Positions 1 to 64,000 of a stretch of DNA of 64,000 nt are shown here, in pieces. The notes under the pieces were generated by a model that saw only the letters and a list, made by a program, of their open reading frames with translations, was not told the DNA's origin and searched no databases. How positions within the stretch are numbered: the first letter of the stretch is position 1; each line of letters begins with the position of its first letter. A program made the translations under genes and the position numbers. This DNA is from Tamlana sp. 2_MG-2023 (GTDB taxonomy: Bacteria > Bacteroidota > Bacteroidia > Flavobacteriales > Flavobacteriaceae). The DNA lies in NCBI RefSeq assembly GCF_030548465.1, contig NZ_JAUOSF010000002.1, positions 124,001 through 188,000 of the forward strand, given 5' to 3'.

Positions 1-353
1 ACTTGTTGGTATATTTTATTTACTGTTTTTAAGAAGCGATTAAAAGGTATAGGCTTAACCAAATAATCTAAAATATTGAGTTCGTAACTTTTAATAGCAT
101 ATTCACGATAGGCTGTGGTAATAACGATAAGTGGTTTATAGCTTAGGTTATCTATAAATGCAAATCCCGACATTTCTGGCATATTGATGTCTAGAAAAAT
201 AACATCAATCTTTTCCTGTTCCAAAACACGATATGCTTTTAATGGATTGTTAAAAGTTTCAACTATCTCAATATGATCGAAGTTTTTTAAATGACTCTCA
301 ATTACCGTAATAGCAAGAGGTTCGTCATCAATAATAATGCATTTAATTTTCAT
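1..353 (-). CDS. LytTR-family response regulator (partial, 3' end outside window)
   Basis: This is the N-terminal receiver domain of a response regulator, read leftwards from an ATG at 353 and cut off by the window edge after about 117 residues. The acidic pair follows the first strand (CIIIDDEPLA), the phospho-acceptor Asp lies in VIFLDINMPEMSG, and the Thr and Lys of the switch are in VITTAYREYA and DYLVKPIPF. The YAIKSYELNILDYLVKPI arrangement is typical of regulators with a C-terminal LytTR DNA-binding domain, which would lie outside the window. Its ATG overlaps the TGA of the upstream kinase (ATGA), so the two are translationally coupled and form a LytS/LytR-type pair. They are divergent from the susC gene at 1627, so they may control that locus; this is inference. 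Confidence 0.9.
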   Translation of the reverse strand, partial: MKIKCIIIDDEPLAITVIESHLKNFDHIEIVETFNNPLKAYRVLEQEKIDVIFLDINMPEMSGFAFIDNLSYKPLIVITTAYREYAIKSYELNILDYLVKPIPFNRFLKTVNKIYQQ

Positions 354-1333
354 TGGGTAGGTATTTTTAAATACAGTTTATATAAATTATCTTCTACTGT
401 AGAGTACAAAACATAATTATTTGCAAACAGTAGATTAAGTCGTCGTTTAGCGTTTTGATTTCCTATGCCGCCGTTTTCTACTTTTAAAACATTGGGGTTA
501 AAGTTATTTATAATATTAATTTCAATAAAACCAGAGTTCAAAACTTCAAAGCTCATGTTAATTTTAAGTTTATCATTCTGTTTCATACCGTGTTTAAAAC
601 AGTTTTCAACAAAGGAAAGTAAGAGTAGTGGCGGCACGCATACATCTTCAATATCTCCTGTAATGTCCATTTCGGCTTCAACACTATCATTAAACCGAAT
701 GCGTTCAATATCTATAAAGTTGTTGATATGATTTATTTCTTGAAGCAAACTGGCTTTTGAGCTTTTTACTTCATATAAAATGTATTGCATCATATCCGAT
801 AGCTTTAAAACCAGATGTGGTGCTCTATCCGATTTACTTAATGTTAAAGCATACAAGTTGTTTAATGTATTGAAGAAGAAGTGTGGCTGAATTTGAGTGC
901 GTAAATATTTAAGTTCGGTACTCATTTGTAGTTTCGCTAAATCTTCATTAAGTCGTTTTTCAATGGACCAATCAATAACAATTTTAATGGCTGTTGTGAA
1001 ACCAATCACATAAAGTTCACCTAAAACTACGGCAATAATATGATTCAGCTCCATAAAATTACCAGGTGTTTCTGCTTCTGGCCAAATTTCTTCAGTAACT
1101 AAAACATAGTTCAAGCCTGTTCTAACTAAGTAAACCATAAATAACATACTGGCTAGTGATAAAATATAAATCAGGTATTTTTTCCGAAGAATATAGCGTG
1201 GTATTAAATAATAGATATTGATATATACTATTATAATATGAATAGGGAATTCTACTAAGTTTGATTTTAGTGAATACCAATAGTCATTAAAATAACTCCC
1301 CCATCTTACAAAATTGAAAAGGAAGTAGCTCAA
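350..1333 (-). CDS. LytS/YehU-type sensor histidine kinase
   Basis: Membrane sensor kinase of the His_kinase (PF06580) family. Hydrophobic segments lie at roughly residues 28-72 and 95-120, followed by a linker and the H-box QPHFFFNTLNNL with the phospho-acceptor His near residue 151. The ATPase domain has the N-box FVENCFKHGM and the glycine-rich GGIGNQNAKRRL. Its stop codon overlaps the ATG of the LytTR regulator, its evident partner. The longest conventional reading starts at a TTG (1333), but the open frame continues upstream with residues (IPIKYHIVFW before LSYFLFN) that look like the usual start of this family. No ATG, GTG or TTG lies there, only an ATT at 1363, so the start is uncertain. 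Ligand unknown; location suggests a role in the adjacent amino-sugar locus. Confidence 0.9.
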   Translation of the reverse strand: MSYFLFNFVRWGSYFNDYWYSLKSNLVEFPIHIIIVYINIYYLIPRYILRKKYLIYILSLASMLFMVYLVRTGLNYVLVTEEIWPEAETPGNFMELNHIIAVVLGELYVIGFTTAIKIVIDWSIEKRLNEDLAKLQMSTELKYLRTQIQPHFFFNTLNNLYALTLSKSDRAPHLVLKLSDMMQYILYEVKSSKASLLQEINHINNFIDIERIRFNDSVEAEMDITGDIEDVCVPPLLLLSFVENCFKHGMKQNDKLKINMSFEVLNSGFIEINIINNFNPNVLKVENGGIGNQNAKRRLNLLFANNYVLYSTVEDNLYKLYLKIPTQ

Positions 1334-1626
1334 CCAGAATACGATATGATATTTGATTGGAATGTTAACAGTCGATTTGTTATTATGTGTTGAAATAATT
1401 TTAGCTTTATGTTGATTTTGTTATTAAAATCTTATTAAGATTCAACAATTTTAGTGATATATTTATTAATTAGCAATAAAAAGACGAATACTTTGAAAGC
1501 CAATATGCACTAATCGTTTACAAAATGTTGTCTGTGTGTTAAATCGTGTCGTTTATATAAAATTTTTTAAAAGAAATTTAATATTAGATAGTTTGGCTCA
1601 ACTTAAAAAAACAAAACAATCAAATT

Positions 1627-4600
1627 ATGAAACAAAACTTACAAACATTTTTCTTGTTTTCTTTTCTATTATTTGCTGTTCAATTTTCGTTTGGACAAGA
1701 GAAGGAAATAAAGGGAACAGTAACTTCAAAGGCGGATGGGATTCCGTTACCAGGAGTTAATGTTACGGTACAAGGTACTACTAACGGTGCCCAAACAGAT
1801 TTTGATGGACATTATTCACTTACAGTGAATTCAGGTGACGTTTTAGCCTTTTCTTATTTAGGAATGACAACTAAATTAATTACAGTAGGGCAGCAAGACG
1901 TAATTAACGCACAGCTAGAAGAAGATGCGGAAGAGCTTAAAGCTGTTGTAGTTACGGCTTTAGGTATTAAAAAGGAGCGTAAAGCACTTACTTATTCGGC
2001 ACAAGAAGTTGGTGGGGATGAGTTAACGCGTGTTAAGCAAACCAACCCTATTAATAGTTTATCTGGTAAGTCTGCCGGACTTACAATCTCAAGAAGTTCT
2101 TCTGGTTTAGGAGGTGCTACAAAAGTAGTATTAAGAGGTAATACGTCTACAACTAATAACGATCCGTTATATGTTATTGATGGTATTCCAATGCTAAACA
2201 GTGGTAATGGTTCTAACGGAAATGAGCCAGGTACTGATATTTTTGGTAGCCAAACTGGTAACCGTGATGGTGGTGATGCGATGTCGTTAATTAACCCGGA
2301 TGATATTGAAAGTATGACTGTTTTAAAAGGAGCTTCGGCTTCAGCACTTTACGGAAGTCAAGGTGCTAATGGTGTAATTTTAATTACTACTAAAAAGGGT
2401 AAGGAAGGATCATTATCTGTAAACTTTAATTCTAGTTTTACTGTTGATAATGTGATGTCATTACCTGAATTACAATCGGAATACCAAAGTGCTTCAGTAG
2501 GTCAACCAATTGCTGAAAATGGTCGTGTTGCCGATGCTAAATCTTGGGGTGCTAAAGCTAGTAACTTAAGTAATGATGCTCACGATTTCTTTACTATGGG
2601 GTATACGGCGATTAATGCATTATCATTAACTGCAGGAAACCAGAAAGCTCAAACTTATTTCTCTTACGCAAATACTTTAGGAGAAGGGGTTATTCCAGGC
2701 AACAATTTAAAGCGTAACAACTTTACTTTACGTGAAACTGCTAAATTTTTAAAAGATAAAATTGATGTTTCTGCTAACATTAATTTATCAGATCAACGTA
2801 TTAGTAACAGGCCAACAAATGGTTTGTACTCGAATCCATTAACTGCTGTTTATTTACAACCTGTTGGAATTGATAGAGATATTTATAAAAATAAATTTGA
2901 ATATTTCAATGCGAATTTGAACCAAATGGATCAATATGCTTCATCTTTTGATGAGAATATTCAGCAAAATCCATACTGGTTAATTAACCGCAACCCTAGT
3001 GAAGATATCGTTCAACGTGTTTTGGCCAACGTATCGGTTAAATATCAAATTACAGATGCATTCTCTTTACAATCTAGAGGAAGTTATGATAAAACATTTT
3101 TCACTTTCGATAAAAGACAATATGCAGGAACAGATCCAGTAAACTCTGGAGATAACGGACGTTATGTTTTAGAAAAAACAGAAAACACACAACAATACAT
3201 AGACTTTATTGCTTCTTATAATAAAGATTTCTCTGAAGCTGTTACATTCACTGGACTTTTAGGAACTAGTTTAACAAAGTATCAAATTGGAGATCAAACA
3301 TATTTAGATTCAGGTCGTGATGGCGCTGGATTAAATTACCCGAATGTATTTAATATCGCAAACTTTGCAAATACAAATAACATAAGACAGTCTGTTGGTA
3401 ATAGAGAAGTACAATCTGTTTTTGGATCTGCAAACTTCGGGTTTAAAGATATGCTTTTCTTAGATGTTACAGGACGTACCGATTGGTCTTCAACATTAGT
3501 GAACACAGATTCGAATTCGTTTTTCTACCCATCTGTTGGTTTAACTGGTGTTTTAACTGAAATGTTTGATATGGGTGAAGGTATTTCTTTTGCTAAAGTG
3601 AGAGGATCTTATGCTGAAGTTGGTAAAGATATTCCAGTGTATGCGACCATTCCATTAAACACAATAAATAATACAAATACAGGGATAGGTACTGCTCCTT
3701 TTGCTCCTATAGAAGGTGAAACGCTTCAGCCAGAACGTCAAAAAGGATTTGAAGTTGGTACAGAATGGCGCTTTTTTGGAAACCGTTTAGGTCTTGATTT
3801 TACATACTATAACACAAAAACTGAAAATCAAATATTTTACATTCAAGCAGCTCCTAATCCTAATGGGTATTCTCAAAACATTGTAAATGCTGGTGAGATT
3901 TCTAGTGATGGTATTGAATTAGTATTAAACGGTAAACCAATTGTTAGTGATAACTTTAAGTGGAATACCTTTATAAACTTTGCACAAAACAATAACAAAG
4001 TGGTGGCTGTACACCCTTCATTACAAGATGGAGAAGCTATTGTTACTGCACGTGGTGTTAATGGTTACGAATATGCACTTATTGAAGGAGAAGATTTTGG
4101 TAGTATTAAAGCGCGCTCACTAGTTAGAGATGAAAATGGTACTCCAGTTATTAGTTCTACAGGAACTTTAATGTCTACAGATTTTGAAACTGTTGCACAT
4201 GCACAACCAGATTTTACACTAGGATGGAACAACAGTTTCGAAATAGGAGACTTCCATGTAAACTTCTTAATCGATGGTAAATTTGGCGGAGAAGTGATGA
4301 GTGTCACTGAAGCTGTAAATGATAAATACGGTGTGTCTCAAACTACTGCAAATGCAAGAAACACAAACGGAGGTATGGTAAATGTTGTTGACGAAAATGG
4401 TGCAAGTTCACAAATAACGGCACAGCAATATTACGCTGCTATTGGAGGTAGAGATGGTATGTTAGGAGAGTATGTTTACGATGCTTCGAATGTAAGTTTA
4501 AGAGAACTTTCAGTAGGGTATAAGTTAGAATTAGGTGAAAGTGATTTTATCGACAATATTAACTTTTCAGTAATAGCAAACAACCTTTTCTTTTTCTATA

Positions 4601-4719
4601 AAGATGCACCATTCGATCCAAACATTGCTGCTAGTACAGGAATGGGATTACAAGGAGTAGACATTTATAACCAACCTTCAACTAGAAGTGTAGGTTTAAA
4701 CATTAACGTAAATTTCTAA
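1627..4719 (+). CDS. SusC/RagA-family TonB-dependent outer-membrane transporter
   Basis: A 1030-residue outer-membrane importer. It has a signal peptide (cut near FSFGQ, residue 24), a carboxypeptidase-D-like regulatory domain with the usual IKGTVTSKADGIPLPGVNV start (about 27-112), a TonB-box-like AVVVTALGI, a plug domain ending with the SusC signature LKGASASALYGSQGANGV (about 232-249), and a long beta-barrel ending in an aromatic residue (NVNF). It is paired with the SusD-like gene 6 bases downstream. SusC/SusD pairs import oligosaccharides and some other polymers. The genes behind it (GH20, NagB, sugar kinase) suggest a GlcNAc-containing substrate, an inference from context. The 293-base gap upstream, divergent from the sensor kinase, should hold its promoter, but I find no exact TAnnTTTG box there. 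Confidence 0.95.
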   Translation: MKQNLQTFFLFSFLLFAVQFSFGQEKEIKGTVTSKADGIPLPGVNVTVQGTTNGAQTDFDGHYSLTVNSGDVLAFSYLGMTTKLITVGQQDVINAQLEEDAEELKAVVVTALGIKKERKALTYSAQEVGGDELTRVKQTNPINSLSGKSAGLTISRSSSGLGGATKVVLRGNTSTTNNDPLYVIDGIPMLNSGNGSNGNEPGTDIFGSQTGNRDGGDAMSLINPDDIESMTVLKGASASALYGSQGANGVILITTKKGKEGSLSVNFNSSFTVDNVMSLPELQSEYQSASVGQPIAENGRVADAKSWGAKASNLSNDAHDFFTMGYTAINALSLTAGNQKAQTYFSYANTLGEGVIPGNNLKRNNFTLRETAKFLKDKIDVSANINLSDQRISNRPTNGLYSNPLTAVYLQPVGIDRDIYKNKFEYFNANLNQMDQYASSFDENIQQNPYWLINRNPSEDIVQRVLANVSVKYQITDAFSLQSRGSYDKTFFTFDKRQYAGTDPVNSGDNGRYVLEKTENTQQYIDFIASYNKDFSEAVTFTGLLGTSLTKYQIGDQTYLDSGRDGAGLNYPNVFNIANFANTNNIRQSVGNREVQSVFGSANFGFKDMLFLDVTGRTDWSSTLVNTDSNSFFYPSVGLTGVLTEMFDMGEGISFAKVRGSYAEVGKDIPVYATIPLNTINNTNTGIGTAPFAPIEGETLQPERQKGFEVGTEWRFFGNRLGLDFTYYNTKTENQIFYIQAAPNPNGYSQNIVNAGEISSDGIELVLNGKPIVSDNFKWNTFINFAQNNNKVVAVHPSLQDGEAIVTARGVNGYEYALIEGEDFGSIKARSLVRDENGTPVISSTGTLMSTDFETVAHAQPDFTLGWNNSFEIGDFHVNFLIDGKFGGEVMSVTEAVNDKYGVSQTTANARNTNGGMVNVVDENGASSQITAQQYYAAIGGRDGMLGEYVYDASNVSLRELSVGYKLELGESDFIDNINFSVIANNLFFFYKDAPFDPNIAASTGMGLQGVDIYNQPSTRSVGLNINVNF

Positions 4720-4725
4720 AGAAAT

Positions 4726-6318
4726 ATGAAAAATATACTTAAATATACAATGGCTTCAGTTGTGGCCATGAGTTTAACCAACTGTACTGGAGATTTCGAA
4801 GACATTAATACAAATCCTTATGGGATTTCTCAAGAAAGCTTAACACAACAAAACAATCATATTGGATCTAGGTTTTCACCTTTATTTTCTAATATAATAC
4901 GTGTAGAACCATCTTGGAACTACCAATTACAGCAAAATTTAAATGCTGATGTATTTTCAGGATATATGACGGCGCCTACAGATTTTGCAGGTAACATTAA
5001 TAATCAAACTTATGCATTGGTTAATGGGTGGAACGGATTTATTTGGAGCGACGCTTATGATGCTAACGACGGTAATGGTATTATGCCTTACGCCAGAGAG
5101 ATTAAAGAGCAAGTAGAATTATCTGGTGATCCTAGTGGAATGAAGTTTGTATACCTCTCGAATATCGTAAAAGTATTAGGTATGCAACGTATTTCTGATG
5201 TGTTCGGCCCAATTCGCTACTCAAAATTTGATGATTACGACACTACTGGTGAATACGATTCTCAAGAAGAAGCGTATAAAGCATTTTTCGCAGATCTAGA
5301 TGAAGCAATAGCTGGCTTAGAAAGCGATGTTGATGCTGTACAGTTTATACCATTTGATCAATCAACTTTAGCTGGAGATATTTCAAAATGGAGAACTTTT
5401 GCAAACTCTATTCGTTTACGTTTAGCGATTCGTGTATCTAAAGTAGATCCTGCATTAGCTAAAATAGAAGGAGAAAAAGCCTTATCAAGCCCGGTTGGTT
5501 TAATGACGACTGAAGACATGAAGGTAGATATGAATGGCTTTGTTCACCCAATATTCACTATAAGTAACAGTTGGGGAGATATTTTAATGAGTGCAGAAAT
5601 GGAGTCTATTTTAAAAGGTTTCAATGACAATAGAATTACAAAATTCTTCAACGCACCGGCAGATCCTACTTTAGGAGACTATAAAGGAATTCGTATGGGA
5701 ATTGAATTAGATACAAAGGCGCAGTATGGTAGCCACTCTACTGTTGGTGAAGTTGTAGAGGGTACACACAAAACGTGGATGACCGCTGCAGAAGTTCTTT
5801 TCTTAAAAGCAGAAGCTGCTTTAAGAGGTTGGGCTGGAGCAGGTGATGCCAAGTCTAATTATGAAGCAGGTGTGCGTGCTTCTTTTGCAGAATTAGGAGC
5901 AAGTGGTGTAGACGCTTATTTAGCTGATGCAACAAGTACACCAGCCGATTTTGTTGATGCCAAAAACCCTACTAATAATTATGCATACCCTAGTGATGTA
6001 ACCATTGCGTATAACGATGCAGGAACTAATGAAGAGCAATTAGAGCAAATTATCACTCAAAAATGGATTGCCATGTTCCCTGATGGCATGGAAGCATGGA
6101 GTGAGTTTAGACGTACTGGATATCCAAGAGTTTTTCCAGTAGTAATAAACAACAGTGGTGGAGCTATCGATACAGATATTCAGATTCGAAGAATCAATTT
6201 CGTTGATGTTGAGAAAAACACCAATGGTGCCAATGTAGATGCAGCGATTAGCACATTAAAAGGTCCTGATAACGGAGGGACAAGACTTTGGTGGGATACC
6301 GGAGCACCAAATTTTTAA
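4726..6318 (+). CDS. SusD/RagB-like substrate-binding lipoprotein (SusD-like_2 type)
   Basis: A 530-residue surface lipoprotein that caps the SusC barrel and captures substrate. The N-terminus has a hydrophobic signal and a lipidation Cys at residue 20 (SLTNC), followed by the family hallmark GDFEDINTNPYG. The late KWIAMFPDGMEAWSEFRRTGYPRV block is the conserved C-terminal signature of this family. It begins 6 bases after susC and must be co-transcribed with it. A GC-rich hairpin follows at 6359-6392. Its substrate cannot be read from sequence; the downstream amino-sugar enzymes favour GlcNAc or chito-oligosaccharides, or glycoprotein or peptidoglycan fragments. Confidence 0.93.
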   Translation: MKNILKYTMASVVAMSLTNCTGDFEDINTNPYGISQESLTQQNNHIGSRFSPLFSNIIRVEPSWNYQLQQNLNADVFSGYMTAPTDFAGNINNQTYALVNGWNGFIWSDAYDANDGNGIMPYAREIKEQVELSGDPSGMKFVYLSNIVKVLGMQRISDVFGPIRYSKFDDYDTTGEYDSQEEAYKAFFADLDEAIAGLESDVDAVQFIPFDQSTLAGDISKWRTFANSIRLRLAIRVSKVDPALAKIEGEKALSSPVGLMTTEDMKVDMNGFVHPIFTISNSWGDILMSAEMESILKGFNDNRITKFFNAPADPTLGDYKGIRMGIELDTKAQYGSHSTVGEVVEGTHKTWMTAAEVLFLKAEAALRGWAGAGDAKSNYEAGVRASFAELGASGVDAYLADATSTPADFVDAKNPTNNYAYPSDVTIAYNDAGTNEEQLEQIITQKWIAMFPDGMEAWSEFRRTGYPRVFPVVINNSGGAIDTDIQIRRINFVDVEKNTNGANVDAAISTLKGPDNGGTRLWWDTGAPNF

Positions 6319-6358
6319 GTTTAGGTTGATTAAACGTTTAGTTTAGTTTGTTGATGGT

Positions 6359-6392
6359 AAGCAAGCGGAGAATTTCGGTTTTCCGTTTGCTT
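6359..6392 (+). terminator. Intercistronic hairpin after susCD
   Basis: A 14-base stem (AAGCAAGCGGAGAA paired with TTTTCCGTTTGCTT, two G-U pairs) closes a 6-base TTTCGG loop between susD and the nagB fusion. No long T-run follows, so it is more likely a partial terminator or an RNA-stabilising element than a full stop. Confidence 0.5.
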
Positions 6393-6426
6393 TAATAAAA
6401 AGTATTTAAAAGAAAAACAGTATATC

Positions 6427-8349
6427 GTGAAAATTGCAAATCATAAAAATATAGCATACACAAAAGCAGGTATGTTTGAAGAAACTCGATTTGAAAAAAT
6501 ACACAATGTTATTTTTAATGATTCTACAGCCGCTTCGGTTCTTGTAGCCCATGAAATAGCAGATTTAATTCGAGAAAAAGAGAAACAAAATAAGCCTTGT
6601 GTATTAGGTTTAGCAACTGGTTCTTCACCAATAAAGGTTTATGAAGAGCTCGTAAGAATGCATAGGGAAGAAGGTTTAAGTTTTGCAAACGTTGTCACGT
6701 TTAACTTAGACGAATATTATCCTATGGATAAAGGTAACCTACAGAGTTACTTTTATTTTATGCATGAACATTTATTCAATCACATTGATATTTTAGATGA
6801 AAATATAAATATCCCAGACGGTCTTGTAAGCTCTGAAGATTTATATCAATTCTGTATTGACTATGAGATGAAAATAAAATCCTATGGTGGCTTAGATTTT
6901 CAGCTTTTAGGAATTGGTAGAACGGGGCATATTGGTTTTAACGAACCTGGTTCACACTACAATTCAGGAACAAGAAGTATTACTTTAGATCATATCACGC
7001 GTGTTGATGCAGCTCCGGCATTTTTAGGTATAGAAAATGTACCGAGAAAAGCGATAACCATGGGAATTGGTACTGTTTTAGGAGCTAAACGTATTGTTTT
7101 ACTAGGATGGGGAGCTAATAAAGCCGAAATTCTTAAAGAAACCATTGAAGGTGAAATCACTGCTGAAGTTCCTGCAACATATTTACAAAATCACGAGAAC
7201 ACTACGTTTATCATTGATGAGGCAGCTGCGTCAGAATTAACACGAGTTAAAACACCTTGGTTGGTAACTACTTGTGTTTGGGATGACGATTTAAAGTTGA
7301 AAGCTGTGGTATGGCTTAGTGAGTTAACCGAAAAACCATTTTTAAAGTTAACCGATAAAGATTATAACAATAATGGGATGTCTGGCTTGCTTACCGAAGA
7401 AGGTACAGCCTACGATTTAAACATTAAAATGTTTAATAAATTACAGCACACCATTACAGGTTGGCCAGGTGGAAAACCGAATGCCGATGATACGAATAGG
7501 CCAGAGCGTGCTACTATACCCAAAAAACGTGTTATTATTTTTAGTCCGCATCCAGATGATGATGTGATTTCAATGGGAGGTACTTTTGATAGGCTAGTGG
7601 AACAAGGTCATGAGGTACATATCGCTTATCAAACATCTGGTAATATTGCAGTTTCTGATGAAGAAGCATTAAAATTTGCTGAAATTACGCAGTCAATATG
7701 CCCAGAATGTAAGGAAACAGAAGACGTTATTAATTTCCTTAAAAACAAAACGGCGAATGATATTGATTCTGTCGAGGTTCGTAAGTTAAAAGGATTAATT
7801 AGACGCAGTGAATCTTTAGGAGCGACACGTTATTTTGGTTTAAACGATGATCACGTTCATTTTCTTGATTTACCGTTTTATGAAACAGGAACCATTAAGA
7901 AAAACAATATATCGCAAGATGATATTGATATCATGTGTAGTTTAATTTCAGATATAAAGCCGCATCAAATATATGCCGCTGGCGATTTAGCCGATCCGCA
8001 TGGCACACACAAAGTATGTTTAGATGCTTTGTTTGAAGCTCTAAAAGTAATTAAAACGGAATCTTATATGGATGATTGCTGGGTTTGGTTATACCGAGGT
8101 GCATGGCACGAGTGGGAATCTTACCAAATTGAAATGGCTGTTCCAATGAGCCCAGATCAGGTTTTAAGAAAAAGACATGCTATTTTTTATCACCAATCGC
8201 AAAAGGACGGTGTGATGTTTCAAGGTGGAGATTCTAGAGAATTCTGGGTTCGTGCTGAAGACAGAAACCGTTTAACAGCTAAAAAATATAACGATTTAGG
8301 CTTGTCGGAATACGCGGCTATTGAAGCTTTTAAACGTTATCATTTTTAG
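6427..8349 (+). CDS. nagB: Glucosamine-6-phosphate deaminase fused to a PIG-L/LmbE-family deacetylase domain
   Basis: A 640-residue two-domain cytoplasmic enzyme. Residues about 15-290 are NagB, which converts glucosamine-6-P to fructose-6-P and ammonia. They show the ATGSSP phosphate-binding loop, the NLDEYY catalytic Asp (about 94) and GIGRTGHIGFNEPGS with the catalytic His (about 167). E. coli NagB is only about 266 residues. The extra C-terminal half (about 365-610) is a PIG-L/LmbE zinc deacetylase domain, with SPHPDDDVISMGG (about 372-384) and the later metal-binding DPHGTHKVC (about 522-530). The zinc ligands look intact, so the domain may be active, perhaps as the GlcNAc-6-P deacetylase that NagA normally supplies; that is inference. 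The start used is GTG at 6427; an ATG at 6472 (MFEETRFEKIHNVIF) also fits. Such long NagB proteins occur in other Bacteroidota. Confidence 0.93.
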   Translation: MKIANHKNIAYTKAGMFEETRFEKIHNVIFNDSTAASVLVAHEIADLIREKEKQNKPCVLGLATGSSPIKVYEELVRMHREEGLSFANVVTFNLDEYYPMDKGNLQSYFYFMHEHLFNHIDILDENINIPDGLVSSEDLYQFCIDYEMKIKSYGGLDFQLLGIGRTGHIGFNEPGSHYNSGTRSITLDHITRVDAAPAFLGIENVPRKAITMGIGTVLGAKRIVLLGWGANKAEILKETIEGEITAEVPATYLQNHENTTFIIDEAAASELTRVKTPWLVTTCVWDDDLKLKAVVWLSELTEKPFLKLTDKDYNNNGMSGLLTEEGTAYDLNIKMFNKLQHTITGWPGGKPNADDTNRPERATIPKKRVIIFSPHPDDDVISMGGTFDRLVEQGHEVHIAYQTSGNIAVSDEEALKFAEITQSICPECKETEDVINFLKNKTANDIDSVEVRKLKGLIRRSESLGATRYFGLNDDHVHFLDLPFYETGTIKKNNISQDDIDIMCSLISDIKPHQIYAAGDLADPHGTHKVCLDALFEALKVIKTESYMDDCWVWLYRGAWHEWESYQIEMAVPMSPDQVLRKRHAIFYHQSQKDGVMFQGGDSREFWVRAEDRNRLTAKKYNDLGLSEYAAIEAFKRYHF

Positions 8350-8355
8350 AAAATA

Positions 8356-8781
8356 ATGAAGAAATCAATCTTGATAATTTCGGCATTGGCCTGTTTTAAT
8401 TGTAATAACAGAACAACTGCTAATTGTATAAATGGAACATGGAAGTTGGTCTATGCTGAAATTGTTGAGAATGATTCAACTAAAATTAAAGATTTAAAGA
8501 ACACGGAATTCATTAAAATTATTAATGATTCACATTTTGCTTTTTTCAATCAAGGTATCAACGATGATACAACTTTTTATAGCGGAGCAGGAACTTACCG
8601 ACGAGAAGGAGAGACGTACGAAGAGATTTTAAGTTACACCTCAGCTAAAGAAATTAAAAACCACAAATTCTCTTTTCAAATTAAAATGAAAGGAGATACA
8701 CTAATCCAAACAGGACAAGAGCTCATTAAAGCAGCAGGAATTAATAGAACGATTACCGAGAAGTATATCAAGATGAATTGA
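8356..8781 (+). CDS. Small lipocalin-like lipoprotein, function unknown
   Basis: A 141-residue exported protein. A basic, hydrophobic N-terminus ends in cysteines (ALACFNC), suggesting a lipoprotein. The mature part starts with CINGTWKLVYAEI and continues as alternating beta strands, which resembles the lipocalin-like small lipoproteins common in Bacteroidota (GxW near the first strand). It lies 6 bases after the nagB fusion and its stop is 17 bases before the ATG of the GH20 gene, so it is part of the same transcript. I cannot assign a substrate; a periplasmic binding or accessory role in the amino-sugar locus is a guess. Confidence 0.75.
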   Translation: MKKSILIISALACFNCNNRTTANCINGTWKLVYAEIVENDSTKIKDLKNTEFIKIINDSHFAFFNQGINDDTTFYSGAGTYRREGETYEEILSYTSAKEIKNHKFSFQIKMKGDTLIQTGQELIKAAGINRTITEKYIKMN

Positions 8782-8798
8782 GTCCTAAAACTAATCAG

Positions 8799-10838
8799 AT
8801 GAAAAAAATTATACTATTAATAATCATAAACTTAACAGGCGTTTTGGGGTTTGCTCAAGAAAATTTGTCTACTAAGTATGATTTAATGCCTTGGCCAAAG
8901 GACATTAAAGAGCATCCAAACAAATTTGTTATAGATAGTAGTCTCACTATTTCTATTACTTCAAATCAATCAGAGCGTGTTGAACACGCGGCCACACAGT
9001 TTTTAAGACGCTTAACCAATAGAACAGGCGTGTTTTTAAATGAAGGCTTTCCTTTAGAAAACAAAAAAGGAGACATTCAAATTCAATTTGATGAGGTTTC
9101 TAAACTTGATATAAAAAACAACGAATCTTATACTTTAACTGTAGAAGATTCTACAATAAAAATTTCAGCTAAAACAGATATTGGAGCCACTAGAGCGTTG
9201 GCTACTTTGTTACAATTAGTAGATCATAATGCTACTGAATACTTTATTCCTGGCGTTACTATTTCAGATGAACCACGATTTGTATGGAGAGGTTTAATGA
9301 TTGATGTTTCTAGACATTTTCAGCCTATAGATGTTTTAAAACGTAATTTAGACGCCATGGCTTCCATGAAAATGAATGTGTTTCATTGGCATTTAACCGA
9401 TGATCAAGGAATACGCATTGAGTCTAAAACGTATCCGAAGTTAACAGCATTAGCTTCCGACGGACTTTTCTACACTCATGAACAAATTAAAGATGTGGTT
9501 GCTTACGCGGATAGATTAGGTATTCGTGTAATACCAGAAATTGATGTTCCAGGTCATGCCACGGCATTTTTAACAGCTTATCCAGAGTTAGGGAGTAAAG
9601 ATGATTATGATTATTCTATTGAACGTTTTTCGGGGGTTTTCGATCCTACATTAAATCCAACAATTGATATCACTTATACATTCCTTGAAAACTTATTTGC
9701 TGAAATAACGCCATTGTTTCCAGATGAATATTTTCATATTGGTGGCGATGAGAATGAAGGAAAACATTGGGATGAAAGTAAAAGTATTCAGAAGTTTAAG
9801 AAGAAACATGGCTTAAAAACAAATCATGATTTACAAACTTATTTCAATGTGAAACTTGAGAAAATATTGAATAAGCAAGGTAAAAAGTTAATGGGTTGGG
9901 ATGAAATTATGACGCCCGATATGCCAACATCGGCAGTGATTCACTCATGGCGTGGCGAAAATGAAGGTTTAGCCAAAGGCGGTACTTTAATTGAAGCTGC
10001 TAAACAAGGCTATCAAACAGTATTATCCAACGGGTTTTACATCGATAGAATGCAGTCTGTAGCATACCATTACACCATTGAGCCTATTGGAGATGTAAAA
10101 TTAACAAACGCCGAACGTGAAAGAATTTTGGGAGGCGAAGCCACTATGTGGTGTGAGTTAGCTACACCTTTAACTATAGATTCAAGAATTTGGCCTCGAA
10201 CAGCTGCAATTGCAGAGCGTTTTTGGTCACCAAAAGAAATTAATAACGTTGATAATATGAGAACACGTTTAGAAGTCGTATCCTTTAATTTAGAAGAATT
10301 AGGTCTAGCCCATATTAAAAATCGTGCGGTTATTTTAAGAGGCATGACTAACCATCAAGACATTTCTTCATTATTAAGTTTGTCTAATCTTTGTGAACCG
10401 TTGAAAATTTATGCGAGAAACTTAGATGGTATTGAATATAAAACCTATTCGCCATTCAACTTATTTGCCGATGCTTGTGTGGCTGATGCTTCCGATGCTT
10501 TAAAATTTAATAAAGCTGTTTCAAAGTTTACAAAAGGAGGAGCAAGTACTTCTGTAGCAAACTATTTACAAAAATGGACAAATGATTATAAGGCTTTTAG
10601 TCAACTTCAAAAGAATCCTAAAATCACACCCTTAGAACCGTTATTTAAGAACTTAGCTTTGGTTTCAGAATTATTATCGGAAGCCATTCAAACGAAAAAA
10701 ATCTCAAAAGAAAGTATACAAACCATCGGGAACACTATGATCTTACTAAGGGAACCTGTTGCTGATGTAGAATTAATGATTGTGGATGCGTTAAATGATT
10801 TATCTCAATATTGTGAATCAAATTACTCAAGTAAATAA
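8799..10838 (+). CDS. GH20 beta-N-acetylhexosaminidase
   Basis: An exported exo-hexosaminidase of about 679 residues that removes terminal GlcNAc or GalNAc. From the ATG at 8799 the protein has a clean signal peptide ending near GFAQ; a TTG seven codons upstream would spoil it, so 8799 is preferred. A GH20b-type N-terminal domain (MPWPKDIKEHPNKFVID) precedes the catalytic barrel with WRGLMIDVSRHFQP, FHWHLTDDQGIRIESKTYP and the catalytic Asp-Glu pair in FHIGGDENEGKHW (about residues 316-317), which acts by substrate-assisted catalysis. The roughly 150-residue C-terminal region is helical and unassigned. The gene sits between the lipoprotein and the sugar kinase in the amino-sugar locus and probably works in the periplasm, where it would release the GlcNAc used by the kinase. 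Confidence 0.95.
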   Translation: MKKIILLIIINLTGVLGFAQENLSTKYDLMPWPKDIKEHPNKFVIDSSLTISITSNQSERVEHAATQFLRRLTNRTGVFLNEGFPLENKKGDIQIQFDEVSKLDIKNNESYTLTVEDSTIKISAKTDIGATRALATLLQLVDHNATEYFIPGVTISDEPRFVWRGLMIDVSRHFQPIDVLKRNLDAMASMKMNVFHWHLTDDQGIRIESKTYPKLTALASDGLFYTHEQIKDVVAYADRLGIRVIPEIDVPGHATAFLTAYPELGSKDDYDYSIERFSGVFDPTLNPTIDITYTFLENLFAEITPLFPDEYFHIGGDENEGKHWDESKSIQKFKKKHGLKTNHDLQTYFNVKLEKILNKQGKKLMGWDEIMTPDMPTSAVIHSWRGENEGLAKGGTLIEAAKQGYQTVLSNGFYIDRMQSVAYHYTIEPIGDVKLTNAERERILGGEATMWCELATPLTIDSRIWPRTAAIAERFWSPKEINNVDNMRTRLEVVSFNLEELGLAHIKNRAVILRGMTNHQDISSLLSLSNLCEPLKIYARNLDGIEYKTYSPFNLFADACVADASDALKFNKAVSKFTKGGASTSVANYLQKWTNDYKAFSQLQKNPKITPLEPLFKNLALVSELLSEAIQTKKISKESIQTIGNTMILLREPVADVELMIVDALNDLSQYCESNYSSK

Positions 10839-10841
10839 GTC

Positions 10842-11681
10842 ATGGTTTTAATAGCAGATAGCGGTTCTACAAAGTGTGATTGGATTTTATGTTCAAAGGA
10901 AAATAACGCACCTATTAGAATTAAAACAAAAGGTTTAAATCCTGCAATTTTATCTAAAAAGCAATTTGAAAAAATCATTTCGAGCAGTACCCATCTTGGT
11001 AATATTAAAGAGGTTGTTACCGATGTGAAATTTTTTGGAGCAGGTTGTGGTACCAAAAGAAATCAGAAAAAAGTAAATACCATTTTAGGTAATTATTTCC
11101 CAAATGCCATCGTGTATTCTAGTGAAGACACTATGGCCGCGGTTATGGCAACAACAAAGGAGCCTGCTGTGGTATGTATTTTAGGTACAGGATCAAACTG
11201 CTGTTATTTTGATGGTAGAAATATTCATTTAAAAGCGCCGTCTATGGGCTACATGCTTATGGATGAGGGTAGTGGAAACTACTTCGGAAAGGAACTTTTA
11301 AAGAGTTACTATTACGACACGATGCCAAGTGATTTAAAAACTGCATTTTCAGAAAGTTTTAATCTGAAAGAAAAGGACGTTATAAAAGGTTTGTATAAAT
11401 CGGCAAGACCAAATAAATATTTAGCTTCTTTTGCGCCATTTATGTTTCAACATGAAGAACATCCCTTTATTAAGGATTTGCTACAAAACGGTATGAATGT
11501 TTTTGTAGAAAATCATGTATTACGTTACAGAGAAACATTAAAAAGTGTGCCTGTACATTTTGTTGGTTCTATTGCTTATTTCGGGCAAGATTACATAAAA
11601 AAAGCACTTAACGCTAGAGGTATAGAAGCTGGGGTTTTTGTTAAAAGCCCGATAGATAATATTATAAAAAATCAATTATAA
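10842..11681 (+). CDS. BadF/BadG-family sugar kinase, probable N-acetylglucosamine kinase (copy 1)
   Basis: A 279-residue ASKHA-fold kinase of the BadF/BadG/BcrA family, the group that includes eukaryotic-type GlcNAc kinase. The phosphate-1 motif IADSGSTKCDW is at residues 4-14, the phosphate-2 motif ILGTGSNCCYF near 113-123, and GYMLMDEGSGNYFGKELL follows. It starts 3 bases after the GH20 stop, so it is tightly coupled to it. Phosphorylation of imported GlcNAc to GlcNAc-6-P is the likely role from context. A second, clearly homologous copy lies at 24817-25677 (shared SGSTK, RTKGLNPAIL-like, FFGAGCGT and PVHFVGSIAYF blocks). Which copy uses GlcNAc and which uses another amino sugar, such as MurNAc, cannot be told from sequence. 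Confidence 0.88.
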   Translation: MVLIADSGSTKCDWILCSKENNAPIRIKTKGLNPAILSKKQFEKIISSSTHLGNIKEVVTDVKFFGAGCGTKRNQKKVNTILGNYFPNAIVYSSEDTMAAVMATTKEPAVVCILGTGSNCCYFDGRNIHLKAPSMGYMLMDEGSGNYFGKELLKSYYYDTMPSDLKTAFSESFNLKEKDVIKGLYKSARPNKYLASFAPFMFQHEEHPFIKDLLQNGMNVFVENHVLRYRETLKSVPVHFVGSIAYFGQDYIKKALNARGIEAGVFVKSPIDNIIKNQL

Positions 11682-11691
11682 AGTTCTTGCA

Positions 11692-12024
11692 ATGCCGGTG
11701 TTAGTTATGAATTTAGAAAAGAAAACAGAAGATAGTAAATCGGACTTAGAAGCCTCAAAAATTGGTGTTGTGCCTAATCTTTTCATGTATAATAAGTACT
11801 TAAATTGGGTGAGTGGAGAGTTTGAATTGTATTTGCAGGACGATTCTAATGGTTTAAAAGTGTATTTCCCCTCTGGACATTTATCAGTTCGTTTAATACA
11901 GTCTAATAGGCAGGATATCTATTTTGAAATTTATGTAAAAAGTAAAAATAGAGCTTTTGGAACCCGTATTCATAACCAAGTGATTGAAGTTTTAAATCAG
12001 ATCTATAAACTTCAGAGCGTTTAG
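11692..12024 (+). CDS. Conserved-looking small protein of unknown function
   Basis: A 110-residue cytoplasmic protein with no signal peptide or membrane segment; a second in-frame ATG at 11707 (MNLEKK) may be the true start. The first 35 residues are charged. The rest looks like a compact alpha/beta domain with several strands (FELYLQDDSNGLKVYFPSG, LSVRLIQSNRQDIYFEIYVK) and a C-terminal helix (RIHNQVIEVLNQIYKL). It follows the kinase by 10 bases and closes the plus-strand amino-sugar locus; its end overlaps the convergent methyltransferase gene by 4 bases. I do not recognise the family. Confidence 0.7.
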   Translation: MPVLVMNLEKKTEDSKSDLEASKIGVVPNLFMYNKYLNWVSGEFELYLQDDSNGLKVYFPSGHLSVRLIQSNRQDIYFEIYVKSKNRAFGTRIHNQVIEVLNQIYKLQSV

Positions 12025-13199
12025 ACTTTAGAAGTTATAATCACTATTTTTTCATCATTGAAATTTGTGGTAAAGAATAAATAGCGGTTACCGCCATCTT
12101 TTATTTTGAACTTTTTACGGATGTTTTGAACGGTTTCAGGGAAATTGCGAGTGGTAATATTTGCTTTTGAAACACCTAATTTCTTAATCTCTTTTTTATT
12201 GAAAGGAAAAACCTGTTCAATTTTGAAGCGTCTTCCCGGAAATTCTATTAATCTATCGTTTGTATATAAATGGGAGTGCTTGTGGAGTTTATAAATATCT
12301 AGTTGTTCTGAAACACTTTCAAAGGCTCCCGCTTTTAATACAGAGACGTTAGGTTCGTATAGAAAGGATTGTGGTTTACTATAGTTGGAGTTAGCTCGTT
12401 TTTCATCACTTAAAACAAAATTAAACACTTCATTGCTGTCTTTTTTTAGGTTTACCGTTTTAATGCTTATTTCATCAGTAAAATCTCGGTCTAAAACCCA
12501 TAATAATTCCTTTACTTCATTGTTAAAAGCAACAATATGAATGGTTTTTACAAGTTTCAACTCGTTTATACCAATGGTTAAATCGAGTAGTGGAGATGTT
12601 TTTATAAGAATGTTATTGGAATGACTAAAAAGCAAATCAAGATTTTCAGGTACGTTTGGCAAACAGTCGTTTAAAAAGAATACCTTACCCTTGCTATCAT
12701 GGCGTCGAGAAGGATCGATGTAAATCCAGTCAAAACGGCTTTTTGAAGTCTTTAAATACGCAATACCATCACCTGTAATCGTTGATATGTTTTCTGCTTT
12801 TAATTGTTTGAAATTATGATTTACAATCGCAGAAAGTGACGAGTTTATTTCACAATGTGTAACACATTTAAATTGTTTTGAAAAATAATAACAATCTACG
12901 CCAAAGCCACCTGTTAAATCTATTATTGAGTCTCCAGAAATAAGCTGTGCTTTATATTGGGCTGTAATTTCAGAAGAGGTTTGTTCAATGTTTAATTTAT
13001 TTGGAAAGTAAATATTTTCACATTTAAACCACGTTGATAGCTTGAATGTACAGCGGTTTTTAGCCTCAATCTGCTCAACGATTTCTTTGATATCGACATC
13101 TTGGAAATCAACACCTTTTAGTAAAAGTGAAGAAACATCAGATTTCAAATGTGATGTAATGAAACTCTGAATTTCAGTATTTAGAATCTTAGGGTTCAA
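12021..13199 (-). CDS. Class I SAM-dependent methyltransferase with THUMP-like domain
   Basis: A 392-residue protein resembling the Bacteroidota family related to Porphyromonas PG_1098. The central Rossmann methyltransferase has motif I in DLTGGFGVDCYYFS (about 94-107), followed by VTHCEINSSLSAIVNHNF and the DWIYIDPSRRHDSKG block near 155-170. A C-terminal domain (about 290-392) resembles the THUMP-like/ferredoxin-like extension of this family, which suggests an RNA substrate. It lies 8 bases downstream of the AI-2E transporter gene, at the end of a long minus-strand operon that contains several RNA-modifying enzymes. The specific modified nucleotide is unknown. Confidence 0.85.
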   Translation of the reverse strand: MNPKILNTEIQSFITSHLKSDVSSLLLKGVDFQDVDIKEIVEQIEAKNRCTFKLSTWFKCENIYFPNKLNIEQTSSEITAQYKAQLISGDSIIDLTGGFGVDCYYFSKQFKCVTHCEINSSLSAIVNHNFKQLKAENISTITGDGIAYLKTSKSRFDWIYIDPSRRHDSKGKVFFLNDCLPNVPENLDLLFSHSNNILIKTSPLLDLTIGINELKLVKTIHIVAFNNEVKELLWVLDRDFTDEISIKTVNLKKDSNEVFNFVLSDEKRANSNYSKPQSFLYEPNVSVLKAGAFESVSEQLDIYKLHKHSHLYTNDRLIEFPGRRFKIEQVFPFNKKEIKKLGVSKANITTRNFPETVQNIRKKFKIKDGGNRYLFFTTNFNDEKIVIITSKV

Positions 13200-13207
13200 C
13201 GTTTTAA

Positions 13208-14296
13208 TTAAATATTTTCGGTGAATTTCTTAACGATTCTATTCTCAGACAAATATTCTTTCAAAATCACTTTTATAGCCGTATAGGCCGGAATTGCAAT
13301 GATTAAACCAACAACACCAAATAAAATTCCTGTAACTAAAATGATTAAGAATATTTCTAGAGGGTGTGATTTTACGCTTTTTGAGAAAATAATAGGCTGA
13401 CTTACAAAATTATCAATAAGTTGTCCAATCATAAACACAACTAATACCCAGAAAGTTTTAGGTAAAATGTATGCGAAAAACTCATGACCAATGTTGCTCG
13501 TCATGGTAAGTGTCATCATTAATATGATACTTATAAACGGTCCTACGTATGGAATTAAATTTAGTAAGGCACATAAAAAGGCAATAACAATGGGATTTTG
13601 AACGCCTATAACGAGTAAACCAGTCATGTAAATGATAAACAAGATTGAAATCTGACAAATAAGTCCAACAAAATATCTTGAGAGTAAGTTTCTAATTTTT
13701 AAAAATGAATTTCTAAACTGATTTTCTCTATGCTCTGGAACCAAAATTAAAAGCGTATTTTCTAATAAAGTACGATCTTTTAAGAAAAAGAAGCTTATAA
13801 ATAATACAGAAAAAAGACCAATACTAAAGCTTCCTAAACCGCTTACAATAGAGTTAAGAACATCTGGTATAAACGAGAAATCTAGTTTTTCTAAAAACTT
13901 AATACCTTTGAAAGATTCTGCAAGTTGATTTCCTTCGAGGTTGAAATTTGAAACAAAATCAGAATAGATATGTTCCACATTGGCTTCAAGTTTTTTAATA
14001 TCTAATAAAGATAAGTTATGCCCCTGTTCTACAACCAATGGAACAAATAATCCGCCAAGACCAATCATTACTCCTAATAGCATGAAGATGGTAATGATAA
14101 CTGCAATGTTTTTCTCAATTTTAAGCATGCGCTCCAAAAATTGCACTAATGGCCTGCAGATTAAAGCGGTAACCGCTGCAATAGCGATATAAGCGATTAC
14201 AAAACGTACCTCGTACAGGAAAAATAAAAATATACCTAATGCAACTAAGGTTAGTACAGCTCTTACAATACCGCTCGAAATAGTTTTTGATTTCAA
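13208..14296 (-). CDS. AI-2E family transporter (PF01594) membrane protein
   Basis: A 362-residue polytopic inner-membrane protein with about seven or eight hydrophobic segments: paired segments near the N-terminus (AVLTLVALGIFLFFLYEVRF, IAVIITIFMLLGVMIGLG), a soluble stretch at about 80-145, and a conserved C-terminal half containing NLIPYVGPFISIIL and PLEIFLIILVTGILFGVVG. This layout is the AI-2E exporter/permease family; members have been linked to autoinducer export, sodium/proton antiport or unknown substrates, so the substrate here is open. It lies 58 bases after the SpoU methyltransferase gene and 8 before the THUMP-like methyltransferase gene. Confidence 0.92.
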   Translation of the reverse strand: MKSKTISSGIVRAVLTLVALGIFLFFLYEVRFVIAYIAIAAVTALICRPLVQFLERMLKIEKNIAVIITIFMLLGVMIGLGGLFVPLVVEQGHNLSLLDIKKLEANVEHIYSDFVSNFNLEGNQLAESFKGIKFLEKLDFSFIPDVLNSIVSGLGSFSIGLFSVLFISFFFLKDRTLLENTLLILVPEHRENQFRNSFLKIRNLLSRYFVGLICQISILFIIYMTGLLVIGVQNPIVIAFLCALLNLIPYVGPFISIILMMTLTMTSNIGHEFFAYILPKTFWVLVVFMIGQLIDNFVSQPIIFSKSVKSHPLEIFLIILVTGILFGVVGLIIAIPAYTAIKVILKEYLSENRIVKKFTENI

Positions 14297-14354
14297 ATTA
14301 TGAATTTTGATAAGGAAGTAAAACTAATCAAATAAAATAACAATAGAAAATTGT

Positions 14355-14855
14355 TTATTGTAATTGCTTAGTAGCTTCGTATAAAGCAATGTTTGTAGCT
14401 TGCACAACATTCATACTGCTGTTTTGTCCAAACATATCTATATGAAGAATTTGGTTAGAAATCTTTAAAATAGCTTCTGAAACACCAAAGTTTTCATCAC
14501 CAATAACAAAAGCGATAGGCTGTGCTTTTGAAAATTCAAATTGATGAATGGGAACACTTTCATTCGTAATTTCAATTGAGATAATTTGATAACCTTTATT
14601 TATTAAACCTTCAACAACCGCTGTAGCCGACTCGTTAATTTCGTAAGGAACAAATTTTTCCGTAGCTCTTGAGGTTTTTGCCATTTTGCGTCCTAACGTG
14701 ATATTTTGTCCGCATAAAATTATTTTTTCAACACCAAAAGCATCGGCAACTCGAAATAAACTTCCAAGGTTTGGAGCATTAGTAACGTTGTCGCAAACCA
14801 ATGTGATAGGAAAAGTACGTTTTTCGAAGTTTGTATTGTAGTGGTTGAGCTGCAT
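14355..14855 (-). CDS. TrmH/SpoU-family RNA 2'-O-methyltransferase
   Basis: A 166-residue knotted (SPOUT) methyltransferase. Motif 1 is NAPNLGSLFRVADAFG (about 27-42) with its conserved Asn and Arg. Motif 2 is IAFVIGDENFGV (about 115-126), where most family members have the GxExxG pattern. Motif 3 is MNVVQATNIALYEA near the C-terminus, which forms the SAM-binding knot. It is compact and lacks the N-terminal substrate-recognition domain of RlmB. The target 2'-hydroxyl in tRNA or rRNA cannot be predicted. It is co-directional with rsmE and tsaD, 25 bases after the DUF4159 gene. Confidence 0.9.
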   Translation of the reverse strand: MQLNHYNTNFEKRTFPITLVCDNVTNAPNLGSLFRVADAFGVEKIILCGQNITLGRKMAKTSRATEKFVPYEINESATAVVEGLINKGYQIISIEITNESVPIHQFEFSKAQPIAFVIGDENFGVSEAILKISNQILHIDMFGQNSSMNVVQATNIALYEATKQLQ

Positions 14856-14880
14856 TTAAATTATAACGGATCTTAAATTA

Positions 14881-15522
14881 TTAATTTTCAAAAGCATATT
14901 TAACAATATTAGCACCCATTTTTAGTGCTTTTTCACGAACATTCTCTGTATCGTTATGTACGCCTTGATCTTCCCAACCATCCCCTAAATCACTTTCATA
15001 AGTAAAAAGAAGGATTAGGCGGTCGTCTTGAAAAATACCGAAAGCTTGCGGGCGCTTACCATCATGTTCATGGATTTTTGGCAGACCATTTGGGAATTTA
15101 TATTCAATATTAAAAATAGCATGATTAGTAGGGATTTCAAGCAAATCTTTATTAGGAAATACCTTTTTTAACTCCTTTGAGATGTAGGGTTGCATGCCGT
15201 AATTATCGTCGATATGAAGAAAACCTCCAGAAATTAAATAATTGCGCAGGTTTTCAGCATCATTTTCATCAAAAAATACGTTTCCGTGTCCTGTCATATG
15301 TAAAAACGGATATTGGAAAATATCCAAACTTCCTGTTTCTACGGTTTGAGGTTTCGGGTTTATTTTAGTGTTTATATTGCTATTGCAAAACTGAATTAAG
15401 TTTGGTAAAGCTGTTGGGTTACCATACCAATCACCACCGCCTTTGTACTTTAAAATAGCCAAATCCTGAGCAAAAATCCCGAAAGAAAGTAAACAGAAAC
15501 TAAAAATAAAAAATAACCTCAT
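14881..15522 (-). CDS. DUF4159 domain-containing exported protein
   Basis: A 213-residue protein with a signal peptide (ending near FGIFAQ). The mature protein is a single DUF4159 domain: LAILKYKGGGDWYGNPTAL at the start, then FLHMTGHGNVFFDENDAENLRNYL and GGFLHIDDNYGM, which resemble the flavodoxin/glutamine-amidotransferase-like fold found next to aerotolerance-type genes in other Bacteroidota. A conserved HAIFNIEYKFPNGLPKIHEHDG stretch is shared by homologues. Function is unknown. It lies 6 bases after rsmE in the RNA-modification operon, although its export signal puts its product in the periplasm. Confidence 0.85.
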   Translation of the reverse strand: MRLFFIFSFCLLSFGIFAQDLAILKYKGGGDWYGNPTALPNLIQFCNSNINTKINPKPQTVETGSLDIFQYPFLHMTGHGNVFFDENDAENLRNYLISGGFLHIDDNYGMQPYISKELKKVFPNKDLLEIPTNHAIFNIEYKFPNGLPKIHEHDGKRPQAFGIFQDDRLILLFTYESDLGDGWEDQGVHNDTENVREKALKMGANIVKYAFEN

Positions 15523-15528
15523 GTTTAA

Positions 15529-16233
15529 TTATTCGTTTGTATAAGTTACAGAATGACAGGCAACAATAGCAGCAGTTTCTGTTCTTAACCTGGTTTCTCC
15601 TAAAGTTATAGGAATAAATTTGTTTTGTAATGCTAACTCAATTTCTTTAGTCGAAAAATCGCCTTCTGGCCCAATTAAAATAGTAACATCTGTATTGGGG
15701 TTTAGCAATTGCTTTAAGGATTTCTTATTGGTTTCTTCACAATGTGCAATAAAAAGCTCGCCTGAAAAGTCTTGTTCTATAAAATCTTTAAAGTTTATAG
15801 GCGCATTTAATTGCGGTAAATAGCAATTTAATGATTGCTTCATGGCCGATTGTAAAATACGATCAAAACGCTCTGTTTTTACTATTTTACGTTCGCTATG
15901 ATCGCAAATAATAGGCGTGATGCTTTCAATACCAATTTCGGTAGCTTTTTCTAAAAACCATTCGTAACGATCGTTCATTTTTGTTGGAGCAACAGCCAGG
16001 TGTAATTTGAAATCTCGTGGTTTTTGCTGTGTTTTAGAAATGATGTTGGCTGCACATTTATTAATGTTTGGTAAAGCGATTTCTGCCGTAAACAACCAAC
16101 CATTTCCGTTTGTTATGTGCAAAATGTCCCCAACAGTTTTACGTAACACTTTTACAATGTGTCTGCTCTCCGTTTTATCAAATAACAACTGAGTAGTTGT
16201 TTCGTTTATTTCTGGGTTATAGAAAAGTTGCAT
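15529..16233 (-). CDS. rsmE: 16S rRNA (uracil(1498)-N(3))-methyltransferase
   Basis: A 234-residue RsmE. The N-terminal PUA-like domain begins MQLFYNPEINE and includes ESRHIVKVLRKTVGD. The C-terminal SPOUT domain has the family signatures KMNDRYEWFLEKATEIGI, LIGPEGDFSTKEIELAL and LGETRLRTETAAIVAC, the latter being the SAM-binding knot. It methylates N3 of U1498 in the ribosomal decoding region. Its start is 2 bases from the stop of the PpiC gene and its stop is 6 bases before the DUF4159 gene, so these form one transcript. Confidence 0.96.
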   Translation of the reverse strand: MQLFYNPEINETTTQLLFDKTESRHIVKVLRKTVGDILHITNGNGWLFTAEIALPNINKCAANIISKTQQKPRDFKLHLAVAPTKMNDRYEWFLEKATEIGIESITPIICDHSERKIVKTERFDRILQSAMKQSLNCYLPQLNAPINFKDFIEQDFSGELFIAHCEETNKKSLKQLLNPNTDVTILIGPEGDFSTKEIELALQNKFIPITLGETRLRTETAAIVACHSVTYTNE

Positions 16234-16235
16234 TT

Positions 16236-16871
16236 TTATTTTCTTTCAGTAACTTTTAAAACTTGTAATTCTGAAATTTCTTTAGGCTCATGTGTTTTTA
16301 AAACTACGTAATATCTATTTGTTTCTGGTAAATCTACCGTGTACAGTTCGTTTAATTCATGATTGTTACCTGTAAAACTTTGTTCTAAGGCAGTATCTAA
16401 TTTACCTTTAGTAAACCAACCGGTATCACCACCTTTTTCAGCACGAGCATCCATGGAATACTGTTTAACTAAAAATTCAAAAGGCGCACCATCTTTATAG
16501 TTTGCCATAATTTTAGCCCTCACTGAATTTATTTCGCTTAAATCGTACTTAGCACCATTAAGGTAAATATATGACACGCGATTATAGGTGTTACTTGTTT
16601 TACTCATGATTTTATAATAAATCTTTTCGTATTCGCGATCAACAACTTCCGTGCTACCAACATTCTTTTTAAAAAGTTTGGTGGCTAGTTCCGTTTTATG
16701 TTTTTCTTCATTAAAAGTAATTAATTTATTCTTCTTCGATTTTTTAGATTTTAAATATTCATCGGCTTGCTCAGGGTTTTCAATGTTTTTTAATTCTTTT
16801 TTAACCGATGTCTGCGCATGAAAAGATGAAATAGTAATAAAAAATAAAAGAGTAAGTAGTTTTTTAATCAT
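16236..16871 (-). CDS. PpiC/parvulin-type peptidyl-prolyl isomerase, exported
   Basis: A 211-residue protein with a signal peptide (cut after FHAQ). A lysine-rich linker (EYLKSKKSKKNKLITF) leads to a single parvulin domain at about 95-195 with VRAKIMANYKDGAPFEFLV, YSMDARAEKGGDTGWFTKG and the final YYVVLKTHEPKE strand. It is shorter than SurA and has one isomerase domain, so it is likely a periplasmic folding helper for outer-membrane proteins. The gene sits between tsaD (46 bases) and rsmE (2 bases). Confidence 0.9.
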   Translation of the reverse strand: MIKKLLTLLFFITISSFHAQTSVKKELKNIENPEQADEYLKSKKSKKNKLITFNEEKHKTELATKLFKKNVGSTEVVDREYEKIYYKIMSKTSNTYNRVSYIYLNGAKYDLSEINSVRAKIMANYKDGAPFEFLVKQYSMDARAEKGGDTGWFTKGKLDTALEQSFTGNNHELNELYTVDLPETNRYYVVLKTHEPKEISELQVLKVTERK

Positions 16872-16917
16872 AGGTTTGGGGTTTTGGGGCTAGGTTATAT
16901 TATTTTTTTTTAAAGGT

Positions 16918-17940
16918 TTAAATTTTAAGTCTTGCTGAAGCTACAACATCTTGTTTGGCAAAGTCACTTTCTAAATATTTTAAGTAACCCACGATGGCTA
17001 TCATAGCTGCATTATCGGTTGTGAATTCAAATTTTGGTACGTAGGTAGTCCAGCCAAATTTTTGTTCACCATCTTTTAAAGCTTGACGAATACCTGAATT
17101 TGCAGAAACACCACCGCCAATCGCAATATGCTTTATACCTGTTTCTTTTGATGCTAGTTTAAGCTTGTCTATTAAAATACCAATGATCGTGTGTTGAATG
17201 GAAGCGCAAATATCATTCAAGTGCTCTTCAATAAAATTCGGATTTTCTTTTACTTCACGTTGAATGAAATATAAAACAGCCGTTTTAAACCCAGAAAAAC
17301 TAAAATTGAGTCCGTCAACCTTAGGCTTAGTAAATTTAAATGCTTTTGGGTTACCTAATTTAGCACGTTTATCAATTTCGGGTCCTGCGGGATAGCCTAA
17401 TCCTAGAATTTTGCCGCTTTTATCGAAGGCTTCACCTACAGCATCGTCTATAGTTTCGCCTATAACGGTCATGTCAAAGTGGTTATCAACCCTAACAATT
17501 TGCGTGTGTCCTCCAGAAATCGTCATCGCTAAAAACGGGAATGGTGGTTTTTCAAAACCTTCTTCATCTATAAAATGTGCTAAAATGTGACCCTGCATGT
17601 GGTTCACATCTATTAGTGGAATATTTAAACCATAAGCCAAAGATTTTGCAAAAGAGGTTCCTACAAGTAAACTGCCCATAAGCCCTGGGCCTTTTGTAAA
17701 AGCCACAGCATGAAGTTGTTCCTTTGTAATATTTGCTTTTTTTAAAGCTTGATGTATTACAGGAACTATATTTTGTTGATGTGCTCGTGAGGCCAATTCT
17801 GGTACCACACCACCGTATTCTTCATGTATTTTTTGACTAGCAATAACGTTGCTTAAAATCTTACCGTTAACTAATACCGAGGCCGCTGTATCATCGCAGG
17901 AAGACTCAATTCCTAGTATATATATATTTTCTGAAGCCAT
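16918..17940 (-). CDS. tsaD: tRNA N6-adenosine threonylcarbamoyltransferase
   Basis: A 340-residue TsaD (Kae1/Gcp family), which transfers the threonylcarbamoyl group to A37 of ANN-decoding tRNAs. The ASKHA fold is evident from YILGIESSCDDTAASVL (residues 7-23), GGVVPELASRAHQQNI, the metal-binding His pair in MQGHILAHF, ISGGHTQIV, GEAFDKSGKILGLGYPGGP-like GYPAGPEID and IGGGVSANSGIR. It is the promoter-proximal gene of the minus-strand RNA-modification operon and is divergent from the tamB-like gene; the 242-base gap between them should carry both promoters. Confidence 0.97.
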   Translation of the reverse strand: MASENIYILGIESSCDDTAASVLVNGKILSNVIASQKIHEEYGGVVPELASRAHQQNIVPVIHQALKKANITKEQLHAVAFTKGPGLMGSLLVGTSFAKSLAYGLNIPLIDVNHMQGHILAHFIDEEGFEKPPFPFLAMTISGGHTQIVRVDNHFDMTVIGETIDDAVGEAFDKSGKILGLGYPAGPEIDKRAKLGNPKAFKFTKPKVDGLNFSFSGFKTAVLYFIQREVKENPNFIEEHLNDICASIQHTIIGILIDKLKLASKETGIKHIAIGGGVSANSGIRQALKDGEQKFGWTTYVPKFEFTTDNAAMIAIVGYLKYLESDFAKQDVVASARLKI

Positions 17941-18182
17941 TAATTTCTATTGGGCACAATAATTGTTAATTTTACATCGAATAAACGTTTTATTCGCAAG
18001 CACAAAACTACTCATTTATTTTTTTAATAAAAACGTAAAGAAGTATATATCGATTTGCTTAAAATTGATGTTTGCATCTGTATCTTTAGTAAGTAAAAGA
18101 GTTTATCGTTAATAAAGTTGTAATTTTATCAGTTATCAAGAAGTTTCTTAAAATACTATCTAAAATAGCAGGCATTTTTTTA

Positions 18183-21100
18183 ATGCTATTCATCATTTTG
18201 GTGCTTATTTTATCCATTCCATATGTGCAAACACGCTTGGGGAAATATGCGACTGAACGCCTAAATGAAGAGTACAATACACATATTTATGTTAATCGGC
18301 TAAGCATGCAAATTAATGGAGATATTGAATTAAAAGATATTTATATTGAAGATTATAAGAAAAATACACTTTTTAGTGCTGCAGAATTAAACACCTCCAT
18401 TTTAAGTGTTAGAAATTTATTCAATGGAAATTTAGTTTTTGGCGATGTTGATATTGAAAACCTCCACTTTAATGTTAAAACTTATGAGGGTGAAAGAGAA
18501 ACGAATCTAGATATTTTTGTAAAACGATTTGAAAGAGATAATCCTGAAAAAGTACGTAGTGAATTTTTGCTTTCTTCTAGTGATGTTTCTATTTATAACT
18601 CGGTTTTTAGTTTAGCAGATGAAAACAGAGAGACTTCAAAAATGCTTTATTTAAATGATCTAAATATTAATGGTACCAATTTATTGATTGATGGTAGCAA
18701 TGTAAGTACCAGAATAAACACATTATCTTTTGTAGATAGTAGAGGGGTTGTTGTAAAAAACATGATGACCAATTTCGCTTACACTTTAAGCGATATGACC
18801 TTTGCAAATCTTCAAATAAAAACAGAAAATTCAGTTCTAAATGGTGATTTGAAGTTTTTATATAAGCGTGAGGATTTACAGTATTTTACAGATAAAGTAA
18901 ATATTGAGGCTAGTTTTAAAGGTTCTAATGTGCTTTTGGATGAATTGAATCGTTTTTATGATGAATTCGGACAAAACATACACGCTAAATTCGATGTTGA
19001 TCTTTCAGGTACCTTGAATAATTTAAAGATGACCGGTTTAAGACTTTCTACAAGCGATAGAACACATGTAGATGGCGATATTCTATTTCGAAATTTATTT
19101 AATGCAAAGGATGATAATTTCTATATGAATGGTAAATTTAGAAGTTTATCATCAACCTACTCAGATTTAACACATTTACTTCCAGGTATTTTAGGACGCT
19201 CTATTCCGTCATCGTTCGATAGAGTAGGGATGTTTAATATTATGGGAAACACGGTAATTACTTCGAAAAAAGTGGTCGCCGATATTAAGATTTTTACAGA
19301 TATCGGTTTTGTAGATTCTAACCTAGAAATAGATAAAATTAACGATATCGATAATGGTTCTTATAAAGGAAACATTATTGTAAATGAATTTGATTTTGGT
19401 TCTTTTCTGAATGCACCTAAAGTAGGGAAAGGCTCCTTAAATATTGATGTAAACGGAAAAGGTTTTACCGCCGAAAAAATTGATACACAAATAAAAGGTG
19501 ATATTTTTCAATTAGAATATAACAACTACAACTACGAAGGGATTAAAATTGCAGGAAATGTTATGAATAATATTTTCGATGGTAATTTAATGATTAACGA
19601 TTCTAATTTAAAAATGAATTTTTTAGGGCTTGTAGATTTTTCAGAAGAAGTAAAAAAATACGATTTCGAAGCCGTTGTAGATTATGCAGATTTACAAACG
19701 CTAAATTTTATAAAAAGAGATAGCATTTCCATATTGAAAAGTAAAGTAAATATGAATATGAATGCCGGTAGTGTAGATGATGCTTTTGGTAAAATCATTT
19801 TTAGTAATACCGTTTATGAGAATGAAAACGATACTTATGCTTTTGATAAATTTGTAGTAACCTCTAGGTTTGAAGGCGAAAAGCGCTATTTGTCTTTTAA
19901 TTCTCCAGACATCATTCAAGGCGATTTAAATGGGCGTTTTGTATTAAGAGATTTGCAAAAATTATTTAAAAATGCCATTGGATACGATTATTCCAACTAT
20001 ACACGAGACAAGGTGGTAGAGAAGCAGTATATTGATTTTAATTTCAAGATATATAATAAAATTGTAGAAGTGCTTTATCCAGAAGTTAAACTTGCTAAAA
20101 ACACCTTTATTCGTGGTCGGGTTGAGAGTGATGAAAGCAAATTTAAACTCATGTTTAAATCACCAAAAATAGAATATGATGATTATTTTGTAGATAATGT
20201 TGAACTACAAGTAGATAATGACAATCCGTTATTTGATACCTATATAGAGGCTGATAGTTTAAATACAAAATTTTATAATTTATCAAAATTTAATTTGATA
20301 AACGTGACCTTAAATGATACGCTTTTTATGCGTGCTGAAATTGTTGGAGGCAAGCGTAACGACGATAATTTCAACTTAAACTTTTACCATACTATTAATG
20401 ATAAAAACGAATCGGTTGTAGGGTTTAAGAAATCAAATTTCACTATTAAAAACCATAAATGGCATATCAATGAAATAGACGATAATTTTCATAAAATAGT
20501 TTTCGATAAGAAGCTAGCCCATTTACGCTTAGAAAAATTTAAGGTAAATCACGAAGATGAAATTATTAATCTATCCGGGTTTATAAAAGATTCAACTCAG
20601 AAGGACATAAAACTAGATTTTGTAAATATAGATTTAGATAAGATTTTACCTGAATTAGACAGTTTAAAGTTTGAAGGTAGAGTTAACGGGCAACTTGAAG
20701 TTTTACAGGAAAATGGTAGTTATTTACCATCCTCAGAGATTGTTGTAAACGGTTTGAAGATTAATGAATTTGATCTTGGCTCCTTTGATGCAAAAATCAA
20801 AGGGAATGAGTCACTTACTAATTATCAAGTAGATGCCTCTATAAAAAATGATTTAGCCAAATCTTTTCACGCTCAAGGCGAAATTAGCGTGGTTAAAAAA
20901 CAAGCAGCTATCGATGTTAACCTAGACTTCGATGATTTTAAATTAGACCCCTTGAATGCTTTGTTGCAAGGTGTTTTGTCAAATATTCGTGGTGAAGCTA
21001 CAGGACGTGTTCAAGTGGTGGGCAATTTAAAAGAACCAGAAATTAACGGTAAATTACTATTAAATAAAGCAGGTTTAGGCATACCATATTTAAACGTGGA

Positions 21101-22571
21101 TTACGCTTTCGCGGAAAATTCATCGGTTGGCCTTAACAATCAAACTTTTCAATTTAATAATATAAAAATTACAGATACGAAATACCAATCTAAAGGGGTG
21201 TTCAAAGGGACTATTAGTCATGAGAATTTTTCTAAGTGGAATTTAGGCCTAGATATTACGACAGATAATTTAGTAGTTTTAGATACCAAAGAGGAAGAAG
21301 AGTCCCTTTATTTCGGAACAGGGTTTCTTGGAGGTCGTGCGAGTATTTACGGGCCAACCGAACAACTGGTAATAAATGTTATAGGAGAAACAAAAAAAGG
21401 AACGGTTTTTAATATTCCTTTGAGCGATTCAGAATCTTTTGGAGATAATTCCTATATGCGTTTTATTACCAAAGAAGAGAAAATGGCAAAGGAACAGGGT
21501 GTGGAGATCGTTTTTAAAGAAATTAAAGGTTTGGAGCTTGATTTTGATTTAGACGTTACTGAAGATGCTGAAGTACAACTTATTATTGATAAAAGTACAG
21601 GACACTCTTTAAAAGGTCGTGGAAGCGGCGGTTTACTTGTCGAAATTAATACCAATGGTAAATTTAATATGTGGGGAGATTTCTCAGTGTTTGAAGGGGT
21701 TTATAATTTTGCGTATGGCGGTTTAGTTCAAAAAGAATTCATTGTACAACCTGGTGGTACCATTGCTTGGGAAGGCGACCCCTTAAAAGCTCAAATTGAT
21801 ATGTTGGCTACTTATAAAACAAGGGCGAACCCGTCTCCATTATTAGATACACCTATTAATAGAAGCATTCCTGTTGAATTGAATATAGCCTTAGTAGGAG
21901 ACTTAGAACAACCTGAGCCAGAATTTAGTTTTGAGTTTCCTAATGTGAATTCAACGGTTAAATCGGAGTTGAACTATAGATTGCAGTCTAAAGAAGATAA
22001 ACAAAATCAAGCCTTATATTTATTGTCTACAGCATCATTTTCTAGTGGTTTAAGTGATCTTAATTTCTCTGGAACCATTGCTGAAAGGTTAAATGGTATA
22101 ATTAATGGTTTTTTTACAGGTGAAGACAGTAAATTAAATATTGGATTAAATTACGAATCTGGACAAAACAGACCCGATTATCAAACAGATGATCGTTTTG
22201 GGGTAACCTTACAAACTCAAATTAGTGATCGTGTTATAATAAATGGAAAAGTAGGAGTGCCTGTTGGAGGTAGTGGTGCTACACAATCTGTTGTTGCTGG
22301 TGATGTTGAAATCGCTTTTCTTCTTAATGAAGATGGAAATTTAACTGCAAATGTGTTTAATCGAGAAAATAGTATTCGAAATTTTGGAGAAAAAATTGGA
22401 TATACTCAAGGTATTGGTGTAGCTTATAGCGTAGATTTTGATACCTTTAGGGAGCTCATTCAGGAAATATTAAAAAAATCGGAGTCAGTAGAGGTTGATA
22501 TTGAAGCTGAAAAAGCAGAAGATAAAAAAGAAAAAGTTCTGCCAAATTACATTTCGATTAAGGAAGAATAA
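18183..22571 (+). CDS. TamB-like translocation/assembly module (AsmA/DUF490 family)
   Basis: A very long (1462-residue) envelope protein with one N-terminal membrane segment (MLFIILVLILSIPYVQT), repetitive beta-rich RBG-like repeats through the periplasm, and a C-terminal TamB/DUF490 domain (about 1000-1430). That domain ends with a typical GDVEIAFLLNEDGNLTANVFNRENS strand block and a charged tail. Relatives shuttle phospholipids or help assemble outer-membrane proteins. The first ATG is at 18183, but the same frame is open back to 18093 and encodes a basic stretch (KKFLKILSKIAGIFL) that would complete the membrane anchor. Only an ATT (18123) is available as a start there. No BamA/TamA partner lies next to it, unlike the tamAB operons of proteobacteria. 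Confidence 0.92.
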   Translation: MLFIILVLILSIPYVQTRLGKYATERLNEEYNTHIYVNRLSMQINGDIELKDIYIEDYKKNTLFSAAELNTSILSVRNLFNGNLVFGDVDIENLHFNVKTYEGERETNLDIFVKRFERDNPEKVRSEFLLSSSDVSIYNSVFSLADENRETSKMLYLNDLNINGTNLLIDGSNVSTRINTLSFVDSRGVVVKNMMTNFAYTLSDMTFANLQIKTENSVLNGDLKFLYKREDLQYFTDKVNIEASFKGSNVLLDELNRFYDEFGQNIHAKFDVDLSGTLNNLKMTGLRLSTSDRTHVDGDILFRNLFNAKDDNFYMNGKFRSLSSTYSDLTHLLPGILGRSIPSSFDRVGMFNIMGNTVITSKKVVADIKIFTDIGFVDSNLEIDKINDIDNGSYKGNIIVNEFDFGSFLNAPKVGKGSLNIDVNGKGFTAEKIDTQIKGDIFQLEYNNYNYEGIKIAGNVMNNIFDGNLMINDSNLKMNFLGLVDFSEEVKKYDFEAVVDYADLQTLNFIKRDSISILKSKVNMNMNAGSVDDAFGKIIFSNTVYENENDTYAFDKFVVTSRFEGEKRYLSFNSPDIIQGDLNGRFVLRDLQKLFKNAIGYDYSNYTRDKVVEKQYIDFNFKIYNKIVEVLYPEVKLAKNTFIRGRVESDESKFKLMFKSPKIEYDDYFVDNVELQVDNDNPLFDTYIEADSLNTKFYNLSKFNLINVTLNDTLFMRAEIVGGKRNDDNFNLNFYHTINDKNESVVGFKKSNFTIKNHKWHINEIDDNFHKIVFDKKLAHLRLEKFKVNHEDEIINLSGFIKDSTQKDIKLDFVNIDLDKILPELDSLKFEGRVNGQLEVLQENGSYLPSSEIVVNGLKINEFDLGSFDAKIKGNESLTNYQVDASIKNDLAKSFHAQGEISVVKKQAAIDVNLDFDDFKLDPLNALLQGVLSNIRGEATGRVQVVGNLKEPEINGKLLLNKAGLGIPYLNVDYAFAENSSVGLNNQTFQFNNIKITDTKYQSKGVFKGTISHENFSKWNLGLDITTDNLVVLDTKEEEESLYFGTGFLGGRASIYGPTEQLVINVIGETKKGTVFNIPLSDSESFGDNSYMRFITKEEKMAKEQGVEIVFKEIKGLELDFDLDVTEDAEVQLIIDKSTGHSLKGRGSGGLLVEINTNGKFNMWGDFSVFEGVYNFAYGGLVQKEFIVQPGGTIAWEGDPLKAQIDMLATYKTRANPSPLLDTPINRSIPVELNIALVGDLEQPEPEFSFEFPNVNSTVKSELNYRLQSKEDKQNQALYLLSTASFSSGLSDLNFSGTIAERLNGIINGFFTGEDSKLNIGLNYESGQNRPDYQTDDRFGVTLQTQISDRVIINGKVGVPVGGSGATQSVVAGDVEIAFLLNEDGNLTANVFNRENSIRNFGEKIGYTQGIGVAYSVDFDTFRELIQEILKKSESVEVDIEAEKAEDKKEKVLPNYISIKEE

Positions 22572-22651
22572 GACAACTAAAGTGAGTCATTTTTGGTCGT
22601 TTTGAGATTCTTATATTTTTAGTTGTCAACTAAAACGTTGTAGTTTTAATT
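22572..22651 (+). promoter_or_regulatory. Overlapping alternative hairpins between tamB-like gene and pfkA
   Basis: Four segments can pair in mutually exclusive ways. GACAACTAAA (22572-22581) pairs with TTTAGTTGTC (22618-22627). The TTTAGTT of the second segment can instead pair with AACTAAA (22628-22634). AACTAAAAC (22628-22636) can pair with GTTTTAATT (22643-22651, one mismatch). This could be an attenuator-like switch or simply the tamB terminator region. Confidence 0.4.
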
Positions 22652-22727
22652 GTATGCTAAAATGTGATTTATGTTATAGAGATATGGTTTTTGTTTCTTA
22701 ATTTTACAAGAACAAATAAGAAAATGA

Positions 22728-24736
<2,009 letters not shown>

Positions 24737-24754
24737 TTTATATTTATTAATAAT

Positions 24755-24804
24755 AACTCCACAGAGTTGTTGTGTGTTAGCACAGTATTCTGTGGAGTTT
24801 TTTT
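24755..24804 (+). terminator. Strong intrinsic terminator after gap
   Basis: An 11-base perfect stem (AACTCCACAGA at 24755-24765 with TCTGTGGAGTT at 24789-24799) is followed by a run of seven T (24798-24804). It separates the pfkA-gap operon from the sugar kinase that follows. Confidence 0.88.
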
Positions 24805-24816
24805 ATCTCTAAACTT

Positions 24817-25677
24817 ATGATTTTAATTGTTGATAGTGGTTCTACAAAATCTGATTGGATAGCTGTAGATAGTAATGGAAACCAATTGTTAGAAAAGATT
24901 CGTACGAAGGGTCTGAATCCAGCTATTTTACCCGAAAAGAAACTCTTTAAAATTATTAAAGGAAGTAAGGAGTTAAAAAAGCATAGAGAGGAAGTTACTC
25001 ATGTGTTTTTCTACGGTGCCGGTTGTGGTACTGAAAATCCGAAACTTTTATTAAAAGGCGTATTGCAAGAAATGTTTACTAATGCCCAGGTAGAAGTAAA
25101 TGAAGATACTTTAGCAGCGGTTTACGCGACTATTAATACACCCACAGAAGCAGCCGTGGTTTGTATTATGGGAACAGGGTCTAATTGTAGTTATTATGAT
25201 GGCGAACACCTTCATCAACGTGTTAACTCATTAGGTTACATTCTAATGGATGATGCCTCTGGAAATTATTACGGTAAGCAATTAATTAGAGATTATTATT
25301 TTAATCATATGCCAGTTACTGTAAAGCATGCCTTCGATACCAAGTTTAATTTGGAGTCAGATTATATTAAATACAACATTTATAAACAACCTAATGCGAA
25401 CGCTTATCTAGCAAACTTCGCAGAGTTTATGTTCTTAAATAAAGATTCAGAATACATCATTAATTTGATTAAAGATGGTATCCGATTGTTTGCAAAAAAC
25501 ATGATTTTTCAATTTGAAGAAGAGCTTAAAACAGTACCTGTTCACTTTGCAGGGTCAATAGCCTTTTTTGCTCAAGATGAAATTAGAGCAGTTGCAGAAG
25601 AAATGGGCTTTACAGTTGGTAACTTTGAGCGTAGACCAATTGAAGGTTTAGTACCTTTTCACACCAAAGATTTATAG
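24817..25677 (+). CDS. BadF/BadG-family sugar kinase (copy 2)
   Basis: A 286-residue ASKHA kinase homologous to the one at 10842-11681. Motifs are LIVDSGSTKSDW (3-14), CIMGTGSNCSYY (phosphate-2) and GYILMDDASGNYYGKQLI; the PVHFAGSIAFF block near the C-terminus is shared. It starts only 13 bases after the T-run of the gap terminator, so it either depends on read-through or has a promoter overlapping the terminator. A kinase of this family next to pfkA-gap suggests phosphorylation of an amino sugar or another hexose feeding glycolysis; peptidoglycan-derived MurNAc or GlcNAc are candidates. The substrate is inference. Confidence 0.87.
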   Translation: MILIVDSGSTKSDWIAVDSNGNQLLEKIRTKGLNPAILPEKKLFKIIKGSKELKKHREEVTHVFFYGAGCGTENPKLLLKGVLQEMFTNAQVEVNEDTLAAVYATINTPTEAAVVCIMGTGSNCSYYDGEHLHQRVNSLGYILMDDASGNYYGKQLIRDYYFNHMPVTVKHAFDTKFNLESDYIKYNIYKQPNANAYLANFAEFMFLNKDSEYIINLIKDGIRLFAKNMIFQFEEELKTVPVHFAGSIAFFAQDEIRAVAEEMGFTVGNFERRPIEGLVPFHTKDL

Positions 25678-25710
25678 GGTTATTTCATTCTTTAAAAGTA
25701 GCCTTTCAAT

Positions 25711-26931
25711 ATGTTGATACCTCATGTCTCTTTTTATATTTCTAATAAAGAAGATAAAGGTCAAGTTATTGAAAGTATTCAAAAAGGTAATTTTGATATT
25801 AATTTCAGTAACCTTAAAGGTGCGCTATTCTCTGAAATTACCTTAAATAAATTCATTCAAGAAGAAATTCGTCATGAACAGTTTGACGTTGAAACCATTC
25901 ATAAAAATAGTTTAAAACAAGCTTCTGAAGGAGAACGAAAAAAAGCGCTTCTTAAACATATTATTGCGCTAAATCCCGAATATATTATTGTAGATAATGT
26001 GTTTGATAGTTTAGATGTTGAATCTCAATCGGCTATTGTACAAACGTTGCTTCAACTTAGTAAGACAATTACCATTGTTCAAATTTTAACCCGTAAACGG
26101 GACTTGCTACCCTTTATTGAAAACATTTTTCAGTTAAAGAACAAGATTTTTAAAAAGATTGAAAGTATTGAAACCGCTTCTACGAATAAAATTCTAATAC
26201 AAGACTTACCAAACCCTGAAAAATTAGTAACTAAAGTTTTTAAATCTTTAGTGAAATTTAATGAGGTTACCATTAAATATGGCGAACGTGTTATTGTAAA
26301 AGACATTTGTTGGGAAATTAAATCTGGAGAGTTCTGGCAGTTAATAGGTCCTAATGGCTCAGGAAAAAGTACATTAATCACGTTAATTACAGGAGATAAC
26401 CCAAAAGCATATGGACAGGATATTGTTCTATTTGGAATGCAGAAGGGGAGTGGTGAACGGGTTTGGGATATCAAAAATAATATTGGTCATTTTTCTGCAG
26501 AAATCTTGCGTGGATTTCGTCGTTTAGACTCTATAGAAAAAATGATACTTTCAGGATTTTATGATTCTATTGGTTTGTATAGGTTTCCAACAGAAAGACA
26601 AAAATTTATCGCTCATGATTGGCTTAAATTGTTAGGATTATTTGAAGTGAAACATAAAGATTTTCTTTCTTTATCAGTAGGGCAGCAACGCTTAGTTTTA
26701 ATAGCACGTGCTATGGTGAAACATCCACCATTACTTATCTTAGATGAACCCACCAATGGTTTAGATGATGCTGATGCACAAATATTTTCTGAGTTAGTAA
26801 ATAAAATAGCTTCAGAAAGTAAAACAGCCATTTTGTATGTTTCACACCGAAAAGAAGAATCCCTTTTAAACCCTGATTATGTTTTTGAATTAACAGCAAG
26901 TAAATTTGGATCCACGGGTAAAGTGCTGTAA
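25711..26931 (+). CDS. ABC-type ATPase with degenerate N-terminal half (ModF-like)
   Basis: A 406-residue soluble protein with two nucleotide-binding halves. The C-terminal half (about 185-400) is complete: GPNGSGKST Walker A (about 213-221), LSVGQQR signature and LLILDEPTNGLD Walker B. The N-terminal half (1-165) keeps a signature-like SEGERKK (about 72-78) and a Walker-B-like YIIVDNVFDSLD (about 90-101). It has no Walker A at all, and the catalytic Glu after the Walker B Asp is Asn. The overall layout recalls E. coli ModF/PhrA, which has two full halves and no membrane partner. No permease gene is adjacent. The function is unknown; a regulatory or repair role is possible. Confidence 0.85.
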   Translation: MLIPHVSFYISNKEDKGQVIESIQKGNFDINFSNLKGALFSEITLNKFIQEEIRHEQFDVETIHKNSLKQASEGERKKALLKHIIALNPEYIIVDNVFDSLDVESQSAIVQTLLQLSKTITIVQILTRKRDLLPFIENIFQLKNKIFKKIESIETASTNKILIQDLPNPEKLVTKVFKSLVKFNEVTIKYGERVIVKDICWEIKSGEFWQLIGPNGSGKSTLITLITGDNPKAYGQDIVLFGMQKGSGERVWDIKNNIGHFSAEILRGFRRLDSIEKMILSGFYDSIGLYRFPTERQKFIAHDWLKLLGLFEVKHKDFLSLSVGQQRLVLIARAMVKHPPLLILDEPTNGLDDADAQIFSELVNKIASESKTAILYVSHRKEESLLNPDYVFELTASKFGSTGKVL

Positions 26932-27022
26932 ATTGACTATTGACTATTGACTATTGACTATTGACTATTGACTATTGACTATTGACTATTGACTATTGAC
27001 TATTGACTGTTGACTGTTGACC
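26932..27022. repeat. Heptanucleotide tandem repeat, 13 units of ATTGACT type
   Basis: The repeat starts at the base after the ABC-ATPase stop codon. Eleven perfect ATTGACT copies (26932-27008) are followed by GTTGACT and GTTGACC. It fills nearly half of the convergent gap before guaC. Copy-number change would not alter either reading frame. Confidence 0.97.
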
Positions 27023-27085
27023 AAAAAAAACAAATTTCCTTAAATAGTGTTGATTATTTTTAATTCAAGAAAAGTTTAGCTGAAA

Positions 27086-27101
27086 ACTGCGACTGCGACT
27101 G
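27086..27101. repeat. Short ACTGCG tandem repeat
   Basis: Two full ACTGCG units plus ACTG lie 64 bases after the heptanucleotide array in the same convergent gap. The surrounding 27023-27139 otherwise shows nothing recognisable. Confidence 0.8.
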
Positions 27102-27139
27102 AAAAATATAAACTAAACTATAAAAAGGACTATTAACCA

Positions 27140-28180
27140 TCACCCACCGTAAACCCTATTTTCTTGCTCATTTACTCTAATAAAAGTAGTACGTTTAGTA
27201 AGCTCTTTTAATCGAGAAGCACCAACATAGGTACAAGTACTTCTTAACCCCCCTAAAATATCTTGAATGGTGTTTTCAACTGGACCCTTATATGGAACTT
27301 CTACTGTTTTTCCTTCGCTTGCCCGGTATTCAGCTACACCACCAACATGCTTTTCCATGGCAGTAGCCGAGCTCATACCATAAAACTTTTTAAAGACTTC
27401 TCCGTTTTTTTCAATAATCTCTCCGCCACTTTCGTCATGTCCAGCTAACATGCCTCCCAGCATCACAAAATCGGCTCCAGCACCAAAGGCTTTTGCAATA
27501 TCACCAGGTGTGGTACAACCACCGTCACTAATAATTTGACCTCCTAATCCGTGAGCAGCATCAGCACATTCAATAATTGCAGAAAGTTGCGGGTAACCAA
27601 CCCCTGTTTTTACACGTGTTGTACACACAGAGCCTGGTCCAATACCTACTTTTACAATGTCTGCTCCCGAGATTAATAACTCTTCCACCATTTCACCAGT
27701 AACCACATTACCAGCTATAATTATCTTATTAGGAAATTGAGCTCTTGTTTTACGAACGAATGCTGTGAAATGTTCTGAATAACCATTGGCAACATCGATA
27801 CAAATAAATTTTAACTCAGGTAGAACTTCAAACACTTTAGATAGCATTTCAGTGTCCTTTTCACTCGTTCCAGTGCTTACAGCAATATAGTTTTCAATAC
27901 CAATTGGGGCATTTTCAGTAAAAATTTTCCAATCTTCTATTGAATAATGCTTATGAATAGCTGTGAATATGTGTTTTTCAGATAAAGCTAAGGCCATTTC
28001 AAAAGTACCTACTGTATCCATATTAGCAGACATTATTGGAATTCCAGACCAAGTTAAAGTGCTATGCAGAAATTTAAATTCGCGTTCTAGACTTACTTCC
28101 GATCGACTCTTCAAAGTTGACCTTTTAGGTCTTATCATAACATCTTTAAACCCTAATTTAATATCGTATTCAATTCTCAT
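27140..28180 (-). CDS. guaC: GMP reductase
   Basis: A 346-residue IMPDH/GMPR-family barrel, which reduces GMP to IMP with NADPH in purine salvage. It starts [20 protein letters not shown] and lacks the CBS domains of IMP dehydrogenase. The catalytic loop [19 protein letters not shown] carries the active-site Cys (about 184), and [26 protein letters not shown] matches the GMP-binding region. Length and loop fit GuaC (E. coli 347) better than GuaB. It faces the ABC ATPase gene convergently and is divergent from the hybrid kinase gene. Confidence 0.95.
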
Positions 28181-28263
28181 TCGTTAATATGTATGAAGTT
28201 TTTTACCAAAACTAAAATTAACAAATTTTAGCATACATAGTCGATTTAATAGCCATAAATCGT

Positions 28264-28294
28264 TTTGTTAATTTGTAAATTATAGATATGTTTG
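28264..28294 (+). promoter_or_regulatory. Bacteroidota-type promoter for the hybrid kinase
   Basis: TTTG (28264-28267) is followed after 19 bases by TATGTTTG (28287-28294), an exact match to the TTTG / TAnnTTTG consensus at normal spacing. The start codon at 28311 would then be only about 10 bases from the predicted start of transcription. Confidence 0.65.
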
Positions 28295-28310
28295 TTAAAA
28301 GCCATGTTCT

Positions 28311-29720
28311 ATGAGGGTAGCTCCAAAATTCTTGAAATCAATTAAAATTAGGTACAAACTATCGTTTATGATTTCATTAAGTATATTGTCTATTCTTATT
28401 ATTGGATTTCTTTTTCTTGAGAAAAAAATATACATAGAAAGTGCTGCTGGAATTTTATTCGTAATTGCTGTTTTTCAAGTGTTCGGACTACAATATTTTT
28501 TTAAAAATCAATTAAAAAATGATGTTGTTAAATCTAACTTAGAATTTCGTGTTGATGAGTTAAAACGAAATTTAGATATTGCAGAAACAGTCGCCGATCA
28601 AAAATCTATTTATTTGGCTAATATGAGTTACGAAATTCGTACGCCATTAAGCACAGTTTTGGGGATGTTAAACATGTTGAAGGAGGCCAATTTAGAGTCT
28701 GACCAATTAGCCGAAGTTGAAATTGCTGAATACTCTTCCCTGCATATCTCTCAGTTGGTTAACATGATTGCCGATAATGCCGTAGTTGAACGTGGGAAAT
28801 TTAAGTTAAACCTTAATGCAATCGATTTAAAAGCAGATTTGTTGAAGCTTTTAAAAGTATTCGAATTTCAAGCTTTAGAAAAGGGATTGGCTTTTGAATA
28901 TAAATTTCTTTCGGAAAATGACGACAAGTTTTTGGTGGTAGCCGATTCTGCTAAAATTCAACAGGTATTAATTAACCTCATTAATAATGCCATTAAGTTT
29001 ACGAATTCGGGAAAGGTTACTGTTACTATTGATCAAACTATCGGAGCAGACGATAGTCTTTTTTTAACGTTTTATATTAAAGACACAGGTGTTGGTATGA
29101 GTCACGACGAAGTGAAATTCTTATTCAATAACAAAAACGATTTATCAAAATCTAATTTATTACGTGATTATAGAGGTGGGGGCATCGGACTTTCAGTTTC
29201 GCATAAGCTTGTGGAGCTTATGGGAGGAGAATTAAAAATAGAAAGTAAAGAGAATGAAGGTTCTACATTTTATTTTAGTTTACAGCTAAAAAAGACTTTA
29301 AACATTAAAAGTGACTTGGCAGAACCTAAGCCTATTATTTTAAACAAGCTAAATGTTCTAGTAGCTGAAGATAATAGAACAAATCAAAAGGTTATAAAAG
29401 CGCTTTTGGAACGACAAGGTGCCGATTGTACTTTTGTTAAAAATGGTTTAGAGGCGGTAGAGTTGTATAAAATTTTAGATTTCGATTTAATCTTCATGGA
29501 TATTTACATGCCTGATATGGATGGTTATGAAGCAACAAGGCTCATAAAATCTACGAACAAATATGCCCAAAAAAACACACCTATCATCGCGGTTTCCGCA
29601 AGTGCTTTTGAGGAGGACATTATAAAGGCTAAGGAAGCCGGTATAGATGATTTTTTGGCCAAACCTATTGAAGTTATTAAACTAAAAGAATTATTAATCA
29701 GTTATTCAAATCTAAATTAG
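28311..29720 (+). CDS. Hybrid sensor histidine kinase-like protein with Tyr at the phospho-acceptor site
   Basis: A 469-residue membrane protein. Two hydrophobic segments (about 20-60) anchor it with little periplasmic sequence. A HisKA-like domain follows, then a HATPase domain (N-box LINLINNAIKFTNSG, G-box DTGVGMS, and GGGIGLSVSHKLVELMGG), then a C-terminal receiver with AEDN, phospho-acceptor Asp in IFMDIYMPDMDG (Asp397), AVSAS and FLAKP. The H-box reads NMSYEIRTPL where the family has NMSHEIRTPL: residue 107 is Tyr (TAC, 28629-28631). Normal autophosphorylation on His is therefore impossible, while the ATPase and receiver sites look intact. Caulobacter DivL is a known precedent for Tyr at this site. 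It is monocistronic, with its own promoter. Confidence 0.93.
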   Translation: MRVAPKFLKSIKIRYKLSFMISLSILSILIIGFLFLEKKIYIESAAGILFVIAVFQVFGLQYFFKNQLKNDVVKSNLEFRVDELKRNLDIAETVADQKSIYLANMSYEIRTPLSTVLGMLNMLKEANLESDQLAEVEIAEYSSLHISQLVNMIADNAVVERGKFKLNLNAIDLKADLLKLLKVFEFQALEKGLAFEYKFLSENDDKFLVVADSAKIQQVLINLINNAIKFTNSGKVTVTIDQTIGADDSLFLTFYIKDTGVGMSHDEVKFLFNNKNDLSKSNLLRDYRGGGIGLSVSHKLVELMGGELKIESKENEGSTFYFSLQLKKTLNIKSDLAEPKPIILNKLNVLVAEDNRTNQKVIKALLERQGADCTFVKNGLEAVELYKILDFDLIFMDIYMPDMDGYEATRLIKSTNKYAQKNTPIIAVSASAFEEDIIKAKEAGIDDFLAKPIEVIKLKELLISYSNLN

Positions 29721-29730
29721 ATAACTCAAT

Positions 29731-29761
29731 TTATTGCACTACTGCTATTTGACTGCAATAA
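29731..29761. terminator. Weak hairpin between convergent hybrid kinase and ridA
   Basis: TTATTGCA (29731-29738) pairs with TGCAATAA (29754-29761) around a 15-base loop that includes the ridA stop codon. There is no T-run on either side, so this is a weak candidate. Confidence 0.3.
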
Positions 29762-30125
29762 CGCTAATTTCGACGTTAACGTCTTTTGGTAAACGAGCCA
29801 CCTGTACTGTTTCACGGGCTGGAGCAATTTGATCATCAAAATAACTTCCGTAAACTTCATTTATTTTTTGAAAGTCATTCATATTACTTATAAATATTGA
29901 AGACTTAATGACGTTTGAAAAATTCATGTCAGCGGCTTTTAAAATAGCAGCAACATTTTTCATAACCTGTTCTGTTTCAGATTTTATATCATCTAATACA
30001 AGTGCTCCAGAAGTTGGGTTAATAGCAATTTGACCAGAAGTATATAATGTATTTCCCGTTAAAATAGCTTGATTATAAGGGCCTATAGGAGCAGGTGCGT
30101 TTGGAGTTGTAATAATAGTTTTCAT
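29745..30125 (-). CDS. RidA-family reactive enamine/imine deaminase
   Basis: A 126-residue RidA (YjgF/YER057c/UK114) protein, which hydrolyses reactive 2-aminoacrylate-type imines made by PLP enzymes. From the ATG at 30125 it begins MKTIITTPNAPAPIGPYNQA, the normal start of the family; a further-upstream reading only adds 12 unrelated residues. Family signatures are GNTLYTSGQIAINP and the C-terminal ARETVQVARLPKDVNVEISV with the substrate-binding Arg. It follows lptD by 54 bases on the same strand. Confidence 0.95.
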   Translation of the reverse strand: MKTIITTPNAPAPIGPYNQAILTGNTLYTSGQIAINPTSGALVLDDIKSETEQVMKNVAAILKAADMNFSNVIKSSIFISNMNDFQKINEVYGSYFDDQIAPARETVQVARLPKDVNVEISVIAVK

Positions 30126-30179
30126 ATAGATGTTTTTAAAACAGTTAGGGAACGAATTCAAACAATATAATTTAACGTA

Positions 30180-32951
30180 TTATAGGTTGATATCCGGTTG
30201 TCTACGTTTTTCGTATTTAAGATCTTGTAAGATACTCGATTTAATTCCAATAAAGAAATTCCATGATTTATAATCCCCAAAAGGTGTCCAGCTAAAATTC
30301 ATACGCCAGCTTAATAAATCACGTTCAAAACGCAGTTGCGTTGGAGTGAATCCTAAGTTTTTGAAATCATAACCAGAAGATGCCCCAATAGTCCATTTGT
30401 CTGTTAACTGAATATCTCCAGAAAACATTAAGGAATGTGATGATATTTCATTTTGCCTTTGCGAATTGGAGTAGTTTACTGCGTATGCAAGCCTTAAGCT
30501 CCAAGGTATTTTATGACGATAAAATTCTGAGGGTTCCTTTTCTTCATCTTCATTATCATTAGACTTTTGTTTAGTAGCAAAATCTTCAGAAACACCGAAT
30601 AAATCATCATCACGACCGCCGCCACGTAAATTTTCATCTATATTTTTATCCGTTAAACCATCTTCAGCGGCGCTTCTGCCTTTGTTGGAAAGCGACCAGC
30701 TAGCAGTTAAATTACCGCTTGTTAGTCTAAATAAGCTGCCTCCATTATCAATATTGAATTTTTCAATTCTTTTATTGTTGTTATCTAAAGCATAAGGGTC
30801 TAAAGTTGCGCCAAAGTTAATGCTAAGTTGATTTTTAAAGAGTTGCGTACCACCACTCATACGTACTGGACTCCATTTTAGAGAATCTCCTGCAACATTA
30901 TAGGAGGTTGAGAAGTTTAAGTTATTTAGTAATACAACCTTTTTCGCTTCAGTAGCCGTACTGTCTTTATCACGTACCTTAGCTTCTAAATTATTAGAAA
31001 GCGTTAACCCTACAGCACTTGAAAAGGTTTTATTGGGCTGTCCAAAAATACTGTTTTCAAATCGGGTATATTCAACGTCTGCACTTGTGTTTCCATCGGC
31101 ATCAACAACTTCATAAGTATCATAATATTGGTCAAAAGATGGGTTAATGTTATAGCTTATCGATGGTCTCATTACATGCCTAATAGCCTTAATTTTGCGA
31201 TCTTCGCCTTCCTTTTCAAAATTAAACATACCATAAACAGTTGTTCCCATACTGGTGCTAAAGTTATAGGTTCTAAACGAGTCAAACCCATTTACATCTT
31301 CTTCAACTTCCTCTTCATTAACTGAATCGTAGTATTTGTTTACGGTTTTAAAAGTCCAAACCTCATTATAACTAGAACCAGCACTTAAACTAAAATATTT
31401 AAATAGTTTGAAATTGGTTGTTAAAGGTATGGTATGTTGAAAACCAGCTCTTGCTTCATCCCACATTTCTTTTTTGAAGAATAAAGAATCTGTTGTTTCA
31501 ATTCTATTTTCACCTCGTAAATTGTACTGTAAGTTAATGTTTTGAATGATACCTTTCTTTGATCCTGATTTTGAGGCAAACGGATACATTCTACCTACAC
31601 TTCCTTGAAAGGTTGGTAAAGTCATATTTATAACTTCTGTTTGCGAATTTTGGGAATGCGTGGCAGTTACACTATAATTTACTTGCGGCTCACCTTGGAA
31701 GGTTTTTGAATATGAAACTGAAGAGGATAATGTGTTGTTTAAACGATTACTTACGTTAACTTGATTATTTGATATTTGGTAATACTGACTACTACCTAAG
31801 TTAACAGAAGCTGAAAATCGAGAGCTAGGGTTGGCTTTAGAGTCTTGACTGTGCGACCAACGTAAGTTATAAATTGTACTACTTGCGTAATCAGGAAAAC
31901 CACGTTCGCTTGAAATTATATTTTCATATCGAAAGCCAAAATTACCTCTATATCTATAGCGTTTCGCATAACTGCTTTCTAACCGAACCGCATAACTTCC
32001 ATTCGTATAATAATCTCCTAAAACAGTTAAATCGATATAATCACTCACTGCGAAATAGTACCCCCCGTTTTGTAAAAAGTACCCTCGATCACTTTGTTCA
32101 CCAAAAGTAGGAATGATAACACCAGAAGTTTGCTTGTTACTTTGAGGAAAGAAACCAAATGGTAAGCCTACAGGGGTTGGTACATCATATATAAAGATAT
32201 TGGCTAAGCCAGTAATGATCTTTTTTCCAGGTACTATTTTAGCCTTTCTTAATTTAATGTAATAATCTGGATCTTCAAGATCTTGAGCTGTTGTGTATTT
32301 AGCGTCTTTCACAAAATAAACAGAATCGTTTTCCTTTTTTGTGATTTTAGAGATAACGGTTCCTTCACCTTGTTCGGTCTTGGAGTTATAAATAAGCGCT
32401 TTTTTCGATTTAGTGTTAAAAAGAATAGAATCTGGTTCAACAACATTACTACCCTGAGTAAACACTGGTTTTTGTGTATAACCACCTAGAGAATCGGTAA
32501 TACCTTTAGCGTAAACGGTGTTTTTTACATAGTCGATTGTGATATCGCCTGCCGTAATGTTCATGTCTCCATAAACAATTTTAGCATCATTATACAGATA
32601 TAATTTATGCTCTTTTTGGTTGAATTTAGAGTAATCTTCAGCGTGATAATTTACGATGTGTTCTAAAAAATCTTTTTTAGGTTTAATAGAATCTGTAAAG
32701 GTAGAGTCTTGGGCTTTTTCAGAAAGTTCGGTTGTAGCAAGGCTATCAATAGACACGACGGTGGTATCTCTTTCAGCAGGATCGATAACTTTACGGTCAA
32801 TTTTTTGTTCCTTTTTAGGGATGTCTTGAGCGAAGCTAAACGTGTTGATAAACACTGTAAAACTTAGTGCAAAAAGTATTTTAAAGTTGTTTGTACGCAA
32901 CGCTTTTAAATGTATTTTTGTAACGGAATGGCTCGGTTTTTGAAAAGCCAA
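30180..32951 (-). CDS. lptD: LptD-like LPS assembly outer-membrane protein
   Basis: A 923-residue outer-membrane protein of the Bacteroidota LptD type. A signal peptide (NNFKILFALSFTVFINTFSF then AQ) is followed by an OstA/LptA-like jelly-roll (about 95-260, KLYLYNDAKIVYGDMNITAGDITIDY) and a large barrel with a FFIGIKSSILQDLKYEKRRQ C-terminal region. It inserts lipopolysaccharide into the outer leaflet. No ATG is available upstream of the signal peptide. TTG at 32951 is the longest start and TTG at 32900 gives a shorter, more regular signal peptide. A TAnnTTTG match (TAATTTTG) overlaps the 32951 TTG, favouring 32900 if that promoter is real. Divergent from the amidase gene. Confidence 0.9.
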   Translation of the reverse strand: MAFQKPSHSVTKIHLKALRTNNFKILFALSFTVFINTFSFAQDIPKKEQKIDRKVIDPAERDTTVVSIDSLATTELSEKAQDSTFTDSIKPKKDFLEHIVNYHAEDYSKFNQKEHKLYLYNDAKIVYGDMNITAGDITIDYVKNTVYAKGITDSLGGYTQKPVFTQGSNVVEPDSILFNTKSKKALIYNSKTEQGEGTVISKITKKENDSVYFVKDAKYTTAQDLEDPDYYIKLRKAKIVPGKKIITGLANIFIYDVPTPVGLPFGFFPQSNKQTSGVIIPTFGEQSDRGYFLQNGGYYFAVSDYIDLTVLGDYYTNGSYAVRLESSYAKRYRYRGNFGFRYENIISSERGFPDYASSTIYNLRWSHSQDSKANPSSRFSASVNLGSSQYYQISNNQVNVSNRLNNTLSSSVSYSKTFQGEPQVNYSVTATHSQNSQTEVINMTLPTFQGSVGRMYPFASKSGSKKGIIQNINLQYNLRGENRIETTDSLFFKKEMWDEARAGFQHTIPLTTNFKLFKYFSLSAGSSYNEVWTFKTVNKYYDSVNEEEVEEDVNGFDSFRTYNFSTSMGTTVYGMFNFEKEGEDRKIKAIRHVMRPSISYNINPSFDQYYDTYEVVDADGNTSADVEYTRFENSIFGQPNKTFSSAVGLTLSNNLEAKVRDKDSTATEAKKVVLLNNLNFSTSYNVAGDSLKWSPVRMSGGTQLFKNQLSINFGATLDPYALDNNNKRIEKFNIDNGGSLFRLTSGNLTASWSLSNKGRSAAEDGLTDKNIDENLRGGGRDDDLFGVSEDFATKQKSNDNEDEEKEPSEFYRHKIPWSLRLAYAVNYSNSQRQNEISSHSLMFSGDIQLTDKWTIGASSGYDFKNLGFTPTQLRFERDLLSWRMNFSWTPFGDYKSWNFFIGIKSSILQDLKYEKRRQPDINL

Positions 32952-33014
32952 AATTACATATATTTTTTTGGGATTGATTTAATTATCAATAAAAATTAAA
33001 AATTAAAAAAGGTT

Positions 33015-33029
33015 CTCAATTCGATTGAG
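33015..33029. promoter_or_regulatory. Small perfect palindrome in the lptD-amidase divergent region
   Basis: CTCAAT-TCG-ATTGAG is a perfect 6-base inverted repeat with a 3-base centre, placed between two divergent envelope genes where an operator would be expected. Nothing identifies a cognate regulator. Confidence 0.3.
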
Positions 33030-33151
33030 CAATAAATTTAGATTTTTAATTGTTTAAGTCTAAATAAAAGACCTTGTATTTGAGTTTATTAGATATTAAA
33101 TTATTATTCATTTATATGTTGTTGCCAGTTAGTAAAAATAGGATTTATCAG

Positions 33152-34282
33152 ATGAAAACGCATAAAATATTACATTTCGTATTAATTATAATGGGATTAA
33201 CATGTGCATCGTTTGTACGTGCAGATAACGAACAACCTAATAAAAAGTTTGTCGTTGTTCTAGATGCAGGACATGGTGGTCATGACCCTGGTAATATGGG
33301 GAATGGATTTAAAGAAAAAGAGATTGCTTTAAAGGTGGTACTTAGGGTAGGCGAGTTATTAGAGAAGAATCCAAATATTAAGGTTATTTACACAAGAAAG
33401 AGCGATAAATTTATCGATTTGTTTGTTCGCGGAAAAATAGCAAACGAAGCCAATGCCGATTTATTTGTATCGGTACACTGTAATGCTCATGGATCTTCAG
33501 CGCATGGAACGGAAACTTTTGTGTTAGGAACACACAGGAATAACACAAATTTTGAAGTAGCGAAGAAGGAAAACTCTGTGATTTTTATGGAGGAGGATTA
33601 TGAAAAAAATTATGCTGGATTTGATCCAAATTCTCCAGAATCGGTGATGAGTATTTTATTAAGTCAAGAGGAGTATTTAGACCAAAGCATCATGCTGGCT
33701 AGTCTTATTCAAAAGGCCTTCACTAATACTTTACAAAGAAAAGATCGCGGGGTGAAGCAAGCTGGATTCATTGTATTACATCAAACAGTGATGCCTAGTG
33801 TATTGGTTGAAACCGGTTTTTTGAGTTATAAAAAAGAAGGCGCCTATTTGAATTCATCTAAAGGACAACAACAAATTTCGGAAGCAATATTTAATGCTAT
33901 ATTAGAATATAAAAAAGGTCTAGATAAAAGTGTACATGGTTATTTGCCGGTAGAAAATGTAATTGAAGAAGTATCTTCGCAAACCATAGAAAATAAAGAA
34001 ATACCTATAATTGATTCAAGTATTGTATTTAAAGTACAAATTGCGGCGAGTTCTAAGTTTATTGAAAATCAGCCCTATAATTTTAATGGTCTGCATTCAG
34101 TTTCAAGTATAAAAACAGCAGGTTTATATAAGTATTATTATGGTAACACATCTAGTTACGAGGAAGTTAAAGGTTTTGAATCTGAAGCGAAGAAAAACGG
34201 ATACCCATCTAGTTTTATTGTAGCATTTAAAGATGGAAACAAAATACCCTTAGGAGATGCTTTAAAATCAATAGGTAATTAG
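33152..34282 (+). CDS. Exported N-acetylmuramoyl-L-alanine amidase (Amidase_3)
   Basis: A 376-residue zinc amidase that cuts the MurNAc-L-Ala bond of peptidoglycan. The ATG at 33152 gives a proper signal peptide (MKTHKILHFVLIIMG to VRAD); an upstream TTG adds 26 unlikely residues. The catalytic domain (about 33-245) has VLDAGHGGHDPG (zinc His), FKEKEIAL (zinc Glu), SVHCNAHGSSAHGTETF (second His) and the catalytic Glu in VETGFLSYKKEGAYL. A C-terminal region (about 293-372) with SIKTAGLYKYYYG and SSYEEVKGFESEAKKNGYP resembles a SPOR-like septal-peptidoglycan-binding module. Upstream of, and probably co-transcribed with, the MCE gene. Confidence 0.93.
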   Translation: MKTHKILHFVLIIMGLTCASFVRADNEQPNKKFVVVLDAGHGGHDPGNMGNGFKEKEIALKVVLRVGELLEKNPNIKVIYTRKSDKFIDLFVRGKIANEANADLFVSVHCNAHGSSAHGTETFVLGTHRNNTNFEVAKKENSVIFMEEDYEKNYAGFDPNSPESVMSILLSQEEYLDQSIMLASLIQKAFTNTLQRKDRGVKQAGFIVLHQTVMPSVLVETGFLSYKKEGAYLNSSKGQQQISEAIFNAILEYKKGLDKSVHGYLPVENVIEEVSSQTIENKEIPIIDSSIVFKVQIAASSKFIENQPYNFNGLHSVSSIKTAGLYKYYYGNTSSYEEVKGFESEAKKNGYPSSFIVAFKDGNKIPLGDALKSIGN

Positions 34283-34305
34283 AGCTGTTCTTCATAAATA
34301 TATAC

Positions 34306-34313
34306 TAAATTTG
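34306..34313 (+). promoter_or_regulatory. Candidate -7 box for the MCE gene
   Basis: TAAATTTG matches TAnnTTTG 20 bases before the TTG start at 34334. No clear -33 TTTG is seen, so this is tentative. Confidence 0.35.
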
Positions 34314-34333
34314 TTGCACCAAATACATTAATT

Positions 34334-35269
34334 TTGAAGATATCAAGAGAAGTAAAAACAGCCATACTGGTAATCGTAGGAATCATCCTTTTCATTTTTG
34401 GATTCAACTTTTTAAAAGGAAATAATCTACTCGATTCCTCAAAAACTTATTATACCGAGTTTAAAAACGTTGAAGGTTTAGCCCCGTCAACTCCAGTAAC
34501 CATTAGTGGTTTAAATGTTGGTAAAGTTTCAGATATCACTTTCAAAAATGATGGATCAGGAAAACTGGTTACAGAAATTTTAATTGAAAGCGATTTTGAG
34601 TTTTCAAAAAATAGTACTGCCGAACTTTATGATACAGGACTTCTTGGAGGAAAAGCCGTTGCTATAATTCCAGCCTTTGATGGTGCTGAAACTGCCGAAA
34701 GCGGTACTTTTCTAAAAAGCCGTGTAAAAGAGGGTATGATTGATTTGGTGGGCGAAAAGTTAGAACCTATTCAAGAACAAGCGAAAAAGATGATTACCAA
34801 TATGAATGTATTAATTGGTAGTTTAAATGAAGTTTTGAATCCTGAAGCTAAAGAAAGTCTTAAAACAAGTATCGCAGAGCTAAGTCAAACGATGAACGCT
34901 TTAAAAAAGACTTCACAATCTTTAAATCAAATCGTATCTGGTAACCAAGAACATCTAGATAACGTTTTAAGTAACGCTGATGAAATCACGACTAATTTGT
35001 CTGGTGTAAGTAAATCGCTTGCAGATTCTGATATTGTAGGTAGTCTAGAATCTACTTTAGGGAATTTCAATTTGTTGGTGATGAATTTGCAAAACGGACA
35101 AGGTACAATGGGGAAATTATTAAAAGATGAGACCTTATATAATAACCTTGAAGCAGCAACAAGTGAGTTAGAGGACCTTATTAGGGATATTAAACTACAC
35201 CCAAACAGGTATACTAGAATCTTATCTAAAAAAGAAATTCCATACGAAGAAAACGAAGAATCTAACTAA
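34334..35269 (+). CDS. MlaD-family (MCE domain) lipid-transport protein
   Basis: A 311-residue protein anchored by one N-terminal membrane helix (AILVIVGIILFIFGFNFLKG, about 10-29). The MCE domain (about 37-115) reads YYTEFKNVEGLAPSTPVTISGLNVGKVSDI, as in MlaD. The long C-terminal part is helical with repeated Leu/Ile and Asn/Gln (LNEVLNPEAKESLKTSIAEL, SLNQIVSGNQ) and likely forms a coiled-coil tube. Such proteins bind phospholipids for transport between membranes. The start is TTG at 34334, because it gives the conserved MKISREVKTAI N-terminus. No permease or ATPase partner (MlaE/MlaF) is adjacent; it is followed 6 bases later by the Fe-S membrane protein. Confidence 0.92.
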   Translation: MKISREVKTAILVIVGIILFIFGFNFLKGNNLLDSSKTYYTEFKNVEGLAPSTPVTISGLNVGKVSDITFKNDGSGKLVTEILIESDFEFSKNSTAELYDTGLLGGKAVAIIPAFDGAETAESGTFLKSRVKEGMIDLVGEKLEPIQEQAKKMITNMNVLIGSLNEVLNPEAKESLKTSIAELSQTMNALKKTSQSLNQIVSGNQEHLDNVLSNADEITTNLSGVSKSLADSDIVGSLESTLGNFNLLVMNLQNGQGTMGKLLKDETLYNNLEAATSELEDLIRDIKLHPNRYTRILSKKEIPYEENEESN

Positions 35270-35275
35270 TTTCAT

Positions 35276-36583
35276 ATGCAGTATTTGCCAAATATAATAT
35301 TCGCGATTGCCCTTATTTTGGGGTTTGGATATTTTGCGAAAAATGTAAAAAAGCTCATCCGCAATATAAAATTAGGCCAGGATGTAGATGTTAGCGATAA
35401 CAAGTCCGAACGTTTTAAAAACATGGCGCGCATTGCTTTAGGGCAAAGTAAAATGGTGCGTCGTCCAGTTTCCGGTTTTCTACATGTTATTGTTTACGTA
35501 GGTTTTATTATCATAAATATTGAAGTTTTAGAAATTATTATCGATGGCCTTTTTGGTACACATCGTATATTTTCATCTTTAGGAGCAACTTATGGCTTTT
35601 TAATTGGCTTTTTTGAAATTCTAGCGGTGTTGGTTTTTGTTTCTGTTACCATTTTTTGGATTCGAAGAAACGTTATAAAAGTGGCACGCTTCTGGAAAAG
35701 CGAAATGACCAGTTGGCCAAAAAACGACGGGAATTTTATCTTGTATTTTGAAATGGTACTTATGACTTTATTCTTGGTCATGAATGCTACCGATGTGCAT
35801 TTTCAAGCCATGAATTCAGGAAATGTTATTAGTCAATTTATAGCGCCATTATTCAACGGGCTCCCAGAAACAACTTTACACTTTATCGAAAGAGGTGCCT
35901 GGTGGTTGCATATTTTAGGAATATTAGTATTCTTAAACTACCTATATTTTTCAAAGCATCTGCATATTTTACTAGCGTTTCCAAATACCTATTACGGAAA
36001 AATAAAACCTAAAGGTCAATTTAATAACCTTGAAGCGGTTACTAAGGAAGTGAAAATGATGATGGATCCAAATGCCGATCCGTTTGCTGCCCCAGAAGAA
36101 GGTGCCGACGACGAAGAACCTGCTAAATTTGGAGCCAGCGATGTTCAAGATTTGAATTGGGTACAATTATTAAGTGCTTATACCTGTACTGAATGCGGTC
36201 GTTGTACATCGGCATGTCCTGCAAATTTAACAGGAAAAAAATTGTCGCCTCGAAAAATCATGATGGATACCAGAGACCGTCTAGAAGAAGTTGGTAAAAA
36301 TATCGATGCCAATAATGGTGAATTTAAAGATGACGGTAAACAGTTATTAGGCGATTACATCACTAATGAAGAGCTTTGGGCATGTACCACATGTAACGCT
36401 TGTGTAGAAGAGTGTCCTGTAAGTATCGATCCGTTGTCAATTATTTTAGAAATGCGTCGTTACTTGGTTATGGAGCAATCGGCAGCCCCAACAGAACTCA
36501 ATAATATGATGACAAATATTGAGAACAATGGAGCGCCTTGGCCATATAATCAAATGGATCGATTAAATTGGACGAAAGAATAA
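35276..36583 (+). CDS. Membrane-bound 4Fe-4S electron-transfer protein (HdrC/NarI-like plus ferredoxin domain)
   Basis: A 435-residue inner-membrane protein. About five membrane segments span residues 4-235, including FLHVIVYVGFIIINIEVLEI and LHILGILVFLNYLYFSKHLH, whose histidines could ligate haem. A soluble C-terminal part has two 4Fe-4S motifs, CTECGRCTSACP (about 303-314) and CTTCNACVEECP (about 372-383). It would pass electrons between the quinone pool and the cysteine-rich CCG protein encoded by the next gene (36777). The pair is typical of Bacteroidota and resembles HdrC/HdrB or LutA/LutB arrangements; the physiological donor or acceptor is not known. Confidence 0.88.
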   Translation: MQYLPNIIFAIALILGFGYFAKNVKKLIRNIKLGQDVDVSDNKSERFKNMARIALGQSKMVRRPVSGFLHVIVYVGFIIINIEVLEIIIDGLFGTHRIFSSLGATYGFLIGFFEILAVLVFVSVTIFWIRRNVIKVARFWKSEMTSWPKNDGNFILYFEMVLMTLFLVMNATDVHFQAMNSGNVISQFIAPLFNGLPETTLHFIERGAWWLHILGILVFLNYLYFSKHLHILLAFPNTYYGKIKPKGQFNNLEAVTKEVKMMMDPNADPFAAPEEGADDEEPAKFGASDVQDLNWVQLLSAYTCTECGRCTSACPANLTGKKLSPRKIMMDTRDRLEEVGKNIDANNGEFKDDGKQLLGDYITNEELWACTTCNACVEECPVSIDPLSIILEMRRYLVMEQSAAPTELNNMMTNIENNGAPWPYNQMDRLNWTKE

Positions 36584-36603
36584 ATAAAAAATTGTTTAGG
36601 GCG

Positions 36604-36700
36604 CCTGCCTGACGGTAGGCAGGTTACCCGAAAAGGGTCGGGCTTTCCGCTATATCTTTTTTGCTTCTCATGGCAAAAAAGGATGCCGCTACAATCCCTA
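36604..36700. repeat. Structured interspersed repeat, copy A
   Basis: Within the 193-base gap of the Fe-S gene pair. It holds three hairpins: CCTGCCT-gacggt-AGGCAGG (36604-36623), ACCC-gaaaa-GGGT, and TTTTTTGC-ttctcatg-GCAAAAAA (36657-36680), followed by GGATGCCGCTACAATCC. The TATATCTTTTTTG and CAAAAAAGGATGCCG flanks recur in copy B at 54484-54612. It is GC-richer than its surroundings. Confidence 0.8.
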
Positions 36701-36776
36701 ACGCAAAAGCCAACATAAAATAATATTCCTACAAAGTTTTAAAAATAGTAGGTGTTAAACTTTTAAAATCAAGAAG

Positions 36777-37568
36777 ATGAGCGATTTACTCAAAGTGCCA
36801 ACCATGGAAGAATACATGGCTCAAGGAAAACAACCAGAAATATTATTTTGGGTGGGTTCTGCGGGTAGTTTTGATGATAGAGCTAAAAAAATAACAAAAG
36901 CCTTTGTTAAAATTCTAAATACAGCCAATGTAGATTTTGCTGTACTCGGAACAGAGGAGAGTAGTACAGGCGATATCGCTAAACGTGCTGGGAATGAGTT
37001 TTTATTCCAAATGCAAGCCGTTACCAATATTGAGATTTTAAATGCTTACGAGGTTAAGAAAATAGTAACCTGCGATCCGCATTCATTCAACTGTTTAAAA
37101 AATGAATATCCAGAGTTGGGCGGACAATATGAAGTCATACATCACACACAGTTTATAAATGATCTTATAGCCTCTGGACGCTTAAAAGTAGATGGTGATT
37201 TATACAAAGGAAAGAAAATCACATTTCATGATCCCTGTTATTTAGGTCGTGCGAATAACGAATATGATGCGCCAAGAAACGTTTTAAAGGAAACGAAGGC
37301 AGATATTGTAGAAATGAAAAGGCACAAACGTACAGCCCTATGCTGTGGAGCCGGCGGAGCACAAATGTTCAAAGAACCCGAAAAAGGAGATATGGATGTT
37401 AATGTGCTTAGAACTGAAGATGCTTTGGAAACCAAACCAAACATTATAGCAACCGGTTGTCCATATTGTAATACCATGATGACCGATGGTGTTAAGGCAA
37501 AAGAAAAAGAAAATGACGTACAAGTTTTGGATATTGCAGAACTTATCGCAAATGCCCAAGGTTTGTAG
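36777..37568 (+). CDS. CCG-domain (HdrB-like) Fe-S oxidoreductase subunit
   Basis: A 263-residue cytoplasmic protein with cysteine-rich CCG (DUF224) motifs: CDPHSFNCLKNEYP (about 99-112), HDPCYLGRANNEYDAPR (about 151-167), LCCGAGGAQMF (about 186-196) and a final ATGCPYCNTMMTDGV (about 223-237). Such motifs bind non-cubane or 4Fe-4S clusters in heterodisulfide-reductase-type subunits. It is the partner of the membrane Fe-S protein at 35276-36583, from which it is now separated by the repeat element. Substrate unknown. Confidence 0.9.
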   Translation: MSDLLKVPTMEEYMAQGKQPEILFWVGSAGSFDDRAKKITKAFVKILNTANVDFAVLGTEESSTGDIAKRAGNEFLFQMQAVTNIEILNAYEVKKIVTCDPHSFNCLKNEYPELGGQYEVIHHTQFINDLIASGRLKVDGDLYKGKKITFHDPCYLGRANNEYDAPRNVLKETKADIVEMKRHKRTALCCGAGGAQMFKEPEKGDMDVNVLRTEDALETKPNIIATGCPYCNTMMTDGVKAKEKENDVQVLDIAELIANAQGL

Positions 37569-37611
37569 TTTCAGAAGTTAAAAAAATAGTAAACGTAATT
37601 ATTCATATACC

Positions 37612-38097
37612 ATGTTAGTAGATTTCAACACATTACCAGAAGAATCTCGAGTTTGGATTTATCAAGCCAACCGTTCGTTTTCAGAGCAAGAACTTGAAGA
37701 AATTCAAGAAAAATTAAATACGTTTATCGAAAATTGGACGGCTCACGGAAGTGATCTACACGCTGGTTATACTATTAAATATAAACGTTTTATCGTATTA
37801 GGACTTGATCAGGGAGTCGCTAAAGCAACAGGTTGTTCTGTTGATAGTTCTGTGCATTTTATTCAGCAACTGGAAAAAGATTACAATGTGGATCTTATGG
37901 ATAAAATGAACGTATCCTATAAGCAAGGGGAGTACGTAGCTTATAAAACACTTACCGATTTTAGAAAAATGGCCAAAGATAAAGCGGTTTCAAAAAACAC
38001 TATTGTTTTCAATAATTTAGTAGCCACAGTTGCAGAATTTAATGAAAACTGGGAAGTTCCGGCTAGCGAAAGCTGGCATGCGCGCTTTGTGAAATAG
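37612..38097 (+). CDS. Conserved Bacteroidota protein of unknown function
   Basis: A 161-residue soluble protein beginning MLVDFNTLPEESRVWIYQANRSF. It has an even alpha/beta pattern, a GYTIKYKRFIVLGLDQ strand block, a single CSVDSSVHFIQQLEKDYNVD segment and the C-terminal WEVPASESWHARFVK. Homologues in flavobacterial genomes are sometimes labelled ABC transporter ATPase, but no Walker A, signature or Walker B motif is present, so that label is not supported. It lies 43 bases after the CCG protein gene and is probably in the same transcript. Confidence 0.8.
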   Translation: MLVDFNTLPEESRVWIYQANRSFSEQELEEIQEKLNTFIENWTAHGSDLHAGYTIKYKRFIVLGLDQGVAKATGCSVDSSVHFIQQLEKDYNVDLMDKMNVSYKQGEYVAYKTLTDFRKMAKDKAVSKNTIVFNNLVATVAEFNENWEVPASESWHARFVK

Positions 38098-38142
38098 TGA
38101 GATCTTCTCCTTCTGCCATTTTCAACAAGTCATTTTAACTTT

Positions 38143-38165
38143 TTATTAAGATTTATTCTAAATAA
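38143..38165 (+). promoter_or_regulatory. Fur-box-like palindrome upstream of the imelysin operon
   Basis: TTATTAAGA (38143-38151) and TCTAAATAA (38157-38165) are inverted halves (8 of 9 positions) around a 5-base TTTAT centre. The AT-rich, TCTAAATAA-type half-site resembles Fur boxes known or predicted for flavobacteria. It lies just upstream of the promoter at 38168-38197. A further single half-site TCTAAATAA lies at 38217-38225. Confidence 0.55.
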
Positions 38166-38167
38166 GT

Positions 38168-38197
38168 TTTGTTTTCTCACAAAAGAAAATATATTTG
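38168..38197 (+). promoter_or_regulatory. Bacteroidota-type promoter for the imelysin operon
   Basis: TTTG (38168-38171), 18-base spacer and TATATTTG (38190-38197), an exact TAnnTTTG match, lie 39 bases before the ATG at 38236. The Fur-like palindrome ends two bases before the -33 element, suitable for repression. Confidence 0.65.
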
Positions 38198-38235
38198 CAC
38201 CTCTATTTATAAGAAGTCTAAATAAAAACAAACAA

Positions 38236-39453
38236 ATGAAACTTATTTCAACCAAACTATTTTACATTTTAATTCTAGTTCTTTTTGTATCGTCATGTTC
38301 TAGTGATGATGATATGTCTGATAGTTCAGATAATGCTAAGAAATCAGAATTTATAGAAACTTACGCCAAAATTGCTTCTGCTAATTATGCAGATACTTAC
38401 AATACCGCAGTAACTATGAAGGCTAAAATTGATGCCTTCCTTGCTGCACCAAGTGCTTCAACTTTAGAAGAAGCTAGAGATTCATGGTTATATGCTAGAG
38501 ATTTTTATGGTCAAACAGAAGCTTATAGAGAAGCTGATGGCCCTATTGATAATGAAGATTTATTAGGAACAGAAGGACAAATTAACGCATGGCCATTAGA
38601 CGAAAGTTTTATTGATTATGTTTCTGATGGTGCAGGAGGAACTGTGCAAAATGGCTTAATTGGTGATACTAGCTTTGAGTTGACCGAAGAAAACATCATT
38701 AATAAAAACGAATCTGGAAAAGACGATAACATTTCAACAGGGTGGCACGCCATTGAGTTCTTACTTTGGGGACAAGATTTAAACTACGATCCAGTTAGTG
38801 ATAGTTATGATAACTATTCAGTTTCTGGAGACAGACCATTTACAGATTACACCACTGATACTTTTTCTGAAAGAAGAAAAACTTACTTACAAATTGTAAC
38901 AGATTTATTAGTAAAGGATTTAAAAGATTTAAACGAAACATGGGAAACAGGTGGTTCTTACCGCGTTGCTTTTGAAAACTTAAACGAAGATGAAGCGCTA
39001 ACAAATATATTAAATGGTATCGGGTTTATTTCTAACGGCGAAGTGGCGGCAGAAAGAATTTACCCTGCTATTGATGAAGGGCAAGAGAATGAGCATTCTT
39101 GTTTTTCAGATAACACCAACCAAGATATGTGGGCTAATGTTAACGGTATTAATAACATTATCGTTGGAAGTTATACTACAGAAAGTGGCTCTAAAGTATC
39201 AGGTGTATCTTTAATCGATCTTACTTATGAAGAAAACACTGAGGTGGCTACTGATTTAGAAAATAAAGCAAAAGAAACAATTTCTAAATTGAATACTTTA
39301 CTTGGTTTAGATAAGAATTTCGATGAAATTATTAGTGAAGAAAGCTTAGGTTCTTCTGGGCCTGCAGGTCAATTAGCAGAAGCTTTAATAGCACAAAGTA
39401 AAGAAATTGCTGAAGCCGCTAATACTTTAGGTGTTTCTATTACTATAAACTAG
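38236..39453 (+). CDS. Imelysin-family (M75) lipoprotein, iron-associated
   Basis: A 405-residue lipoprotein (lipidation Cys21 in LFVSSC, then an acidic SSDDDMSDSSD tether). The imelysin domain (about 35-400) has the GxHxxE motif intact in GWHAIEFLLWGQD (Gly169, His171, Glu174), followed by the typical RRKTYLQIVTDLLVKDL and a C-terminal helical half. Imelysins such as IrpA, EfeO relatives and Pseudomonas ICMP are iron-regulated envelope proteins; protease activity is doubtful. It is the first gene of the group that includes a di-haem oxidoreductase and a second imelysin, and it lies behind a Fur-box-like site. This fits a role in iron acquisition. Confidence 0.93.
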   Translation: MKLISTKLFYILILVLFVSSCSSDDDMSDSSDNAKKSEFIETYAKIASANYADTYNTAVTMKAKIDAFLAAPSASTLEEARDSWLYARDFYGQTEAYREADGPIDNEDLLGTEGQINAWPLDESFIDYVSDGAGGTVQNGLIGDTSFELTEENIINKNESGKDDNISTGWHAIEFLLWGQDLNYDPVSDSYDNYSVSGDRPFTDYTTDTFSERRKTYLQIVTDLLVKDLKDLNETWETGGSYRVAFENLNEDEALTNILNGIGFISNGEVAAERIYPAIDEGQENEHSCFSDNTNQDMWANVNGINNIIVGSYTTESGSKVSGVSLIDLTYEENTEVATDLENKAKETISKLNTLLGLDKNFDEIISEESLGSSGPAGQLAEALIAQSKEIAEAANTLGVSITIN

Positions 39454-39487
39454 AAATTATACAATCAAATTTTTTTATAAAATTTAA

Positions 39488-39521
39488 AAAACTGAAGTCA
39501 ACATGTGTGGCTTCAGTTTTT
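39488..39521 (+). terminator. Intrinsic terminator/attenuator after the first imelysin gene
   Basis: AAAACTGAAG (39488-39497) pairs perfectly with CTTCAGTTTT (39511-39520) around a 13-base loop and ends in a short T-run. It would reduce read-through from the first imelysin gene into the di-haem gene, giving unequal expression. Confidence 0.7.
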
Positions 39522-39550
39522 AGGTTTAAATATTTTACCAAAAAAAACTT

Positions 39551-40957
39551 ATGAAATACGCACTTTGTATTTTATTTCTAACCGTATTTTCTTGTCAATC
39601 AGATGAGTTTTCGGAACAAGATTATATTGATGCTACATACGAATTAGATGAAGAAAATTTAGTTTCTCATTTATCAATAGAAGGTTATACGGCGGATAAA
39701 GCTTTTGGAAGAGGAATTCCAGGCTTATCAGATTTAGAACTTTCTTTTTTCGGCATTGGAAACGCCATGTTCGATCAAAGTTGGGTGTCTTCACCTGCTA
39801 CAACAACTTCCAGGGATGGCTTAGGGCCGATTTTTAACGCAAGAGCCTGTAGTGGCTGTCATTTAAGAGATGGTAGAGGTAAACCACTTCTAGAAAATGG
39901 TGCAGATTCCGAAGGATTTTTAATTCGGTTAAGTCATGGAAATAATCAAATTACAGGACCAATTTCATTGTTTAATTATGGCGGACAATTACAAGATGAT
40001 GCTAACTTAGGTATAAATAATGAAGGTCAAATACAGGTTGATTTTAAAATTATTACTGGTGAATATCCAGATGGCACTACTTATGAATTAAGAGCACCTA
40101 AATACAGCATTGTTAATGAAAATTACGGAAGTCTTGGTAATGTAGAACAATCACCAAGAGTTGGTCAGCAAGTGATTGGTTTGGGGTTTATTGATGCTTT
40201 AAGTGAAGCTAGTATTTTGGCAAATGAAGACATTAATGATGCTGATGGCGATGGCATTTCAGGGAAAGCTAATTATGTTTTTAATGTAAAGCAAAATAAA
40301 AATACGATAGGGAAATTTGGATGGAAAGCAAATCAACCAACGCTCGAGCAGCAAGTGGCAGGAGCACTTCATGGTGATATGGGGCTTACAACAAGCATTT
40401 TTCCTGATGAAAATTGTCCTGATGGCATAGATTGTTCCACCTTATATAATGGTGTAAATGATGGTGACACGGTAGAGGTTCCAGACGAACAGTTTAGTAG
40501 ACTTATGCTATATCAAGCAGCGATATCTGTACCTAAACGTAGAGATTTTAAAAATGCAGATGTTTTAAAAGGAAAGGAATTATTTTCTGATTTAGCCTGT
40601 GTATCCTGTCACGTCAATAACTTCACAACCAGTGAATATCCTTTATTACCACAAATAGACGATGTGAAAATTCGTCCGTATTCAGACTTTTTATTACATG
40701 ATATGGGGGATGCTTTAGCTGATAATCGTAGTGATTTCTTAGCAAACGGAAATGAATGGCGTACACAACCACTTTGGGGATTAGGTATGATTGAACTCGT
40801 AAATGGTCATACTTTTCTATTACACGATGGTAGAGCGCGAACTATTGAAGAAGCTATTTTATGGCATGGAGGAGAGGCCGAACAGTCGAAGAAGGACTTC
40901 ATTAATTTATCTAAAGAAGAACGTCAGCAAATATTAAGTTTTTTAAATTCTTTATAG
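39551..40957 (+). CDS. Di-haem oxidoreductase-family (PF06537) c-type cytochrome lipoprotein
   Basis: A 468-residue exported protein with a lipidation Cys at 15 (VFSCQSDE). Two CxxCH haem c sites are visible: CSGCH (about 100-104, in ARACSGCHLRDGRGKP) and CVSCH (about 351-355). The pattern GIGNAMFDQSWVSSPATTTSRDGLGPIFNARACSGCH and the late PLWGLGMIELVNGHTFLLHDGRARTIEEAILWHGGEA match the DHOR/thiol-oxidoreductase-like family related to MauG. It lies between two imelysin genes, with only 1 base to the second. A redox partner in iron (Fe2+/Fe3+) handling is inferred. Confidence 0.92.
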   Translation: MKYALCILFLTVFSCQSDEFSEQDYIDATYELDEENLVSHLSIEGYTADKAFGRGIPGLSDLELSFFGIGNAMFDQSWVSSPATTTSRDGLGPIFNARACSGCHLRDGRGKPLLENGADSEGFLIRLSHGNNQITGPISLFNYGGQLQDDANLGINNEGQIQVDFKIITGEYPDGTTYELRAPKYSIVNENYGSLGNVEQSPRVGQQVIGLGFIDALSEASILANEDINDADGDGISGKANYVFNVKQNKNTIGKFGWKANQPTLEQQVAGALHGDMGLTTSIFPDENCPDGIDCSTLYNGVNDGDTVEVPDEQFSRLMLYQAAISVPKRRDFKNADVLKGKELFSDLACVSCHVNNFTTSEYPLLPQIDDVKIRPYSDFLLHDMGDALADNRSDFLANGNEWRTQPLWGLGMIELVNGHTFLLHDGRARTIEEAILWHGGEAEQSKKDFINLSKEERQQILSFLNSL

Positions 40958-40958
40958 T

Positions 40959-42023
40959 ATGAGAAAGTGTATTTTAAGTTTATTGTTATTAGCCGTAGCC
41001 TTTACATCTTGTGATAAAGACGATTCAGTTACGAAACCTATCGAAACACTGCATGAAGATTATTATAGTAAAAATATTGAACCCGCTATAAGTAATTTTA
41101 AAATTGAAATTGAAAAACAAATTGAACTTTCAGAAGCCTTTAAAACAGACCCTTCTGATTCAAATTTCAATAAATTACAAAAGCAATGGTTTATTAGTGC
41201 CAAAGCTTTTTCAAAAACACGTGCTTATAATGTAGTGGCTGTTAAAGCTAAATATTTTGATCTTCACATTCATAATTTCCCAATAAACCCAGATCAAATT
41301 GAAAGTAATATTGAAGAAAATGGAGTTTATGATACCGCTTATTTATCTTCAAAAAGTACGGTTTCTAAAGGTTTAGGAGCTATTGAGTATCTTTTGTATA
41401 ATAATCAAGATTCAGATGCAGCCTTGTTGTTACTTCAAAATGATGCTTTCAGAATAGATTATATGTTAGGGGTTTCTAAAGAAATTTTGAGACAAGCAGA
41501 TTTATTAATCAGTTTTTGGGAAGATGGTTATAAAGAGACTTTTTTAAATGCCCGAAATGTGTCATGTGTAGAAAATGCACGCTGTCTTGCTTTTAATCAG
41601 TTGATAAACGTAATAGATGTAATACGCGTTACAAAGGTTGGTAAACCTTCAGGACTTGAAAATAGTAATAATGCCTCATTAGAATCTTTGGAAGCCTATA
41701 GAAGCGGAAGTTCATTGGCACTTTTACGAAGCGCTTTAAAAGAAGTGCAGTATGCTTATACGTTGAGTGATGCTAATTTCGCTAATATTATTGAGGATAT
41801 TTCAGATTCTAATGCATTGACAAACGAAACAAATAATGCTTTTCAAGCTGTTTTTATGAATATCGACTCAATAGATACAAGTTTGTATGTAGCTATTTCA
41901 AATGATAATCCAAACGTTGAGTTACTTTATAATTCTCTATTCGATTTGGTGAAATATTTCTCTGTAGATGCAGCCAGTATCTTGTCTGTAACCGTTTTAC
42001 CAACTGATAACGACGGTGATTAA
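40959..42023 (+). CDS. Second imelysin-family lipoprotein, GxHxxE motif altered
   Basis: A 354-residue lipoprotein (signal peptide ending in FTSC, then DKDDSVTK). It shows the imelysin fold with a KGLGAIEYLLYNN block where the first copy has GWHAIEFLLWG: the His of GxHxxE is Gly here, while the Glu is kept. The remainder is helical, with paired Cys in NVSCVENARCLAF. It follows the di-haem gene by one base, so the two are translated from the same message. The loss of the His suggests a different ligand or a structural role. A strong hairpin follows at 42059-42104. Confidence 0.88.
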   Translation: MRKCILSLLLLAVAFTSCDKDDSVTKPIETLHEDYYSKNIEPAISNFKIEIEKQIELSEAFKTDPSDSNFNKLQKQWFISAKAFSKTRAYNVVAVKAKYFDLHIHNFPINPDQIESNIEENGVYDTAYLSSKSTVSKGLGAIEYLLYNNQDSDAALLLLQNDAFRIDYMLGVSKEILRQADLLISFWEDGYKETFLNARNVSCVENARCLAFNQLINVIDVIRVTKVGKPSGLENSNNASLESLEAYRSGSSLALLRSALKEVQYAYTLSDANFANIIEDISDSNALTNETNNAFQAVFMNIDSIDTSLYVAISNDNPNVELLYNSLFDLVKYFSVDAASILSVTVLPTDNDGD

Positions 42024-42058
42024 TTAATCCGTTATATTCTTATACTTTAAAATTCTAT

Positions 42059-42104
42059 ATAAAGAAGTTTGTATTGATAGGTCATGCTTTACAAACTTCT
42101 TTAT
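42059..42104 (+). terminator. Long perfect hairpin after the imelysin operon
   Basis: ATAAAGAAGTTTGTA (42059-42073) pairs perfectly with TACAAACTTCTTTAT (42090-42104) around a 16-base loop. It closes the imelysin group 36 bases after the last stop; no immediate T-run follows. Confidence 0.65.
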
Positions 42105-42196
42105 AAATCTATCTTAAAGTCTTTTTATCTTCCTTTTAAAAGTGGTATTTTGGCATGGTTTTTTGTGACTACTAATCCCTTATAATTATCTCTTTT

Positions 42197-45112
42197 ATGC
42201 GTCATATATTTTTATTCAGTATTTTTTGTTTGGTAACAGTTTTTAGTTTCGGACAAAATACTACAAATCCATTATTGTCTAAGGATGTTCAGTCTCAGAA
42301 AAAGTGGGTTGATAGTATTTATAATTCAATGACTTTAGCAGAAAAAGTGGGGCAGTTATATATGGTTCAGGTCATGTCTAATCAGAGTGAAGCTTCCAAG
42401 GATAAAGTGATTAATGATATAAAAAAGCATCATATTGGTGGGATTATTTATTCCTTAGGAGGGCCTTACAGACAGGCAAAACTAAATAATGAATTGCAGG
42501 CCATGTCTAAAGTACCGATGTTGATAGGTATGGATGCTGAATGGGGTTTAAGTATGCGATTAGATTCTACTTATGCTTTTCCATGGAATATGACTTTAGG
42601 AGCTATAAAGGACAATGAATTAGTAGAGCGTGCAGGTAAACATATAGGTGAACATTGTAAACGTTTGGGGGTGCATTTTAACTTCGCACCAGATGTAGAT
42701 ATTAATACCAATCCTAAAAACCCGATTATTGGTAACCGCTCTTTTGGAGAAGACCGTGATAATGTTACCGAAAAAGCAGAAGCGTTCATGAAAGGTATGC
42801 AAGGTGCAGGTGTGTTAGCAAGTGCGAAGCATTTCCCAGGTCATGGAGATACCTCTCAAGATTCACATAAAACCTTACCGACTATTGATTTCAGTGAAAA
42901 ACGTATCGATTCTGTAGAGTTATATCCGTATAAAAAATTAATAAAAGAAGGATTGGCTAGTGTTATGGTGGCGCATTTAAGTGTACCAAGTTTAGAGCCA
43001 AGAGCGGATTATCCTTCTTCGCTTTCAAAGCGCATAGTTACCGATATTTTAAAAGAACGCTTAGGGTTTAAAGGCTTGATTTTTACCGATGCCCTAACCA
43101 TGAAAGGAGCGGCAAACTTTAGTGAAACCGGCGATATTGATTTAGCTGCGTTTCAAGCAGGGAACGATGTGATGTTAATGTCTGAAGATGTTGGAATCGG
43201 TGTTTCTAAAATTATTGAAGCTTATAATAGAGGCGACATTACTGAAGCGCGTTTAGAACTTTCGGTTAAGAAAATACTTCAAGCAAAATATAAAGTAGGT
43301 TTAAATAATTATGAGCCCATTTCATTAACAAACTTATCAAAAGATTTAAACCGTTTAGAAGACGATATGCTTTATGAGGAGTTGATGGAAAACGCGATTA
43401 CTATTGTAAAAAATGATGCTAATTTATTACCACTTCAAGAACTTGAAACAAAATCTATCGCTTATGTGAAATTAGGTGACGATTCGGGTCATGTGTTTTT
43501 TGATGAACTTAAAAAATATACTAAGGTTCACGCCATATCGGCAGATAATATTGGTGATTTATTAGGGAAACTACAGGCTTACAATACTGTTATTATTGGT
43601 TTTCATCGATCTAATGATAATCCTTGGAAATCCTATGAATTTAGTGAGGTAGAATCCATTTGGATAGACGAAATCGCAAAAAGACATACCGTTATTTTAG
43701 ATGCTTTTGTAAAGCCTTATGCGCTTGCAGACTTAAAAAGCATTAATAATATTGAAGGTATCGTTGTGAGTTATCAAAATAGTGACATTGCCCAGCAAAA
43801 ATCTGCGCAATTGATTTTTGGTGCCTTGGCTTCAAAAGGAAAGCTTCCGGTAAGTATTGGAAACTATTTTCCCGTAGATTTTGGTTTTCAAACACCAAAT
43901 ATAAAAAGGTTAGGGTACACCATTCCTGAGCGCGTTGGAATGAATTCCAAAAAATTAATGAAAATTGATTCCGTTGCCGAGTATGCAGTAAAAAAAAAAA
44001 TGACGCCGGGAATACAGCTGTTAGTCGCTAGAAAAGGAAAAGTTATTTACAATAAAAATTTTGGTAAACACACCTATGAAGGTAAAGAAGAAGTAGGTTT
44101 CGATGATATTTATGATGTGGCTTCGCTAACTAAAATATTAGCAACCTTACCTTTGGTTATGGAACTTGAAGAAGAAGGTTTAATTACTTTAGACACCAAA
44201 CTTTCAGAGGTTTTACCCGATTATAAAACTTCTAATAAAAAAGATGTAACCTTTAAAAGCATGCTGTCTCATTATGCACGTTTAAAACCTTGGGAGCCTT
44301 TTTATTACCATACTTTAGACGATACAAAACATCCAAGTGAAAAGTATTATAGAAAAATAAAGAGTGATAGTTTTAGAGTAGAAGTTGCTAAAAATCTTTT
44401 TATGCGTACTGATTATCAGGACTCTATTCCTGATATAATTAGAGATTCTGAGCTGTTAGACCGACTGAGATACCGTTATAGCGACTTTCCTTATTATATT
44501 TTAAAGAAATTTATTGAAGATCATTACGACAGAACATTAGAGCAATTAACGAATGCACATTTTTATGGACCTCTAGGAGCTAATTATACGATGTATAATC
44601 CCTACCATAGTATAAGTAGTAAAAAAATTGTACCTACAGAAATTGATGACTATTACAGGTACCAAACGGTACACGGTTATGTTCATGATATGGGTGCGGC
44701 TATGCAGAATGGTATAGGTGGGCATGCAGGTGTTTTTAGTAATGCTAATGATGTCGCGAAAATTATGCAGATGTATTTGCAAAAAGGTTTTTATGGTAAT
44801 AAACGGTTCTTCAAAGAAGAAACCTTTGATAAATTTAATACACGATATTATTTAAATAAAGATAACAGACGTGCTATTGGTTTTGATAAACCACAATTAT
44901 CTGGCAGCGGCCCAACTTGTGGTTGTGTGCCTATGAGTAGTTTTGGACATTCTGGATTTACAGGAACTTACGCATGGGCTGATCCTGAAGAAGAAATCGT
45001 TTATGTGTTTTTAGCCAATAGAACGTATCCGAAATCTGATTCGAACTTATTGTTAAGAGCGAATATAAGAACCGATATACAGCAATTGATTTACGAAGCA
45101 ATTGAAGATTAA
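42197..45112 (+). CDS. GH3 beta-N-acetylhexosaminidase (NagZ-like) fused to a class C beta-lactamase-like serine hydrolase
   Basis: A 971-residue exported two-enzyme protein (signal peptide ending FSFGQ). The GH3 part (about 35-380) has the NagZ signature AKHFPGHGDTSQDSHKTLP (about 210-228), in which the His acts as acid/base, and the nucleophile Asp in GLIFTDALTMKGA (about 296). A linker domain of about 200 residues follows. The C-terminal part (about 585-970) is a serine beta-lactamase/peptidase fold with ASLTKILAT (the SxxK motif near 642), a YSDF-type second motif in RYSDFPYYILK, and GHSGFTGTY as the KTG counterpart. It could cut GlcNAc-MurNAc linkages and act on stem peptides or esters, so a role in peptidoglycan turnover in the periplasm is likely. 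This fusion is known in Bacteroidota. Confidence 0.93.
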   Translation: MRHIFLFSIFCLVTVFSFGQNTTNPLLSKDVQSQKKWVDSIYNSMTLAEKVGQLYMVQVMSNQSEASKDKVINDIKKHHIGGIIYSLGGPYRQAKLNNELQAMSKVPMLIGMDAEWGLSMRLDSTYAFPWNMTLGAIKDNELVERAGKHIGEHCKRLGVHFNFAPDVDINTNPKNPIIGNRSFGEDRDNVTEKAEAFMKGMQGAGVLASAKHFPGHGDTSQDSHKTLPTIDFSEKRIDSVELYPYKKLIKEGLASVMVAHLSVPSLEPRADYPSSLSKRIVTDILKERLGFKGLIFTDALTMKGAANFSETGDIDLAAFQAGNDVMLMSEDVGIGVSKIIEAYNRGDITEARLELSVKKILQAKYKVGLNNYEPISLTNLSKDLNRLEDDMLYEELMENAITIVKNDANLLPLQELETKSIAYVKLGDDSGHVFFDELKKYTKVHAISADNIGDLLGKLQAYNTVIIGFHRSNDNPWKSYEFSEVESIWIDEIAKRHTVILDAFVKPYALADLKSINNIEGIVVSYQNSDIAQQKSAQLIFGALASKGKLPVSIGNYFPVDFGFQTPNIKRLGYTIPERVGMNSKKLMKIDSVAEYAVKKKMTPGIQLLVARKGKVIYNKNFGKHTYEGKEEVGFDDIYDVASLTKILATLPLVMELEEEGLITLDTKLSEVLPDYKTSNKKDVTFKSMLSHYARLKPWEPFYYHTLDDTKHPSEKYYRKIKSDSFRVEVAKNLFMRTDYQDSIPDIIRDSELLDRLRYRYSDFPYYILKKFIEDHYDRTLEQLTNAHFYGPLGANYTMYNPYHSISSKKIVPTEIDDYYRYQTVHGYVHDMGAAMQNGIGGHAGVFSNANDVAKIMQMYLQKGFYGNKRFFKEETFDKFNTRYYLNKDNRRAIGFDKPQLSGSGPTCGCVPMSSFGHSGFTGTYAWADPEEEIVYVFLANRTYPKSDSNLLLRANIRTDIQQLIYEAIED

Positions 45113-45164
45113 TATTTAAAATTTAGGCGCTTTTCGGCAAGCTAAGCGGCTTAAAATTGAAAAC

Positions 45165-46304
45165 ATGAAAATAGGTATAGTTTGTTATCCAACTTTTGGA
45201 GGTAGTGGTGTAGTAGCTACAGAATTAGGTATTGAGTTGTCTAAACGCGGACATGAAATTCATTTTATAACTTATAATCAGCCTGTTCGCTTAGACCTAC
45301 TAAGTAACAATGTACATTACCATGAGGTTAACGTTCCTGAGTATCCTCTATTTCATTATCAACCTTATGAGTTGGCGCTATCAAGTAAGTTGGTAGACAT
45401 GGTTAAGCTTCATAAAATTGAAATTCTACATGTGCATTACGCTATCCCACATGCATATGCTGCATATATGGCTAAAAAAATGTTACAAGAAGAAGGTGTT
45501 AACGTGCCTATTGTAACAACTTTACATGGTACAGATATTACCCTAGTTGGGAGTCACCCTTTTTACAAGCCCGCGGTAACCTTTAGTATTAATAAATCAG
45601 ATGCGGTTACAGCAGTGTCGCAGAGCCTTAAAGAAGATACCTTACGTTTGTTTGATATAAAAAACGAAATCAACGTGGTACCTAATTTTATAGACTTAGA
45701 GAAATATAAAGTACATGGTATGCCGGATTGCCAACGTGGTATGATGGCCAAAGAAAATGAAAAAATAATTACGCATATTAGTAACTTAAGGCCAGTAAAA
45801 CGAGTTCATGATGTTATAAGCGTATTTAATAATATTCAGAAAGAAATGCCCGCGAGGCTCATGTTTATTGGTGAAGGCCCTGAAAAAGAAAGTATAGAGC
45901 AACAATGCAGAGAGTTAGCCATTGCTGATAAGGTGGTGTTTTTTGGAAAGAGTAACGAAATCGATAAGATTTTATGCTTCAGTGATTTATTCCTTTTACC
46001 ATCGCAAACCGAAAGTTTTGGTTTAGCGGCATTAGAAGCCATGGCTTCCGGAGTGCCAGTGATTTCCAGTAATTCAGGAGGAATTCCTGAAGTTAATATT
46101 CACGGGAAATCAGGTTATTTAAGTGATGTTGGAGATGTAGCCGATATGACGAAAAATGCCATTCATGTATTAAAAGATGAAAAGCGCTTAAAAACATTTA
46201 AAGAAAATGCTAGAATAGAATCTTTAAAGTTTGACTTGCATACTATTGTACCTAAGTATGAGGCTATTTATCAGGATACTTTAGCTAAATTTTTGGTGCA
46301 ATAG
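45165..46304 (+). CDS. bshA: N-acetyl-alpha-D-glucosaminyl L-malate synthase (bacillithiol synthesis)
   Basis: A 379-residue GT4 glycosyltransferase, which joins GlcNAc from UDP-GlcNAc to L-malate in the first step of bacillithiol synthesis. The N-terminus KIGIVCYPTFGGSGVVATELG is the BshA signature; IVTTLHGTDITLVGSHPFYKP, VPNFIDLEKYK, HISNLRPVKRVHDVI and the donor-binding EATASG-like ESFGLAALEAMASGVPVISSNSGGIPE follow. It begins 52 bases after the NagZ fusion. BshB (a PIG-L deacetylase) and BshC are not in the window. Confidence 0.95.
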   Translation: MKIGIVCYPTFGGSGVVATELGIELSKRGHEIHFITYNQPVRLDLLSNNVHYHEVNVPEYPLFHYQPYELALSSKLVDMVKLHKIEILHVHYAIPHAYAAYMAKKMLQEEGVNVPIVTTLHGTDITLVGSHPFYKPAVTFSINKSDAVTAVSQSLKEDTLRLFDIKNEINVVPNFIDLEKYKVHGMPDCQRGMMAKENEKIITHISNLRPVKRVHDVISVFNNIQKEMPARLMFIGEGPEKESIEQQCRELAIADKVVFFGKSNEIDKILCFSDLFLLPSQTESFGLAALEAMASGVPVISSNSGGIPEVNIHGKSGYLSDVGDVADMTKNAIHVLKDEKRLKTFKENARIESLKFDLHTIVPKYEAIYQDTLAKFLVQ

Positions 46305-46338
46305 ACTTGAATAATACTATTGAATAGGTTGTTGTGTC

Positions 46339-47076
46339 TTATAATAATTTAACAGCTTTTTCAATAAGTACATCATAAACATAACCTGCTCCAAAGTCTT
46401 TATTTAAAATAACGGTGCCTTTTATAGTGACAACTTCTCCTATTTTGAATTCATCATTAGTAGTAATCGTAATATCGTATTGACCATTTCCTATTGAGCC
46501 ATCTTGTAAATGCACAAAATTAACTTGCATGATGCCGTTGTTTACTTTTACAACTTCCCCTTTGATAATAATTTCTTTGTTAGAGTAAGCTTCAGGGTTT
46601 TCAAAAAGTTCAGCAATTCGGATGCCATTAGGTGCTTTTTCTATATTATCTACGCTTAGCTTTCCTTTTTGAATATTTCTATTTTCAACTTGCTTAACCT
46701 TATTAATTTGATCTCGAATACCTTCAGCAAAAATAACGTTCTCAAAAGTTCGGTTTAATGTTTTGCTTTCAAAATTTTTCATCACCATGCCTCCATCATA
46801 ATAATATGTAGCACCTATTTCTATTTGTCTATCTGGTATGGACATCCAATATTCTTCTTCATTTTCCTTAACTTTAAGATATATATAGCCTCCAGATGAA
46901 ATCTTTTCAGTTACAATAATTTTATGTGTGTTTTCAGAAGCTAAGTCCTCTGTTTTATTTGTTTTAATAACATCTTCATATGAATTTTGTTCTTTCTTTG
47001 GTGTTGTTTTTTCTGAATCTTTACAACTTACTAAAAGGCATATTGTGGTTAAAGAAAGTGCAATAAATTTTTTCAT
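46339..47076 (-). CDS. Lipoprotein with two OB-fold-like domains, function unknown
   Basis: A 245-residue lipoprotein (LLVSCKDSEK, Cys18) with a charged linker (about 20-50). Two beta-rich modules follow, at about 52-110 (HKIIVTEKISSGGYIYLKVKENEEEYWMSIP) and 145-245 (NKEIIIKGEVVKVNNGIMQVNFVHLQDG, GEVVTIKGTVILNKDFGAGYVYDVLIE). Both resemble OB-fold/tRNA-anti-like strands, and the second looks better conserved. Similar proteins are common in Bacteroidota and Cytophagales without an assigned role. It is convergent with bshA. Confidence 0.8.
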   Translation of the reverse strand: MKKFIALSLTTICLLVSCKDSEKTTPKKEQNSYEDVIKTNKTEDLASENTHKIIVTEKISSGGYIYLKVKENEEEYWMSIPDRQIEIGATYYYDGGMVMKNFESKTLNRTFENVIFAEGIRDQINKVKQVENRNIQKGKLSVDNIEKAPNGIRIAELFENPEAYSNKEIIIKGEVVKVNNGIMQVNFVHLQDGSIGNGQYDITITTNDEFKIGEVVTIKGTVILNKDFGAGYVYDVLIEKAVKLL

Positions 47077-47270
47077 TATGATGATGTTTGATTAAGTGTA
47101 AATTTAATTAAATCATTTAACGTACACGTTGTGAAATATACTTTTCTAGTACTTTTTATATTGAAGTATTTATAAAGAAAACTAGCTGTTGCCTCGTTTA
47201 GGATTAGCTGATTTTTTAAGCCTTAAAGTTGCCGAGTAGAGCAAACGTTTCTTATGAAGGTGCTTAGCAT

Positions 47271-47642
47271 CTAAATATGCTGGTCAATTAAAATAGTATT
47301 ACCATCAGGATCGGTTAAAATGATGTTTGCGGGTCCTGTTGTGTTTACATCAGCTTCACTATTTAAAGCAATGTTATTCTTTTTCAAATGGTCTTGAATG
47401 GTTCTAATGTCATCAAAATCGTCTAAAGTATTTGTGTTTTCATCCCACCCAGGGTTAAAGGTCAAAATATTATTTTCGAACATGCCTTGGAATAACCCTA
47501 TTAAAGCATTGCCATTTTTCATTATAAGGTAATTCATTTCTAGACGACCAGCAAAGACAGAAAACCCAAGGTTTTCATAAAAGGCCTGTGATATTTTGAG
47601 ATCTTTTACGTTTAAACTTATAGAGAATGCGCCTAGTTTCAT
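47271..47642 (-). CDS. VOC-superfamily (glyoxalase-like) protein
   Basis: A 123-residue protein of the vicinal-oxygen-chelate fold with two beta-alpha-beta-beta-beta modules: SISLNVKDLKISQAFYENLGFSVF at the start and NIILTDPDGNTILIDQH at the end. The usual metal ligands (a His near the N-terminus, a Glu near the C-terminus) are not clearly kept, so catalysis is uncertain; it may be a binding or resistance protein. It is monocistronic. The 194-base gap to the lipoprotein gene on its left holds nothing I recognise. Confidence 0.85.
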   Translation of the reverse strand: MKLGAFSISLNVKDLKISQAFYENLGFSVFAGRLEMNYLIMKNGNALIGLFQGMFENNILTFNPGWDENTNTLDDFDDIRTIQDHLKKNNIALNSEADVNTTGPANIILTDPDGNTILIDQHI

Positions 47643-47694
47643 GGTGTTTAGATTTTTATGAGTTATAAAGGTAATTATTTAAAGTTAAATTTAG

Positions 47695-47736
47695 AACACA
47701 AAAAAAGCGCCAGTAATTTGGCGCTTTTTTTGTGTT
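47695..47736. terminator. Perfect bidirectional intrinsic terminator
   Basis: An 18-base stem (AACACAAAAAAAGCGCCA with TGGCGCTTTTTTTGTGTT) closes a GTAATT loop. Its T-runs suit termination of the PliI-domain gene on the minus strand. Confidence 0.9.
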
Positions 47737-47748
47737 AAGTGTTCTTTA

Positions 47749-48717
47749 TTAGAATTCTGAAACGTTAGTCATTTCAAAGTTTTTACCAGCTTCACCATTT
47801 ACTAACCTGTAGATCACTTGTTTAGAGCCTCTATCTGTAGGGAAACGTTGTGCTAGAGTGTTTTCAACTAAAGAAAATTCATCTTGCCCTTTATATCCTT
47901 CATTGATTTTAGTGTTTTCGCTAGTAGGAGGAAAGTACACTGGGATTATCGAGTTCTTTTTAAGAGTAGAAAAGGCTAAAACATTACCGTAACCATTAGA
48001 TTCGGTATAGACAACCAGTTCTGGAGAACCGTCTGAATCTAAATCTTCCACTTCGGCATCAACAACATCGCCTTTAAAAGTTACAACCTGTGGGTTACCA
48101 TGGTTTTCTTTTAAACCAAAAGCATTTACGGTTAATTCAGTTTTGCCTTTTTTATCAATTGCAGAAATATTAAAACCAATATCCTGTAAAATTAATACTT
48201 TCGAATATAAAGTTTTGTCGATTTGAGAAGCATCAAGATCTCCATTCAATTTAGAATAATCTCCGGCAAAAGTTGCTCCTCCAGAACAGTAGAAGAAAAG
48301 CGCAGCTTCATCGGCTGGATTTTCAGTAGTGATATTTATAATACCTTTTTTAAAAGTAAATAGCACCGTTTTTCCACTAATATTTGCGGCATAGGCTGTA
48401 TCATCTTTTTTATTAGCTCTTGTATCGAAAGTACATGTGCCTCTTTTTTTGTCTGCTCGAGATCGAACTTTCACACTAATCGCATTATCACTAATTTGAT
48501 TAACTATTATAGCCACCCAATCGTGGCCTTCACTTCGTTTATTATAGTCGTCTGTAACGTAGTTTCCGGAGACATCAATGTTGCTTGCCGTTTCTGTAGG
48601 TTCTGTTTTAGTAACGGTGCTTGCTTCTTCTGCTACTTGATTTTGTCCTTTATTATCTTTACAACACGTTAAAGTTATAACGGCTAATAATAGAATCAAA
48701 AATTTGTTTGCATTCAT
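47749..48717 (-). CDS. Lipoprotein with C-terminal PliI-type lysozyme-inhibitor domain
   Basis: A 322-residue lipoprotein (LTCCKDNKGQ lipobox, Cys18 or 19). After a Thr/Glu-rich linker, an N-terminal domain (about 48-160) contains SGNYVTDDYNKRSEGHDWVA and two Cys (95 and 144, RGTCTF and FFYCSGGATF) that could pair; it resembles small exported Bacteroidota domains but is unassigned. The C-terminal 150 residues match the PliI family of I-type (invertebrate) lysozyme inhibitors: VVDAEVEDLDSDGSPELVVY, NGYGNVLAFS, IPVYFPPTSEN, GYKGQDEFSLVENTLAQRFP and VIYRLVNGEAGKNF. It would protect the cell wall from host lysozyme. The assignment comes from recalled family motifs, not a search. Confidence 0.82.
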   Translation of the reverse strand: MNANKFLILLLAVITLTCCKDNKGQNQVAEEASTVTKTEPTETASNIDVSGNYVTDDYNKRSEGHDWVAIIVNQISDNAISVKVRSRADKKRGTCTFDTRANKKDDTAYAANISGKTVLFTFKKGIINITTENPADEAALFFYCSGGATFAGDYSKLNGDLDASQIDKTLYSKVLILQDIGFNISAIDKKGKTELTVNAFGLKENHGNPQVVTFKGDVVDAEVEDLDSDGSPELVVYTESNGYGNVLAFSTLKKNSIIPVYFPPTSENTKINEGYKGQDEFSLVENTLAQRFPTDRGSKQVIYRLVNGEAGKNFEMTNVSEF

Positions 48718-48850
48718 TGTTTTTATATTTAGAATAGTAATTAAATATAGAAATATTTAACAATATGGTAGGTTATTGGACTGTAGTTTTTAGAATTTTG
48801 TTTTATTAAAAAGTATTTTTTTAGGGTATAAAGGAAAATATAGCACAAAA

Positions 48851-48881
48851 AAAAAGACTACATTAAAAATGTAATCTTTTT
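48851..48881 (-). terminator. Intrinsic terminator of the small outer-membrane protein gene
   Basis: AAAAAGACTACATT pairs with AATGTAATCTTTTT (one mismatch) around an AAA loop; on the minus strand it ends in a long T-run. It lies 17 bases beyond the stop codon at 48899. Confidence 0.75.
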
Positions 48882-48898
48882 ATTCGATTGTTATCAAA

Positions 48899-49336
48899 TT
48901 ATAGTTTCATGGTGACCCCAATAGCAGGTAGAACACCTACAATGTTACCACCACTTAATTCTGCGTAAACACCCCATTTTTCGTTCCAGAACCATCGTCC
49001 TCCAACTTGTAAACCAACATCAAAATTGCTGTGGTCATGGTCATGATCATGACCAGTGTAAAAAGCATAACCGGCATTAGCTCCAGCATATACATCCCAA
49101 GCATCATCAGTGATCCCAAAAAGGTTGTCAAAATAGTAATTACCTCTAACCCCGAGGTTTATCCAGTCTAAATCAAAATCGGTAGCTACCGCGGGTGCAA
49201 TTGTGATGTCTTTATGTACAGGGATCTCATAATTAACGCCAATTAAGCCAAAGTTTAATTCTTTTCTCGCTTGTCCAAATACGCTTGATGCGGTTAGCAC
49301 CAGGGTAAAAACAAATAGTAATGTAAATTTTTTCAT
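48899..49336 (-). CDS. Small outer-membrane beta-barrel protein with His/Asp-rich loop
   Basis: A 145-residue protein with a signal peptide (ending SSVFGQ) and about eight amphipathic strands ending in an aromatic-poor IGVTMKL. It resembles small OmpA/OmpW-like barrels. A surface-loop position near residues 93-101 reads YTGHDHDHDHSNFD, a possible metal-binding cluster of alternating His and Asp. It is monocistronic and followed by its own terminator. No specific function can be assigned. Confidence 0.8.
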   Translation of the reverse strand: MKKFTLLFVFTLVLTASSVFGQARKELNFGLIGVNYEIPVHKDITIAPAVATDFDLDWINLGVRGNYYFDNLFGITDDAWDVYAGANAGYAFYTGHDHDHDHSNFDVGLQVGGRWFWNEKWGVYAELSGGNIVGVLPAIGVTMKL

Positions 49337-49419
49337 AAGTTCTTAAGTTTAATTAATTAAGATAAATATACTTAATTTCAGTATATTTCTTAACTGTTAT
49401 ACGTAATTCCTTGCCTATA

Positions 49420-49427
49420 TAGCTTTG
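49420..49427 (+). promoter_or_regulatory. Candidate -7 box for the FAD/Fe-S dehydrogenase gene
   Basis: TAGCTTTG matches TAnnTTTG 37 bases before the ATG at 49465. No clear TTTG lies at -33. Confidence 0.4.
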
Positions 49428-49464
49428 AGTTTCTCGTTGTAATGACACTATATTTTATATCTAT

Positions 49465-52377
49465 ATGACATTAAGTACTTTAAAAGCGGAATTATCCGGA
49501 GAATTGTTTTTTGATGATTTAATTAAGGCCATTTATGCTACCGATGCTTCTGTATATAGACGATTGCCCCAAGCGGTCGCTTACCCTAAAAATGCTAATG
49601 ATATTAAAAAACTCATTGCTTTTGCAAAAGAAACAGGTACTACTTTAATTCCTAGAACAGCAGGAACATCTTTGGCCGGACAATGTGTTGGTGATGGTAT
49701 CGTGGTTGATGTCTCAAAACACTTTACTAAAATTATAAGTGTTAATGAAAAAGAAAAAACGGTAACTGTCCAACCTGGAGTGGTTAGAGATGAATTAAAC
49801 TTGTTTTTAAAATCTTACGGATTATTCTTTTCTCCAGATACATCTACCTCAAATCGATGCATGATTGGTGGTATGGTTGGAAATAATTCATCGGGAACAA
49901 CCTCCATACAATTTGGTGTTACGCGCGATAAAGTTTTAGAATTAAAAACCATTTTAAGTAATGGAGATGATGCCATTTTTGGAGAATTAACAGCTCGAGA
50001 GTTCAAAGAAAAACAAGCATTAAAATCTTTAGAAGGAACCATTTATAAAACAATTTATAAGGAATTATCAGGGGAAGCCGTTCAAAAGCAAATACATGAC
50101 AATTTTCCAAAACCAGAAATACACCGAAGAAATACAGGCTATGCTTTAGATATGTTGATTGATTCTGAAGTTTTTGAAGCTTCTAATGAACCATTCAACT
50201 TCTGCAAACTACTATCAGGAAGTGAAGGCACGCTTGCTTTTACAACCGAAATCACTTTAAAATTAGACGTTTTACCACCAAGTGAACGCATTATGGTGGC
50301 AGCACATTTCAAGTCTATTGAAGATTCTTTAACCGCTGTGACTACCTGTATGAAGCATCATTTATACATGTGTGAAATGATGGATAAAACCATTTTAGAT
50401 TGCACAAAAAACAATTTGAAGCAGCAAGAAAACAGGCAGTTTATAGTTGATGACCCCGAAGCCATTTTAATGTGCGAGCTTAAAGCTAATAACCGAGAAG
50501 ATGTTTTGGAAGCCGCAAATCGTTTAATGGGTGATTTGACTAAGGAAGGCTTAAGTTATGCGAACGTCATTCTTTTTGACGAAGACATCGATAAAGCCAT
50601 TGAACTTAGAAAAGCAGGCTTAGGATTACTCGGAAATATTATTGGAGATACAAAATCTGCTGCCTGTATTGAAGATACCGCAGTGACTTTACCTGATTTT
50701 GCCAATTATATTAATGATTTCACGGCCATCATGGATGGTTATAATCAAAAGGCGATTTACTATGCCCATGCCGGAGCAGGGGAGCTGCATTTACGACCTG
50801 TTCTGAATTTGAAAGTGAGTGAAGATGTAAAACTCTTCAGGAAAATTACTACCGATGTGGCACATTTAGTAAAAAAATACGGCGGTTCCATGTCTGGAGA
50901 GCATGGTGATGGCATTGTTCGTGCTGAATTTATTCCCTTAATTATAGGTGAGGAAAATTATAACATTGTAAAACGTATAAAAACCGTTTTCGATCCTGAG
51001 AATATATTTAACCAAGGTAAAATAGTAGATGCTTTTCCTATGGATGAAGCTTTACGATACGAAACCGATCGCAAAGAACCAGAAATTGAAACCCTTTTAG
51101 ATTTTTCACATTCAGAAGGTATTTTACGCCAAGCGGAAAAATGTAACGGAAGTGGTGATTGCCGAAAATCTCCAGAAATGGGAGGAACCATGTGTCCGAG
51201 TTACAGAGCTACTCTAAATGAAAAAGACAGTACCCGTGCACGTGCCAATGCCTTGCGGGAGTTTTTAACGAACACCGAAGCTGGTAAAAACCCTTTCAAT
51301 CATGAGGAGTTAAAAGAGGTTCTCGATTTATGTTTGAGCTGTAAAGCGTGTTTGAATGAATGTCCGAGTACGGTGGATATTTCAGTGATGAAAGCAGAGT
51401 TTTTATACCAATATCAAAAAGAAAACGGCACAGATTTACGTACCAAATTGTTTGCATATAACAATAGAGTGAATCAATATGCTTCTCGATTACCAAGTTT
51501 AACCAATTTCTTTTTTAAAAATAAGTTCACGTCAGGTTTAATAAAAAAGACTTTAGGAATTGCAGCAGATAGAAGCATGCCTTTATTAGCGTCTAAAAGT
51601 TTAAACAACCATATTAAAAACCTTGAACCAGCGTCATCAACAAAAAAATATATCAAAACGGTTTACTTATTTGTTGATGAGTTTACCAATTTTTTAGAAT
51701 CTTCAATTGGTGTAGATGCTATTGCTTTATTAGAAGCATTAAACTATAAAGTTCAATTTGTAAAACATGACGAATCTGGTCGTGCTTTCATTTCAAAAGG
51801 ATTTTTAGATCAAGCAAAACAATGTGCTATCAATAATGTTGCTGCATTTAAAGATTTAATATCAGAAGAAACGCCTTTACTAGGTGTAGAACCTTCAGCT
51901 ATTTATACCTTTAAGGATGAATATTTAATGCTGGCCAACGATGTTGAATCAGCAAAAAAGATAGCTAAACACACTTATATTATTGAAGATTTTCTACTTC
52001 AAGAACTTGAAAAAGGTCATTTTTCAGTAAAACAATTTAAATCAGATTCTAAAACAGTTAAAATTCATTCACATTGTCATCAAAAAGCGTTGAGTAATCA
52101 ATTGTCAACCTTCAAATTATTAAATCTTCCAGTAAATTATAAAGCAACAATAATTCCAAGTGGTTGTTGTGGTATGGCTGGTAGTTTTGGTTTCGAGAAA
52201 GAGCATTACGAGGTAAGCATGAATGTAGCCGAACAAACCTTGCTTCCAGCAGTTCGAAAGGCTTCAGCAGATACTATTATTGCGGCAAATGGTACCAGTT
52301 GCAGACATCAAATTAAAGATGGCGCCCAACGCGAAGCCAAACACCCAATAACGATTTTAAAAGAAGCTTTGATTTAA
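49465..52377 (+). CDS. FAD-linked oxidase fused to Fe-S/CCG domains (D-2-hydroxyacid dehydrogenase, YdiJ-like)
   Basis: A 970-residue fused dehydrogenase. An FAD_binding_4 domain (about 25-230, IPRTAGTSLAGQCVGDGIVVDV and MIGGMVGNNSSGTTS) is followed by an FAD-oxidase C domain (KAIYYAHAGAGELHLRPVLNL, SGEHGDGIVRAEF, FNQGKIVD). Then come 4Fe-4S motifs (CNGSGDCRKSPEMGGTMCPSY near 557 and CLSCKACLNECPSTVDIS near 625) and a CCG region (HSHCHQKALS, IPSGCCGMAGSFGFEKEHY). This order matches GlcD-GlcF-type fusions such as YdiJ, which oxidise D-2-hydroxyglutarate or D-lactate. The exact substrate is uncertain. The gene ends 2 bases before the convergent LpxH-like gene. Confidence 0.93.
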   Translation: MTLSTLKAELSGELFFDDLIKAIYATDASVYRRLPQAVAYPKNANDIKKLIAFAKETGTTLIPRTAGTSLAGQCVGDGIVVDVSKHFTKIISVNEKEKTVTVQPGVVRDELNLFLKSYGLFFSPDTSTSNRCMIGGMVGNNSSGTTSIQFGVTRDKVLELKTILSNGDDAIFGELTAREFKEKQALKSLEGTIYKTIYKELSGEAVQKQIHDNFPKPEIHRRNTGYALDMLIDSEVFEASNEPFNFCKLLSGSEGTLAFTTEITLKLDVLPPSERIMVAAHFKSIEDSLTAVTTCMKHHLYMCEMMDKTILDCTKNNLKQQENRQFIVDDPEAILMCELKANNREDVLEAANRLMGDLTKEGLSYANVILFDEDIDKAIELRKAGLGLLGNIIGDTKSAACIEDTAVTLPDFANYINDFTAIMDGYNQKAIYYAHAGAGELHLRPVLNLKVSEDVKLFRKITTDVAHLVKKYGGSMSGEHGDGIVRAEFIPLIIGEENYNIVKRIKTVFDPENIFNQGKIVDAFPMDEALRYETDRKEPEIETLLDFSHSEGILRQAEKCNGSGDCRKSPEMGGTMCPSYRATLNEKDSTRARANALREFLTNTEAGKNPFNHEELKEVLDLCLSCKACLNECPSTVDISVMKAEFLYQYQKENGTDLRTKLFAYNNRVNQYASRLPSLTNFFFKNKFTSGLIKKTLGIAADRSMPLLASKSLNNHIKNLEPASSTKKYIKTVYLFVDEFTNFLESSIGVDAIALLEALNYKVQFVKHDESGRAFISKGFLDQAKQCAINNVAAFKDLISEETPLLGVEPSAIYTFKDEYLMLANDVESAKKIAKHTYIIEDFLLQELEKGHFSVKQFKSDSKTVKIHSHCHQKALSNQLSTFKLLNLPVNYKATIIPSGCCGMAGSFGFEKEHYEVSMNVAEQTLLPAVRKASADTIIAANGTSCRHQIKDGAQREAKHPITILKEALI

Positions 52378-52379
52378 AG

Positions 52380-53228
52380 TTACAATTTTACCTTTTGTTC
52401 TTGACCAACAATAGTAATGGCTGCAATGAGGTCTTTAACTTCCATTTCAGCAAAATCATCGTGAACAATAAACGGGGCCAGTTTATCTTGACTAAAATTG
52501 TAAATTTTCCAACGTTTAAATTGATATTCTAAAGCTGTGAAGTTTTCTACCCAATCACCAGAATTTAAATAGGTAGTGTTTCCAAGTTTTGTTTCTATGT
52601 AAGACATTTTTGGCTGGTGTATATGTCCGCAAATCACGTAGTCATAACCATTTTCAATAGCAATTTCGGCAATCACTTTTTCGTAATCATTAACATATTT
52701 AATGGCGCCTTTTACGCCGTTTTTCACTTTTTTAGATAACGAATAACGTTCCTTGCCACGTTTTTCTAAATACCAGTTTACCATTTTGTTAAGTAAGGTG
52801 AGTAGGTCGTAACCGTACCCGCCAAGTTTAGCGAGCCATTTGGCGTTCTGGATTGAAATATCAAACACATCACCATGAAAAAACCAAGCTTTTTTTCCGT
52901 CAAGCTCTAATACCAATTTATCAACAATAGAGATGTTTCCAATCGTGGTATCGCTAAATTTTCTAAGCATTTCATCATGATTTCCAGTAATATAAATCAC
53001 TTCAACACCGTTAGCGGCCATAGACATGATTTTTTTAATTACCTTTAGATGTGGTTTAGGAAAGTAACGTTTACTAAACTGCCAAATATCAATAATATCA
53101 CCATTAAGAATAAGTTTCTTAGGTGCTATACTGTTCAGGTAAGTCAATAAGTGTTTGGCGTGACAACCATAGGTGCCTAAATGGACATCTGAAATAACTG
53201 CAATCTCTATTTTTCTTTTAATAACCAA
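52380..53228 (-). CDS. UDP-2,3-diacylglucosamine diphosphatase (LpxH-like metallophosphoesterase)
   Basis: A 282-residue binuclear-metal phosphoesterase. Motifs run VISDVHLGTYGCHA (about 11-24), LILNGDIIDIW (about 39-49), YITGNHDEML (about 79-88), WFFHGDVFD and CGHIHQPKM, the five blocks of the calcineurin-like family. The DVHLGTYGCHAKHLLTYL and SKRYFPKP patterns match Bacteroidota LpxH homologues, which cleave UDP-2,3-diacyl-GlcN to lipid X for lipid A synthesis. The Ca/Mn site is complete. It sits convergent to the FAD/Fe-S gene and divergent from aroC. Confidence 0.86.
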   Translation of the reverse strand: MVIKRKIEIAVISDVHLGTYGCHAKHLLTYLNSIAPKKLILNGDIIDIWQFSKRYFPKPHLKVIKKIMSMAANGVEVIYITGNHDEMLRKFSDTTIGNISIVDKLVLELDGKKAWFFHGDVFDISIQNAKWLAKLGGYGYDLLTLLNKMVNWYLEKRGKERYSLSKKVKNGVKGAIKYVNDYEKVIAEIAIENGYDYVICGHIHQPKMSYIETKLGNTTYLNSGDWVENFTALEYQFKRWKIYNFSQDKLAPFIVHDDFAEMEVKDLIAAITIVGQEQKVKL

Positions 53229-53412
53229 GGAGTTTAATTTATTTACATAAATAAAACACTTTAGTGTTACTTAGGTATTACCTCACAATTACCTAATTAT
53301 GAGAATATTGTTAAATTATCGTTATGTGAATTTTTACTACTAATGCTTATCCAATTGCTTTTTAGTTTTCGTATTTCTAAGAATAGATTTACTTTAGCAA
53401 AAAATATTTATT

Positions 53413-54474
53413 ATGGCTGGAAATTCCTTCGGAAAACTATTTAACCTAACCACTTACGGTGAATCTCACGGACCTGCATTAGGCGGTGTTATTGATGGCT
53501 GTCCTTCTGGAATCGAATTAGATTTAGAAGCGATACAAAATGAGTTAAATAGACGTAAACCAGGGCAATCTGCCATTGTTACACAACGTAAAGAGCCTGA
53601 TACGGTAAAATTTCATTCAGGAATTTTTGAAGGCGTTACCACAGGAACTTCAATTGGTTTTGTGATTGAGAATACCAATCAGAAATCTCACGATTATTCA
53701 CATATAAAGGACAGTTACCGTCCGAGTCACGCCGATTATACATACGATAAAAAGTACGGTATTCGTGATTACCGTGGTGGCGGACGCAGTTCTGCGCGAG
53801 AAACTGCATGTCGCGTCGTTGCTGGTGCCATTGCCAAACAAATGCTAAAAAACATTGAGTTTACAGCCTATGTTTCTGGTGTTGGTGCTATGAAATTAGA
53901 CAAGCCATACAACGCGTTAGACCTTACAAAAGTAGAATCCAATATCGTGCGTTGTCCAGACCAAGATATGGCTGCTAAAATGGAAGGTTATATCAAGGAA
54001 GTTCGCGGAAAAGGGGATACCGTTGGTGGTATTGTAAGCTGTGTGATTAAAAATGTTCCTGCAGGTCTTGGCGAGCCTGTTTTCGATAAATTACACGCCG
54101 AATTAGGAAAAGCTATGCTTTCAATCAATGCGGTAAAAGGTTTTGAGTACGGAAGCGGATTTGAAGGAAGCACCATGTACGGAAGCGACCATAACGATAA
54201 ATTCAACAACGACGGTTCCACAAAAACGAACTTTTCTGGTGGTATTCAAGGTGGGATAAGCAACGGTATGGATATTTATTTCAACGTAGCATTTAAACCC
54301 GTTGCGACACTTATTCAGAAATACGAAACCATCGATAAAGAAGGAAACACTGTTGAAATGCAAGGTAAAGGACGTCATGACCCATGTGTTGTACCACGCG
54401 CCGTGCCTATTGTTGAAGCTATGGCAGCCTTAGTGATAGCCGATTTCTTCTTAATTAATAAGATGTATCATTAG
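53413..54474 (+). CDS. aroC: Chorismate synthase
   Basis: A 353-residue AroC, the last enzyme of the shikimate pathway, which converts EPSP to chorismate with reduced FMN. The signatures are complete: [18 protein letters not shown] (about 16-33), [33 protein letters not shown], and [17 protein letters not shown] near the end. The 184-base gap to the LpxH-like gene should contain divergent promoters; no exact TAnnTTTG box was found. A structured repeat follows the stop codon immediately. Confidence 0.97.
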
Positions 54475-54483
54475 AAGCTATTT

Positions 54484-54612
54484 CCCGCTTTACACTATAT
54501 CTTTTTTGTGCTGATTTTGTTTATTACTAGACTTCATGTGTCTGCTAATATCTAAAATCAGTACTTCATTCGAGTTTCGGAATAGGCACAAAAAAGGATG
54601 CCGTTTCAATCG
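54484..54612. repeat. Structured interspersed repeat, copy B
   Basis: Starts 10 bases after aroC. TTTTTTGTGC (54502-54511) pairs with GCACAAAAAA (54586-54595), and CTGATTTT (54511-54518) pairs with AAAATCAG (54554-54561). The outer flanks CCCGCTT...CTATATC and GGATGCCG...CAATC match copy A (36604-36700), but the interior is about 66 bases longer. Arms of the two copies differ in matched ways, which supports a folded RNA or DNA structure. Confidence 0.8.
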
Positions 54613-54641
54613 GGGCTAGGCTTGTTTGCGAATTTTGAGCC

Positions 54642-54944
54642 TTAAGCCACGTTTTTGCTATCGTGCTGTTTGATGTCGTTTAATACCACTTGTTTTTTAA
54701 GCTGTTCTTCTTCAATATCATAATCATCTTGAAGTCCGAGCCAGAATTTAGCTGAATTACCAAAATATTTACTCAGGCGCAATGCTGTATCGGCGGTAAT
54801 TCTTCGTTTTCCTTTTATAATTTCCGAAATCCTGGTTTGCGGTATTTTTAAATCTTTTGATAGGCGGTAAGCCGAAATTTCAAGAGGTTCAAGAAATTCA
54901 AAGTTCAAAATCTCGCCAGGATGTATGTTATTTAGTTTTTCCAT
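54642..54944 (-). CDS. HigA-type antitoxin (XRE family), without a HigB neighbour
   Basis: A 100-residue protein starting MEKLNNIHPGEILNFEFLEPL, the hallmark of the HigA addiction-module family. A helix-turn-helix follows (SAYRLSKDLKIPQTRISEIIKGKRRITADTALRLSKYF), then FWLGLQDDYDIEEEQLKK. In higBA modules the HigB toxin gene is normally just upstream. Here the 322 bases upstream (to the symporter gene at 55267) hold no open frame of that type in any frame I could follow. The gene may be a solitary antitoxin or a surviving half of a module. Confidence 0.9.
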   Translation of the reverse strand: MEKLNNIHPGEILNFEFLEPLEISAYRLSKDLKIPQTRISEIIKGKRRITADTALRLSKYFGNSAKFWLGLQDDYDIEEEQLKKQVVLNDIKQHDSKNVA

Positions 54945-55266
54945 GTTTTTTTTAGAGATTGATAGTTTTTGTACGCTTTAAGTTAAAAAAAATCTATAAA
55001 TATTAGGTTGTTGATTAATAGATAATTATATCATTTTTGTGTGACCCTGAAACGAGTTCAGGGTGACGTTTGTACTGATAACAAGACTTAGCGATTATTC
55101 TTTACGTTTAATTACTTTTTGTTTTTATAATTAATAGGTAAATTAAACCTAATTCTTCTTTCAATTTAAAATCAATTCAACCCAAATTCATAGATTTATA
55201 AGGTTTAGAATTCTAAAATTTTCAAAAATACTTATCTTGGCAGTTGATAAACCACCAAAATAGCAT
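54945..55266. other. 322-base gap between higA and the symporter gene
   Basis: This region is AT-rich and contains the palindrome at 55044-55064 and presumably the promoters of higA (leftwards) and the symporter (rightwards). I see no HigB-like open frame, RNA gene or other feature. Confidence 0.6.
55044..55064. repeat. Palindrome ACCCTGAA-acgag-TTCAGGGT
   Basis: A perfect 8-base inverted repeat with a 5-base loop. I recall similar CCCTGAA/TTCAGGG palindromes scattered between genes in many Bacteroidota genomes; only one copy is seen in this window. Confidence 0.7.
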
Positions 55267-56592
55267 ATGAAAAAATTAGCACTGCACTGGAAGATTATAA
55301 TTGGAATGTTTTTAGGAGTCATTTTTGGCTTTATCATGAATTCCATTGATGGCGGTAAAGGTTTTGTAACCGACTGGGTTGCGCCTTTCGGGACCATATT
55401 TATAAATCTTCTTAAACTCATCGCAGTACCTTTAATTTTGGCGTCTTTGATTAAAGGGATTTCAGATTTAAAGGATATTTCCAAAATAAGATCAATGGGT
55501 TTACGCACCCTCGGAATTTATATAGCAACCACTTTAGTGGCTATTGTTATCGGTTTGAGTATCGTAAACCTGGTAAAACCAGGAGAAGGTATGCCACAAG
55601 ACACCATTGAAAAAATTAAGCTGAAATACGAAAATGATGCAGGTGTTACCGATAAGTTAATGAAAGCCAATGCTCAAAAAGATGCTGGTCCATTACAAGC
55701 GCTAGTTGATATTTTTCCAAGTAATATTTTTCAATCTTTTGCAGAAGCTTCTATGCTTCAAATTATATTTTTCGCATTATTTGTGGGTGTTTGCTTGTTG
55801 TTAATTGGAGAAAAGAAAGCCAAGCCTTTGGTAGATTTCTTTGAATCGCTAAACGATGTGGTCATGAAAATGGTTGATTTAATCATGCTTTTTGCGCCTT
55901 ATGCCGTATTTGCATTATTAGCAAACGTTATTATTGCTTTCGACGACGTGGAAATCCTGATTAAACTTGTTTTATATTCTCTTTGTGTTATTGGCGGATT
56001 ATTACTTATGATTTGTTTCTACCTCCTTTTAATTGGTGTTTACGTAAAAAAATCGCCAATGTGGTTTTTAAAACAAATAAGTCCGGCGCAATTATTAGCC
56101 TTTTCTACAAGTAGTAGCGCAGCAACCTTACCTGTAACTATGGAACGTGTTGAAGAGCATTTGGGTGTAGATAAAGAGGTGTCTGGGTTTGTTCTGCCTG
56201 TTGGCGCAACAGTAAATATGGATGGTACGAGTTTGTATCAAGGGATTGCTGCAGTTTTTATTATGCAGGTTATTTGGCCTGATGGTTTAACTTTTTCTAA
56301 TCAATTGGTGATTATCGCAACGGCGTTATTAGCTTCTATTGGAAGTGCTGCAGTACCAAGCGCAGGTTTAGTAATGTTAGTGATTGTGTTGGAATCTATA
56401 GGCTTTCCTGCAGAATTATTACCAATTGGAATCGCATTAATTTTTGCCGTCGATAGACCTCTAGATATGCTAAGAACGGTGGTGAATGTTACTGGTGATG
56501 CTACAGTGTCTATGTTGGTAGCGAAATCTTTAGGGAAATTACATGACCCGAAGCCTGAAAATTGGGATGATGGGTATGAGGCTGTTAAGTAG
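55267..56592 (+). CDS. DAACS-family dicarboxylate/amino acid:cation symporter
   Basis: A 441-residue inner-membrane transporter with about eight membrane helices and two re-entrant loops. The HP1 serine-rich motif (STSSSAATLPVTM), the TM7 Na-binding GATVNMDGTSLYQGI, the HP2 SIGSAAVPSAGLVMLVIVL and the final AVDRPLDMLRTVVNVTGDA are typical of the GltP/DctA family, which takes up glutamate, aspartate or C4 acids with Na+ or H+. The substrate is not decidable. The gene begins MKKLALHWKIIIGM, the normal start; its stop codon lies in a degenerate repeat (56584-56690). Confidence 0.94.
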   Translation: MKKLALHWKIIIGMFLGVIFGFIMNSIDGGKGFVTDWVAPFGTIFINLLKLIAVPLILASLIKGISDLKDISKIRSMGLRTLGIYIATTLVAIVIGLSIVNLVKPGEGMPQDTIEKIKLKYENDAGVTDKLMKANAQKDAGPLQALVDIFPSNIFQSFAEASMLQIIFFALFVGVCLLLIGEKKAKPLVDFFESLNDVVMKMVDLIMLFAPYAVFALLANVIIAFDDVEILIKLVLYSLCVIGGLLLMICFYLLLIGVYVKKSPMWFLKQISPAQLLAFSTSSSAATLPVTMERVEEHLGVDKEVSGFVLPVGATVNMDGTSLYQGIAAVFIMQVIWPDGLTFSNQLVIIATALLASIGSAAVPSAGLVMLVIVLESIGFPAELLPIGIALIFAVDRPLDMLRTVVNVTGDATVSMLVAKSLGKLHDPKPENWDDGYEAVK

Positions 56593-56690
56593 TGGAGTAG
56601 CTGTGTGGAGAGAAGTGGTTAAGTAGTGAGGTGGCTGTATATAAAAGTAGAATAGTAGTTAAGTAGAGCGGAGTGAAAAAGTAGCTAAGT
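56584..56690. repeat. Degenerate repeat units beginning GTTAAGTAG
   Basis: Three units begin with GTTAAGTAG at 56584, 56618 and 56658 (spacings of 34 and 40 bases). The first two share GTTAAGTAGTG and a GCTGT core. The first unit contains the stop codon of the symporter gene, and the array fills most of the gap before the sulfurtransferase gene. Confidence 0.6.
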
Positions 56691-56706
56691 GTTAATACGT
56701 TAAATT

Positions 56707-57528
56707 ATGTCTGATAAAATAAATATTGTAGAACCTGTTGTTTCTGTAGAATGGTTATTTCAAAATAGGGATGCTTCTAATCTTATTATTTTAGATGGTA
56801 CCATTGCCAAGGTTTTTGATGAAACTTCAGAACAAATTCCAAAAGCTCGATTTTTTGATATTAAACAGAAGTTCAGCAATGTGGCTGATCCTTTTCCTAG
56901 TGCGTTTCCTTCTGAAGCTCAATTTCAAGAGGAGGCGTGTCAGTTGGGCATCAATAATGACTCGGCTATTATAGTTTATGATGATAAAGGGATTTATTCA
57001 AGCGCCCGTGTTTGGTGGTTGTTTAAAGCTTTTGGATATGAAAATATAGCGATTTTAAATGGTGGATTCCCTGAATGGAAAAAAGCCAATTATGTTTTGG
57101 AAAAAGCAACTGCATACAAAGGAGGGTTAGGTGATTTTAATGCAGAATTACAACCTGGTTTTATGCAGTTTTTTAAGAATGTTAAAACGGCTTCAGAAAA
57201 CAAATCGCATACCATTATTGACGCTCGGGCTTCCGAAAGATACCAATGTAAAGTTCCTGAACCTAAAGAGGGTTTACGTATGGGTACCATTCCTAATTCG
57301 GTGAATTTACCATTTACAGATTTACTTTCCGAAGGGAAATTAAAATCTAAGGCAGACATAGAAAAAGCATTCCAAAAACTAGCTAAAAAAGATGAGCCTA
57401 TTATTTTCTCATGTGGCTCGGGTATTACGGCCTGTGTTTTGGCATTAGGAGCTACTATTTCAGGGTATAATAATATTTCGGTTTACGACGGCTCATGGAC
57501 CGAGTGGGGGAGCTTGGTAAGAGAATAA
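56707..57528 (+). CDS. Two-domain rhodanese (3-mercaptopyruvate/thiosulfate sulfurtransferase)
   Basis: A 273-residue sulfurtransferase with two rhodanese domains. The N-terminal domain (about 10-145) carries IIVYDDKGIYSSARVWWLFKAFG and no catalytic Cys, as in SseA-type enzymes. The C-terminal domain (about 165-270) has the active-site Cys in IFSCGSGITACVLAL; the CGSGIT loop is typical of SseA/mercaptopyruvate type. Substrate choice is inferred. The gene starts with ATG at 56707 and ends 2 bases before the convergent DCC gene. Confidence 0.93.
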   Translation: MSDKINIVEPVVSVEWLFQNRDASNLIILDGTIAKVFDETSEQIPKARFFDIKQKFSNVADPFPSAFPSEAQFQEEACQLGINNDSAIIVYDDKGIYSSARVWWLFKAFGYENIAILNGGFPEWKKANYVLEKATAYKGGLGDFNAELQPGFMQFFKNVKTASENKSHTIIDARASERYQCKVPEPKEGLRMGTIPNSVNLPFTDLLSEGKLKSKADIEKAFQKLAKKDEPIIFSCGSGITACVLALGATISGYNNISVYDGSWTEWGSLVRE

Positions 57529-57529
57529 G

Positions 57530-57946
57530 TTACTCTAAGAATTTACTTTTTAATTTTGGCGTAGGAATCATACAAGCCTCCTTTTTATCATACCACTTAT
57601 AACGGTTTTTGGCTATAAAGTCATAAACCCAATTTCTGACAAATGCGGGAACGATTAAAAATACACCCATTAAATTTCTAGGAAAACCAAGTTGTGTAGC
57701 GATTTTTAAGGCTGCCGTAGATTTATATTTAATACCATTTTCGGGAGAATACAGTAAAATGGAATCGGTTTTATTCACATCGATATTATAGGCTTCAATA
57801 ATTTCTTTACCAACAGCGCTTTGTAACGCGGTAAACAAAAACTTGTTTTGATGGTCGTGTTTTATAACATATTGCACTGAACTGTCGCAAAGGTTGCAAA
57901 CCCCATCAAAAAGTATCAGTTGTTTATGTTTTGGTAAATCGATCAT
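57530..57946 (-). CDS. DCC-family (DUF393) thiol-disulfide oxidoreductase-like protein
   Basis: A 138-residue protein with the DCC motif LFDGVCNLCDSSV (DGxCxxC, about residues 13-25), the likely redox Cys pair, followed by FLFTALQSAVGKEIIEAY, typical of the family. A hydrophobic stretch (LMGVFLIVPAFVRNWVYDF) suggests membrane association. Its ATG overlaps the mutS2 stop by 4 bases, so it is co-transcribed with that gene. Function unknown. Confidence 0.9.
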   Translation of the reverse strand: MIDLPKHKQLILFDGVCNLCDSSVQYVIKHDHQNKFLFTALQSAVGKEIIEAYNIDVNKTDSILLYSPENGIKYKSTAALKIATQLGFPRNLMGVFLIVPAFVRNWVYDFIAKNRYKWYDKKEACMIPTPKLKSKFLE

Positions 57947-60108
57947 TTTTTTGCTTCAACCAGTTCGAGTTGATCCATGCTTACATTAGTCGTAAACATA
58001 CCGTAATTCACAACAGCTTTGTTTTTTTCAATCTTATCTATAGTACCAATGGCGCGGCCGTCTTCCATGCGAACACGGTCTCCAAGCTTTAAAGTAGGCT
58101 TAGGTTTAGGAGCGGCAATAGCTTTTTGTTTCGCTACTTTTTTCTTTTCACGAATCACTTCAACCTTCTTTTCAGCTTCTTGTTTTACCTTTTGTTCTTT
58201 GGCTTTAATAACCTTTTTCTGCTTAGCTGTAACCTTTTTGCGTTTTGAGTTTTCTATCTGAACCACTTTAAAAAGCTCCGACATGAGTTCACGCTTTTGT
58301 TTGTTTTCGAAATACTTTTCAGCAATATCATTAACTTTTTGTCCGAGATAAATCAAGCGCTGATTACTATCATACAATTCTTGATAGCTTTCAAGTTTCT
58401 TCTGAATTTTAGCGTTTATTTCTTCTAACTTATCGGCTTCTTCAAGTTTCTTCTTTTCGTTTTGCTTTAAAGATTGTCCTGTTTTTTCAAGTTTAGAGCG
58501 TTCTTTCTGAAGTTTAGCAATGGTAGCGTCAAAACGGACTTTACTACGTTCAATCTTCTTTTTAGCACGGTTTATTAAGCCGTAAGGAATGCCGTTTTTC
58601 TGAGCAACTTCAAAGGTAAAACTACTTCCGGCTTGACCGATAACCAATTTAAAAAGTGGTTCTAGGGTACGTTCATCAAAAAGCATGTTCGCGTTGAGCA
58701 TGTGCGGCATTTCATTAGCCAGAATCTTCAAATTGGAGTAGTGGGTTGTAATAATTCCAAAAGCTTCACGATGATAAAATTCTTCTAAAAAAGTCTCCGC
58801 TAAAGCACCACCAAGTTCAGGATCAGATCCTGTTCCGAATTCATCAATTAAGAAAAGAGTGTTCTTGTTACATTTTCTTAAGAAATAATTCATCTGTTTT
58901 AAACGGTAGCTGTAGGTACTTAAATGATTTTCAATGGATTGATTATCACCAATATCACTTAAAACTCTGTCGAACAAACAAACCTTACTGCGTTCATGCA
59001 CAGGAATTAACATGCCACTTTGAAGCATCACTTGCAATAAACCTACCGTTTTTAAGGTGATACTTTTTCCTCCGGCATTTGGACCAGAAATAACAATAAT
59101 TCTACTGTTTTCCTTTAATTCAACCGTTTGTGGAAATGTTTTTTGTCCTTTTTCTAAGTTGTTCAAATATAGAATAGGATGATAGGCATCTCGTAAATAC
59201 ATGCTTTTTTCTTCAGACAATTCAGGAAGAATAGCATTCATGGATTGTGCGTATTTCGCTTTCGCGGAAACCACATCAATATTAATTAAAAAGTTTTGAT
59301 AGTCTTCTAATAAAGGTAAAAACGGACGAATATAATCGGTTACCTCCTTTAAAATACGAACAATCTCTTCATGCTCTTCGTATTCTAAATTATTGAGTTC
59401 ACGGGTATGCTGTAAAGTGGTTTCAGGTTCAATATAAACGATGCTCCCTGTTTTACTGCCTCCCATAATAGCACCTCTAACTTTACGGCGATACATGGCT
59501 TTTACGGCTAATACACGTTTGTTGTCTACTACAGATTCTCTAATATCATCAAGATATTCTAGACTGTGATAGGTGTTTAAAGCGGTGCTGAAACTCGCAT
59601 TAATTTTACCTTTTACTTTATTAAGAGACTGGCGTAATTCAAATAATAGAGCCGATGCGTTGTCTTTAATATCTCCAAAACGATCAACAATAGCGTCTAC
59701 TTTTTCAATTAGAAGTTTAGTAACTTCAATGTGTGAAGCAAACTGATATAGATTCGGGTAATATTCTTCAAATTTCTTTAAGAAAATCGCAATGTCATTC
59801 ACAGTTGTAGACATAGCAACTATTTTCTTTAAACCATGAACTTCTAAAAAAGTGTTTTCAATGTTTAAAAGCTGTAGTTCTTTGGTAATCGCATCAAAAC
59901 CATGGTTTGGTATACGGTTATCATTATAAAAAGAAGCCACATATTCGTGGGTCAATTGCAATGCAAAAAGAAGTTCTTCTTTCTTTTTATATGGTGAGAT
60001 TTCAAGGGTTTTTTGATGGCCAAGTGGCGTAATGCAGTGCTCGCTAACTTGTTGTAAAACCGTTTGAAATTCTAAATCTTGTAATGTTTTTTGATGAATA
60101 TGAATCAT
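57943..60108 (-). CDS. mutS2: MutS2-type ATPase lacking the Smr domain
   Basis: A 721-residue MutS-family protein. The clamp/lever region (about 150-300) leads to the ATPase: Walker A in SGPNAGGKSITLKT (about 335-348), LSDIGDNQSIENHLSTYSYRL, and Walker B in LFLIDEFGTGSDPELGGALAE. A long coiled coil (about 515-670, rich in Lys and Glu) follows, then a KOW-like end (GDRVRMEDGRAIGTIDKIEKNKAVVNYG). It stops there, with no Smr nuclease domain, whereas B. subtilis MutS2 ends in one. MutS2 proteins suppress recombination or rescue stalled ribosomes. Loss of Smr would remove the cutting step. Followed by the overlapping DCC gene. Confidence 0.93.
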   Translation of the reverse strand: MIHIHQKTLQDLEFQTVLQQVSEHCITPLGHQKTLEISPYKKKEELLFALQLTHEYVASFYNDNRIPNHGFDAITKELQLLNIENTFLEVHGLKKIVAMSTTVNDIAIFLKKFEEYYPNLYQFASHIEVTKLLIEKVDAIVDRFGDIKDNASALLFELRQSLNKVKGKINASFSTALNTYHSLEYLDDIRESVVDNKRVLAVKAMYRRKVRGAIMGGSKTGSIVYIEPETTLQHTRELNNLEYEEHEEIVRILKEVTDYIRPFLPLLEDYQNFLINIDVVSAKAKYAQSMNAILPELSEEKSMYLRDAYHPILYLNNLEKGQKTFPQTVELKENSRIIVISGPNAGGKSITLKTVGLLQVMLQSGMLIPVHERSKVCLFDRVLSDIGDNQSIENHLSTYSYRLKQMNYFLRKCNKNTLFLIDEFGTGSDPELGGALAETFLEEFYHREAFGIITTHYSNLKILANEMPHMLNANMLFDERTLEPLFKLVIGQAGSSFTFEVAQKNGIPYGLINRAKKKIERSKVRFDATIAKLQKERSKLEKTGQSLKQNEKKKLEEADKLEEINAKIQKKLESYQELYDSNQRLIYLGQKVNDIAEKYFENKQKRELMSELFKVVQIENSKRKKVTAKQKKVIKAKEQKVKQEAEKKVEVIREKKKVAKQKAIAAPKPKPTLKLGDRVRMEDGRAIGTIDKIEKNKAVVNYGMFTTNVSMDQLELVEAKK

Positions 60109-60199
60109 GCTTTAATATAGCCTCTAGGATTTGAGAATTGCAAAGTTAATCATTCTCTTTGAGATGGATTGGAAGAAAAGAATGCGTTGTTAGCTATAT

Positions 60200-61069
60200 T
60201 TATTTACCACAGCATTTTTTGAATTTTTTACCACTATTACAGGGGCAGGGGCTATTTCGTTGTGTTTGATACACTTTCTTTTGTAAGTTTCTGGATGCCA
60301 TATCTTGATTGAATATTTTTTCCAAAAGGGCATATAATTCCGGGTGTTTTCTTTTAAGTAGTTTAGGTCGTTCAAAAAAGTATTCACTAGTTACAGAAAA
60401 AAATTCGGCTCTATTGGTGCCGCCGTAAGGGTTTATATCTGATGTACCTTTATAAATCTCTTCAATTTCTTTGTTGATTAAGTCAATCCACGGGATGGCA
60501 AACTGTTTTTCCATAAGTACCGATGGAACACCATCAATTGGGCCTCCTGTTTTATCAATTAAATGGACAAACTCGTGGATGGCCGTGTTTTTCTTGTCTG
60601 TATCGTTTTTAAAACCAAGATGTAAGGCTTGTTTTGAAAGAATCATTATGCCGTTCATAGAGCCTGTGCCAACCATGCCTAAAACAAATCTATTTTCACC
60701 TTCTATTTTATAATCTTTATTAAAGGAATTCGGATAAATAAGTACTTCATTTATATTGGTATAGGTCCAATGGTCAAAGCCGAAAACAGGAATAACAGCA
60801 CTTGAAGCTACAAGTATTTTATCGGTGATATTAACTGTTGTTTTTATACCGGTTACTTTGCAGTTTAGTAAGAATTCTTGAACTTGGTATTCAAATTTTG
60901 TTTGCTCAGTAGTGCTTAGTGTGTTGTAAAAATTTACTTTTTCAATTAATATAAATCGCCATGCTTCAGGAAATGATTTTGTTGGTTTTTTCCATTTATT
61001 ATTGTTTTTATGTTTCCAGATAAAAAACAGGAGGGTAGAAATCAAAACAATAGAAGTTAGTAGAATCAT
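60200..61069 (-). CDS. M90 (MtfA-like) zinc metallopeptidase fused to a SEC-C motif
   Basis: A 289-residue protein with an N-terminal membrane helix (ILLTSIVLISTLLFFIWKHK). The M90/MtfA domain (about 35-235) has PEAWRFILIEKVNFYNTLS, VFGFDHWTYTNINEVLIYP and the zinc motif TAIHEFVHLID (HExxH, about 163-173), with NRAEFFSVTSEYFFERP supplying the third ligand. The final residues RNSPCPCNSGKKFKKCCGK are a SEC-C zinc-binding motif, as found at the C-terminus of SecA. MtfA in E. coli responds to glucose via Mlc; a membrane anchor plus SEC-C suggests a distinct role. Confidence 0.92.
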   Translation of the reverse strand: MILLTSIVLISTLLFFIWKHKNNNKWKKPTKSFPEAWRFILIEKVNFYNTLSTTEQTKFEYQVQEFLLNCKVTGIKTTVNITDKILVASSAVIPVFGFDHWTYTNINEVLIYPNSFNKDYKIEGENRFVLGMVGTGSMNGIMILSKQALHLGFKNDTDKKNTAIHEFVHLIDKTGGPIDGVPSVLMEKQFAIPWIDLINKEIEEIYKGTSDINPYGGTNRAEFFSVTSEYFFERPKLLKRKHPELYALLEKIFNQDMASRNLQKKVYQTQRNSPCPCNSGKKFKKCCGK

Positions 61070-61107
61070 ATAAAACGAACTGTTTTTAATAGGTTAAAAA
61101 GATATAA

Positions 61108-61689
61108 TTACCCATGAATCGTTTCGCTTTTGCCATAATTCTGAATCACCTTGGCTTCAAAATCAATAAGTTCCTTCCAACGTGTATCAACATCCACATC
61201 TTGACCGTATTGACGCGCAAATTTTAAAAACGTGGTGTAATGTCCAGCTTCACTAATCATTAAATCATGATAAAATTTAGAAAGTTCAGGGTCTTTAATT
61301 CTTTTCGAAAGTAGTTTAAAGCGTTCGCAACTTCTGGCTTCAATCATGGCGGAAAATAATAGCCTGTCAACCATACTTTGTACGCGGTTTCCACCTTTAT
61401 TCATGAATTTATAGAGCTCGTTAACGTAGCTGTCTTTGCGTTCTCGACCTAAGGTGTAACCACGTTTTTTAATGATATCATGTACCATCTGAAAATGCTC
61501 CAATTCCTCTTTGGCTAGTTCAAGGAGCTCCGTAACTAAATCGGTGTGTTCAGAGTTTAAGGTAATTATGGTTATCGCGTTGGTGGCTGCTTTTTGTTCG
61601 CACCACGCATGATCTGTAAGGATTTCTTCAATGTTAGATTCTACAATATTTACCCATCTTGGGTCTGTAGCTAATTTTAAACCGAGCAT
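61108..61689 (-). CDS. miaE: tRNA-(ms2io6A)-hydroxylase, MiaE family
   Basis: A 193-residue ferritin-like di-iron protein. Helical pattern and Glu/His ligands are visible in LTDHAWCEQKAATNAITII, ELAKEELEHFQMVHDIIKKRG, MIEARSCERFKLLSKRI and LMISEAGHYTTFLKFAR, the family's two ExxH pairs. It hydroxylates the isopentenyl group of ms2i6A37 in tRNA with O2. It lies 38 bases beyond the M90 gene on the same strand. The family also contains uncharacterised hydroxylases, so the tRNA substrate is likely but not certain. Confidence 0.9.
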   Translation of the reverse strand: MLGLKLATDPRWVNIVESNIEEILTDHAWCEQKAATNAITIITLNSEHTDLVTELLELAKEELEHFQMVHDIIKKRGYTLGRERKDSYVNELYKFMNKGGNRVQSMVDRLLFSAMIEARSCERFKLLSKRIKDPELSKFYHDLMISEAGHYTTFLKFARQYGQDVDVDTRWKELIDFEAKVIQNYGKSETIHG

Positions 61690-61738
61690 GTGTTTTTATT
61701 TTTTTGTAAAAGTAGTTATAAACGCTGTATTTGAGGAA

Positions 61739-63868
61739 TTAGCTAATGTAATTCCAAATGTTTTTAAACTTGGTAAGTTGTTTATAGGTGTTTAAAACAA
61801 CCTGATGATCTGCTTGTACTAGCTTAGGATCTATTTTTAGTATGTTTTTAGCATGATATCTAGCGTGTTGGAGTATATCATTATCCTTTATAATATCAGC
61901 TATTTTAAGGTTTAATACACCGCTTTGTTGGGTCCCCATAATGTCACCCGGACCACGTAATCGCAGGTCAACTTCAGCAATTTCAAAACCGTCGTTTGTT
62001 TTGGTCATGGTTTCTAAGCGGGTTTTACTATCAGTACTTAATTTATGGCTAGTCATTAAAATGCAATAACTTTGTTCGGCACCACGACCCACACGGCCTC
62101 TTAATTGGTGTAGTTGCGATAAGCCAAAGCGTTCGGCGCTTTCAATAATCATGACTGAAGCATTTGGGACATTCACGCCCACTTCTATAACGGTAGTGGC
62201 GACCATAATTTGAGTTTCACCTTTTATGAAACGCTGCATCTCAAATTCTTTGTCTGCTGGTTTCATTTGTCCGTGTACAATTGAAATTTGATATTCAGGC
62301 ATAGGGAAGTCTCTAGAAATGCTTTCGTAGCCATCCATTAAATCTTTATAATCCATTTTTTCGCTTTCCTGAATTAACGGATAAACGATATACACTTGAC
62401 GGTCTTTTGAAATTTCATCGCGAATAAATCGGAAAACATTTAAGCGGTTTTTATCATAGCGATGCACCGTTTTTATAGACTTCCTTCCGGGGGGTAATTC
62501 ATCGATTATTGAGATGTCTAAATCACCATAAACCGACATGGCTAAAGTACGCGGAATTGGTGTTGCCGTCATCACGAGAATGTGGGGTGGGATGGAAGCC
62601 CCTCCGTTGGAGGATTGAGGAGGGCCTTTCTTCCACAATTTACTTCTTTGGGCAACCCCAAAACGATGCTGCTCATCGATAATAGCGAGGCCTAAATTTT
62701 TAAATTTCACCTTGTCTTCAAGGATGGCATGTGTACCAATTAATATCTGTAATTCACCATTTTCGAGTGCTTCGTGAATTTTTCGTCTTTCTGAAGTTTT
62801 ACTTGAACCAGTTAATATTGAAATACTGATACTCAATTTATTACACATATCAAGTAATCCGTTATAGTGCTGGACTGACAAAATTTCAGTAGGCGCCATT
62901 AAACAGGCTTGAAAACCGTTGTCAAGCGCCATGAGCATTGACATGAATCCTACAATGGTCTTTCCAGAACCCACATCACCTTGCAAAAGGCGATTCATTT
63001 GGGCATTGCTTCCTAAATCGGCACGAATTTCTTTTAAAACACGTTTTTGTGCACCTGTTAAATTGAAGGGTAATTGCTCTTTAAAAAAGGTGTTAAAATA
63101 GTTTCCCACTTTATTAAAAGGCAGTCCTTTTATCTTCGATTTATGAACTAAATTTTTAATAATTAATTGCAGCTGAATATAAAATAATTCTTCAAATTTT
63201 AATCGAAATTGTGCTCTGGAAAGCAGCTCCGGACTCTTCGGAAAATGCACGTTAAAAAGTGCCGAAGATTTGCTAATTAATTTCAATTCTGAACGTAAAC
63301 TTTCAGGCAAAGTTTCAGCAAAATTTCCACCAGAATCTATAAATAATTGCTGCATGATTTTACTTAAAACTCGATTGCTAATTCCTCGGTTTGCTAATTT
63401 TTCAGTAGAAGGATAAATAGCTTGTAAAGCCGATCGTAAATTCTTTTCATGGTCCTCTAGCAATTCTACATCAGGGTGTGCGATGTTAAATTTTCCGCCA
63501 AAGGAGCTAGCTTTTCCAAAAACCACATAGGGTGTATTTCCTTTTAAGCGCTCTCGAATCCATTTTTGACCTCGAAACCATACCAATTCCATGGTGCCAG
63601 TGTCATCTTGAAAAGTAGCAACCAAACGTTTACCGCGTTTTTGAGCCACTTCTTTAAACCCTGTAATTTTACCAATAATTTGAACATCAGCATTATTAGG
63701 CTGCAATTCGTTGATTTTGTAATAACGCGTACGGTCTATATATCTGTTTGGAAATAAATTGATTAAATCTTGATAAGTGTGAATGCCCAGCTCCTTGCGT
63801 AATAAATCCGCTCGACTTGAGCCTACGCCTTTTAGATAATCTATGGGAGTTTGTAGGTTAATAGACAT
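61739..63868 (-). CDS. recG: ATP-dependent DNA helicase RecG
   Basis: A 709-residue RecG that drives fork reversal and branch migration. The OB wedge domain is at the N-terminus (IIGKITGFKEVAQKRGKRL), then the helicase core: LLQGDVGSGKTIVGFMSM (Walker A, about 289-306), AIIDEQHRFGVAQRSKLW (DEQH box), VMTATPIPRTLAMSVYGDLD, TTVIEVGVNVPNASVMII and QLHQLRGRVGRG. Between KLWKK and IPPHILVMTATP lies an 11-residue insert, GPPQSSNGGAS (residues 415-425, bases 62594-62626), whose DNA is GC-rich and palindromic and unlike the rest of the gene. It keeps the frame and falls in a loop next to motif III. Confidence 0.96.
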   Translation of the reverse strand: MSINLQTPIDYLKGVGSSRADLLRKELGIHTYQDLINLFPNRYIDRTRYYKINELQPNNADVQIIGKITGFKEVAQKRGKRLVATFQDDTGTMELVWFRGQKWIRERLKGNTPYVVFGKASSFGGKFNIAHPDVELLEDHEKNLRSALQAIYPSTEKLANRGISNRVLSKIMQQLFIDSGGNFAETLPESLRSELKLISKSSALFNVHFPKSPELLSRAQFRLKFEELFYIQLQLIIKNLVHKSKIKGLPFNKVGNYFNTFFKEQLPFNLTGAQKRVLKEIRADLGSNAQMNRLLQGDVGSGKTIVGFMSMLMALDNGFQACLMAPTEILSVQHYNGLLDMCNKLSISISILTGSSKTSERRKIHEALENGELQILIGTHAILEDKVKFKNLGLAIIDEQHRFGVAQRSKLWKKGPPQSSNGGASIPPHILVMTATPIPRTLAMSVYGDLDISIIDELPPGRKSIKTVHRYDKNRLNVFRFIRDEISKDRQVYIVYPLIQESEKMDYKDLMDGYESISRDFPMPEYQISIVHGQMKPADKEFEMQRFIKGETQIMVATTVIEVGVNVPNASVMIIESAERFGLSQLHQLRGRVGRGAEQSYCILMTSHKLSTDSKTRLETMTKTNDGFEIAEVDLRLRGPGDIMGTQQSGVLNLKIADIIKDNDILQHARYHAKNILKIDPKLVQADHQVVLNTYKQLTKFKNIWNYIS
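62594..62626. repeat. Palindromic insert within recG
   Basis: The 33 bases contain GCCCCTCC and GGAGGGC-like arms and an inner CCTCC-gtt-GGAGG hairpin. GC content is far above the gene average. It resembles the CCCCTCC...GGAGGGG intergenic palindromes I recall from flavobacterial genomes. Confidence 0.65.
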
Positions 63869-64000
63869 AATGGGCGAATTTAATCATTTTCATTAAAAAT
63901 AAAACGTTTATTGAATTCTTAATATCTCCTTTGGTTTTGAAAATTATTAACGATAATTGGCAAGTCTTTATAAAATTTAGCTAAAAGCATTAAGTTTTAG

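Follow-up and report, generated by a model that had tools for sequence, protein, structure and literature searches.

Pseudo-histidine-kinases are known from few cases, foremost among them DivL of Caulobacter and other alphaproteobacteria, in which Tyr occupies the phospho-acceptor position and is conserved across orthologues. DivL shows neither kinase nor phosphatase activity; it binds a phosphorylated regulator and controls CckA, and its Arg553 is required for docking of DivK~P (PMC4211667). Changing its Tyr to His leaves regulator binding intact and harms the cell (PMC4211667). CCNA_03265 (CC3162), also of Caulobacter, is a hybrid kinase without the conserved His that keeps its receiver Asp (PMC11481889). 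The hybrid kinase RetS of Pseudomonas carries two receivers besides its sensor domain. It acts on a second kinase, GacS, through direct contact, binding and inhibiting it (PMC12189002).

Here we describe a putative pseudo-histidine-kinase of another phylum, encoded in a 64,000-nucleotide stretch of the genome of Tamlana sp. 2_MG-2023 (the window). The open reading frame lies on the forward strand at 28311-29720, runs from an ATG start to a TAG stop and encodes 469 residues. Pfam places HisKA (PF00512, residues 98-153), HATPase_c (212-327) and a C-terminal receiver (Response_reg, PF00072, 349-461) above their cut-offs in one chain, the layout of a hybrid histidine kinase. The phospho-acceptor His expected of a HisKA-class hybrid kinase is missing: the H-box reads NMSYEIRTPL, with Tyr107 (TAC, 28629-28631) in place of His. 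Among the residues after it, Glu108 and Arg110 never vary and Thr111 hardly does. A sequence-only reading of the window had already pointed to this Tyr, correctly as to frame, strand, coordinates and residue.

The N-terminus consists of two transmembrane helices (residues about 13-66, 28347-28508) joined by a loop of about five residues, as judged from hydrophobicity by eye and from the AlphaFold helices 13-36 and 42-124. No sensor domain is present, and with these two helices and the short loop alone, the sensor has probably been lost. A signalling coiled coil (67-97, 28509-28601), fast evolving and a continuous helix in the AlphaFold model, leads into the DHp helices (98-160, 28602-28790; extent from Pfam and the model). 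Pfam found no PAS domain in the protein, and no named NCBIfam family came close to its cut-off. AlphaFold predicts normal DHp, CA and receiver folds (mean pLDDT 79.7, pTM 0.50) with an unresolved lid, in a domain arrangement too unreliable for interdomain contacts to be read from it.

With DivL the protein shares the Tyr, a membrane-anchored HisKA DHp-CA core and the conserved Arg at acceptor+3, Arg110 matching Arg553. Whereas DivL has several PAS domains, no receiver and all boxes including F (PMC4211667), the Tamlana protein is anchored by two transmembrane helices, lacks PAS domains, ends in a receiver and has a degenerate ATP lid. By these differences it is no orthologue of DivL, nor is DivL its nearest match among solved-structure sequences, where it scores E 4e-15 behind many other kinases. 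The nearest solved structures are ShkA, GacS, HK853 and RetS; DivL is at rank 49. RetS, unlike the Tamlana protein, keeps its His in the alignment, and CCNA_03265 belongs to a different phylum. The nearest His-bearing paralogues, the same-family, sensor-bearing hybrid kinases L032, L153 and L154, are 41-44% identical over kinase and receiver; they are longer, at about 750-800 residues, by an N-terminal extension, have a canonical F box and G2 as well as the His, and lie at another locus.

We assembled 72 non-redundant orthologues from relatives, 399 family genomes (49 of which hold a match at a strict threshold) and named genome contigs. They occur in Flavobacteriaceae, in Tamlana, Algibacter, Flavivirga, Mariniflexile, Seonamhaeicola, Gaetbulibacter and other genera; the closest named relatives are Tamlana species, the T. 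agarivorans I2M19 protein being 91% identical. The sequence-only reading had proposed such an alignment and would have given up its case on finding His in close relatives and a base that was misread or recently mutated. Tyr occupies the acceptor site in 60 orthologues from related marine bacteria and His in 12, with no other residue at this position. Glu108 and Arg110 are the same in all 72. All five other searched genomes of the window's genus carry Tyr (one copy split by a transposase), and the His-bearing orthologues, that of Gaetbulibacter sp. 4G1 for example, are confined to more distant genera. A sequencing error or recent mutation at Tyr107 is ruled out by these counts.

We searched 300 family genomes with a DNA pattern of the NMSYE-type H-box, narrow enough that Tyr H-boxes with different flanking residues would escape it, and obtained 27 matches. 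Twenty-six lie within the orthogroup and the remaining one in an unrelated outer-membrane-type protein, so the motif is not a wider phenomenon of the family. In the split copy, that of genome G004 (L031, about 2561-3811), the gene is interrupted by a transposase of IS4-like type. Each half retains some 80% identity to the window protein; the loss is therefore recent and the gene dispensable there.

At least 13 switches between TAT and TAC can be counted for the Tyr codon across the tree, whose Tyr rows total 15.1 substitutions per site in length, and none of them changed the residue. Once gained, Tyr has been kept without exception among the orthologues. dN/dS lies between 0.013 and 0.095 in all domains with measurable dS, values that are rough for single domains, several of which have a high or saturated dS. 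These sequences show Tyr to be fixed, with purifying selection acting on it.

The change itself probably happened at least three times. Three H/Y changes are required on the quick tree and four on the careful one, and a single Tyr clade is rejected (p-AU 0.0007, in a test of groups that had been seen beforehand, on trees with some weak backbone branches, which leaves the exact number of changes unsure). Since the outgroup paralogues have His, the simplest history is of three or four His-to-Tyr changes: in the large clade with the window, in the pair G160/G349, in G237 and, on the careful tree, in G338/G142. The early-branching G160 and G349 encode longer proteins of 670-675 aa at the same locus (L165 from 7251 onward and L164 from 6722 onward, respectively). 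These combine a Tyr H-box with a canonical GGTGLGL, and their N-terminal extension resembles a periplasmic helical sensor with a HAMP-like region.

The ATPase domain is partly eroded. The N box QVLINLINNAIKFT (residues 218-231, 28962-29003) and the G1 box DTGVGM (258-263, 29082-29099) keep Asn222, Asn226, Lys229, Asp258, Gly260 and Gly262 in 72 of 72 orthologues. Between G1 and a G2-like GGGIGL (289-294, 29175-29192, placed by the orthologue alignment) lie a degenerate F box and ATP lid (265-288, 29103-29174), with no FxxF and, ahead of G2, an Arg where Gly is usual. The lid has the highest mean site rate of all parts of the protein (1.89), and pLDDT drops below 50 at residues 276-289. Its mean identity, the lowest of all parts, is 47%, against 98% in a control from the same eight species, a TPR-type hybrid kinase with the H-box THELRTPL; the most conserved block in this comparison is the C-terminal part of the CA domain. 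The set of N, G1, F and G2 boxes expected of a HisKA-class hybrid kinase is incomplete. The sequence-only reading, to which the ATPase boxes had looked intact, was right about N and G1 and about the greater part of G2; the alignment, the site rates and the control kinase contradict it for the F box and the lid.

Even the members that bear His show a changed lid, with Arg or Lys before G2, so the lid change probably preceded or accompanied the loss of His. In two fast-evolving Tyr members, L149 (G183) and L137 (G064), part of G2 is also gone (SSQVKRMGLNI and NNHTISGLGLSV, respectively), the furthest stage of ATPase decay in the set.

The receiver (residues 348-462, 29352-29696) has fared differently. 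Its median site rate, 0.12, is the lowest of all parts, and Glu353, Asp354, Asp397, Ser429 and Lys451 are invariant in all 72 orthologues, which bears out the earlier view of it as intact at Asp397 and Lys. Its mean identity is 82%, against 88% in the control kinase over the same eight species. By PF01627, a profile that a divergent Hpt could escape, we detected no Hpt protein in the host genome G000 or in 8 of 11 relatives, three of the 11 having a match. A normal relay from the receiver is for this reason doubtful. The host genome holds numerous hybrid-kinase-like matches, 28 to the Tyr107 protein, without a PF01627 Hpt; hybrid receivers in this host may work without an Hpt relay.

The protein keeps the histidine kinase fold, has lost the phospho-acceptor and has conserved this loss over evolution, features expected of a pseudo-histidine-kinase, a class whose members would also show no autokinase activity in vitro. 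We lean, with moderate confidence, towards a membrane pseudo-histidine-kinase that acts through its receiver and through binding to a partner kinase, by analogy with DivL or RetS. Such a protein could not autophosphorylate on His and would start no phosphorelay. Its receiver would be phosphorylated by another histidine kinase, or dock with one, or take phosphate from a small-molecule donor; the body of transmembrane helices, coiled coil, DHp and CA, as a homodimer or heterodimer, would relay the state of the receiver; and the relayed state would consist in altered binding to and control of the partner kinase, as with DivL or RetS. Both the pseudokinase proposal of the sequence-only reading and its comparison with DivL stand at the level of 'works like': the fixed Tyr, the purifying selection and the intact receiver support a predicted function, and DivL would be a convergent analogue, not a close relative. 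Three points count against this explanation. The invariant N box and G1 make ATP binding and some catalysis possible, the gene was lost to a transposase in one congeneric genome, and the conservation of Thr111 fits a phosphatase equally well.

The main rival is indeed a dedicated phosphatase or phosphate sink, in which the DHp motif Glu108-x-x-Thr111 would dephosphorylate the protein's own receiver or a regulator and so drain a pathway. We regard it as a serious but rather doubtful option. Glu108 is invariant in 72 of 72 orthologues, and the ExxT phosphatase motif retains its Thr111 in 57 of 60 Tyr rows, against 7 of 12 His rows; Ile replaces it in the other three Tyr members, which goes against the proposal. 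Residues 111-112 change from TP to IP repeatedly, in His and Tyr rows alike, and TL or TS occurs in Tyr rows only. In EnvZ, a change of the acceptor His to Tyr reportedly leaves notable phosphatase activity. The conserved His enhances EnvZ phosphatase activity and is not required for it, and a His mutant of CrdS retains reduced activity (PMC3510030); it is this dispensability, together with the mostly kept Glu108 and Thr111, that makes the phosphatase the main rival. The GacS receiver loses phosphate through RetS (PMC12189002); DivL, however, has Tyr and is without phosphatase activity (PMC4211667). The lid is a further difficulty. To act as phosphatases, HisKA proteins usually need a CA domain that is ordered, and the lid of the Tyr107 protein is degenerate.

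Improbable, in our estimation, is a half-active heterodimer partner, whose CA domain would bind ATP and phosphorylate a partner kinase in trans, on the partner's His, the protein's own Tyr being unable to take phosphate. The invariant N box and G1, the invariance of most G2 residues and the strong conservation of the C-terminal CA part would suit it. Against it, conservation is lowest in the F box and lid, on which the holding of ATP depends, and G2 is altogether lost in some members (L149, L137). We give still less credence to a tyrosine autokinase in which Tyr107 itself is phosphorylated. That Tyr arose at least three times and is invariant once gained could be taken as a sign of it, and the first report on DivL, by Wu et al. 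in 1999, is said to have claimed tyrosine kinase activity; the degenerate lid argues against it. Later work, moreover, found no autokinase activity in DivL (PMC4211667). A sequencing error or decaying gene, for which the transposase in G004 could be cited, is refuted by the orthologues, 60 of them with Tyr, with codon turnover without replacement, low dN/dS and an invariant receiver, and we dismiss it.

Returning to the membrane pseudo-histidine-kinase, we tentatively suggest, as a possibility we would not rate highly, that it is a reverse-flow signalling device, in bacteria where no Hpt relay is detectable. Input would enter at the receiver, from a foreign kinase, and output would leave through the dead body, to control a partner kinase; the parallel changes from His to Tyr at one locus would then reflect selection for Tyr itself, beyond the loss of His. 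A Tyr-bearing pseudo-histidine-kinase is already known from DivL, and the present lineage differs in phylum, domain plan and lid. In the library searched we found no paper on this lineage, and no direct precedent among papers on EnvZ H243Y and on degenerate hybrid kinases in Bacteroidota. If our explanation is right, DivL would be joined by a second Tyr lineage, convergent with it, from a different phylum and with a receiver attached. With sisters that keep His at this locus, and with His-to-Tyr changes that happened several times in parallel, the lineage would provide natural before/after pairs, in which one could ask why a dead kinase prefers Tyr, a question also raised by DivL.

Nearly all orthologues occupy one chromosomal site. 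Genes for RidA and LptD adjoin, mostly together with a guaC-like gene; in the window these neighbours, named by sequence resemblance, all lie on the reverse strand: an IMP dehydrogenase/GMP reductase-like (guaC-like) gene upstream (27140-28180) and, downstream, a RidA-like gene (29745-30161) and one for an LptD-like outer-membrane protein (30180-32951). A canonical kinase as the ancestral occupant of the site finds no support in 12 genomes of other genera, where RidA and LptD are adjacent and the kinase is absent from the stretches read. Judging from these 12 genomes, the kinase gene was probably inserted once, in an ancestor of the group. On present comparisons the Tyr107 proteins are best read as small hybrid pseudo-histidine-kinases of the membrane that form a family tied to one locus and so far undescribed. 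The spacing at the site varies in Tamlana sp. I1 (L098): RidA lies about 1.4 kb further from the kinase than in relatives, and an extra open reading frame for a small lipoprotein-like protein is found near the gap between them.
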